Source: Verrucomicrobiota bacterium JB023 (lineage in GTDB: Bacteria; Verrucomicrobiota; Verrucomicrobiia; Verrucomicrobiales; Akkermansiaceae). From it: 37,969 nt of DNA. Location of the stretch: positions 1 through 37,969 of the forward strand of contig JAUTCR010000038.1 of NCBI GenBank assembly GCA_030673895.1. The letters are read 5' to 3'. Positions within the stretch are counted from its first letter, which is position 1; each line of letters starts with the position of its first letter. Under the pieces are notes generated by a model. It worked only from the letters and a program-made list of their open reading frames with translations, was not told where the DNA came from and did not search any database. Shown here piece after piece: positions 1 to 37,969 of this stretch. The translations under genes were made by a program, and so were the position numbers.

Positions 1-4
1 TGGA

Positions 5-120
5 CTCTGGTGGCCACAGCGCGGTGGAACCACCCGGTCCCATTCCGAACCCGGAAGTGAAACACTGCAGCGCCGATGGTAGTGGGGCGATAGGCCCTGT
101 GAGAGTAGGTCGCCGCCAGG
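5..120 (+). rRNA. rrf: 5S ribosomal RNA
   Basis: The stretch has the conserved 5S core: the CCCATTCCGAACCCGGAAG block (about 39-57), the GCGCCGATGGTAGTGGGG block, and the GAGAGTAGGTCGCCGCCAG 3' end. The two ends (about 6-14 and 111-119) can pair into helix I with some G-U pairs. A terminator follows at once, so this is the last gene of an rRNA operon whose 16S and 23S genes would lie upstream of the window. Exact ends are estimated to within a few bases. Confidence 0.95.
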
Positions 121-124
121 TATA

Positions 125-166
125 AGCCCGGTTTTTCCGCATAAGGAAAAGCCGGGCTCTTTTTTT
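125..166 (+). terminator. Rho-independent terminator of the rRNA operon
   Basis: A long stem pairs positions 125-138 with 145-158 (one G-T wobble) around a short loop, and is followed directly by a run of T at 160-166. It sits 5 bases after the 5S rRNA, as expected for the end of an rRNA transcript. Confidence 0.93.
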
Positions 167-747
167 GCCTGCGAACAAAGCCCTGGCCGCAAACGAGCCT
201 ACCCTACGCGGCCAACCGACAGATAATCCACAACCAAGCCGCAGCCTCTCGGTCGCCAAGCCGCAGCCAGCCAGCAAACAACCACGTCCAAGCCAACCCT
301 CCAAGCCAAGAGCGCCTGATGGCCGGGACAGCAAAAGACCGCTTCCCTCAAGCTTCCGCAGAGCCCGGACTCCTGGCCTAAATCATCCAAACGGGAAAAA
401 GAGAAAATCCCGTCTGGTCAATCGGAGCTCCAAAGCAGAGGAAACCGAACATGAAACCGATACCCGCTTGGCGGTCCCTGGTGCATCTTCCTCTGACGCT
501 CCTCCATTACTAGAATAGAAGAAGGCTCCGTGACCTCCTTAGGGGCTCCCAACTGCTTGAAAGTGCGAGAAACAGTCTCTACAAAAGAAGCCCGCATCAA
601 ATTCGGCAGCCCTCGCCCAGCCGTTCCCGCAGAGAACGAGCCAATCTAACGATAGGAACTTCGATTACAGGATTGCAAGATCCATTAATTTTAGCAGTAA
701 TGTGGATTCGTGGCTTGAAGTATCCTTTTTGCCGCAAACTAGACCTA
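167..747. other. Intergenic stretch after the rRNA operon, no convincing gene
   Basis: No reading frame here looks like protein. The first half is C/A-rich low-complexity sequence with a 13-base direct repeat (CCAAGCCGCAGCC) at 234-246 and 256-268. A plus-strand frame through it would start at a TTG inside the terminator T-run and encodes a Pro/Ser/Lys-rich string without domains. The last ~100 bases are more AT-rich and presumably hold the promoter of the next gene; no clear -35/-10 pair could be assigned. Confidence 0.5.
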
Positions 748-3258
748 ATGAAAATGAAAGCTGCATCACGAGGACTGGTAGGGACGCTTTGCCTACTTGC
801 CCTTTCGATCGTCAACCCTGCGCAAGCTGCTCTGCGGCGTGGAGAGTCTCCTGTGCCCGACCTGACGGCGGGAGGAACGATCGATGAGAAACATGACTGG
901 AATCTGGGACCAACTGGTGCCCGAGGCTGGATGTGGGGTTATAAGCTCCAGACGACAAAAGCCCGTCAAATTTACATTACGGAAGTGGCCAAAGGTTCGC
1001 CCGCAGATGGTAAACTCGAGGTTGGAGATGTCCTTCTGGGAGTTCAGGGAAAGGGCTTCAATAGTGATCCCCGCGTTGAGCTCGGGAACGCGATTGGTGA
1101 GGCAGAAGCCAAATCTGGAGCACTCACTTTGACACGATGGAGAGAAGGGGAAACTTCTGAAGTCACCCTAACGATTCAAACGAAAGGGAGCTATGAGGAA
1201 GATTCTCCATTTGGTTGTGAGAAATCACAGAAGATTCTCGCTGAAGGTTGCGCTCATGTCGCGAAGCGTTTGAAGAGGGAGCTCAAGGATTTTAGCTCGC
1301 CCACCAGCAAGGGCCCCGATGACTATCGGAGTTACAGCAGCTCGGATATCATGAACACGGTCGATGCCATGGCTCTTCTCGCCAGCGGCAAGCCTGAATA
1401 CGCCGACCTGGTCAAGCAGTTTGCTCACGCCTACGCGCCTGACGACCTTGAATTGGCACTGAATTCGCGCAGTCGAATGGCTGCCTGGGGGTGGAGCTAC
1501 ATTAATCTATTCCTTTGTGAATACCATCTGGCGACAGGTGATGAGGCGGTGCTACCAGCGATTGAGCTCTACACCACTCGTATCGCCGAGGGGCAAAGTT
1601 TCATCGGCTCTTGGGGCCATGCGATGGCTTGGCCCGATGTCAATGGGGGCAAATTACACGGAGTATTGTCTGGTTACGGCGCCCTCAACAGCGCGGGCCT
1701 CATCTGTCACCTCTCACTGATCCTGGGAAAGAAATGCGGAGTTGAGAGTGAGGAAGTGGATACGGCGATTGAAAAAGCGAACAACTTCTTTGGTTTCTAT
1801 GCCAACAAAGGCTCGATTCCTTACGGCGATCATTTGCCCAATTGGGACCGACATGACGACAATGGGAAGAACTCGATGGCCGCGGTGCTCTTTGACCTTC
1901 AGGGGCAAACGGAACGCGCAAACTTCTTTGCGAAGATGACCCTCGCATCCCATGGGGAACGTGAGCGAGGGCATACAGGAAATTATTTCAGTCTTCTCTG
2001 GGGGCCTCTCGGCGCCCAACGGGCCGGGGATGAGGCGACCGCAGCATTCATGAGGCCGCAACGCTGGTTCTACGATTTGAACCGCTCTTGGGATGGGAGC
2101 TTTCCTTACCAAGGAGGTGCCAATTCGGGGAAAGGAGAGCACTCCTATGCGGGATGGGATAGCACCGGAGCGTTCATGCTCTCCTATGCAATCCCGATGA
2201 AGAGGCTTTTCATTACGGGAAAGGGCACTTCCGAAGCCAACGAGCTGACGGGTGAGGCTCTCGCCTCAGTCATCGCCGACGGAGAGGGGTTCACTGTTTG
2301 GGAAGAAGGATTGATTCCATTCCGGAAGAAGTCCGCCGATGAGCTGATCGAGGATTTGAAAAGTTGGTCGCCACCGGTCCGGACGCGAGCTGCGGAGGCT
2401 CTGGCAGAAAAAGAGGGAAGCGAGCGATACATTCCCCAGTTGGTGAACATGCTCGACGCGGAGGAATTAACGACCCGCTATGGCGCCTGCCAAGGGCTGG
2501 CGGCCTTTGAAGAGAGGGCCTCATCGGTGGTCGAAAAGCTCCAACCTCTTCTTTATTCCGAGGATACTTGGCTCCGTATCCAGGCGGTTTCCGCGCTCTC
2601 GAGCATCGGCGAAGCCTCAAAGTCCGCTGTTCCCGCCCTCTTGCGGTTGGCGATCATCGAGGACAAGGATGACCCCCTCGAAATCACCCAGCGCTACCTC
2701 GCGCTTGGCCTCTTCGATGCGAAGAAAATCTTAGGAACCAAAGGCCTTTTGGCTGATTCGGTTGATGAGGTGGACCGCGAGCTTTTGTTCAAGGCTGTCA
2801 AACGTATCCTTACGAATCCGGATGGACGCACCCGGGAAACTATCGCTTCCGTCTATCGCAACTTGAGCTTCGAGGAGCTTGAGCCACTCTTGCCTGCGAT
2901 TCTGAAGGCGATCAAGGAGCCTAGCCCAAGTGGGGTCATGTTCTCGAGCGGTATCCGTCTTAATGGCCTTGAGCTTTTGGCGAACTATCGAATTGAGGAA
3001 GGAATGGAGCTTTGTCTGGATGTCCTTGAGATCCATAAATGGGGCAAGCGGAAGCGCATGGACAAGTGTCTTGCGATCCTGGCTACCTACGAGGGTGCCG
3101 CCAAGCCGGTGCTGCCTCAGCTGAGACAGCTTGAAAAGGACCTCCTTGTTCACCCCGAGGCGGAAGGGCTTGAGCCGCAGATTAACCGTGTTCGCAAGCT
3201 CATCCAAGATATCGAAGCCGCAGAAGAAGTTCCCGAGCTGAGAAGTTTGGAAGACTGA
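748..3258 (+). CDS. Secreted DUF6288-like protein with PDZ and HEAT-like repeats
   Basis: The frame is open from 673, but the start is set at ATG 748 (or ATG 754) because it gives a signal peptide: two Lys, then a hydrophobic stretch (LVGTLCLLALSIV) ending in AQAA. The mature protein opens with an N-L-G-P-T-G-A-R-G-W block (about 52-61) and a PDZ-like segment (about 75-130, with a GDVLLGVQGKGF core). A long middle part is rich in Trp/Tyr and GHA/GGY motifs and looks like an alpha/alpha-barrel, and the last ~300 residues carry HEAT-like helical pairs. This architecture fits the DUF6288 proteins of Planctomycetota and Verrucomicrobiota; their biochemical role is not known to me. It is likely periplasmic or exported, about 836 aa, and monocistronic, with a hairpin terminator behind it. 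Confidence 0.8.
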   Translation: MKMKAASRGLVGTLCLLALSIVNPAQAALRRGESPVPDLTAGGTIDEKHDWNLGPTGARGWMWGYKLQTTKARQIYITEVAKGSPADGKLEVGDVLLGVQGKGFNSDPRVELGNAIGEAEAKSGALTLTRWREGETSEVTLTIQTKGSYEEDSPFGCEKSQKILAEGCAHVAKRLKRELKDFSSPTSKGPDDYRSYSSSDIMNTVDAMALLASGKPEYADLVKQFAHAYAPDDLELALNSRSRMAAWGWSYINLFLCEYHLATGDEAVLPAIELYTTRIAEGQSFIGSWGHAMAWPDVNGGKLHGVLSGYGALNSAGLICHLSLILGKKCGVESEEVDTAIEKANNFFGFYANKGSIPYGDHLPNWDRHDDNGKNSMAAVLFDLQGQTERANFFAKMTLASHGERERGHTGNYFSLLWGPLGAQRAGDEATAAFMRPQRWFYDLNRSWDGSFPYQGGANSGKGEHSYAGWDSTGAFMLSYAIPMKRLFITGKGTSEANELTGEALASVIADGEGFTVWEEGLIPFRKKSADELIEDLKSWSPPVRTRAAEALAEKEGSERYIPQLVNMLDAEELTTRYGACQGLAAFEERASSVVEKLQPLLYSEDTWLRIQAVSALSSIGEASKSAVPALLRLAIIEDKDDPLEITQRYLALGLFDAKKILGTKGLLADSVDEVDRELLFKAVKRILTNPDGRTRETIASVYRNLSFEELEPLLPAILKAIKEPSPSGVMFSSGIRLNGLELLANYRIEEGMELCLDVLEIHKWGKRKRMDKCLAILATYEGAAKPVLPQLRQLEKDLLVHPEAEGLEPQINRVRKLIQDIEAAEEVPELRSLED

Positions 3259-3283
3259 TCGCCTTCTTTGTTAACGTTCACCG

Positions 3284-3331
3284 GCCCGGGGCGGAGGCAT
3301 CAGCGGATGCCTCCTCCCGGGCTGATTTGTT
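3284..3331 (+). terminator. Hairpin terminator after the DUF6288-like gene
   Basis: An interrupted GC-rich inverted repeat (GCCCGGG 3284-3290 with CCCGGGC 3316-3322, plus GGAGGCATC with GATGCCTCC inside) is followed by a modest T-rich tail (GATTTGTTT). It lies 25 bases beyond the stop codon. Confidence 0.75.
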
Positions 3332-3539
3332 TCCAGGAAAGACACGCTTCCCGCGTCTCGATAAAATACTTGTCGCTATTAGGGCGGAGCAGGCCTATGC
3401 TTGCCGTGGCTCACGTTTTGGCAGGATCAAGGCTTGGAGAGTTGCCAGGTGAGTTAATTTTCAATTCGGTGGTAAACTGAGACCCGATTCGCGGGAACGG
3501 CAGGAGAGAACGCTTGAGGCGGGAGCCATCGTTTAGAGA

Positions 3540-3812
3540 ATGAAAATGTATGTTGGAAACCTGTCGTTCGACACGACAGAGCAAGAATTGAACTCCCTTT
3601 TTTCCGAGTATGGCGAAGTGACTGATGTCCACATGCCGTCCGACCGCGAGACCGGTCGTCCCCGGGGTTTCGCTTTTGTGACCGTGGATTCAAAGTCCGC
3701 TATGGTCCAGGCAATCAAAGACTTGGACGGGCAAGAGTTTGGTGGACGCAATTTGCGCGTCAACGAAGCTCGCCCACGGGAAGAGCGCGGGAACAATTTT
3801 GCACGCCGATAA
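3540..3812 (+). CDS. Single-RRM RNA-binding protein (first copy)
   Basis: This 90-residue protein is essentially one RNA recognition motif. RNP2 is at residues 4-9 (YVGNLS) and RNP1 at 42-49 (RGFAFVTV), so the aromatic RNA-stacking positions are present, followed by a short Arg/Glu-rich tail ending in RR. Small RRM proteins of this kind occur in cyanobacteria (Rbp) and in many Verrucomicrobiota and Bacteroidota, where they bind U-rich or single-stranded RNA; the target here is unknown. ATG 3540 is preferred because RNP2 needs the residues that follow it. A second RRM gene lies 75 bases downstream behind a terminator-like hairpin. Confidence 0.93.
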
Positions 3813-3836
3813 CCACTAACCCAATTTGATCGTCGT

Positions 3837-3866
3837 AAGCGGTGTTCGATATGAGCACCGCTTTTC
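3837..3866 (+). terminator. Terminator or attenuator between the two RRM genes
   Basis: AAGCGGTG (3837-3844) pairs with CACCGCTT (3856-3863), and the loop bases can extend the stem with weaker pairs. A TTTTCTTC tract follows. The hairpin sits 24 bases after the first RRM stop and 22 bases before the second RRM start, so it could end the first transcript or attenuate read-through. Confidence 0.75.
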
Positions 3867-3887
3867 TTCGAATTTTTAAAAGACTAT

Positions 3888-4202
3888 ATGACTATTTACC
3901 TGGGGAATATTTCCCTCGAATCGACAGAAAAACAAATCTACCAGTTTTTAGAGCCCCACGGCACAATCTGCGACTTGAACTACCCGACCGATTCGGTAAC
4001 CGGGAAGCACCGCGGTTTTGCCTTCTTTACGATTCCTGATCAGGAGTCAGCCGAGGAAGCCATTTCGAAAATCGATGGCTCCGAATTAGCCGGACGCACG
4101 TTGAAAGCCAGTAAGGCTCGCGTTCCGGATCGTCCAAAACCGGAAATCCCCGTCGGATTCCGTCGACCTGGCGAGGTTCCTTTCAATCGAGGCCGCCGCT
4201 AA
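3888..4202 (+). CDS. Single-RRM RNA-binding protein (second copy)
   Basis: This 104-residue paralogue of the preceding gene carries RNP2 at residues 3-8 (IYLGNI) and RNP1 at 42-49 (RGFAFFTI), with the same spacing. The tail after the RRM differs: it is longer, rich in Pro and Arg (KPEIPVGFRRPGEVP, then RGRR), which could add non-specific RNA affinity. The translated sequences are clearly related but diverged, so this is an old tandem duplication rather than a recent one. It would be transcribed by read-through of the hairpin in front of it or from its own promoter in the 75-base gap. It converges on the flavoprotein gene with only 19 bases between the stops. Confidence 0.93.
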   Translation: MTIYLGNISLESTEKQIYQFLEPHGTICDLNYPTDSVTGKHRGFAFFTIPDQESAEEAISKIDGSELAGRTLKASKARVPDRPKPEIPVGFRRPGEVPFNRGRR

Positions 4203-4221
4203 TTGCCTCAAATATTGTATC

Positions 4222-5454
4222 TCAACTCGAATGGCGTGATGACAACGCGTCATTCGTTTCAGTGAGATAGCAGGCACTCGCTTCGCCCACCAACGTCCCG
4301 GTGGCAAAGCAACCTTGCATGAGGTAGCCTCCCGTAGGCGCCTCCCAATCAATCATTTCTCCCGCGACGAATAAGCCGGGGTGCTTTCTGACCATCAGGT
4401 TTTCGTCGAGTTCCGGCCAGCAGACCCCGCCGGAAGAGGAAATCGCTTCCTCGATAGGACGGGGCCGTTTGAGATGCAATCGACAGGATTTGGTAGCTTG
4501 TGCAAGCTCATCAGCCGTCCGAAAAGGTCCAGCTTGTTGTTCGACGATTGCGCAGGCTGCAGGTGAGAGCTTCCAGCGTACCCTTGCCTCCTTCAGGAAA
4601 TTCTTTTTTGCTGATTCCATCTTTGCGATCAGCCGCTCAGTGGTGAAGGTGGGCTTGAAATCGATCTCCAGGATGGGTTCATCCATCTTCTTGAGAGATG
4701 GCCCCAGTTTGTAAACAAGGCCTCCCTCCAAGCCGTAGCGAGTGAGGATCAATTCTCCTCGCGCTTCCTCGTCACCTGCCCGTGCGGTCAGGTTTTTCAA
4801 AGGAGTGCCCTCATGTTCCTCCAACACTTCCGGGGCCCAATCCACTTCCCATCCGCAATTGGCGGACCTTAGCGGATGGCAGTCAATTTGGAGATCCTGC
4901 AAGATCGACAGCCATTGACCATCACTTCCCGTCTGGGGCCATGAGCCACCACCCATTGCGAGAATCACAGCATCGAAGTCGTGGAGCCGGCGCTCGCCCT
5001 CATGCTCGAAATGAAGACGGAAGCGATCTCCTGTTTCGATGCGCAGCAGGCGATGGCGGACCTCAAACCGGACCCCTTGTTGCTTCAATCGCTTCAACCA
5101 AGCGCGAAGCAGCGGGGCGGCTTTCAAGGCTTTTGGATAAACCCTGCCACTTGATGCGACGAAGGTTCCGACATCCAATCTCGCTGCCCAGCCGCGAATC
5201 ATCTGGTTGTCGAATCCAGCCAAGGCACCTTGCCAAAAATCTCGAGGCTGGGAGGGGCCTTGGTAGCGTTCCTTAAAGCGAACCAGAGGTTCAGCGTGGG
5301 TCAGATTCAGCCCTCCCTTGCCGGCGATAAGGAACTTTCGGCCAACCGAACGCTTGGCTTCGAACAGTGTCGTATTGATGCCGGCCTTTGAGGCGACCTC
5401 AGCGGCTCGCAAACCTGCGGGTCCTCCTCCGATGATAGCCAATTCCTTCTTCAT
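4222..5454 (-). CDS. BaiN/HI0933-like FAD flavoprotein, TIGR03862 type
   Basis: A 410-residue flavoprotein. The N-terminus is a Rossmann dinucleotide-binding motif (GGGPAG at 9-14, then an acidic FEA near 36). An RKFLIAGKGGLNLTH block typical of the HI0933/BaiN group lies near residues 43-57, and a C-terminal second FAD-binding segment reads GLFVAGEMIDWEAPTGGY. This last block, with Trp after the Asp, is characteristic of the TIGR03862 subgroup as I remember it. The substrate is unknown; relatives include BaiN, involved in bile-acid reduction, and many uncharacterised reductases. A purine-rich AAGAGG sits about 5 bases before the ATG and supports the start. It is transcribed divergently from the App1-like gene. 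Confidence 0.88.
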   Translation of the reverse strand: MKKELAIIGGGPAGLRAAEVASKAGINTTLFEAKRSVGRKFLIAGKGGLNLTHAEPLVRFKERYQGPSQPRDFWQGALAGFDNQMIRGWAARLDVGTFVASSGRVYPKALKAAPLLRAWLKRLKQQGVRFEVRHRLLRIETGDRFRLHFEHEGERRLHDFDAVILAMGGGSWPQTGSDGQWLSILQDLQIDCHPLRSANCGWEVDWAPEVLEEHEGTPLKNLTARAGDEEARGELILTRYGLEGGLVYKLGPSLKKMDEPILEIDFKPTFTTERLIAKMESAKKNFLKEARVRWKLSPAACAIVEQQAGPFRTADELAQATKSCRLHLKRPRPIEEAISSSGGVCWPELDENLMVRKHPGLFVAGEMIDWEAPTGGYLMQGCFATGTLVGEASACYLTETNDALSSRHSS

Positions 5455-5683
5455 AATTCCTCTTCACCCTCTCCGTTGCTCACGCGTGGAAGTCAAGCAA
5501 AGCAGACTCTGATTCGGGTCTGTTAGAAAGATGTTTCATCAATGATGCGAAGCGCTGCAAGTGCCGAATAAACGTTTTGGGGAGGGGTTTCGACAAGGAG
5601 CCATCCATGGGATCCAGAAGCTATGCTGAGGCTCCGAATGCGCTCTTCATTTGCGCATTAACCAAATTGCCCGAGGGTAGAGA

Positions 5684-6862
5684 ATGAGTTCACCATCCAA
5701 AAAGATCACGAAAGTGCTTCACCGAACGGTCACCCGCGCTGAAGACATGTTAGATTCGGGACGCCGAAAAGTCTTTTCTCACATGGGTTGGAACCAGCCT
5801 CGACAAATTGTGGCCTACAAGAGCCGAAGAGATGATGAGGGGGTGCACATCGGTGGACGTGTTCTCGCCAATAAGCAGTATGGCGGACCCAAGGAGAGTG
5901 ATAGTATTTGGACGAACCTCAAGAACACCTACCGCCGCTGGGAAAGTGACGAAGTGCCCCACGTTCCTGTCACCATCAGCTATCGAGGTGAAGAGGTGAG
6001 GGTGGAAAGTGATGATGAGGGCTACTTCGAAGCGACACTATCTGCTGAGATTGAGGGCGAGGGGAAGACGGCATGGGCCCAGGCCAAGAGCCGAGTGGAA
6101 ACCGAAGAAGGGAGCGTGGAGGCTCTTCATGATGTGCTGGAAGTCTCGGGTGATGCAAGGTTTGGCGTCATCAGTGATATCGACGACACCATCCTGCATA
6201 CCGGAATCACCTCGCTCTTCACCGCAGCCAAATTGACGTTCTTGGAGAATGCGAGGACCCGCAAACCCTTGGAGGGGGCCGCGGAATTTTATCAAGCTCT
6301 CACTCGCGACGAAGTGGGACAATTTACGAATCCACTCTTCTACATTTCGAGCTCTCCTTGGAATCTCTACGACCTGTTAGTCGATTTTATTGACCTCAAT
6401 AAATTTCCTGCCGGTCCCTTGTTCTTGAGGGATGTCGGGATTGACCGAACGAAGTTTATCAAATCAGCTGGTCACGGGCACAAGCTCGACAACGCGCTCA
6501 AGGTTCTCGATGGATACCCCGACTTGAAGTTTGTTCTCATTGGTGATTCGGGTCAGGACGATGCAGAGCTGTATCTGGAGGCAGCCAGAAAGCGAGCCGG
6601 TCGGATCAAGGCCATCTACATCCGCGATGTCGATCCAGATCAAGAGACAGCTTATGATGAGAAAGTCGGTCGCTTTCGGGAAGAAGCTCAGGAGCTGGGA
6701 GTTCACTTTGTTATGGCCTCCGATTCCATGGCGATGGCTCGGGACGCCGTGGAGCTGGGTCTTCTTGAAGAAGCCGACCTGAAGACGATTCGTGGTGAGG
6801 TAGCCGCTGATGTTCGTCGGCCGACCGCGCAGGAACAGGCTGCGGATGCTGCTGTCTCCTAG
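5684..6862 (+). CDS. App1-like phosphatase (DUF2183, HAD-like)
   Basis: A 392-residue protein with the DUF2183 catalytic core shared with yeast App1, an Mg-dependent phosphatidate phosphatase. The HAD-like motif I is D165-x-D167-D168-T169 within GVISDIDDT. Further blocks are FYISSSPWNLYDLL (about 221-234), RDVGIDRTKFIK, and the motif IV-like FVLIGDSGQDD (about 287-297). Residues 90-150 form the beta-rich domain usual in front of the catalytic part. No signal peptide is visible, so a cytoplasmic or membrane-peripheral lipid phosphatase is likely. The lipid substrate is inferred from the family only. It appears monocistronic; the next gene is about 200 bases away. Confidence 0.87.
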   Translation: MSSPSKKITKVLHRTVTRAEDMLDSGRRKVFSHMGWNQPRQIVAYKSRRDDEGVHIGGRVLANKQYGGPKESDSIWTNLKNTYRRWESDEVPHVPVTISYRGEEVRVESDDEGYFEATLSAEIEGEGKTAWAQAKSRVETEEGSVEALHDVLEVSGDARFGVISDIDDTILHTGITSLFTAAKLTFLENARTRKPLEGAAEFYQALTRDEVGQFTNPLFYISSSPWNLYDLLVDFIDLNKFPAGPLFLRDVGIDRTKFIKSAGHGHKLDNALKVLDGYPDLKFVLIGDSGQDDAELYLEAARKRAGRIKAIYIRDVDPDQETAYDEKVGRFREEAQELGVHFVMASDSMAMARDAVELGLLEEADLKTIRGEVAADVRRPTAQEQAADAAVS

Positions 6863-7066
6863 AGCTGTTGATTTCCCTGCCCGACGAGAGTCTTGCACTT
6901 CGTCAGAGGAGAGAGCTTGCGCAATGCATGAATTGACAGGGTTCACCGATCCTCGGCATTTGCTTGGTTTCTTGTAAGTGACCGAGGCTGAGTCAGTTGT
7001 TCTTCGTTTCTTTGGTCACGGTGCTCCGAGTACTCAAACTGCGAAGGGAGGGTAAACCTATCCCAA

Positions 7067-8941
7067 ATGTCGAACACCCCACGAATTAGACGAATTGAAT
7101 CAGCCTCTGACCGAAAGGCATTCGCCACGGCGGCTCTTGCCGGGCTCAAGGAAATGGAAGAAATGCTCGGCGATGGCGCGTTCGAGTCCGGTGTCCGCCG
7201 CGTTGGAGCGGAGCAGGAATTGGACTTCGTCGATAGCGAATATCGACCAGCGTTGCTTGCGCCGGAGATCTTGGAACATCTCGGTGACGGTCCTTTCGTC
7301 ACGGAATACGCCAAGTTTAATTTGGAAATTAATTCCGAGCCCCATCTCATTGAGGGGGATGTTTTTCAACGTCTTGGGAATGAACTGAACGGGAATCTCG
7401 AGCATGTCGCGCAAGTGGCAAAGGATCGATATGATGCCAATGTCATTCTCACAGGCTTGTTGCCCACAATTCGGCGACATGATGTCAGACCTGATGCGCT
7501 GACCCCGAGTCCTCGCTACAAGACGATGCTTGCACTCGTCAATCAACTACGAGGAAAGGAGTATGAATTCCATATCCAAGGAATTGACGAGCTAGTAACG
7601 CGCGACAACCCCACCGCATTTGGAGGAACCTTCACCAGCTTTCAAGTCCACTGCCAGACAGACGCGGAGCTCCTCCCAGCCCAATACAACTGGGCTCAGA
7701 TGATCTCCGCGCCAATCCTCGCCTGCGCGACGAATTCTCCTCTCTTTCTTAACCGGCGGCTTTGGCGGGAAACTCGCATCGCTCTCTTCGCACAAACGAC
7801 GGATACCCGACGACCTGAGGCCAACTTAAGGGGTGAACAACCCCGGGTATCTTTTGGACGCGATTGGGTGCGGGGTGATGCCTTGGAGCTTTTCCGCGAA
7901 GATCTGAGCCGATACCGGGCCTACGTCACTCCCTTCACGGAGGGTAATGAGGTCGACGACTTGGAAGCCCTCGCTTTCCATTGCGGGACAATTTACCGGT
8001 GGAACCGTCTTTGCTTTGGCGCAGGATCGTCTCCTCACCTTCGCATTGAGAATCGGATTCTACCCGCGGGCCCGACCTTGCTGGATGAGCTAGCCAATAC
8101 GGCTTTCTGGCTTGGCCTGATGTTAGGGATGCCCGAGGAGGCTCATGAGCTTCCGGAGAAAGTCAAGTTCACCACCGCCCATGCCAACTTTAACAAAGCG
8201 GCCCGCTCTGGTTTGGGAGTCACCTTCGACTGGTTCGGCGAAAGCATTTCGGCACGTCGACTAATCATTGAGCGCCTTCTCCCGATCGCGAGACAAGGCC
8301 TCGATAGCCAGGGCGTCGATCCTGATGAAAGCGGACGACTGTTGGGTATCATCGCGGACCGTGTTGAGTCTGGTCAGACTGGCTCGGAGTGGATTCTGCA
8401 AGCTTACGATCACTTGAATCACGGCCTCTCGCCCGGCGAGGCGGCGACTCAGTTGACTGCAGAAATGCATGCCCGGGCGAAGGAGGGAGAGCCGGTCCAT
8501 CGCTGGGATCCCCTCACCGAGAAGAGCCGTTCACAGCCGCTCCCATGCGACGCCAGCTGGACGCTTGAGCAGGTCATGGATAGTGATCTCATTACTATTC
8601 ATATCGATGAATGTTGGGATTACGTCGCCCAAGTCATGTCCTGGAATCAACGGGAGTTTCTTCCTGTGCTGGATGATTCAGGGCATTTCAAAGGTTTAAT
8701 CTCTCGGCGGGATGTTCTCGACGCGATTGTTTCGAAGAAAGAAGGCTCTGTTGAGGAATTAATCAAAGGAACGTCGGTGACTTTGCCGCTTGAGGCTTCG
8801 ATTGATGAGGCCTTGCAGTTGATGAACAAGTCAGGAGTCGACTGTGTCGCAGTGATGGAATCGGGCGCTTTAGCCGGGCTCGTCACAGGAAGAGACATTG
8901 TGCGCATTGCTCCGAACATGCTTGCGGAGAGTTCATCATGA
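7067..8941 (+). CDS. GCS2-like carboxylate-amine ligase with C-terminal CBS pair
   Basis: A 624-residue two-part protein. Residues ~40-480 resemble the GCS2 family of glutamate-cysteine ligases and carboxylate-amine ligases: GAEQELDF at 47-54 is the metal/ATP-binding start, FNLEINSEPH follows near 85, and a HLRIENRILPAG block carries the second set of acidic and basic ligands. Residues ~500-616 are two CBS motifs (each with the LPVLDDSGHFKGLISRRDV or GLVTGRDIV type ending), which in other proteins bind adenine nucleotides and tune activity. The family joins an amino compound to the gamma-carboxylate of glutamate using ATP; the true substrate is unknown. Its stop overlaps the start of the AspA/AstE-like gene by 4 bases, so the two are translationally coupled. 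Confidence 0.85.
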   Translation: MSNTPRIRRIESASDRKAFATAALAGLKEMEEMLGDGAFESGVRRVGAEQELDFVDSEYRPALLAPEILEHLGDGPFVTEYAKFNLEINSEPHLIEGDVFQRLGNELNGNLEHVAQVAKDRYDANVILTGLLPTIRRHDVRPDALTPSPRYKTMLALVNQLRGKEYEFHIQGIDELVTRDNPTAFGGTFTSFQVHCQTDAELLPAQYNWAQMISAPILACATNSPLFLNRRLWRETRIALFAQTTDTRRPEANLRGEQPRVSFGRDWVRGDALELFREDLSRYRAYVTPFTEGNEVDDLEALAFHCGTIYRWNRLCFGAGSSPHLRIENRILPAGPTLLDELANTAFWLGLMLGMPEEAHELPEKVKFTTAHANFNKAARSGLGVTFDWFGESISARRLIIERLLPIARQGLDSQGVDPDESGRLLGIIADRVESGQTGSEWILQAYDHLNHGLSPGEAATQLTAEMHARAKEGEPVHRWDPLTEKSRSQPLPCDASWTLEQVMDSDLITIHIDECWDYVAQVMSWNQREFLPVLDDSGHFKGLISRRDVLDAIVSKKEGSVEELIKGTSVTLPLEASIDEALQLMNKSGVDCVAVMESGALAGLVTGRDIVRIAPNMLAESSS

Positions 8942-9924
8942 GTTCGAACAAGCTGCTAGAGCCAAATCCAGTGGAGCAGGACCGGGTCATCGCTGACCTC
9001 GGTTCGCGCGATGGTCCTGTTCTCGTGGTGACTTGCCTGATTCATGGCAACGAGCCCGCCGGAGAGCATGCTGTGAGGAGGGTTCTCGCCCGTCTCGAGC
9101 AGTCCGACCTTTCGGCCTTTGAGGGGCGATTGGTGATTCTGCGCGGCAACCGGGGAGCGGCAGCCCGAGACCTCCGCTTCATCGACCGCGATCTTAATCG
9201 GATCTTCCCTACGGAATTAGTCCCTCCCGCTAAGGAGGTATCCTCCAGGGACGCCGAATACTCCGAGCGGAATGATCTGCTCGCTAGGATCGAGACCCTC
9301 GCCGATGAGCATCCGGAAGGTAAGCGCTACTTTGTCGATTTCCACACCACATCCTCCGAGACGCTGCCGTACTTGAGTCTCCCATCGGCTGACGACAACC
9401 TGCGGCAATTTGCGAGTCGTTTTCCACTCCATCGAGTCGTGGGCTTTGCTGATGAGGTGGGTGGAAGCATCGACCGTTTCTTTTACGAACGTGGCTTTCT
9501 CGGGTTTGCCTGTGAGGGGGGGCAGCACGAACGAACCGGCTCAGCCACGAGCATGGAAGCCCTGCTTTGGATGATGTTGTCCGCTACAGGCGTGTTTCCC
9601 GAATCAAATGGCGGGACACCCGACGAAGCCAAGGAGGCCCGGGCGACTCTCGACCGCTATGTTGTGGGGGACCCGCATGAGTTCGAGATCATCTACCGGC
9701 ATCGGCTGACGGGGCAGGAAGGCTTTCGCATGAATCCGGGTTATGCAAATTTCCATCGTGTTGCTGACAAGGAGGTCATTGCGAGGGATAAGAAGGGCGA
9801 TATCCGGGTGCCCCACGAGGGTTACCTCTTGATGCCGCTCTATCAGGCTGCTGGTAACGACGGCTTTTTTCTCGTTAGGCGCTCGTCGAGTCCGCTTGAG
9901 GAGCGGGAGGCTCTAGAAGTTTAA
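8938..9924 (+). CDS. AspA/AstE-family zinc amidohydrolase
   Basis: A 328-residue succinylglutamate desuccinylase/aspartoacylase family protein. Zinc ligands are visible as H36 and E39 in HGNEPAG and H136 in FVDFHTTSS; the substrate-binding RDLNR is at 84-88; the general base is in the ACEGGQHE block (about 193-200). The family removes an acyl group from an N-acyl amino acid. No arginine-succinyltransferase genes lie nearby, so arginine breakdown is not implied. The ATGA overlap with the ligase gene suggests that the two enzymes act on the same amide bond, one making and the other breaking it, or on successive intermediates. Its 3' end overlaps the convergent methylase gene by 12 bases. Confidence 0.87.
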   Translation: MSSNKLLEPNPVEQDRVIADLGSRDGPVLVVTCLIHGNEPAGEHAVRRVLARLEQSDLSAFEGRLVILRGNRGAAARDLRFIDRDLNRIFPTELVPPAKEVSSRDAEYSERNDLLARIETLADEHPEGKRYFVDFHTTSSETLPYLSLPSADDNLRQFASRFPLHRVVGFADEVGGSIDRFFYERGFLGFACEGGQHERTGSATSMEALLWMMLSATGVFPESNGGTPDEAKEARATLDRYVVGDPHEFEIIYRHRLTGQEGFRMNPGYANFHRVADKEVIARDKKGDIRVPHEGYLLMPLYQAAGNDGFFLVRRSSSPLEEREALEV

Positions 9925-10710
9925 GGTCGCCAAGACCTCGCGGGCTGGTTGCCGATCGCCGTTGCATGAGATGCGACGGGGCGCCTCCAGGCTTTCCATT
10001 CGGAAGCCAAGGTCACCGTAGAGCTCACGAATGCGGGGAGTCATCTGATTGGAAAGAATCACCGGTCCCTCATGACTCGAGAGCCATTCTGCCAAGCGAA
10101 TTTGGTCGTTCCAATCAAAGCCACCGGCCGAGTATTGGGTGAACTCCACATCGTAAGGAGGATCGGCGTAGATTAAGCTGCCGGCGGGGAGGGAGAGGCG
10201 TTCAAAATCACCGCAGGAGAAAGACCAGTTAGCGAACAGTTCTTGATAATCGAAGAAATCCTCGCGGTAGTTGATTTTCCGGTATCGCCCAAATGGGACA
10301 TTGAATAACCCTGAACGATTGAACCGGCAAAGGCCGTTAAATCCAGTACGGTTCAGGTAGTAAAAGAGCTGGGCCGCTTTTTTCGTTTTCTCCTTTTCCC
10401 CACCTATGAGTTCGTTGAAATTATCACGGTACTCATAGTAGATAGACGAGTCGTTCTCCGCCTCAATGGTCAGCTTGAGACCCTTCCTCACCTGTTGATA
10501 GAAGTTGATGAGGTGAGGATTGGCATCGTTGAGGATGGCGTGGCGGGGTTGTAAACCAAGAGCGACCGCCAGCCCGCCGCAGAAAGGCTCGATCAATGGC
10601 TGTTGAGCAAAAGGTTGCCAAAGTTCCCGCAAGCGGGGGACGAGCCAGCGCTTTCCTCCTGCCCATTTAAGTGGAGGTGGCGGCGCGGATGAGTTGGCGA
10701 CGGGTTTCAC
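9913..10710 (-). CDS. D12-class DNA adenine N6-methyltransferase (Dam family)
   Basis: The protein has all hallmarks of the D12 class: LKWAGGKRW near the N-terminus (AdoMet binding), an IEPFCGGLAVALG motif I, the FNGLCRFNRSGLFNVPFG block, and the catalytic DPPY at about residues 183-186. GTG 10710 is chosen as start because the motif-bearing part begins just after it; a TTG at 10767 would add 19 unconserved residues. At ~265 aa it is the size of Dam and of restriction-linked D12 enzymes. No restriction endonuclease gene is beside it, so it looks like an orphan methylase with a regulatory or replication role. The recognition site (GATC is the commonest in the family) cannot be read from sequence. 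Confidence 0.9.
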   Translation of the reverse strand: MKPVANSSAPPPPLKWAGGKRWLVPRLRELWQPFAQQPLIEPFCGGLAVALGLQPRHAILNDANPHLINFYQQVRKGLKLTIEAENDSSIYYEYRDNFNELIGGEKEKTKKAAQLFYYLNRTGFNGLCRFNRSGLFNVPFGRYRKINYREDFFDYQELFANWSFSCGDFERLSLPAGSLIYADPPYDVEFTQYSAGGFDWNDQIRLAEWLSSHEGPVILSNQMTPRIRELYGDLGFRMESLEAPRRISCNGDRQPAREVLATLNF

Positions 10711-10829
10711 TGCGAATGAGCGAGTCAGGGTGAGTGAGGAACGATCGCACAAGCCTCGGTCTAACAAGGAGAAGCATTTTGGGTAATCACGTCATGGTCC
10801 TGTCTTGCGCGGGATCGTGCGGGGCTTGG

Positions 10830-11612
10830 TTATCTCTTCACCGAGGATTGGCGTGGTGCGCGAAGGACCGATAAGCCGCAGCTTTCAAAGCGTTTTACCA
10901 TCTCGGGGCCTGCCTTCTCGTCGGTCACGAGGGTGTCGAGCTTCTCGATATCGGCGAAGCAGTAGGCACTACGCTCACCGAGTTTACTACTATCGGCGAG
11001 GATGATGACGCGGTCGACCCGCTCGATGAGTCGCTCCTTCAGGACCCCATGTCCGTGATTGAGGTCCATCGCTCCGCGCTCGGGATCGAGGGCATCGACG
11101 CCGAGGAAGGCTGTCCGAATGACAAAGCGCCGGGAAGCATCCTCAGCGAGCGCTCCTGTGTAGCTTCGCGATCGATTTTCGTACTCCCCACCGGTGCAGA
11201 TGAGTGTCAGATCGGTCCGCTCCGCTAGGCTGACAACGATGTGATGGGCGTTTGTGATGACGGTGAGTGGGAAGGAGGGGAGGTGGTCTGCCAGTCGCAG
11301 CACCGTGGAGCTTGCATCGAGGAAGATGGTTTCCCGAGGGGAGATCAGTTGGCCGGCAGCCATTGCGATTTGTTCCTTGGCCTCCTCATTAATAGAGGTT
11401 CGCTCGGGAAGGGGGAGCTCGAACCGATCCGGAGTATCCCGAATCGCCCCGCCATGTTTGCGCACCAGTCGGCCGAGCTTCTCCAAGGCGCTGAGATCCT
11501 TTCGAATGGTTTCGTCCGAAACTCCGAATTCTTCGACAAGTTCGAAGGTCCGCACGAATCCTTCGCTTTGGATCTTCTTAAGAATCGCATGTTGACGTTC
11601 CGAGACGAGCAT
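10830..11612 (-). CDS. glpR: DeoR/GlpR-family transcriptional repressor
   Basis: A 260-residue DeoR-type regulator: an N-terminal winged HTH (residues ~4-57, with VSDETIRKDLSALEKLG as recognition region and the KHGGAI wing) and a C-terminal sugar-phosphate sensing domain (DASSTV, VITNAH, GGEYENRSRSYTG, FLGVDA, ADSSKLG motifs). ATG 11612 is chosen because DeoR proteins begin with S-E-R-Q-H-x-I-L; the frame is open 21 residues further upstream. It is divergent from glpF-glpK-glpD, so it probably represses them and is released by glycerol 3-phosphate. The GlpR name is by context, and another phosphorylated polyol could be the ligand. Confidence 0.85.
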   Translation of the reverse strand: MLVSERQHAILKKIQSEGFVRTFELVEEFGVSDETIRKDLSALEKLGRLVRKHGGAIRDTPDRFELPLPERTSINEEAKEQIAMAAGQLISPRETIFLDASSTVLRLADHLPSFPLTVITNAHHIVVSLAERTDLTLICTGGEYENRSRSYTGALAEDASRRFVIRTAFLGVDALDPERGAMDLNHGHGVLKERLIERVDRVIILADSSKLGERSAYCFADIEKLDTLVTDEKAGPEMVKRFESCGLSVLRAPRQSSVKR

Positions 11613-11666
11613 GGCCAGGACGATAGCCGAAAAATCTTCCCAAGAAAACCCAAGATAAATAGCGGC

Positions 11667-11743
11667 GTTTTCCAACCTTCTTAACTGGAAATTATTGGTA
11701 AAGGAGCCAACTTAACCGATGCGCTTCGTGGAAGTTGGAAAAC
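11667..11743. promoter_or_regulatory. Candidate operator: spaced 10-bp inverted repeat
   Basis: GTTTTCCAAC at 11667-11676 is the exact reverse complement of GTTGGAAAAC at 11734-11743. Both arms extend towards a GAAG/CTTC flank with one base offset. The pair lies in the gap between the divergent regulator and glpF, where a DeoR-type dimer or tetramer would be expected to bind. Centre-to-centre distance is 67 bases, about six helical turns, compatible with looping. That it is the operator is inference. Confidence 0.4.
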
Positions 11744-11744
11744 C

Positions 11745-11856
11745 TTGGGAAACAGGAGATTTTCCCTTAGGTGGAGGGAAAGAAAGTCATGGAAACCTTT
11801 TCAGAATAGAGCATCTTGGGTGAATCACGTTTTGTGCCAACTCGGGATTTTTCCCA
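11745..11856. promoter_or_regulatory. Repeated GGGAA/TTCCC boxes upstream of glpF
   Basis: Four boxes alternate in orientation: GGGAAA 11747-11752, TTTCCC 11761-11766, GGGAAA 11776-11781, and TTTTTCCC ending at 11854. The first three are spaced 14-15 bases apart. Such iteration is more than expected in a short gap and may be a second regulator site or part of the GlpR-like site. A plausible but weak promoter (TTGTGC 11832-11837 with AATAAA 11856-11861) follows. Confidence 0.3.
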
Positions 11857-11878
11857 ATAAAAATACAACAAAATACCC

Positions 11879-11992
11879 ATGAAAACCAATCCAATCATTC
11901 GTTGGTGGCGGAGTCATTTCCAGCCGGTTCCCGTCTCTTTCTCACCGAACACTGGAGGTCAGCTCAGTCAGTCCAAGGTTAACCCCCAATGA
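11879..11992 (+). CDS. Possible small leader ORF before glpF
   Basis: ATG 11879 opens a 37-residue frame that stops at TGA 11990-11992, 10 bases before the glpF start. It begins MKTNPIIRWW and is rich in polar residues after that; it has no membrane segment and no motif known to me. Its position just upstream of glpF would suit a leader peptide that couples translation to glpF, or it may be chance. No Shine-Dalgarno sequence is visible before it. Confidence 0.25.
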   Translation: MKTNPIIRWWRSHFQPVPVSFSPNTGGQLSQSKVNPQ

Positions 11993-12002
11993 TAGCACGG
12001 CT

Positions 12003-12776
12003 ATGAATCCTTACATCGCGGAATTTGTCGGAACGGCGATCCTGATCCTGTTAGGGAATGGCGTTGTTGCCAACGTGGTGCTGAACAAGAGTAAGGCGCA
12101 GGCCGGAGGGTGGATGGTGATTACTGCTGGCTGGGGATTGGCGGTGACGATGGCGATCATTGCGGTGGGGCGCATTTCGGGTGCTCATATCAACCCGGCC
12201 GTTACCGTTGCCTTGGCGATGATCGGCGATTTTCCCTGGGCACAAGTGCCTGGCTATCTTGTTGCGCAGGTGGCCGGAGCCGCGACGGGGGCGGTACTCG
12301 TCTGGCTGACCTTCCTTGCTCACTGGGAAGAAACAGAGGATGAGGGAGGAAAGCTTGCCTGTTTCTCAACGACTCCTGCGATTCGCAAACTCGGGCCTGC
12401 CTTTATCACCGAGATGATCGGGACAGCGATGCTGGTCTTTGGCGTGTTGGCCATCGGCCAGATTGGGGCAGGCATTCCCGCGGCCGAGCTTGAGGGGCTT
12501 GGCAATATTCCCAGCTCCTTGGCCGGCGTCGTTGCCACTTGGTGGAGTCCTTTCTTGGTCGGTTTGCTAGTGCTTTCGCTCGGTCTCTCTCTGGGTGGAC
12601 CTACTGGATATGCAATCAATCCCGCCCGCGACTTGGGGCCGCGTATTGCCCACCAGTTATTGCCTATCGCCGGGAAGGGTTCCTCGGATTGGGCATACGC
12701 GTGGGTACCTCTCGTAGCTCCGCTGGTAGGCGGGGCGATCGGCGCCTTCCTCTACCGCTTCCTTTTCCCTTTGTAG
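12003..12776 (+). CDS. glpF: Glycerol uptake facilitator (aquaglyceroporin)
   Basis: A 257-residue MIP-family channel with two NPA half-helices: GAHINPAVT (NPA at 64-66) and GYAINPARDLGPR (NPA near 206-208). The Asp right after the second NPAR is the mark of glycerol facilitators rather than water-only aquaporins. Six hydrophobic membrane segments can be traced. It lets glycerol diffuse across the inner membrane, and the downstream kinase traps it. It is the first gene of the glpF-glpK-glpD unit, 33 bases before glpK, and divergent from the DeoR-type regulator. Confidence 0.95.
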   Translation: MNPYIAEFVGTAILILLGNGVVANVVLNKSKAQAGGWMVITAGWGLAVTMAIIAVGRISGAHINPAVTVALAMIGDFPWAQVPGYLVAQVAGAATGAVLVWLTFLAHWEETEDEGGKLACFSTTPAIRKLGPAFITEMIGTAMLVFGVLAIGQIGAGIPAAELEGLGNIPSSLAGVVATWWSPFLVGLLVLSLGLSLGGPTGYAINPARDLGPRIAHQLLPIAGKGSSDWAYAWVPLVAPLVGGAIGAFLYRFLFPL

Positions 12777-15871
<3,095 letters not shown>

Positions 15872-15888
15872 TAATTGTTGAGGCTTTT

Positions 15889-15915
15889 GCTTTTCCGCCG
15901 AAAAGGCGGGAAAGC
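15889..15915 (+). terminator. Hairpin after glpD
   Basis: GCTTTTCCGCC (15889-15899) pairs with GGCGGGAAAGC (15905-15915) with one T-G wobble around a GAAAA loop. No proper T-run follows, so it is either a weak terminator or a 3'-end stabilising hairpin for the glp mRNA. Confidence 0.55.
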
Positions 15916-16144
15916 TAATCTCCGATTGCAGGTTAAGGCTGGTCGAGAGCTATCTTTGTTCGGTTTTGGTGTCTTTTGTTTCGAGTTTGGAAATCTCTCT
16001 TGGAGAGGAGGTTACGCTATGGAATGTAAAGTAAAAGTAATCAGTTGAGGGTGAAATGAAACTAACATAAGTTACAAATAGTCGTTTGAGACTTAAAGTG
16101 ACTCCGCTTCGGCAATCCTTGCCAAGGCAGAGTTGAATAACGTG

Positions 16145-17056
16145 ATGAATGCAGAACTGAAGATTGCCGGTTTGGGAGAGACGCTTTGGGATATCTTGCC
16201 CAGCGGCCCTCAGCTCGGTGGTGCCCCCACCAATTTTGCCTGCATCGCCCAGCAATTGGGAGCCAAGGCATACGTCGTGAGCTGTGTTGGAGCTGATGGC
16301 TTTGGTCGAGACGCAGAGAAAGCCCTTCTGAAAAGAGGGGTGTCGACGGACTATTTATTCAAGCATCCGAATCTGCCCACAGGTAAGGTGAAGGTCACCT
16401 TGGATGAACAAGGGATCCCCTCCTACGATATTGAAAAGGAAGCGGCTTGGGATCATCTCCCCTGTCCGGACTCCTTGATCGCCTTTGCACGCCAGCTGGA
16501 CGCGGTGAGTTTCGGAGTCCTCTCGCAACGTTCTCCCGACTCACGGCGTGCGATTCGTTCCGTCTTGGATAATATGCCGAAGGATTCGCTGAGGATCCTC
16601 GATGTCAATCTGCGAGCTCCCTACTATACGAAGGAGCTCGTTACGGAATCGCTCGAATACGCGAATATCCTCAAGGTGAGTGACGAGGAATTGCCGGTTC
16701 TCGCTGACTACTATCAGCTGGAAGGCGAGGTGACGATGCAGCTGCGGCAGCTCTTGGAGCGCTTTGACTTAAAGCTATTGGCCTATACTCGCGGGGCCAA
16801 CGGGAGCATCCTCCTGAATGACCACCAAGCCAGCATGGCGCGTGCGCTTCCGGTGATTCCGCTTAATGCTGTGGCGGCTGGGGATTCGTTTATTGGGGCG
16901 CTTACCGTCGCACTGCTGAGCGGGTATTCCTTGCATGAATCCAATCGTCTAGCCAATCGGGTGGCTGCTTACGTCTGCTCTCATCAAGGGCCGACTCCTG
17001 CCCTGCCACCTGAATTCCGGATCGTTTCCGCCATCGAGACGGCACGGGCTGCCTAA
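16145..17056 (+). CDS. PfkB-family sugar kinase, probably fructokinase
   Basis: A 303-residue ribokinase/PfkB kinase. GGAPTNFA at 25-32 is the sugar-binding N-terminal signature as found in fructokinases; DVNLRAPY (153-160) and TRGANGS (215-221) are the usual inner motifs; the anion hole and catalytic Asp are AAGDSF, with D247. ATG 16145 is taken over the TTG at 16133 because the conserved fold begins directly after it. The neighbour downstream is a mannitol-dehydrogenase-family enzyme, whose product from mannitol is fructose, so conversion to fructose 6-phosphate is the likely job. About 270 bases separate it from glpD, so it has its own promoter. Confidence 0.88.
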   Translation: MNAELKIAGLGETLWDILPSGPQLGGAPTNFACIAQQLGAKAYVVSCVGADGFGRDAEKALLKRGVSTDYLFKHPNLPTGKVKVTLDEQGIPSYDIEKEAAWDHLPCPDSLIAFARQLDAVSFGVLSQRSPDSRRAIRSVLDNMPKDSLRILDVNLRAPYYTKELVTESLEYANILKVSDEELPVLADYYQLEGEVTMQLRQLLERFDLKLLAYTRGANGSILLNDHQASMARALPVIPLNAVAAGDSFIGALTVALLSGYSLHESNRLANRVAAYVCSHQGPTPALPPEFRIVSAIETARAA

Positions 17057-17148
17057 ACGGCGAACAAGTTGAAAGACCTTACTCAGGGCATCGCAGCTGG
17101 GGCAGCAGCGTCACCCGAGTTGTTCTCTGTAGATATTCTTCGGCTAAG

Positions 17149-18708
17149 ATGAATCTATCCATGGAGCGAAGTGTTCTCTCGCGCAGGCTAGCCCTACGCC
17201 GCTCATCCCCAGGCAAGCCGGTGAGGCTCAATCAATGGAATCTTGAGCGATTACCTATCGCCTTCAAGGTGCCGGGGTATGACCGGGATCGGCTCACAGC
17301 TGGTATCCTCCACATTGGGTTGAGCGGGTTCCAGCGTTCTCACGAGGCCGTCTATACGGACGATTACCTTGAAGCGAGCGGCAATCTGGAGTGGGGAATC
17401 TGCGGCGTGGGATTGAACGAATCGGATCGCAAGATCGCCGATGTTCTCCAGAGGCAGGACTTTTTGTACACCCTCGTCACGAGGCACCCTGATGGCGAGG
17501 TCCATTATCGAGTGATTGGCTCCTTGGTTGACTACCTGCTGGCTGAGGATGATCCTGAGGCGGTGCTGGCACGGATGTCGGACGAGTCCATTCGGATCGT
17601 CTCGTTGTCTGTTGCCGAAGCGGGCGATGGAGTCGGGGTGACGGGCGACGAGCTCGACCTTGACCGTGACGAGGTGAGGCATGATTTGGCTCGCCCGGCG
17701 AAGCCCCTGACGATCTTCGGCTATCTAGCGGAAGCCTTGCGGAGACGTCGGGATGCGGGTGTGCCTCCTTTCACCATTCAGTCCTGCGACCATGTGGAGC
17801 AGAATGGGGCGATGATCCGTCGTCTGCTTTTGAGCTTTGTCTCGAGGCAGGATCCCGGGCTAGCGGAGTGGATTGCGGCTGAAGTGGCGTTCCCCAACTC
17901 GATGATGGACCGGATCACGCCGGTCACGACGTCTGCTGATATCGCTGAGCTGGAGCAGTTGGGGGTGAAAGATCATTGGCCGGTTTGTTGCGAGCCTTTC
18001 GCCCAGTGGGTGAGCGAGGATGATTTTTCACTTGGTCGCCCAGCTTGGGAAAAGGTCGGGGCCCGCTTTGCGGCTGATGTCCGGGATGAGGAGACCATGA
18101 AGCTGCGGCTGCTCAATGGCGGGCATCTGGTCTTGGGACATCTCGGGAGGCTCCATGGGTATGGGACCACTGATGAGTGCCTGCGGGACGAGCTTTTCAC
18201 TGCCTATCTGCAGCGCTTCTTGGAGAAGGAGGTGACTCCGATTCTGGCTCGCCTCAGCGACGGTGAAGTGGCGGCGTATCGGGAGGCGGTGATGGAGCGC
18301 TTTCGCAATCCGGCTCTCCGCGATCAGCTGGTCCGCATCTGCTCGGAGAGTTCCACCAAGCTGGCAAGGTTTCTGGTGCCAACGATTCAGGATAACTTGG
18401 CCGCGGGTGGTTCGGTCCGGTTGGCCGCTCTTGTGGTCGCGGCCTGGTGTTATCGGCTTTCCCGGCAGGTGACGGAGGAGAGCTCCGCGGTGGAAGCGGG
18501 CGATGTCTTGCAGGATGAGCTGCAGGCGGCCGCGGCCGGGACACGGGGGGACGCTCTTGCCTTGCTCCGGGTGCGCTCGGTGTTCGGCGACCTTGTGGAG
18601 AAGGACGCCTTCGTGGAGGCTTACCAAGAGTTGGTGACCAAACTCTTCGAGGGCCGGGGCATTCGCGAGCTGATGGAGGCCGAGCTTGCTGCCGGCGCTT
18701 CGTTGTGA
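17149..18708 (+). CDS. Mannitol 2-dehydrogenase family polyol dehydrogenase
   Basis: A 519-residue long-chain polyol dehydrogenase. The NAD-binding start is ILHIGLSGFQRSH (53-65), a close variant of the family pattern; SCDHVEQNGAMIRRL and FPNSMMDRITP follow. The catalytic triad spacing of mannitol 2-dehydrogenase is present: K318, N323 and H326 in MKLRLLNGGH. It should oxidise D-mannitol (or a related polyol or uronate) to fructose with NAD(P). It follows the fructokinase-like gene by 92 bases on the same strand. About 40 N-terminal residues precede the conserved part; an internal ATG four codons downstream is equally possible. Fructuronate reductase is the main alternative. Confidence 0.88.
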   Translation: MNLSMERSVLSRRLALRRSSPGKPVRLNQWNLERLPIAFKVPGYDRDRLTAGILHIGLSGFQRSHEAVYTDDYLEASGNLEWGICGVGLNESDRKIADVLQRQDFLYTLVTRHPDGEVHYRVIGSLVDYLLAEDDPEAVLARMSDESIRIVSLSVAEAGDGVGVTGDELDLDRDEVRHDLARPAKPLTIFGYLAEALRRRRDAGVPPFTIQSCDHVEQNGAMIRRLLLSFVSRQDPGLAEWIAAEVAFPNSMMDRITPVTTSADIAELEQLGVKDHWPVCCEPFAQWVSEDDFSLGRPAWEKVGARFAADVRDEETMKLRLLNGGHLVLGHLGRLHGYGTTDECLRDELFTAYLQRFLEKEVTPILARLSDGEVAAYREAVMERFRNPALRDQLVRICSESSTKLARFLVPTIQDNLAAGGSVRLAALVVAAWCYRLSRQVTEESSAVEAGDVLQDELQAAAAGTRGDALALLRVRSVFGDLVEKDAFVEAYQELVTKLFEGRGIRELMEAELAAGASL

Positions 18709-18803
18709 GCGGCCTGATTGCGGGAACGGGATTTCTCGGTCGGAGAGGTCGCTGTGGTGCCTTCTTTCCTTGCTCTTGCGCTCTTTCCTAGTGGGATGGG
18801 GAC

Positions 18804-19478
18804 ATGGCAACTCTGGGGGACAAGGACTACAACAAGGCGCTCGATTTCGTCGAGGCCGGGAAGCTGGCCGAGGCGATCGAAGCAGCGGAATCCGCGCTGA
18901 TGCATGAGCCTAAGGAAGGAGATTACTGGCGGCTCTATGCCGCGCTGCTCCAGCAGGCCGGACGCACTGAGGACGCGGCCCGAGCGATGGCGCGTGGGCA
19001 GGAGCTCGGACTGGATGGCGTGGATGCTCTGCTCCTGAAGGCGGCCGAGGCGGCGAATGCCAAGCAGTGGAATAAGGCGGTCACTGCGTGCGAGGACGCG
19101 CTTGAGCTGGATCCCCAGCGGGCGGAGGTCTGGGCAAGCTATGCGACCGCGCTCTTGGAAGGGGGCTACCGCAAGGATGCCTTGGAGGCTTCCGGCAAGG
19201 CGGTGGAGCTGGAGCAGGACATCGCGCAACTGTGGTATCTCCGTGGCAGGGTGCTTCGCTTGACCGGCGATCACAACGCGGCTTGTGAGGCCTATCAGAA
19301 GGCCTTGGAGCTCGAGCCGACGCTGGCCTTGGCGTGGTATGAGAAGGGGATGATCCATGACCAGAACGAGGAATTCGAAGAGGCCAAACGGTGTTTCCTT
19401 AAGGCCAAATCGCTCAACTTGGCTGAGCCGGGTGTCGAACAAGCCTTGGAGATTCTGGAGCGAAAGCTCCAGCTGTGA
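18804..19478 (+). CDS. Tetratricopeptide repeat protein
   Basis: A 224-residue protein made almost wholly of TPR helical pairs, about six units, with the alanine-glycine-aromatic pattern seen in ALELDPQRAEVWASYATALLEGG and similar units. No signal peptide, membrane segment or enzymatic domain is present, so it is a cytoplasmic scaffold with an unknown partner. It lies 95 bases after the mannitol-dehydrogenase gene on the same strand and could be co-transcribed with it, but its function gives no link. Confidence 0.85.
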   Translation: MATLGDKDYNKALDFVEAGKLAEAIEAAESALMHEPKEGDYWRLYAALLQQAGRTEDAARAMARGQELGLDGVDALLLKAAEAANAKQWNKAVTACEDALELDPQRAEVWASYATALLEGGYRKDALEASGKAVELEQDIAQLWYLRGRVLRLTGDHNAACEAYQKALELEPTLALAWYEKGMIHDQNEEFEEAKRCFLKAKSLNLAEPGVEQALEILERKLQL

Positions 19479-19543
19479 GCCCGTCCAAGACGGAACTGAG
19501 GTTATCCGGAAGAGGATGAATCGAAAATTTTCGCGACAATTTT

Positions 19544-19571
19544 TTGACAACAATACCGACCGGTCTATTTT
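19544..19571 (+). promoter_or_regulatory. Sigma70-type promoter of the tetR gene
   Basis: A perfect TTGACA (19544-19549), a 16-base spacer and TATTTT (19566-19571) form a good promoter. The expected transcription start, about 7 bases on, falls right at the GTG start codon 19580, which implies a leaderless or nearly leaderless mRNA. The TetR operator candidate fills most of the spacer. Confidence 0.65.
19553..19566. promoter_or_regulatory. TetR operator candidate, copy 1
   Basis: ATACCGACCGGTCT, with the perfect 8-base palindrome GACCGGTC at 19558-19565, lies between the -35 and -10 elements of the tetR promoter. The identical 14-mer recurs at 20195-20208. Binding here would block RNA polymerase, giving autorepression. 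Confidence 0.7.
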
Positions 19572-19579
19572 GACGGCAA

Positions 19580-20176
19580 GTGAAGGGAGAACTGACCAAG
19601 GAACGAATTCTCGATGCTGCCGAAGAGTTGATGCTGGCCAACAGCTTTCACTCGGTAGGCATCAATCAGATTCTGACCGCGATCAAGGTGACGAAGGGCT
19701 CCTTCTATCACCATTTCGCTTCCAAGGAGCAATTCGGCGTTGAGCTTCTGCGGCATTACGCGGATGCGGCAGTGGCTGACCGCTCGGCGGTCTTATTGTC
19801 CGAAAAAGAGGAGGACGATCCACTTCTTCGGCTGTTTGCCTTCTTTGAGGGCATGATTCAGCTGGTCGAGAGCAGCGGCTATCAATGCCCTTGCCTGATG
19901 CATAAGCTGGCCAACGAGGTCTATGACTTCAGTGACGCAATGCGTCAGGAATTGGCCAAAGGCTTCCAGCGGGTGATTGGCGTGTATGCCGGTGTGCTCA
20001 AGGAAGCCGAGGAGAAAGGGCGGCTGCCGAGGCGGGAGGACCGCGAAGCCGAGGCCGCCTTCATTCTCGATCTCTGGCAAGGCGCCTTGCAGCGGGCTCT
20101 CTTGGAGAACGATGTCGCTCCTCTGCGCAATGCGCTCTCCTTCATTCGAGCCAAGCTCTCCGCTTCCCAACCCTGA
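19580..20176 (+). CDS. TetR/AcrR-family transcriptional regulator
   Basis: A 198-residue TetR regulator. The N-terminal HTH is classical: TKERILDAAEELM, then SVGINQILTAIKVTKGSFYHHFASKEQF (about residues 6-52), followed by a helical ligand-binding domain with a CPCLMHKL stretch near 98-105; the paired cysteines could sense electrophiles or oxidants. The start is GTG 19580, since the HTH begins within a few residues and no ATG lies in front. It controls itself and the AhpD-like/SDR/MATE genes through the shared 14-bp operator. The ligand is unknown; a NemR-like role in reactive-electrophile defence is one possibility. Confidence 0.9.
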   Translation: MKGELTKERILDAAEELMLANSFHSVGINQILTAIKVTKGSFYHHFASKEQFGVELLRHYADAAVADRSAVLLSEKEEDDPLLRLFAFFEGMIQLVESSGYQCPCLMHKLANEVYDFSDAMRQELAKGFQRVIGVYAGVLKEAEEKGRLPRREDREAEAAFILDLWQGALQRALLENDVAPLRNALSFIRAKLSASQP

Positions 20177-20194
20177 ATTTTTTAGGACCAGGAC

Positions 20195-20208
20195 ATACCG
20201 ACCGGTCT
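20195..20208. promoter_or_regulatory. TetR operator candidate, copy 2
   Basis: An exact second copy of ATACCGACCGGTCT lies in the 57-base gap between tetR and the AhpD-like gene, with the palindrome GACCGGTC at 20200-20207. A GACAAT (20210-20215) just behind it could be the -10 element. Its place suggests direct control of the downstream genes. Confidence 0.7.
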
Positions 20209-20233
20209 GGACAATGATTAACCAAAAAAACTG

Positions 20234-20788
20234 ATGAAAACAAACTACACCCTACACACCCTGGAGAGTGCTCCAGATGAAAGTGAGGCTCTTCTCGAAG
20301 ACTCGAAGAATGCCTATGGATTCATTCCCAACCTCCACGCGGTCATGGCGGAAGCTCCCGGCCTGTTGGAGGGCTACAAGTTGCTCCATGAGCTCTTCCA
20401 GAACTCATCGTTCGATGCCGAGGAGCTGACCGTCGTGTGGCAGACCATCAACGTAGAGCATGAGTGCCACTACTGTGTGCCGGCTCATACGGGCATTGCC
20501 CACATGATGAAGGTGGATGGCGCGATCACCGATGCCCTCCGCGACGGGACGCCGCTGCCGACGGAGAAGTTGCAGGTGCTGCACGAGACCACCCTGGCAT
20601 TGGTGCGCAAGCGGGGAGTCCTGAGTGCGGATGAGACTGAGCGCTTCTTTTCGGCAGGCTATGAGCAGCGTCAGCTCCTCGAGATTGTTCTGGGTCTCGC
20701 GCAGAAAGTGATGAGCAACTACACCAACCACTTGGCGGAGACGCCTGTTGACGAGCCCTTTCAGAAATTTGCTTGGGAAAAAGCCTAA
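20234..20788 (+). CDS. AhpD-like carboxymuconolactone decarboxylase family protein
   Basis: A 184-residue all-helical protein with the AhpD-type redox motif: E-C78-x2-C81-x3-H85 in EHECHYCVPAHTG. In this family the two cysteines and the His form a peroxidase-like or disulfide-relay site; true carboxymuconolactone decarboxylases lack the pair. It therefore more probably detoxifies peroxides or other oxidants than degrades aromatics. It follows a TetR operator and is 38 bases before the SDR gene, in one transcription unit. Confidence 0.88.
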   Translation: MKTNYTLHTLESAPDESEALLEDSKNAYGFIPNLHAVMAEAPGLLEGYKLLHELFQNSSFDAEELTVVWQTINVEHECHYCVPAHTGIAHMMKVDGAITDALRDGTPLPTEKLQVLHETTLALVRKRGVLSADETERFFSAGYEQRQLLEIVLGLAQKVMSNYTNHLAETPVDEPFQKFAWEKA

Positions 20789-20826
20789 GCACCCGCTGGA
20801 GACAACGAACAATAGAAAGAAGACAA

Positions 20827-21564
20827 ATGAGCTTAACAATTGAAAATAAAGTCGCACTCGTTACGGGAGCGAATCGTGGTATTGGCAAAGCGATCGTGGA
20901 GACCTTCATCGAGAACGGAGCAGCCAAGGTCTATCTTGCAGTGCGGGACACCAATTCGACCAAAGAATTGGAAGAGCGCTACGGGGACAAAGTGGTCACC
21001 GTGAAAGCAGATCTGGCAGACAAGGACACCTTGTATCAGCTGCCGAAGGTCGCGGGAGACGTTGACGTTCTCGTGAATAACGCGGGCGTTGGCAAGCCGT
21101 GTCCGACCTTGGGTGACTCCTTCGCGGATGTTCTTGAGACCACGTTGCAGGTGAATGTTTACGGGCTCTTGCATCTCGCTGAAGCCTACGCAGACATCTT
21201 GGCCGAGAAGAAGGGGGCCCTCGTGCAGCTGAATTCCATCGCCTCGCTGAAGAACTTCCCCCACCTCTCTCTCTACTCCGCATCCAAGGCTGCGTCCTAC
21301 TCGCTGACGCAGGGCTTGCGCAGCGAATTTGCGGACCGTGGAATCAGCGTGCTCAGTGTGCACCCCGGGCCTATTGACACCGACCTCGCCGATGAGGCTG
21401 GCTTTGAGAACGCGCCGCCTCCTTCGGTCGTCGCGGAAGGAATCGTCAAGTCCCTGGCCGCCGGGGATTTCCACCTCTTCCCTGATGAGATGGCCCAGCA
21501 ATTCGAAGCGGCCTATCAGCCCTTCCGTGACCAAGTCGTCATGGCTGAGCCTTCGGAAGATTAA
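20827..21564 (+). CDS. SDR-family NAD(P)-dependent oxidoreductase
   Basis: A 245-residue classical short-chain dehydrogenase. Cofactor motif TGANRGIG is at 13-20, NNAG at 84-87, and the catalytic residues are S137, Y150 and K154 (YSASK). ATG 20827 is chosen; the frame is open 18 codons further up, but this would overlap the preceding gene and add unconserved residues. It would reduce a carbonyl compound; the substrate is unknown. It is the third gene of the TetR-controlled set, consistent with removal of reactive aldehydes or ketones. Confidence 0.92.
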   Translation: MSLTIENKVALVTGANRGIGKAIVETFIENGAAKVYLAVRDTNSTKELEERYGDKVVTVKADLADKDTLYQLPKVAGDVDVLVNNAGVGKPCPTLGDSFADVLETTLQVNVYGLLHLAEAYADILAEKKGALVQLNSIASLKNFPHLSLYSASKAASYSLTQGLRSEFADRGISVLSVHPGPIDTDLADEAGFENAPPPSVVAEGIVKSLAAGDFHLFPDEMAQQFEAAYQPFRDQVVMAEPSED

Positions 21565-21618
21565 GCGCTTGCGGGCGCATGTCTTGCATCGGGAGCGCCG
21601 AGGCTCTAGGTGCTGGGC

Positions 21619-22968
21619 ATGAATCTCTGGGTTGAATCCCGCTCCACGCTCAAGCTGGCTTTCCCGCTCATCATTGGGCAGGTGAGCCAGATGCTTCTCG
21701 GGGTGGCCGATACGGTCATGCTCGGGAAGGTGGGGGTCACCGAGTTGGCAGTCCTGACTTTCACCAACTCGTTGTTCTATCTGCCGTTTGTTTTCGGCGT
21801 GGGGGTGCTGACGGCCATTTCTGTCTTCACCGCCAATGCGCGGGGCGCCGAGGATCCTTCGGCCGGTCGCGCGAGCTGTCGTCATGGCCTGCAAGTCTCC
21901 GTCGTTCTCGGAGCCATCCTGACCATCCTCTTCTGTTGCTTGACGCCCTTTCTGGGCCAATTCGATCAGCCTCCGGAGGTGGTGGCGCGGACGCCGGTCT
22001 TCTACCTCACCATCATGGCCTCCCTCTTGCCGGCCTTGATGGCGATGGCGCTCAAGAGCCATGCCGATGCCATGGATCGACCTTGGCCAGCCTTCTGGAT
22101 CTTCCTTGGTGGCGTCTTGCTTAATATCTTCCTCAATTGGCTGCTCATCTATGGCCACTGGGGCTTCCCCCGGATGGGGCTGGAGGGCGCGGGAGTGGCG
22201 ACGATGACCTCGCGCATCCTGATCGTGGTGGCGATGTTCGTTTGGCTGGAGCGCTCCAAGGTGTTGGCGGATTGGGTGCCCCATCGGTGGTTGCGTGCTC
22301 CGGTTGGTTCGGAGATCAAGCGATTCTTGGGAATCGGATTCCCGGCCAGTATCCAGATGACGTGTGAGGTGGCGGCCTTCTCGGCGGCCGCTCTTCTAGT
22401 CGGGCGCTTTGGGGAGATGGCCATGGCATCCCATCAGATCGCGCTCATGTGTGCGGCGACTGCCTTCATGGTCCCGCTTGGTCTGGCTGTGGCTTTGAGC
22501 GTCAGGGTGGGGGAGGCTGCGGGGCGTAGCGAAAACTCCCGGCTCAGGGCCATCGCGGTATCCGGCTGGTTGATTGCGGGCTCTTGGGCGGCGATCTCCG
22601 CGACTGTCTTTCTCGGAGGCGGAGCCTTCCTGGCCTCGCTCTTCAATGACAATGCGAACGTCGTCGCGCTGGCTGCGAAGATCCTCGTTGTGGTCGGGGT
22701 CTTTCAGTTGGTGGATAGCCTGCAGATTGCCTCCAGTGCCATGTTGCGGGGCTTGCATGAGACTCGCATCCCAGCCCTCATCGGCTTCATCGCCTACTGG
22801 ATGGTGGGTATCCCGGTGGCAATCGTTCTCTCATCAGTCCTTGAGTGGCGGACGGTGGGCGTGTGGTGGGGGCTCGCGATTGGGCTGACCATTGCCTGCG
22901 TCACCCTTTGCTTGAGAATGTGGCAAAAGACGGCTCCTTTCGGCGCAATTCAACCCGATGCTCCCTGA
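21619..22968 (+). CDS. MATE-family multidrug efflux transporter
   Basis: A 449-residue integral membrane protein with about twelve hydrophobic segments in two homologous halves. The opening (FPLIIGQVSQMLLGVADTVMLGKVG) is typical of the NorM branch of MATE exporters, and a similar GFPASIQMTCEVAAFS opening starts the second half. It exports cationic or amphipathic compounds in exchange for Na+ or H+. ATG 21619 is preferred to the GTG at 21610. It lies 54 bases after the SDR gene and may be the export arm of the TetR regulon, though no operator copy precedes it. Confidence 0.92.
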   Translation: MNLWVESRSTLKLAFPLIIGQVSQMLLGVADTVMLGKVGVTELAVLTFTNSLFYLPFVFGVGVLTAISVFTANARGAEDPSAGRASCRHGLQVSVVLGAILTILFCCLTPFLGQFDQPPEVVARTPVFYLTIMASLLPALMAMALKSHADAMDRPWPAFWIFLGGVLLNIFLNWLLIYGHWGFPRMGLEGAGVATMTSRILIVVAMFVWLERSKVLADWVPHRWLRAPVGSEIKRFLGIGFPASIQMTCEVAAFSAAALLVGRFGEMAMASHQIALMCAATAFMVPLGLAVALSVRVGEAAGRSENSRLRAIAVSGWLIAGSWAAISATVFLGGGAFLASLFNDNANVVALAAKILVVVGVFQLVDSLQIASSAMLRGLHETRIPALIGFIAYWMVGIPVAIVLSSVLEWRTVGVWWGLAIGLTIACVTLCLRMWQKTAPFGAIQPDAP

Positions 22969-23023
22969 GGAGGCCTCGCGGCTTGCTTTGGCTTGCCGTG
23001 CTGCCTCTTGCAGGCTCATCTTA

Positions 23024-23038
23024 GGATACCGAGTATCC
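23024..23038. promoter_or_regulatory. Perfect inverted repeat abutting a sulfatase start
   Basis: GGATAC (23024-23029) and GTATCC (23033-23038) form a perfect 6-bp inverted repeat around a CGA spacer, ending one base before the ATG at 23040. It is either an operator or an mRNA hairpin that hides the ribosome site. No second copy was found elsewhere in the window. Confidence 0.4.
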
Positions 23039-23039
23039 A

Positions 23040-24434
23040 ATGAAACGTTCCCTCTTTTCTCTCTTCCTCGCCTTAATCGCAACGCTGGCAGCCAGCGAGC
23101 GCCCTCCCAATGTCATTCTCCTCATGAGCGACGATCAGGGCTGGGGCGATGTGGGCTTTAATGGCAACGACAGGATCCGCACGCCCCACCTCGATGCGAT
23201 GGCTGCTGGAGGGATGAAATTGGATCGCTTTTACGCCTCCGCGCCTCTCTGTTCGCCCACCCGGGGCGCCTGTCTAACGGGTCGCTACCCTTTTCGGTTC
23301 GGTATTCTGGCCGCCCACACGGGAGGGATGAGAGTGGGGGAGATCACGATTGCCGAGGTGCTCAAGGAAAAGGGCTATGCCACCGGCTTCTTCGGGAAGT
23401 GGCACCTGGGATGGGTCAAGATGGAGGATGCGGGCTCGCGCGGCTTTTTCTCTCCGCCTTCTTTGCATGGCTTTGACGAGTATTTTGCCACCACCAGCGC
23501 GGTCCCCACCTGGGACCCCGGTGTTACACCAATGGGCTGGAATCGCTGGGGCGGGAAGGAAGGGGAGCCCTGGAAGGGAGGCACGCCTTACGTTCACGAT
23601 GGTGTGGAAGTCGAGGAGAACATCAGTGGCGATGATAGTCGCGTGATCATGGATCGGGTGATCGAGTTTGTTCGCCGGGAGCAAGAGCGTCCCTTCCTGG
23701 CCACTGTCTGGTTTCATGCCCCTCACGAGCCCGTGGTCGCGGGGGAAGAGTATCAAGCCCTGTATCCTGAAGCGGGAAGTTCCCGCAAGGCCTACTACGG
23801 TTGCCTTACCGCGATGGACGAGCAGATCGGGCGCTTGCGTGAGGAGTTGCGCAAGCTCGACCTGGCGGAGGACACGGTGGTGTTCTTCTGTAGTGATAAC
23901 GGCCCCGCTGGTTCTCTCGCCAAGAAAGGGATCGCCTCGACGGGAGGCTTCCGGGGGCACAAGCACACCATGTATGAGGGGGGATTGCTCGTGCCGGCTT
24001 GTGTGGAATGGCCGGGAACCATCGAAGCCGGAAGCTCGACGCAAGTGCGGTGCTCGACAGTGGACTTCCTGCCCACTGCCGCCGCGCTGGCCGGTTATGA
24101 ATTCAGTAAAAACAAGGCCCGTCCCATCGATGGAATCGACCTGATGCCCGTGATGACGGGGGAGAAGAAGGAGAGAGGCAAGCCTCTCTTCTTTGGTTAC
24201 CGCAGGCTTGTTCGCGAGGTGGATGGTCAGGCGCTCATCGACGGGAATTGGAAGCTTTTGAAAGAAGCGGAACCTGAGGGAAGGATCCGCCTCTACAATC
24301 TCGAGACTGATCCTTACGAGAAATCGGATCTCGCCGCAGAACGTCCGGAGATTTTAGATGCGATGAAGCTGAAATTGGCTGAGCTCGATGAAAGCTGCCG
24401 CTTGAGCCGGGATGGGGCCGATTATCACTACTAG
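23040..24434 (+). CDS. Secreted type I sulfatase (arylsulfatase-like)
   Basis: A 464-residue formylglycine sulfatase. A signal peptide (KRSLFSLFLALIATLAAS) precedes the metal-binding SDDQGWGDVG (D31, D32). The active-site signature is C71-S-P-T-R75 with a following G-A-C-L-T-G-R, so C71 would be converted to formylglycine. GKWHLG and SDNGPAG are the other conserved blocks. It hydrolyses a sulfate ester outside the cytoplasm; substrate specificity cannot be told. Its stop is 27 bases from the convergent phosphatase gene. A palindrome touches the start codon. Confidence 0.93.
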   Translation: MKRSLFSLFLALIATLAASERPPNVILLMSDDQGWGDVGFNGNDRIRTPHLDAMAAGGMKLDRFYASAPLCSPTRGACLTGRYPFRFGILAAHTGGMRVGEITIAEVLKEKGYATGFFGKWHLGWVKMEDAGSRGFFSPPSLHGFDEYFATTSAVPTWDPGVTPMGWNRWGGKEGEPWKGGTPYVHDGVEVEENISGDDSRVIMDRVIEFVRREQERPFLATVWFHAPHEPVVAGEEYQALYPEAGSSRKAYYGCLTAMDEQIGRLREELRKLDLAEDTVVFFCSDNGPAGSLAKKGIASTGGFRGHKHTMYEGGLLVPACVEWPGTIEAGSSTQVRCSTVDFLPTAAALAGYEFSKNKARPIDGIDLMPVMTGEKKERGKPLFFGYRRLVREVDGQALIDGNWKLLKEAEPEGRIRLYNLETDPYEKSDLAAERPEILDAMKLKLAELDESCRLSRDGADYHY

Positions 24435-24461
24435 GTCAGCCTAAGCCGTCTCAGCGGGGCT

Positions 24462-25124
24462 TCAGCGGAGATCATTGAGGTGCAGCTCGCGGCTTTGCCC
24501 CTGCTCGTTGCTTTGCCAGATGGTTCCGCTGTCCAAATCAAGCGCGCTGAGCCAACCTCCTCCATAGGCACAGGTATCCAGACAGATGGCATAGCCACGA
24601 TGAGTGGGGAGGTCGCCCTGGATGGTGTGGCCGCAGACAACGGTCTTGCCCGAACAATGCGGCTCTTGCTCGTGGAAACGAAGGTAATAGTAGGTTTCCC
24701 GTTCTTGCTCGTCAGCCGGAATATTAGCCTCCAGTCCGGCATGGACGAGGATGTGCTCGTCAAGCTCATGATAGAGCCCGGCGCTCCGGATGAACTGCCA
24801 ATGAGCCTCGGGAATGTCCTCGAAGCGGCCACCATAGGAATCGAGAGTGTCACGCCCTCCGCAGAGGCCGCTGAGAAAGCGGTCCATGTGATGCGGTGCT
24901 TCCAAGGCACGAATCATTTGGATTTCATGATTTCCCATCAAGTGGATGAGCTGGTGGCTCTCCTTGAGCTTGAGGAGGGACTCAATCACGCCCTTGGAAT
25001 CCGGACCGCGATCAACGTAGTCACCGAGGGTGACCAGGAGATCGCTCTCTTGGGGTTGCACGGTGTTGAGGAGGGTTTGCAATGAAGTCAGGCAGCCGTG
25101 AATGTCTCCGATGGCGAGGCGCAT
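24462..25124 (-). CDS. PP1-like metallophosphatase (PPP family)
   Basis: A 220-residue calcineurin-like phosphoesterase of the bacterial PPP type. All metal and catalytic motifs are there: GDIHG (6-10), GDYVDRG (34-40), GNHE (64-67), HAG (128-130) and GHT (165-167). It starts MRLAIGDIHG, so ATG 25124 is secure. It probably dephosphorylates Ser/Thr-phosphoproteins or small phosphate esters in the cytoplasm. It stands alone on the minus strand between two plus-strand sulfatases, with no obvious link to them, and may be a later insertion into a sulfatase series. Confidence 0.92.
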   Translation of the reverse strand: MRLAIGDIHGCLTSLQTLLNTVQPQESDLLVTLGDYVDRGPDSKGVIESLLKLKESHQLIHLMGNHEIQMIRALEAPHHMDRFLSGLCGGRDTLDSYGGRFEDIPEAHWQFIRSAGLYHELDEHILVHAGLEANIPADEQERETYYYLRFHEQEPHCSGKTVVCGHTIQGDLPTHRGYAICLDTCAYGGGWLSALDLDSGTIWQSNEQGQSRELHLNDLR

Positions 25125-25247
25125 GCGCGGGTGGTGCCAGACTTGGGCGCAGATTTGAAGGAGAATACCGGAGGGGAGGTTGGGAGCGAGGGCCTATCCC
25201 GAGGTCTTGTCTTGCAATTCGCTAAAAGATGGAAAGAGTTGTCGAAA

Positions 25248-27032
25248 ATGATGAAGAGTCTGATCACGAGTTTTCCAAGCGCTCTCTTGCTGTTCCTAGG
25301 TAGTCTTCTCGTCTCTGCTGGTGAGGAGTCCTCGCATCCGAACGTCCTCTTCATCGCGGTGGATGATTTGCGGCCCGCCATCGCAAGCTATGGGGACCCG
25401 CTCGCGGTGACTCCCAACTTGGACCGTCTGGCAGCGCGCAGCGTCCAGTTCGAGCGGGCTTATTGCCAAGTCGCGGTGTGTAATCCTTCGCGTGCCACGC
25501 TCATGACCGGGCTGCGGCCCGACAAGCTGGGGGTGTGGACCCTGCCCATTCACTTCCGCGAGGCGATGCCGGATGCGGTCACGATGCCCCAGTGGTTCCG
25601 CAAGTTTGGCTACACCGCGGTGAGTCATGGAAAAATCTATCACAATCCGACGCCTGACCCGCAGTCTTGGAGCGAGCCCATTCGCCGTCTTCCCCAGCTC
25701 CCTTTCCCTTATCCCGAGGGTACGCGGGAGAAGATTCGTGCGGCAGCTGCCGAGCTGCCAATAAACGATTGGCGTAAGAAATCTCTCCGGCCTCCCGCGA
25801 CGGCGGCACCGGAACTCGCGGACGAGCTGCTCATGGATGGTGCGCGCACTTCCATGGCGATCGAGGATCTGCGGCGTCTGGGAGCGGAGGAAGAGCCCTT
25901 CTTCCTCGCGATGGGATACATCCGGCCCCACTTGGCCTGGGTGGCTCCCAAGAAGTATTGGGACCTCTACGATCCGGCGGATCTGCCTGTTCTAACTGAT
26001 GAAGTCATCACGCCGGATACCCCGGCATACGCGCTACATAATAATAGCGAGCTCTCCCACTACATGGACCTCATCGACTTCCCCAGACCATGGGAGGACC
26101 GGACCATTCCGGAAGAGAAAGCCCGGCAATTGGTGCACGGCTACTATGCCTGTGTGAGCTACATCGACGCCCAGATTGGCCGCCTGCTTGACGCTCTCGA
26201 TGAGGAAGGGCTGAGTGAGGACACCATCATCGTGCTCTGGAGTGACCATGGGTGGAAGCTTGGCGAATACCGGGGCTGGGGGAAGATGACGAACTACGAG
26301 ATCGATGCCCGGGTCCCGCTGATGATCGCCACTCCGGGGATGAAGACCACAGGAGAGAAATCCTATCAGCTCGCCGAACTACTGGATCTCTACCCGACCT
26401 TGTGTGAGCTGGCGGGCATCGAGGTGCCTGACTTTGTCGATGGCAAAAGCCTGGCTCCTATCCTGCAGGATGTGGAGGCCGAGGTCCATGATGGTGCGGT
26501 CAACCAATATTATCGACGCTGGCAGGGGGAGGAATACATGGGCTATTCCCTAAGGACCAAGGACTATCGCTTCATGGATTGGCGCGAATTCGAAACCGGA
26601 GAGGTCGTCTCCCGGGAGCTGTACGACCATCGCAGCGAGCACTCGGAGAAAGAGAACATCATCGCTGCAGCGAGTCCGGAGCTACTGGAAGAATTGACTT
26701 CGATTCTTCTGAAAACCCACCCGCGTCGTGGGCTTGAGATGATGCCCACCGTGCACTCGAATCCAACCAAGCGTCCCCATCCCATCGAGGTCTCTTTTCG
26801 CAATGAAGCTGATACCGAGCTACTCATCTACGAACTATCTAGTAAAGGGAAGCGTGGCCGAGCCAATCGTTTGGCTGCGGGCGAGAGGGTGAGCCTCTCC
26901 TCCTACTTGGGCGCCGCCCTCGTGGTGGAGAGTGTCTGCGGTCGCGTCCATGAGGTTCACTACGCCGCGCTGCCTGCGCGGGAAGTGGTCGTGGGAATCC
27001 CTCAAGAACAAGCCGTGAGTTCAGAAAGTTAG
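25248..27032 (+). CDS. Iduronate-2-sulfatase-like secreted sulfatase with VHL-like tail
   Basis: From ATG 25248 (or 25251) the protein has 594 residues; the open frame extends upstream across the phosphatase start, but only this start gives a signal peptide (FPSALLLFLGSLLVSAG). The iduronate-2-sulfatase type is shown by FIAVDDLRPAIASYGD (D39, D40) and by the variant active site C78-N-P-S-R82 in place of CSPTR. SDHGWKLGEYRGWGK and a PTLCELAGI block also match. After the catalytic fold, residues ~512-563 form an extra beta-rich domain resembling the VHL beta domain (EVSFRNEADTELLIYEL, then LAAGERVSLSSYLG). It is expected to remove 2-O-sulfate from a sulfated glycan, by family only. Confidence 0.9.
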   Translation: MMKSLITSFPSALLLFLGSLLVSAGEESSHPNVLFIAVDDLRPAIASYGDPLAVTPNLDRLAARSVQFERAYCQVAVCNPSRATLMTGLRPDKLGVWTLPIHFREAMPDAVTMPQWFRKFGYTAVSHGKIYHNPTPDPQSWSEPIRRLPQLPFPYPEGTREKIRAAAAELPINDWRKKSLRPPATAAPELADELLMDGARTSMAIEDLRRLGAEEEPFFLAMGYIRPHLAWVAPKKYWDLYDPADLPVLTDEVITPDTPAYALHNNSELSHYMDLIDFPRPWEDRTIPEEKARQLVHGYYACVSYIDAQIGRLLDALDEEGLSEDTIIVLWSDHGWKLGEYRGWGKMTNYEIDARVPLMIATPGMKTTGEKSYQLAELLDLYPTLCELAGIEVPDFVDGKSLAPILQDVEAEVHDGAVNQYYRRWQGEEYMGYSLRTKDYRFMDWREFETGEVVSRELYDHRSEHSEKENIIAAASPELLEELTSILLKTHPRRGLEMMPTVHSNPTKRPHPIEVSFRNEADTELLIYELSSKGKRGRANRLAAGERVSLSSYLGAALVVESVCGRVHEVHYAALPAREVVVGIPQEQAVSSES

Positions 27033-27150
27033 GTGAGCCAATCCCCGGAGGCTCCCCTTGAGTCGTTATTGTGGATGAGGTCTGGTTCTTCGCCAAGGTG
27101 ACGTTTTTCCTGTTCGTCTCGGGCCGGTGGCTTAGTCTGAGTTGGACTTA

Positions 27151-28563
27151 ATGATGATGAAGATGAATCAGCGAAGAATTCTCCGCGGAGCATTCGGATT
27201 AATGGCGGTGATGGCATTGGCTGCCTCGCTTCCTGCCGAGCAGACCAAGCCGAATATCGTGGTGATCATGGCGGACGATCTTGGTTGGAAGGACCTCCAC
27301 TGCTACGGCAATGAGCGGTTGGATACCCCCGCCTTGGATAAGCTGGCTGCCGAGGGGATGCGCTTCACGGATGCCTATGCCGCCGCTCCCGTCTGCTCGC
27401 CGACCCGGGCTGCGATGATGACCGGGCAATCACCTGCCAGGCTAAAGTTGACCAACCATGCCCCGGGCCATCCTGATGGCTTCACCCTCGAGGGCTCGGA
27501 CCTCCAGGAGGCGGAGTCCGTCCGTAATCTCAGCCTCTCCTACGCGACCGTGGCAGAGCAAATGGCGGAGGCCGGCTACCAGACCGCACACATCGGCAAG
27601 TGGCATCTTTCCTATGTCCCCCGCGGGCAGAAGGAGAAGCCGCAAGAGGAAGATCTCCGGCCCGAGCATCAGGGCTTCTCGCTCAATATTGGAGGCTGCT
27701 ACCAGGGAGGGCCCCCTAGCTACTTCGCGCCCTACCGCATTCCTGCAATTGAAGCGAAGGTGGAGGGTGAATACCTCCCTGAGCGCTTGGCTGATGAGGC
27801 TATCGAATTCATTCAAGAGGCAAAAAACGAGCCCTTCTACCTCAACTGGTGGCCTTACTCCGTCCACTATCCCATGCAAGCGAGAGAGGAGCTAATCGCC
27901 AAGTATGAGAAGCGCAAAGGTCCGGGCATCAAGAACCCGACTTATGCGGCCATGATTGAGGCAATGGATACGGAGATTGGCCGTTTCCTCGATGCCCTGG
28001 ATGAGGCCGGTCTCCGGGAGAATACGCTCATCATTTTCAAGTCCGATAACGGAGGTTACGATGGCGACAACCAGCCCCTGCGTGGCCTGAAGGGCATGCT
28101 CTACGAAGGAGGCGTCCGCATTCCTTGGTTTGCTCGCTGGCCCGGGGTGATTGAAGCTGGGACAACCTGCCCGACTCCGATCATTAGCATGGATTGTTAC
28201 CCGACCGTCTTGGAGGCTGCGGGAATCACTCCCAATCCGGATTCACCCATTGATGGAGAGAGCTTGCTCCCGCTTTTCAAGCAGAGTGACGGCTTGAAGC
28301 GCGATGCCATTTACTTCCACTACCCGAACTACGCCTTCCACAAGTTGAATCGCTTGGGTGGAGTGGTCCGTGAGGGGGACCATAAGCTGATCAAGCGGTA
28401 TGATGACGGGGCTCTGGAGCTCTACAACCTGGCGGACGATCTCTCCGAAACGGAGAACCTCGCGGAAAAAATGCCCGACCAAGCCGAACGGCTGGAGAAG
28501 AAGCTGGATGCGTGGCTGAAGGAAATGGGTGCCGCGATGCCGACCCGTGCCGGAAGCGAGTGA
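27151..28563 (+). CDS. Secreted type I sulfatase
   Basis: A 471-residue sulfatase from ATG 27151 (several ATGs follow within five codons, and a TTG at 27142 is possible). A signal peptide with Arg-Arg near its start (NQRRILRGAFG, then a hydrophobic stretch to LPAEQ) precedes VIMADDLGWKDL. The formylglycine motif is C82-S-P-T-R86 followed by AAMMTG. GKWHLS, KSDNGGYDG and the GGVRIPWFARWPG block are all present. It resembles the arylsulfatase A-like proteins abundant in Planctomycetota and Verrucomicrobiota. It is the last of the three plus-strand sulfatases and is followed by a hairpin terminator. Confidence 0.93.
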   Translation: MMMKMNQRRILRGAFGLMAVMALAASLPAEQTKPNIVVIMADDLGWKDLHCYGNERLDTPALDKLAAEGMRFTDAYAAAPVCSPTRAAMMTGQSPARLKLTNHAPGHPDGFTLEGSDLQEAESVRNLSLSYATVAEQMAEAGYQTAHIGKWHLSYVPRGQKEKPQEEDLRPEHQGFSLNIGGCYQGGPPSYFAPYRIPAIEAKVEGEYLPERLADEAIEFIQEAKNEPFYLNWWPYSVHYPMQAREELIAKYEKRKGPGIKNPTYAAMIEAMDTEIGRFLDALDEAGLRENTLIIFKSDNGGYDGDNQPLRGLKGMLYEGGVRIPWFARWPGVIEAGTTCPTPIISMDCYPTVLEAAGITPNPDSPIDGESLLPLFKQSDGLKRDAIYFHYPNYAFHKLNRLGGVVREGDHKLIKRYDDGALELYNLADDLSETENLAEKMPDQAERLEKKLDAWLKEMGAAMPTRAGSE

Positions 28564-28617
28564 GCCTTCGCTCGCCATCGACTACGGGTAGCCTGGCGAT
28601 AGCTGCCACATTTTTTG

Positions 28618-28646
28618 CAAGGCGGGGTGGATGCCCCGCCTTGTTT
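28618..28646 (+). terminator. Hairpin terminator after the third sulfatase
   Basis: CAAGGCGGGG (28618-28627) pairs perfectly with CCCCGCCTTG (28634-28643) around a 6-base loop, followed by TTTG. The stem is preceded by TTTTTT, so it could also act for minus-strand transcripts. Confidence 0.75.
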
Positions 28647-28819
28647 GTGCCCGGAAGTGGGTGGTCCACTGTGCTTGGCCCGCCTCACGTTGACGGGGTG
28701 AAGAGGATCAGGCGTCACCACTCGATGGATGGGAGCATTGTTCTTGGCAGATGAGAGCAATGCCGCACTCGCGGTATGCCTCATCCGCGTAGAGGTCCCC
28801 GGGGGAGGCTGTGAGGGAG

Positions 28820-28850
28820 AAAAAAAACCGGCCTCTGTAGGAGAGGCCGG
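28820..28850 (-). terminator. Terminator of the minus-strand sulfatase operon
   Basis: CCGGCCTCT (28828-28836) pairs perfectly with AGAGGCCGG (28842-28850). On the minus strand the stem is followed by eight T (A-run at 28820-28827), the classical Rho-independent form. It lies 32 bases beyond the stop of the small secreted protein. Confidence 0.9.
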
Positions 28851-28881
28851 CTTGGAAAAACAAACTTGAAGAAAGAGGGAA

Positions 28882-29193
28882 TTACCAAGGTCGCTTGACC
28901 ACGATGTAACCCGAAGGAAGCGCCCGGTACCAGACCCCGTTGGCGATATAGTAGCTCACCCCCCGGTGGGAAACCCGCTGGTGGTGACGGGGCAGTCTGG
29001 CCAAGGGTTTGTTGCTCGTCACCTTGCGCACTTGAGCGACCTTTTTGCCAGGCTTCTTGGCGACGACCTTGTGCTTGCTTACCGTGGTCCGATGGTCCTT
29101 GCGATAATGGTCTTTCTCATCACCTCGAGCAGACGCGGTGACGGTCAAGGCTCCGGTGAGGACGACTCCGATGATTGTAGTGTATTTTTTCAT
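28882..29193 (-). CDS. Small basic secreted protein, DUF6515-like C-terminus
   Basis: A 103-residue protein. The start is ATG 29193, which gives a signal peptide (KKYTTIIGVVLTGALTVTASA); an 11-codon upstream extension is unlikely. The mature part is very rich in Lys, Arg and His, then ends in a YYIANGVWYRALPSGYIVV segment. This looks like the short repeat of DUF6515-type envelope proteins, but the match is by eye. It is likely a periplasmic or cell-surface protein that could bind polyanions. It is the last gene of the minus-strand unit behind the fourth sulfatase (86 bases) and ahead of a strong terminator. Confidence 0.7.
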   Translation of the reverse strand: MKKYTTIIGVVLTGALTVTASARGDEKDHYRKDHRTTVSKHKVVAKKPGKKVAQVRKVTSNKPLARLPRHHQRVSHRGVSYYIANGVWYRALPSGYIVVKRPW

Positions 29194-29279
29194 TGTTCTT
29201 TGCTTGGGTTGCAAGGAATCAAACAACTGTTTAATCGAAGGGTCGCAAAAATCTGGAGACTCTTTTATTCAATCTTTTT

Positions 29280-30752
29280 TCACATTTTTTCCCCATCAAC
29301 GGTTGGTCGGGTGCGGCCTGCTTCTCGAGCCTCGGCGAGCAAATTGCTGAGATGTTGCACCTTGTCAGGATGACTTTCCGCGAGGTCATTGGTTTCGCCG
29401 GGATCCGCGTGGAGATCATAGAGTTTGCGGACGTCGTCTTTCTTCCACTCGATCAACTTCCACTGTCCGCTACAGACGGCGATGGCATTGTCTTTCGTAT
29501 CACCTTGGATGAAGATGGCCTCACGCTCGTGAGGTGAGGGCTTCCCTAGTAGAACGGGTAGGAGGCTGAAGGAGTCTTCGGCAGCATCCTCGGGTAGCTC
29601 GGTGCCGACAAGCTCGGCAGCAGTCGCGACGAGGTCGGTGAGGGGGAAGGTGTAGTCGGATACCGAGCCCTGCTCGATGTGGCCGGGCCAACGGGCGATG
29701 AAGGGAACGCGGTGCCCTCCCTCTTGCGGATGGCCTTTCCCATCCTGGAAGGGGCCGTTGGTGATGTGTCCCATCTTCCGGGCGTCGACTTTGGCCGTCT
29801 TGTACTTATCCAGAATGCCTCCCGCCGTACTCGCCAGATTGAGCACCATCCCATGAGTGCCGCGGAAGTCCTTCGGGCTCCCGCCATTGTCACTGGTGAA
29901 GATGACCAGAGTGTTCTCTTCGAGCTCGAGCTCCTTCAATTTGGCAAGGAGGGTGCCAACATGGGAGTCGAGCTCTTGGATGTAGTCGCCGAGAAGCCCC
30001 GCTTCACTCGTTCCGCGAAATGGTTCGGCGGGGGTGATATGGGTGTGCGGGCAGCAGGGGGTGAAGTAGAGGAAGAAGGGGTGCTCGGCATTACGCTCAA
30101 TGAATTCGACGGCCTTCTTCGTCAGGGTGGTGTCGACCTGGTCTTCCACCCGGGGGTGGTCGACCCCTTTCGGCAAGGGCTCTCCCTCGACAAAGCGGTA
30201 TTCCTCACCCGGGGTGCGACGGTAGATGTCGTTGTTTTCAATGAAGACACGCGTGCTGTCATTGTGGTTGCTGGGAACTCCAAAGTGGTAGTCGAAGCCC
30301 TTTTCCAATGGACCGGTGATGGGAGGCTGGTTCCAATTCTTACTATATCCCAAGTGCCACTTACCGATGGCTGCCGAGGTGTAGCCTTCTTCGCCGAGCA
30401 TGGAGGCGAGGTTCAGTTGATCGGGAGCAAGGCGATAGCCATTCCCCGTCTTCCCCAGTCGCCAGGGAGACCGGCCGGTGAGGAGACCGTAGCGCGAGGG
30501 AGAGCAAACAGACGCTGCTGCATGAGCATCCGTGAACTTCATGCCCTCTTGCGCGAGGCGGTCAATATTGGGCGTGTCGATTTTAGTAGCTCCGTAACTA
30601 CTGAGGTCACCGTAGCCGAGGTCGTCGGCGAAGATGATGACGATGTTGGGAGGATCGGCTTTCTTATCGTCTGCCTTGGCTAGGGACCCGGATAGACCGA
30701 TGGCGACCAGAAGGAGGGCTCGCAGGGTGGCAAGAAGGGGAGATGAGGTCAT
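29280..30752 (-). CDS. Secreted type I sulfatase (arylsulfatase A-like)
   Basis: A 490-residue sulfatase with a signal peptide (LRALLLVAIGLSGSLAKA), IIFADDLGYGDLSSYG (D43, D44) and the formylglycine signature C83-S-P-S-R87, with Ser at the fourth position as in many arylsulfatase A-like enzymes. GKWHLG, TSDNGGSPKD and GGHRVPFIARWPG follow. It is 45 bases downstream of the giant SGNH/dehydrogenase-like gene on the same strand, so both probably share one transcript and one regulator. The sulfate ester it cleaves is unknown. Confidence 0.93.
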   Translation of the reverse strand: MTSSPLLATLRALLLVAIGLSGSLAKADDKKADPPNIVIIFADDLGYGDLSSYGATKIDTPNIDRLAQEGMKFTDAHAAASVCSPSRYGLLTGRSPWRLGKTGNGYRLAPDQLNLASMLGEEGYTSAAIGKWHLGYSKNWNQPPITGPLEKGFDYHFGVPSNHNDSTRVFIENNDIYRRTPGEEYRFVEGEPLPKGVDHPRVEDQVDTTLTKKAVEFIERNAEHPFFLYFTPCCPHTHITPAEPFRGTSEAGLLGDYIQELDSHVGTLLAKLKELELEENTLVIFTSDNGGSPKDFRGTHGMVLNLASTAGGILDKYKTAKVDARKMGHITNGPFQDGKGHPQEGGHRVPFIARWPGHIEQGSVSDYTFPLTDLVATAAELVGTELPEDAAEDSFSLLPVLLGKPSPHEREAIFIQGDTKDNAIAVCSGQWKLIEWKKDDVRKLYDLHADPGETNDLAESHPDKVQHLSNLLAEAREAGRTRPTVDGEKM

Positions 30753-30797
30753 TATGGTTTTTCTTTGAATGTTGGGGAGCGGTGGTGAAGAGAGAGC

Positions 30798-33700
30798 TTA
30801 CTCGACGATCAGCTCGCCCTTCATGACCCGCCAGTGGCCGGGGAAGGTGCAGATGTAGGGGTAGATGCCCGGCTCATTGGGCGCGGTGAAGTTAATTTCT
30901 TGATCCTCTTGTGGTGCGAGCAAGCGGGATGCGACGAGGATTTTGGAGCTGTCAGGCAGGTATTCTTTCTCCAGGCCATCAGGGCGGGCGGCGAGGCCAT
31001 CCGCGAGGGCGCCGACCTCGGCAACGGAGCCGGGCGTGAGCAGAATCCAATTGTGCATCATCGTGTCGGGATTGGAAAAGACCAGGCGCACCGCTTCCCC
31101 GGCTGACACGCGGAGTTCGGTCGGCGCGAACTGAAGCTCGGGCGCAGCTTGGACGCGGAGCACCTTGCCGCGCTCGGCGAGATACTTTTCATATTGCGCC
31201 GAGGCTGACTTAAGGTCCTCTTGCTTGTTCGGGTAGGAGACTCCGGTGAGCGCCTCTCCGACAGGGTTGTGAAGGAAGACCGCGGGCAATGGAGCGGAGC
31301 GCCTCGATTTCTTAAGGTCCACCGCCAGGACATTCAGGCCCGGCTTCAGCTCGACATTGATCTGTTGGTCGCCACTCCAGAGGGAGTCCTGGCTGAAGAC
31401 GAGCGACTCATTGAGGAAGACGTCAAGAGCCTTATGATTCAGAGCAATGATAGCCGACTTCGCCGCATCGGCTTCAATGAAGGTGCGATAGTGGCCGACT
31501 GCAGGGTTTTTCTTTTGTCCGGATTGAACAAGCTTCGGCTCCTCTTCTCCTGACTTCCCGAGGAACTGCCAGTGAACAAGCCGGGAGTTCTTGGCAACCT
31601 CCAGCACTGGCACGCTCCGGCCTTTCAGCGGTTCGGTTCCCCAATCCAGCTTTGCCATGGCGATTTCGACCTCCTTGCTTTTTGGCTCCAGACCGTCGAG
31701 CAAGGTTTCGATGCCTGCATTCGTCGGACGAAGGTGAGCGACAGCGTCGATAAGCTCGATCTGCACCCGGGGATGCGAGTCATCCTTGGCCAAAGTAAGA
31801 AGCTCGGACTTGTTCTCGAGAAGATTGTCCTGCAAGCGGATGGTGCGGATTGCGGCAGAGCGATATCTCTCCGAAGGGGAATTGAGGAGGTGCTTGATCA
31901 ATTCGGGACGGGTCTGCTCAAGACCGTCCAGTACGAATAGCGCCTCGAGGGCGGCTTGATCGAAAGAAGAGTCCTCCTGATCAAGCGAAGAGAGCCAACG
32001 GTCAATTGCCTCAATGGCTGGTTGCCCCTTGCTGCGAAGCTCGATGCGGGTGTGATGGCGCACGAGGTTGAGAGGGTGAAGGAGGTTGGAGCAAAGCTGG
32101 TCAAGGGAAGCTCCCTCGATTGCAGGCCAATCCTTGTTCACTGGCTTCTTAGTGTGGACGACCCGCCAGATGCGGCCGAAGTCGTGATCCCAGTGAGGAT
32201 CCCGCATGGGATGCTGGGCGTGCCCGATGATGGGGCTACAAAAATCAGAAACATAGAGGGCTCCGTCACTGCCGAACTCAAGATCAGCCGGGCGGAAGGC
32301 CGCATTGGGCGACTGCAGAATGGTGAGGTGATTCGTCCGCTTGAGCAGCCCTGAGCTGGCCTCGAAGGCGGTGAGGGTGACCGCGTAGCGGCCGAGCAAG
32401 GAAGCGGAGGCAATGCCGCTTTGATACTCATCAGGGAAGTTGCTGCTAGAGACGGTGGTCACTCCAGAGCCCTTGCCGTAGTCGGCGATCTTCCCGAAGC
32501 GGAAGGGGTGGTAGGCACCGAGTGGTCCCCAGATTAAGTTGGTTCCATCATAGACGTGACCATCGCCATACATCTGGAGAATCTCGCCCCAGCGGGTATG
32601 GGTGATCTTCCACGGGTTGGGGGTGGTGTGCTGCCACTCGGTGAGGATGCGGCCGTTGTTCGTATCGAGGCGATAGGTCGTGGCGTCGATCCCCCGGTGG
32701 ACGCCGAAGGGCGTCTCCAGCTGGGAGCGGTGGAAGACGCCATCGCTGAAGAGGATATCCCCGTAGGGATCGGTGGCGATCATGCCCCCGTGGTGCGAGT
32801 CGGTCACGTCGATGCCCCTGAGGAGCTCCTCCTGGCTATCAGCTTGCCCGTCGCCATCCGTATCGCGGACGATCCAGAGCCGGGGCTGCTCCGACACAAT
32901 CACGCCCTCGCGATGGAAGGCAACACCATCGAGCGCATCAAGCCCTTCCATGAAGGTCGTGAGCTTATCAGCCTTACCGTCCTGATCGGTGTCCTCGAGG
33001 ATCACGATTTTATCCGGAGGGGTGAGGCCGGGAACGGTGTGGGGGAAGGAGGGCATCGTGACCACCCACAGACGACCCCGGGCGTCGAAGGCGATCTGGA
33101 CGGGATTGCGCAGCTCAGGGAATTCCTCCTCGGACGCGAAGAGATTGACCTCGAAGCCATCCGCCACCGTGAATTCGGCCATCGCCTCCGCAGGTGGCTT
33201 GATGATTCCCGTGCGGTCGCCATCGTCCCGACCACGCCCTTCCGGCATGGGGGGCAGGGAAGGCACGGGGATTTCAGAGAAGCTCAGGCTGGGATCGGCC
33301 GCCATCTCGTGGACGACCTTCTCCGTGAGCTCAATCATCCGATGATAGCGGGGCATCTCACCCTCATACTCGTAGGGACGCCCCCGGACGCCAAAGTACA
33401 CGACGCCATTCTTCGGGCGCACCACCTCGGCGACGCGCTCGTGCTTGGCTGAAGTGGCTTTGGCAACCTCTGCCAAGCGCTGCTCGTCGACAGTTGCCGT
33501 CTCCGGTCCACCCAGAATGGCGGCGATGACCTTGGCAATCAGCTCATTACCTTTCTCATTGAGATGTATTCCGTTCGCCGTATAGCGGCGTTCGCCCTCA
33601 GTATAGGCCTGTCGCGTGGGAGTGAATAGATCGATGAAGGTCGCGCCCTCGGTCTCAGCCAACTTGGCAATCGCCTTCGTATACTTGGCGACAACCTCCT

Positions 33701-34175
33701 GCCGGGAGGATGAGGCCCCCTCGATCGCGATGGGAGAAAGCAGGACGAAGTCCGCACCCGGATGAGTCTTTCTGAGTTGCTTGAGATGGCTCTCGTAGTG
33801 CCTGCGGAAGTTATCCAGCCCCTCGGAGCCGGCGAAGGATTCATTCAGGCCATAGCCAAGCACCACCTGGTCGGCAGGCCACTCTTCCAAGAGGTTTCGC
33901 ATGTGCTTGGCGTAGCCTTCAAGCCGCAAGCGGTGCCCGACTTCGTCTCCGGTCCACGCCAGGCTTCGCACGCTCAACTTGGCGTCCGGATCGGCCAATT
34001 GAAGCCGTGCTTCACATTCGCCATGCTCCAACAGTCTCTCTACCATGGAGTTTCCATAAAAGAGAATGGTGGGGCCGGGCTCGGCTCGCACTTGCGTGAC
34101 TAGGAAGAAAAGGGTGAATAGGCCGCCCAAAAGAGGTAGCTGACTGAGTCTGCGAGGAAACGAATTCGATGACAT
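30798..34175 (-). CDS. SGNH hydrolase / PVC-type dehydrogenase-like / HEAT / cupredoxin fusion
   Basis: The start is ATG 34175, giving 1125 residues with a signal peptide (LPLLGGLFTLFFLVTQVRAEP); the frame is open 44 codons upstream without export features. Domains in order: an SGNH-like esterase (~35-220; FYGNSMVE replaces GDS, GYGLNES holds the Asn, NGIHLNEKG the catalytic His); a beta-propeller of the PVC-type membrane-bound dehydrogenase kind (~310-700; FTVADGFEVNLFASEE, ARGRLWVVTMPSFP); HEAT-like repeats (~710-850); a linker; and a C-terminal plastocyanin/azurin-like domain whose type 1 copper ligands are visible: H1041, C1109, H1114 and M1118 (C-x4-H-x3-M). The CxxCH heme c domain found at the end of many relatives is absent. 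It is probably an outer-periplasmic oxidoreductase or esterase; the substrate is unknown. Confidence 0.85.
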   Translation of the reverse strand: MSSNSFPRRLSQLPLLGGLFTLFFLVTQVRAEPGPTILFYGNSMVERLLEHGECEARLQLADPDAKLSVRSLAWTGDEVGHRLRLEGYAKHMRNLLEEWPADQVVLGYGLNESFAGSEGLDNFRRHYESHLKQLRKTHPGADFVLLSPIAIEGASSSRQEVVAKYTKAIAKLAETEGATFIDLFTPTRQAYTEGERRYTANGIHLNEKGNELIAKVIAAILGGPETATVDEQRLAEVAKATSAKHERVAEVVRPKNGVVYFGVRGRPYEYEGEMPRYHRMIELTEKVVHEMAADPSLSFSEIPVPSLPPMPEGRGRDDGDRTGIIKPPAEAMAEFTVADGFEVNLFASEEEFPELRNPVQIAFDARGRLWVVTMPSFPHTVPGLTPPDKIVILEDTDQDGKADKLTTFMEGLDALDGVAFHREGVIVSEQPRLWIVRDTDGDGQADSQEELLRGIDVTDSHHGGMIATDPYGDILFSDGVFHRSQLETPFGVHRGIDATTYRLDTNNGRILTEWQHTTPNPWKITHTRWGEILQMYGDGHVYDGTNLIWGPLGAYHPFRFGKIADYGKGSGVTTVSSSNFPDEYQSGIASASLLGRYAVTLTAFEASSGLLKRTNHLTILQSPNAAFRPADLEFGSDGALYVSDFCSPIIGHAQHPMRDPHWDHDFGRIWRVVHTKKPVNKDWPAIEGASLDQLCSNLLHPLNLVRHHTRIELRSKGQPAIEAIDRWLSSLDQEDSSFDQAALEALFVLDGLEQTRPELIKHLLNSPSERYRSAAIRTIRLQDNLLENKSELLTLAKDDSHPRVQIELIDAVAHLRPTNAGIETLLDGLEPKSKEVEIAMAKLDWGTEPLKGRSVPVLEVAKNSRLVHWQFLGKSGEEEPKLVQSGQKKNPAVGHYRTFIEADAAKSAIIALNHKALDVFLNESLVFSQDSLWSGDQQINVELKPGLNVLAVDLKKSRRSAPLPAVFLHNPVGEALTGVSYPNKQEDLKSASAQYEKYLAERGKVLRVQAAPELQFAPTELRVSAGEAVRLVFSNPDTMMHNWILLTPGSVAEVGALADGLAARPDGLEKEYLPDSSKILVASRLLAPQEDQEINFTAPNEPGIYPYICTFPGHWRVMKGELIVE

Positions 34176-34477
34176 GATGGATTTTGATTGTCGCGCGGGT
34201 GCATCCTTTTCGCCTTGGCTCAAAAAAGATGGAGGACGCTCGGAGCGATGAGAAAAAACGAGCGAGAAACGAGCAACCTTTCTAAGAAGTTCTCCTGCCT
34301 TGCTCAACCTTTCCAGTGAGTGAACTGGTAACTTGAACTTGGTCGGGAGCGTCCGAATGACTTGAGTTTAAGCAGTTAAGATAAAGAGGGGACTGGCTTG
34401 TCGGAAATTCAGTAAATTTCTCTCGGTTGTGTAGGAGGATGTTTGCTAAGAAAGGTCTCCTAACTTGATAGAGTCAT
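34176..34477. other. Divergent promoter region with two inverted repeats
   Basis: This 302-base gap separates the minus-strand fusion gene from the plus-strand secreted protein. It holds CCAGT-6-ACTGG (34313-34328) and GAAATT-5-AATTTC (34404-34420), both perfect inverted repeats of operator size, and a looser TAGGAG/CTCCTA pair (34432-34462) in the leader of the plus-strand gene. No clear -35/-10 pair could be fixed. Confidence 0.4.
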
Positions 34478-35146
34478 ATGATACAGTCTTCACGTCGTTT
34501 CAGTTGGTCTGCATTCTCTCTTGCGTGCTTATTGGTTTCGGCCTCCGCCGAGGTCACTCCGGTCACCTTGGGGACAGGCAGAGGAGAAGGAAACCCGAAT
34601 GATTATCCTTCTTCGTATGTCGTTCCAGAAGGAAAAGTTCTCATCGTGGAAAGCGTACAATATCAGAATATTGGCGGCTCGCGCGGGATCCCCGACGAAC
34701 TGGTTGTGCAAATTTCTGAAGTGTTTGATAATTCGACAGCGAGACACCTGGTTTACATCGACCTTGGTGAAAACCGGGCCTACCAGCAGCACAAATTCGA
34801 CCCTCCGCTTCGCTTGAAGGCTGGCTCCTATCTCGGCTCGAACCGGATTGAGGGATTTTATATCTGGCGAGGGCTACTCGTTGATCCTTCAGAACTGTTT
34901 GCGCAGCTGGATATCGAACTTGAAAAGCCAGCGGTCGAAGGTGGACAGATGGTGGCGAAGGCTAAGGTGTCGTCACCCCGGCCTGCGCGTGTTGAGATCG
35001 AAAGTAGTGAAAACATGGAAGAGTTTGTCGCGGAGAGTAGCGCTGCGGTCGTTAGATTGACCGAGCCCGGAGAGTTCGAGGCCAAGGTAGCGACGAATGG
35101 AGCGGAGCAGAAGTTCATCAAAGCCACTGCAAAGGTTCGCCCATGA
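34478..35146 (+). CDS. Secreted beta-rich protein of unknown function
   Basis: A 222-residue protein that I do not recognise. It has a clear signal peptide (residues ~1-25: RRFSWSAFSLACLLVSASA). The mature part has a beta-sandwich look: a segment VVPEGKVLIVESVQYQNIGG near 46-65 and LRLKAGSYLGSN near 110-121 recall the jelly-roll domains of small PVC exported proteins. Then comes a C-terminal segment (about 150-220) with a VSSPRPARVEIESS start, like a short Ig-like module. No enzyme motif or membrane anchor is seen. It lies divergent from the large fusion gene, with no partner downstream. Confidence 0.7.
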   Translation: MIQSSRRFSWSAFSLACLLVSASAEVTPVTLGTGRGEGNPNDYPSSYVVPEGKVLIVESVQYQNIGGSRGIPDELVVQISEVFDNSTARHLVYIDLGENRAYQQHKFDPPLRLKAGSYLGSNRIEGFYIWRGLLVDPSELFAQLDIELEKPAVEGGQMVAKAKVSSPRPARVEIESSENMEEFVAESSAAVVRLTEPGEFEAKVATNGAEQKFIKATAKVRP

Positions 35147-35803
35147 ATGGTCACGCGGCCAAAACAAGGAGCACGAATTCTTGGATCACGCCTAAATGAT
35201 TATGGCCTTGAGCTTCCCGAGCTCAGGCGACCACCAATCCGTCAAAATCTAGGTCAGGGAAGAGCTCCTGATTACCGAGTGGCTAAAAGGTGAATTTTTC
35301 CTCGCGAGTGCGAGTGTATATCATATTTCGGCACGAAGCTCGCTGCCAGCGGGTAGGCTTGTCGGCTTCTACCAAGTGACGAGGCATCCGAAGGAGGTGA
35401 TTTTCTTTCTCTTGCGGCAATCAAGCTTGCTGAAGCGGGCCTGATGGAGGCGCATGAGGACGTGCGCTTTGCGTTCGCTGATGCCGGCGAGTTCGTCTCG
35501 TCGGAGGCGGATTCCTGCTTGTCGTTGCCGCTTGGCGTTGGCAGATACGGTGAGTGAAAAGTCGGTCAGGTAGGGTGTTTGAGCCATGCCTTCCCATCGC
35601 ACCTCGGCCGGATTTTCGTTCGTTCAATTTCAACGATATGTGGTTTGAGGAAGCGCCATTCAGGAGACAGCTGAATGGTGAGGATAGTTAATGAGGAGAC
35701 TGACGATTCAGATGAAAATTGTGAGTGTGGATGTTTTTGCTTGGCAGAAAAATCCGAACAGCTAGCTCTTGAGGAGTATGAGAAAGGTGGTGAATGATTT
35801 ATT
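35147..35803. other. Degenerate intergenic stretch
   Basis: This 657-base stretch has no convincing gene. A plus-strand frame (35253-35444) lacks any start codon yet reads like protein in part (EWLKGEFFLASASVYHIS), as expected of a decayed gene. A short minus-strand frame overlaps it and is listed separately at low confidence. Base composition falls towards AT at about 35.6 kb, marking the border to the following AT-rich genes. Confidence 0.45.
35369..35587 (-). CDS. Doubtful short ORF, possible gene remnant
   Basis: ATG 35587 (or GTG 35602) opens a frame of 72 residues, beginning MAQTPYLTDFSLTV and then very rich in Arg, Lys and Gln. It has amphipathic helical character but no motif I recognise, and no neighbour in the same direction. 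It may be the remnant of a transposase-like or DNA-binding gene, or chance coding in a decayed region. Confidence 0.2.
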   Translation of the reverse strand: MAQTPYLTDFSLTVSANAKRQRQAGIRLRRDELAGISERKAHVLMRLHQARFSKLDCRKRKKITSFGCLVTW

Positions 35804-36163
35804 ATGAAAGTCTTGTTATTAGTGTTAATCAGTTCCTTGCCAATTTTTTCGCAAACGCTCCCAAGGCGATCTTTAACGGCTTCTGATGAGATCCTATTTA
35901 GAGAGTTTTCCAAGGCTCTCGTACTCGAGGAACTTAGGAAAATTCAGCTTGAGGTTAAAGATGAGGCTGCTAGTGAAAAATATGAAATATGTCTTGCGAA
36001 AATCGAGATGCTAAAGCTTTCGATGCTAAAGATCGAGATTAGGTCCCAAGAGTTTTTCGAAATGCAAGCTTCCTTCAAATTCAGTGAGAATCACCCTCGC
36101 TTACTTGAGGAAATAAACAAAACCCAAATTCTTAAAGAAAGATTATCGGCTGCTCGGAAATAG
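35804..36163 (+). CDS. Small exported protein of unknown function (AT-rich cluster)
   Basis: A 119-residue protein with a short signal peptide (MKVLLLVLISSLPIFSQ) and a mature part that is almost all charged alpha-helix (EELRKIQLEVKDEAASEKYEI and so on), perhaps coiled coil. I do not recognise the family. An AAGGTGGTG sequence lies about 12 bases before the ATG and may serve as a ribosome site. The gene is distinctly AT-richer than those before 35 kb and is the first of three similar-style exported genes in a row. Confidence 0.6.
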   Translation: MKVLLLVLISSLPIFSQTLPRRSLTASDEILFREFSKALVLEELRKIQLEVKDEAASEKYEICLAKIEMLKLSMLKIEIRSQEFFEMQASFKFSENHPRLLEEINKTQILKERLSAARK

Positions 36164-36289
36164 ATTGCTTTACACGGGAAAAATTGGGTCGATTTTTCCG
36201 TTTCTAAGCCAACTAAAAACTCGAATCGCGGATGGAAATAGTCGCAGAAGGACACTCCTGAGTGGAGCCATAAGAAATAAGTTGAAACC

Positions 36290-36988
36290 ATGCTCAACCT
36301 AGTTAAATCAACGCCTATCTGGATCTTGTTGTTTTCTTTGGAAGCGCCTCTTTTTTCGGAAGAAAGTGATAATCTTGAACAATATTTTACATCGGATGTG
36401 CGTTTTATTAGAGAAGAGCCAGGAGAGGCTTGGTTAATCACCAAAGAAGAAGAGGAGTTCATATTAAGTAAGTTGCGCTCTGATGATTTTTCAGTTCAAA
36501 GAAAGTTTTTGTGCGAGATTAAGATGTTCCGCATAAACACTCCTGCCATTCGAGAAGTGTTACTTGAGTTTCTCAACGGTCAAGAGTATCAGCATGTAAG
36601 AAAAATAAGTAATGACACCTATGGTTCCTTGAGTGGGGAAGCTGGTAACGTCTTGGCAAGATTATACAATATCTCATCCTACACTCAGGGAGCAACTGAA
36701 GAAGAATGGCGTCTTGAGCTCAAGCGGCAGCTGAATACGCATCCTGATTTTGAAGGACGATTTAAAGAGGAATTATCTAACCTGGAACGACCCGAAAAGA
36801 AGACGTTTGTTCGCCCAGCTTCGAGTGCCGAGGCGCCAGCCAAAAAGGAAATTGCTGAGATGTCTCAGAATTCATCGACTGAAGATCCTCGACACCCCTC
36901 GCCGCTCTACTGGATTTTAGGTACTTTAATATTGGGAGGTGTGGTCGTGTTAGTTTGGAATAGTCGTAAGGGCTCATCGTCGAGTTAA
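36290..36988 (+). CDS. Exported or anchored protein of unknown function (AT-rich cluster)
   Basis: A 232-residue protein with an N-terminal signal-like segment (STPIWILLFSLEAPLFS), a mostly helical, acidic middle (about 30-165) that could form HEAT-like pairs (FSVQRKFLCEIKMFRINTPAIREVLLEFL), a Pro/Ala/Ser-rich linker (about 170-205) and one C-terminal membrane helix (YWILGTLILGGVVVLVW) with a short basic end. This gives a periplasmic domain tethered to the inner membrane. No family was recognised. It lies 126 bases after the previous gene on the same strand. Confidence 0.65.
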   Translation: MLNLVKSTPIWILLFSLEAPLFSEESDNLEQYFTSDVRFIREEPGEAWLITKEEEEFILSKLRSDDFSVQRKFLCEIKMFRINTPAIREVLLEFLNGQEYQHVRKISNDTYGSLSGEAGNVLARLYNISSYTQGATEEEWRLELKRQLNTHPDFEGRFKEELSNLERPEKKTFVRPASSAEAPAKKEIAEMSQNSSTEDPRHPSPLYWILGTLILGGVVVLVWNSRKGSSSS

Positions 36989-37173
36989 TCCATAGTTGGC
37001 AGAATAAAAGGACCCGCCTGAATGGTGAGTCATCGCCTGATGCTAAGGGGGGCTAGTCCATTGCGAAGGAGTACACCTAGTTTTCAGCTTGTGAAAAGAG
37101 AATGGGACGAGGCAGACTAAAGAGTGGGAATTAAAAGAGGCCTTCCGAAAACGAATCCAAACTAAATTTTCAA

Positions 37174-37969
37174 ATGCCACGTTCTATAATTATCCTCATA
37201 GGAGTTGGGTTTCCGTTTCTTCTTGGCCAGAATGTATCATCGAATTTTTCTCAGATTGAGATCGAGAGTGGGAATCAACTGATTTCTGACTCTAGCGAGT
37301 TTCTTGTTGAGCTCTCTAAAAGACAAAGTTTGAGTGGTTCCGATTTGGAAAAGCTTGCTCTAATAGTTGTGGGTTTTGGTCCAGAACACTATTCAGAAGA
37401 TAGATGGCGAGCAGGCGAGATGCATCAAATTTATTGGAAAGCTCGTCATCAGCTATTGAGTAATGAGAGTCACGCTAAACACTTCGCGAATAAAATAATT
37501 GCTATACATAGAAGTTTAGAGCGAGATGAAACTAATTGGCCCCTTGCACGGAGTAGGGTTCATCATCCAATAGAGTGTCTCAAAAGTATGCCGTCTCATG
37601 AAAGTGTGGTAGAGTTAGTCAGCTTGCTAGATATGCAGTCTAATTGGTATGGAAATCGTTTCTTTGGACGCGAGCAAATCCTTTTCAAAGGTCAGAAACC
37701 AAACGGCTCATCAGCCTCGATAGCCGGGATGGCTGCGTCAGCTTTATATGAAATAGGAATCGAAGATGGTGCTTCCAAAGTTTGCACTCTAAACAGTGGA
37801 CAAACCCTACAACTGAACCATGGAGTTCAAGGAGATTTCTTTGTTCATGAATGGAAAAAGTGGTGGCAAGAGGTTGTAGACGGGAAAAGGACTTTTGGCT
37901 TTGAGGGAGATCCAAGACGCTATAATCACCTTGGGGTCGTCAAAATTCGCGAAACACCAAAGAAAAATA
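37174..37969 (+). CDS. Exported protein of unknown function, cut by the window end
   Basis: ATG 37174 opens a frame that has no stop before the last base, so at least 265 residues are present and the 3' end is missing. The first ~20 residues (PRSIIILIGVGFPFLLGQ) form a signal peptide. The mature part is rich in His and Trp (MHQIYWKARHQL, WKKWWQEVV) with helical repeats, and includes LKSMPSHESVVELVSLLD and a NGSSASIAGMAASALYEIG segment that looks like a HEAT-type helix pair. No known family was identified. It shares AT-rich composition, export signal and strand with the two genes before it, from which it is separated by a 185-base gap. Confidence 0.65.
   Translation, partial: MPRSIIILIGVGFPFLLGQNVSSNFSQIEIESGNQLISDSSEFLVELSKRQSLSGSDLEKLALIVVGFGPEHYSEDRWRAGEMHQIYWKARHQLLSNESHAKHFANKIIAIHRSLERDETNWPLARSRVHHPIECLKSMPSHESVVELVSLLDMQSNWYGNRFFGREQILFKGQKPNGSSASIAGMAASALYEIGIEDGASKVCTLNSGQTLQLNHGVQGDFFVHEWKKWWQEVVDGKRTFGFEGDPRRYNHLGVVKIRETPKKN

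What the first reader, a model, noticed from the sequence alone, without database searches (positions are those of the whole stretch)
30798..34175. Four-module secreted giant: SGNH esterase, PVC dehydrogenase-like propeller, HEAT, type 1 copper domain
The protein ends in a cupredoxin with full ligands (H1041, C1109, H1114, M1118), where many PVC relatives end in a CxxCH heme c domain. The N-terminus adds an SGNH-hydrolase fold with GNS in place of GDS. An esterase/deacylase joined to a putative sugar-oxidising propeller and a built-in copper electron carrier would be a self-contained periplasmic machine for modified glycans. The domains are read from motifs; the catalytic role is inference.
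Basis: partly seen in the sequence, partly recalled or inferred. Interest (0 to 1): 0.6.

Follow-up and report, generated by a model that had tools for sequence, protein, structure and literature searches.

The report
Glycan oxidoreductase with built-in copper relay
A large secreted protein of a Roseibacillus-like bacterium carries a sugar-dehydrogenase-like propeller whose built-in electron carrier appears to be a blue-copper domain, while relatives carry a heme domain in the same place, and the two seem to have been exchanged several times.

Summary
Carrier survey: of 113 SGNH+propeller proteins (window's included; the better matches of 58 genomes), 54 end in cupredoxin, 57 in cytochrome c, none has both, 2 are truncated. 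On the propeller tree the carrier changes 7 times (at least 5 on supported branches; 5 and 4 after dropping long branches). In one genus, proteins 62-96% identical per block over residues 101-850 then carry copper or heme. Such exchange argues that both are electron relays of an oxidising propeller. The propeller's profile and low-confidence model are nearest to PQQ sugar dehydrogenases, but a PQQ arginine is not conserved and no PqqC was found in 58 genomes: cofactor open. The esterase claim is weak: 16 of 111 keep Ser and His, and here the triad Asp is Asn. Sulfatase adjacency and one fusion suggest sulfated glycans. New variant of a known kind.

The parts
30798..34175 (-). whole gene, 1125 aa, five modules after a probable signal peptide
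34083..34175 (-). probable Sec signal peptide, residues 1-31 (by eye, no predictor run)
   Evidence: sequence read directly
33510..34076 (-). SGNH-like domain, residues 34-222; S43, G76, N111, H204; Asp of DxxH replaced by N201
   Evidence: Pfam Lipase_GDSL_2 51.8 bits; positions; comparison over 113 proteins
32031..33203 (-). DUF7133/TIGR02604 beta-propeller, residues 325-715; H461-H462 align with the HxGG catalytic-His motif of GSDH-type quinoproteins (H462 in the computed register, uncertain by one residue; H461 is the invariant one), N520 with the PQQ-contacting Asn
31596..32030 (-). HEAT-like helical repeats, residues 716-860
   Evidence: HEAT_2 27.0 bits, just under cut-off
31176..31592 (-). 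beta-rich module, residues 862-1000, of jelly-roll/galactose-binding look (by eye only); seen in the window's clade only
   Evidence: no Pfam match; clade profile hits 12 of 113
30801..31163 (-). type-1 copper (auracyanin/azurin-like) domain, residues 1005-1125; ligands H1041, C1109, H1114, M1118
29280..30752 (-). sulfatase, next gene on the same strand, 45 bp gap; CSPSR (formylglycine-type motif, recalled)
   Evidence: Pfam Sulfatase 182 bits; 76% identical gene in the same place in G002 / R. ishigakijimensis

Best explanation
A secreted, multi-domain carbohydrate oxidoreductase. The propeller oxidises a sugar (probably on a sulfated or otherwise substituted glycan or oligosaccharide), and the electrons pass one at a time to the C-terminal blue-copper domain, which hands them to the periplasmic respiratory chain, as the C-terminal cytochrome c would in the heme-ended relatives. 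The N-terminal SGNH-like domain and the beta module bind, and in this clade possibly still deacylate, the glycan; HEAT-like repeats space the parts. Shown: domain make-up, complete copper ligands, alternation of copper and heme carriers on one propeller family, fold class of the propeller at low model confidence. Inferred: oxidation, electron path, substrate class, location. Open: the propeller's cofactor (scavenged PQQ or something else).
For: Copper ligands complete in 53 of 54 copper-ended proteins; the miss (L047) is cut by its contig end just before the Met. Carrier types mutually exclusive: 54 copper, 57 heme, 0 both, two separate profiles agree. Recurrent exchange on the propeller tree: 7 changes, at least 5 forced by starred branches; 5 and 4 after removing 8 long-branch and 2 truncated rows. 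L071 (copper) and L073/L082 (heme), one genus group: 62-96% identity per 50-residue block over residues 101-850, then different carriers; the copper domains of L071/L101 fall with those of another paralog group (open fork). Propeller model: best chains AA12 pyranose dehydrogenase 6jt5 (Z 23.5, rmsd 3.2, 284 aligned), T. reesei AA12, soluble glucose dehydrogenase (22.2), aldose dehydrogenases (19-22), against NHL, RACK1 and SMP30 at 17-18. Profile match to 30 GSDH proteins: probability 97, E 1e-10, against 31 and 5e-4 for 25 SMP30/SGL propellers as control. Sulfatase next door; sulfatase-ThuA-SGNH in one ORF in G053.
Against: The arginine beside the conserved Asn, a PQQ contact in AA12 that the paper says is conserved in sGDH and Asd (PMC6881789), is Arg in 0 of 27 diverse relatives. 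No PqqC in 58 genomes (the model scores above cut-off in 4 of 115 genomes of the phylum); PqqE above cut-off in 0 of 58, without a positive control. The propeller model has mean pLDDT 58.7 on 4 sequences; Foldseek TM-scores are only about 0.3-0.5 with rmsd of 6-12, and an NHL domain ranks among the top 15; HHIP (up to Z 20.0) and two Diels-Alderases (19.5, 19.3) score like the aldose dehydrogenases. The one family member found assayed in print, heme-ended Lac161_ORF7, was reported as a beta-galactosidase (PMC5342196). A sulfatase lies beside or is fused to the gene in only 3 of 10 fetched ortholog loci.
Confidence: 0.6

Rival explanations
1. The propeller is a glycosidase or lyase without net redox output (as reported for Lac161_ORF7), and the copper or heme domain serves another purpose, for example feeding electrons to a partner oxidase or monooxygenase, or sensing redox state.
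For: PMC5342196: purified heme-ended Lac161_ORF7 hydrolysed lactose, Km 1.8 mM. PQQ arginine not conserved, no PqqC found. ThuA domains are fused in 29 of 113 proteins; ThuA is linked, from recall, to keto-sugar routes of glycoside cleavage.
Against: Lac161_ORF7 was made in E. coli BL21(DE3)pLysS induced with IPTG, which from general knowledge carries its own LacZ, and its Km is close to that of LacZ. A hydrolase does not explain why the part that is exchanged is a one-electron carrier both times.
Confidence: 0.2
2. The protein is mainly a glycan-binding scaffold: a degenerate SGNH domain, a non-catalytic propeller (compare HHIP, a GSDH-like propeller that binds ligands) and a copper domain for binding or redox buffering.
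For: Ser and/or His of the SGNH domain is missing in 95 of 111 untruncated proteins (one of these, L023, because of a frame break); HHIP ranks just behind the dehydrogenases; discoidin-like modules in 3 of 113.
Against: The DxHH and NP motifs of the propeller and the four copper ligands are kept across widely diverged proteins; a scaffold needs no carrier that alternates with a functional equivalent.
Confidence: 0.12
3. The copper/heme pattern reflects a few ancient splits plus tree error, not recurrent exchange.
For: Trees are 'quick' searches; the program warns that long branches meet; the AU test of a single copper clade did not finish; flanks of L071 and L073 show no similarity, so the pair is not proven orthologous by position.
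Against: At least 4-5 changes lie on branches with support of 95 or more; L071 sits with L073/L082 at up to 85% propeller identity, support 98.
Confidence: 0.08

Closest known systems
PVC-type heme-binding CxxCH proteins (NCBIfam TIGR02604; Pfam DUF7133, PF23500)
   Same: Same propeller family above curated cut-offs; SGNH-propeller-carrier order shared with heme-ended relatives
   Different: No CxxCH; a cupredoxin takes its place. Extra beta module
Fungal AA12 pyranose dehydrogenase CcPDH (AA8 cytochrome b + AA12 + CBM1)
   Same: Nearest fold of the propeller model; same plan of sugar-oxidising six-blade propeller + built-in one-electron carrier + glycan-binding part (PMC6881789, passages)
   Different: No AA12 or other quinoprotein among the PDB sequences matched up to E 1; carrier is blue copper at the C-terminus, not heme b at the N-terminus; PQQ arginine not conserved
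Soluble quinoprotein glucose dehydrogenase / GSDH family (PF07995)
   Same: Profile-profile match, probability 97 against 31 for the control propellers; the His motif and pocket Asn align
   Different: PF07995 not among Pfam matches up to E 1; PQQ ligands only partly kept
Auracyanin A and azurin
   Same: Copper domain, all four ligands, E 3e-18 to auracyanin A
   Different: Fused C-terminal module rather than a carrier protein of its own
Three-domain copper nitrite reductases with a fused cupredoxin or cytochrome c (recalled, not tested)
   Same: A precedent for the same choice of carrier, copper or heme, on one catalytic core
   Different: Unrelated catalytic domain

Membership tests
TIGR02604 / DUF7133 propeller family | Profile score above curated cut-off | tested here: met
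   166.4 vs 122.2 bits; 182.3 vs 27 bits
PVC-type heme-binding CxxCH protein (as named by NCBI) | CxxCH heme motif | tested here: not met
   No CxxCH in the protein
Type-1 copper proteins (plastocyanin/azurin/auracyanin) | Profile match and His, Cys, His, Met ligands in order | tested here: met
   Copper-bind 38.9 bits, cut-off 21.2; ligands aligned with auracyanin A; 53 of 54 copper-ended proteins complete
Type-1 copper proteins (plastocyanin/azurin/auracyanin) | Bound copper with blue absorbance | not testable with these tools
   needs purified protein
SGNH hydrolases / GDSL esterases | Profile score above cut-off | tested here: met
   Lipase_GDSL_2 51.8 vs 32.9 bits
SGNH hydrolases / GDSL esterases | Ser-His-Asp triad with block II Gly and block III Asn | tested here: inconclusive
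   S43, G76, N111, H204 present, Asp replaced by Asn; some SGNH esterases work without the Asp (recalled)
AA12 / PQQ sugar dehydrogenases | Six-blade propeller of the GSDH/AA12 type | tested here: inconclusive
   Best matches of a low-confidence model (pLDDT 58.7) are AA12 and sGDH; profile-profile probability 97, control 31
AA12 / PQQ sugar dehydrogenases | Conserved catalytic His | tested here: inconclusive
   H461-H462 align with the HxGG motif of GSDH, H462 in the computed register and H461 if the gap is moved by one; His in 27 of 27 and 25 of 27 relatives. The paper equates CcPDH His363 with sGDH His144; that this is the HxGG His is recalled
AA12 / PQQ sugar dehydrogenases | Arg-Asn pair contacting PQQ | tested here: not met
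   Asn kept in 27 of 27, Arg in 0 of 27
HEAT repeat proteins | HEAT profile above cut-off | tested here: inconclusive
   27.0 vs 27.7 bits

The most novel reading that the evidence does not exclude
DUF7133 propellers are a new class of sugar oxidoreductase whose cofactor is not PQQ, served by an electron-carrier cassette that evolution swaps freely between blue copper and heme c; in the window's clade this engine is joined to desulfation and possibly deacylation for oxidative breakdown of sulfated glycans.
Probability: 0.25. Interest if true: 0.75.

Novelty: new variant of a known kind. Interest (0 to 1): 0.5.

Why it matters
Genomes of this order carry up to 13 strong matches of this kind each, and two name searches found one paper that assayed a member of the family. 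A natural set of closely related catalytic cores with either copper or heme carriers is a direct test of whether the core is an oxidase: feed sugars and watch the carrier's colour change. It also shows a case in which an enzyme's electron outlet, rather than its core, is the part that is exchanged.

Tried and rejected
Single-sequence fold of the whole protein: mean pLDDT 35, unusable. Profile of the propeller against PDB sequences: scattered teneurin and kinase-sensor (PknD-type) blade matches, no quinoprotein. Viral contigs for more relatives: 359 pattern matches, none confirmed. Idea that a live SGNH domain goes with copper: raw counts lean that way (His in 44 of 54 copper against 14 of 57 heme rows), but only 5 independent pairs exist, His does not differ in 4.8 of them on average and the test cannot reach significance; not claimed. 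AU test for one copper clade: not finished in two runs. Synteny between L071 and L073 or L082: no flank similarity. ThuA and discoidin-like modules as part of the core: only 29 of 113 and 3 of 113. PqqC in the 58 genomes alone had no positive control, so repeated in the phylum; PqqE has none.

Papers: ten searches; in the listings I saw no title or abstract start that speaks of the copper-ended form, but the library holds open-licence papers only and listings are capped.
Full report
What is there. The minus-strand ORF 30801-34175 encodes 1125 residues. Pfam and NCBIfam place, from the N-terminus, an SGNH/GDSL domain, a DUF7133/TIGR02604 domain, HEAT-like repeats (just under cut-off) and a plastocyanin/azurin-type domain. 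Between HEAT and copper domain lies a beta-rich module of about 140 residues that no Pfam model matches; a profile made from the 12 proteins of the window's clade finds it in those and in no other of the 113 surveyed. The window is one whole contig (G000:C38); the nearest named relatives found are Roseibacillus ishigakijimensis (73%) and R. persicicus (69%).

Copper versus heme. I took the better SGNH+propeller matches (loci and regions) and kept 113 proteins, the window's included. 54 end in a cupredoxin, 57 in a cytochrome c with CxxCH, 2 are cut by the end of the stretch held, none has both. Separate profiles agree: the cytochrome profile finds the 57 and no copper row, the copper profile the 54 and no heme row. 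All four copper ligands are present in 53 of 54; L047 ends with its contig at CTFPGHW, before the Met. The near-even split is a statement about this sample.

Recurrent exchange. On a tree of the propellers alone the carrier changes 7 times, at least 5 on branches of 95 or more support. Leaving out 8 long-branch rows and the 2 truncated ones gives 5, at least 4 forced. The clearest case is L071 (copper, G032) beside L073 and L082 (heme, G011 and G023), all of genus group g9: blocks of 50 residues are 62-96% identical over residues 101-850 of the frame, 52% in 851-900, after which one has a cupredoxin and the others a cytochrome. The copper domains of L071 and L101 fall with those of another paralog group, which fits a transplanted domain, though that fork is open. 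Flanking DNA of L071 and L073 shows no similarity, so position does not prove orthology. The AU test did not finish. I take the exchange as the best evidence that the propeller has a one-electron outlet, that is, that it oxidises something.

The propeller. A model from four close sequences (pLDDT 58.7, pTM 0.69) matches AA12 pyranose dehydrogenase 6jt5 (Z 23.5, rmsd 3.2, 284 aligned), T. reesei AA12 and soluble glucose dehydrogenase (about 22-23), then aldose dehydrogenases (19-22), with HHIP (18-20) and two Diels-Alderases (19.5, 19.3) in the same range as the last, and NHL, RACK1 and SMP30 propellers at 17-18. Foldseek puts 6jt5 first too, but with TM-scores of about 0.45 and an NHL domain in the top 15. 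A profile of 27 diverse relatives aligns with 30 GSDH proteins at probability 97, E 1e-10; against 25 SGL/SMP30 propellers of the same order, run as a control, it reaches 31 and 5e-4 over 127 columns. It finds no quinoprotein in PDB sequences. H461-H462 of DSHHGG align with the HxGG motif of GSDH: H462 in the computed register, H461 if the gap is moved by one; H461 is invariant in 27 of 27, H462 is His in 25 of 27. N520 of TPNPW aligns with the Asn of IRNPWG. The structure paper of CcPDH (PMC6881789; passages read) equates His363 with sGDH His144 and lists Arg430 and Asn431 as PQQ contacts; the residue before the Asn is Arg in 0 of 27. PqqC was not found in the 58 genomes, while it scores above cut-off in 4 of 115 genomes across the phylum; PqqE gave 0 of 58 above cut-off, without positive control. 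So the cofactor is scavenged PQQ or something else. CcPDH, with its own cytochrome and binding module, is the best working analogue; membership in AA12 is not claimed.

The SGNH domain. Ser is kept in 14 of 54 copper and 2 of 57 heme rows, His in 44 and 14. The window's clade is well preserved: Ser in 10 of 12 (L018 has Ala; in L023 the block lies beyond a frame break and reads GNS there), His in 12 of 12. In the 14 copper rows with Ser and His, ten of them in this clade, the Asp position is Asn (13) or Arg (L015). I read the domain as a glycan-binding descendant of an esterase, possibly still active in this clade (about 1 in 3, inference). The leaning of His towards copper cannot be separated from descent.

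Surroundings. The next gene downstream on the same strand is a sulfatase (29280-30752, 45 bp gap), with a 76% identical one in the same place in R. ishigakijimensis. Three more sulfatases lie at 23040-28560 on the other strand. In G014 two sulfatases about 28-31% identical to the window's flank the gene, and a SASA-family acetylesterase follows. In G053 one ORF reads sulfatase-ThuA-SGNH up to a frame break, after which the rest of the protein follows. In all, a sulfatase is beside or fused to the gene in 3 of 10 fetched ortholog loci, the window and L044 not counted; one of the other seven (L163) is cut by its contig end. ThuA is fused in 29 of 113. The link to sulfated glycans is suggestive, not shown.

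Literature. Searches for the family names gave one paper that assayed a member: Lac161_ORF7 (TIGR02604-HEAT-cytochrome c), purified and reported as a beta-galactosidase (PMC5342196; sections 7 and 15 and passages read). It was produced in IPTG-induced BL21(DE3)pLysS, so carry-over of LacZ should be excluded before the activity is accepted; that doubt is mine. PMC8779525 (passages) surveyed azurins of 100-200 aa and so would have passed over fused copper domains.

Verdict. Real, correctly read in anatomy, over-read as an esterase, under-read as a rarity. The new content is the recurrent copper/heme exchange on a conserved propeller and the degenerate state of the SGNH domain in most of the family sampled.

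Noticed in passing
window:30798-34175: TIGR02604 scores above its cut-off here, so automatic naming would probably call this a 'PVC-type heme-binding CxxCH protein' although it has no CxxCH and a copper domain instead.
   Followed up: yes
L044:2832-11018: A 2729-aa ortholog in a Verrucomicrobiales MAG: ThuA, SGNH, DUF7133, HEAT, beta module, cupredoxin, discoidin-like part, a stretch that looks like an alpha/beta hydrolase, a second ThuA and a C-terminal part that looks like a glycosidase propeller (hydrolase and glycosidase readings by eye; Pfam shows two ThuA stretches; discoidin-like by own profile).
   Followed up: partly
L167:7969-13754 (-): Sulfatase-ThuA-SGNH in one ORF, separated by a frame change inside the SGNH domain from the rest of the copper protein; assembly error or real break not decided.
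   Followed up: partly
L169:1724-4495 (+), G000:C15: A second protein of the same genome with a C-terminal cupredoxin and only a weak match (26.8 bits) to the propeller profile.
   Followed up: no
window:23040-28560 (+): Three sulfatase genes in a row on the opposite strand, converging on the sulfatase at 29280-30752.
   Followed up: no
window:12003-15871 (+): Aquaporin-type channel (MIP), FGGY carbohydrate kinase and DAO/glycerophosphate-oxidase-type gene in a row, as in a glycerol-use cluster.
   Followed up: no
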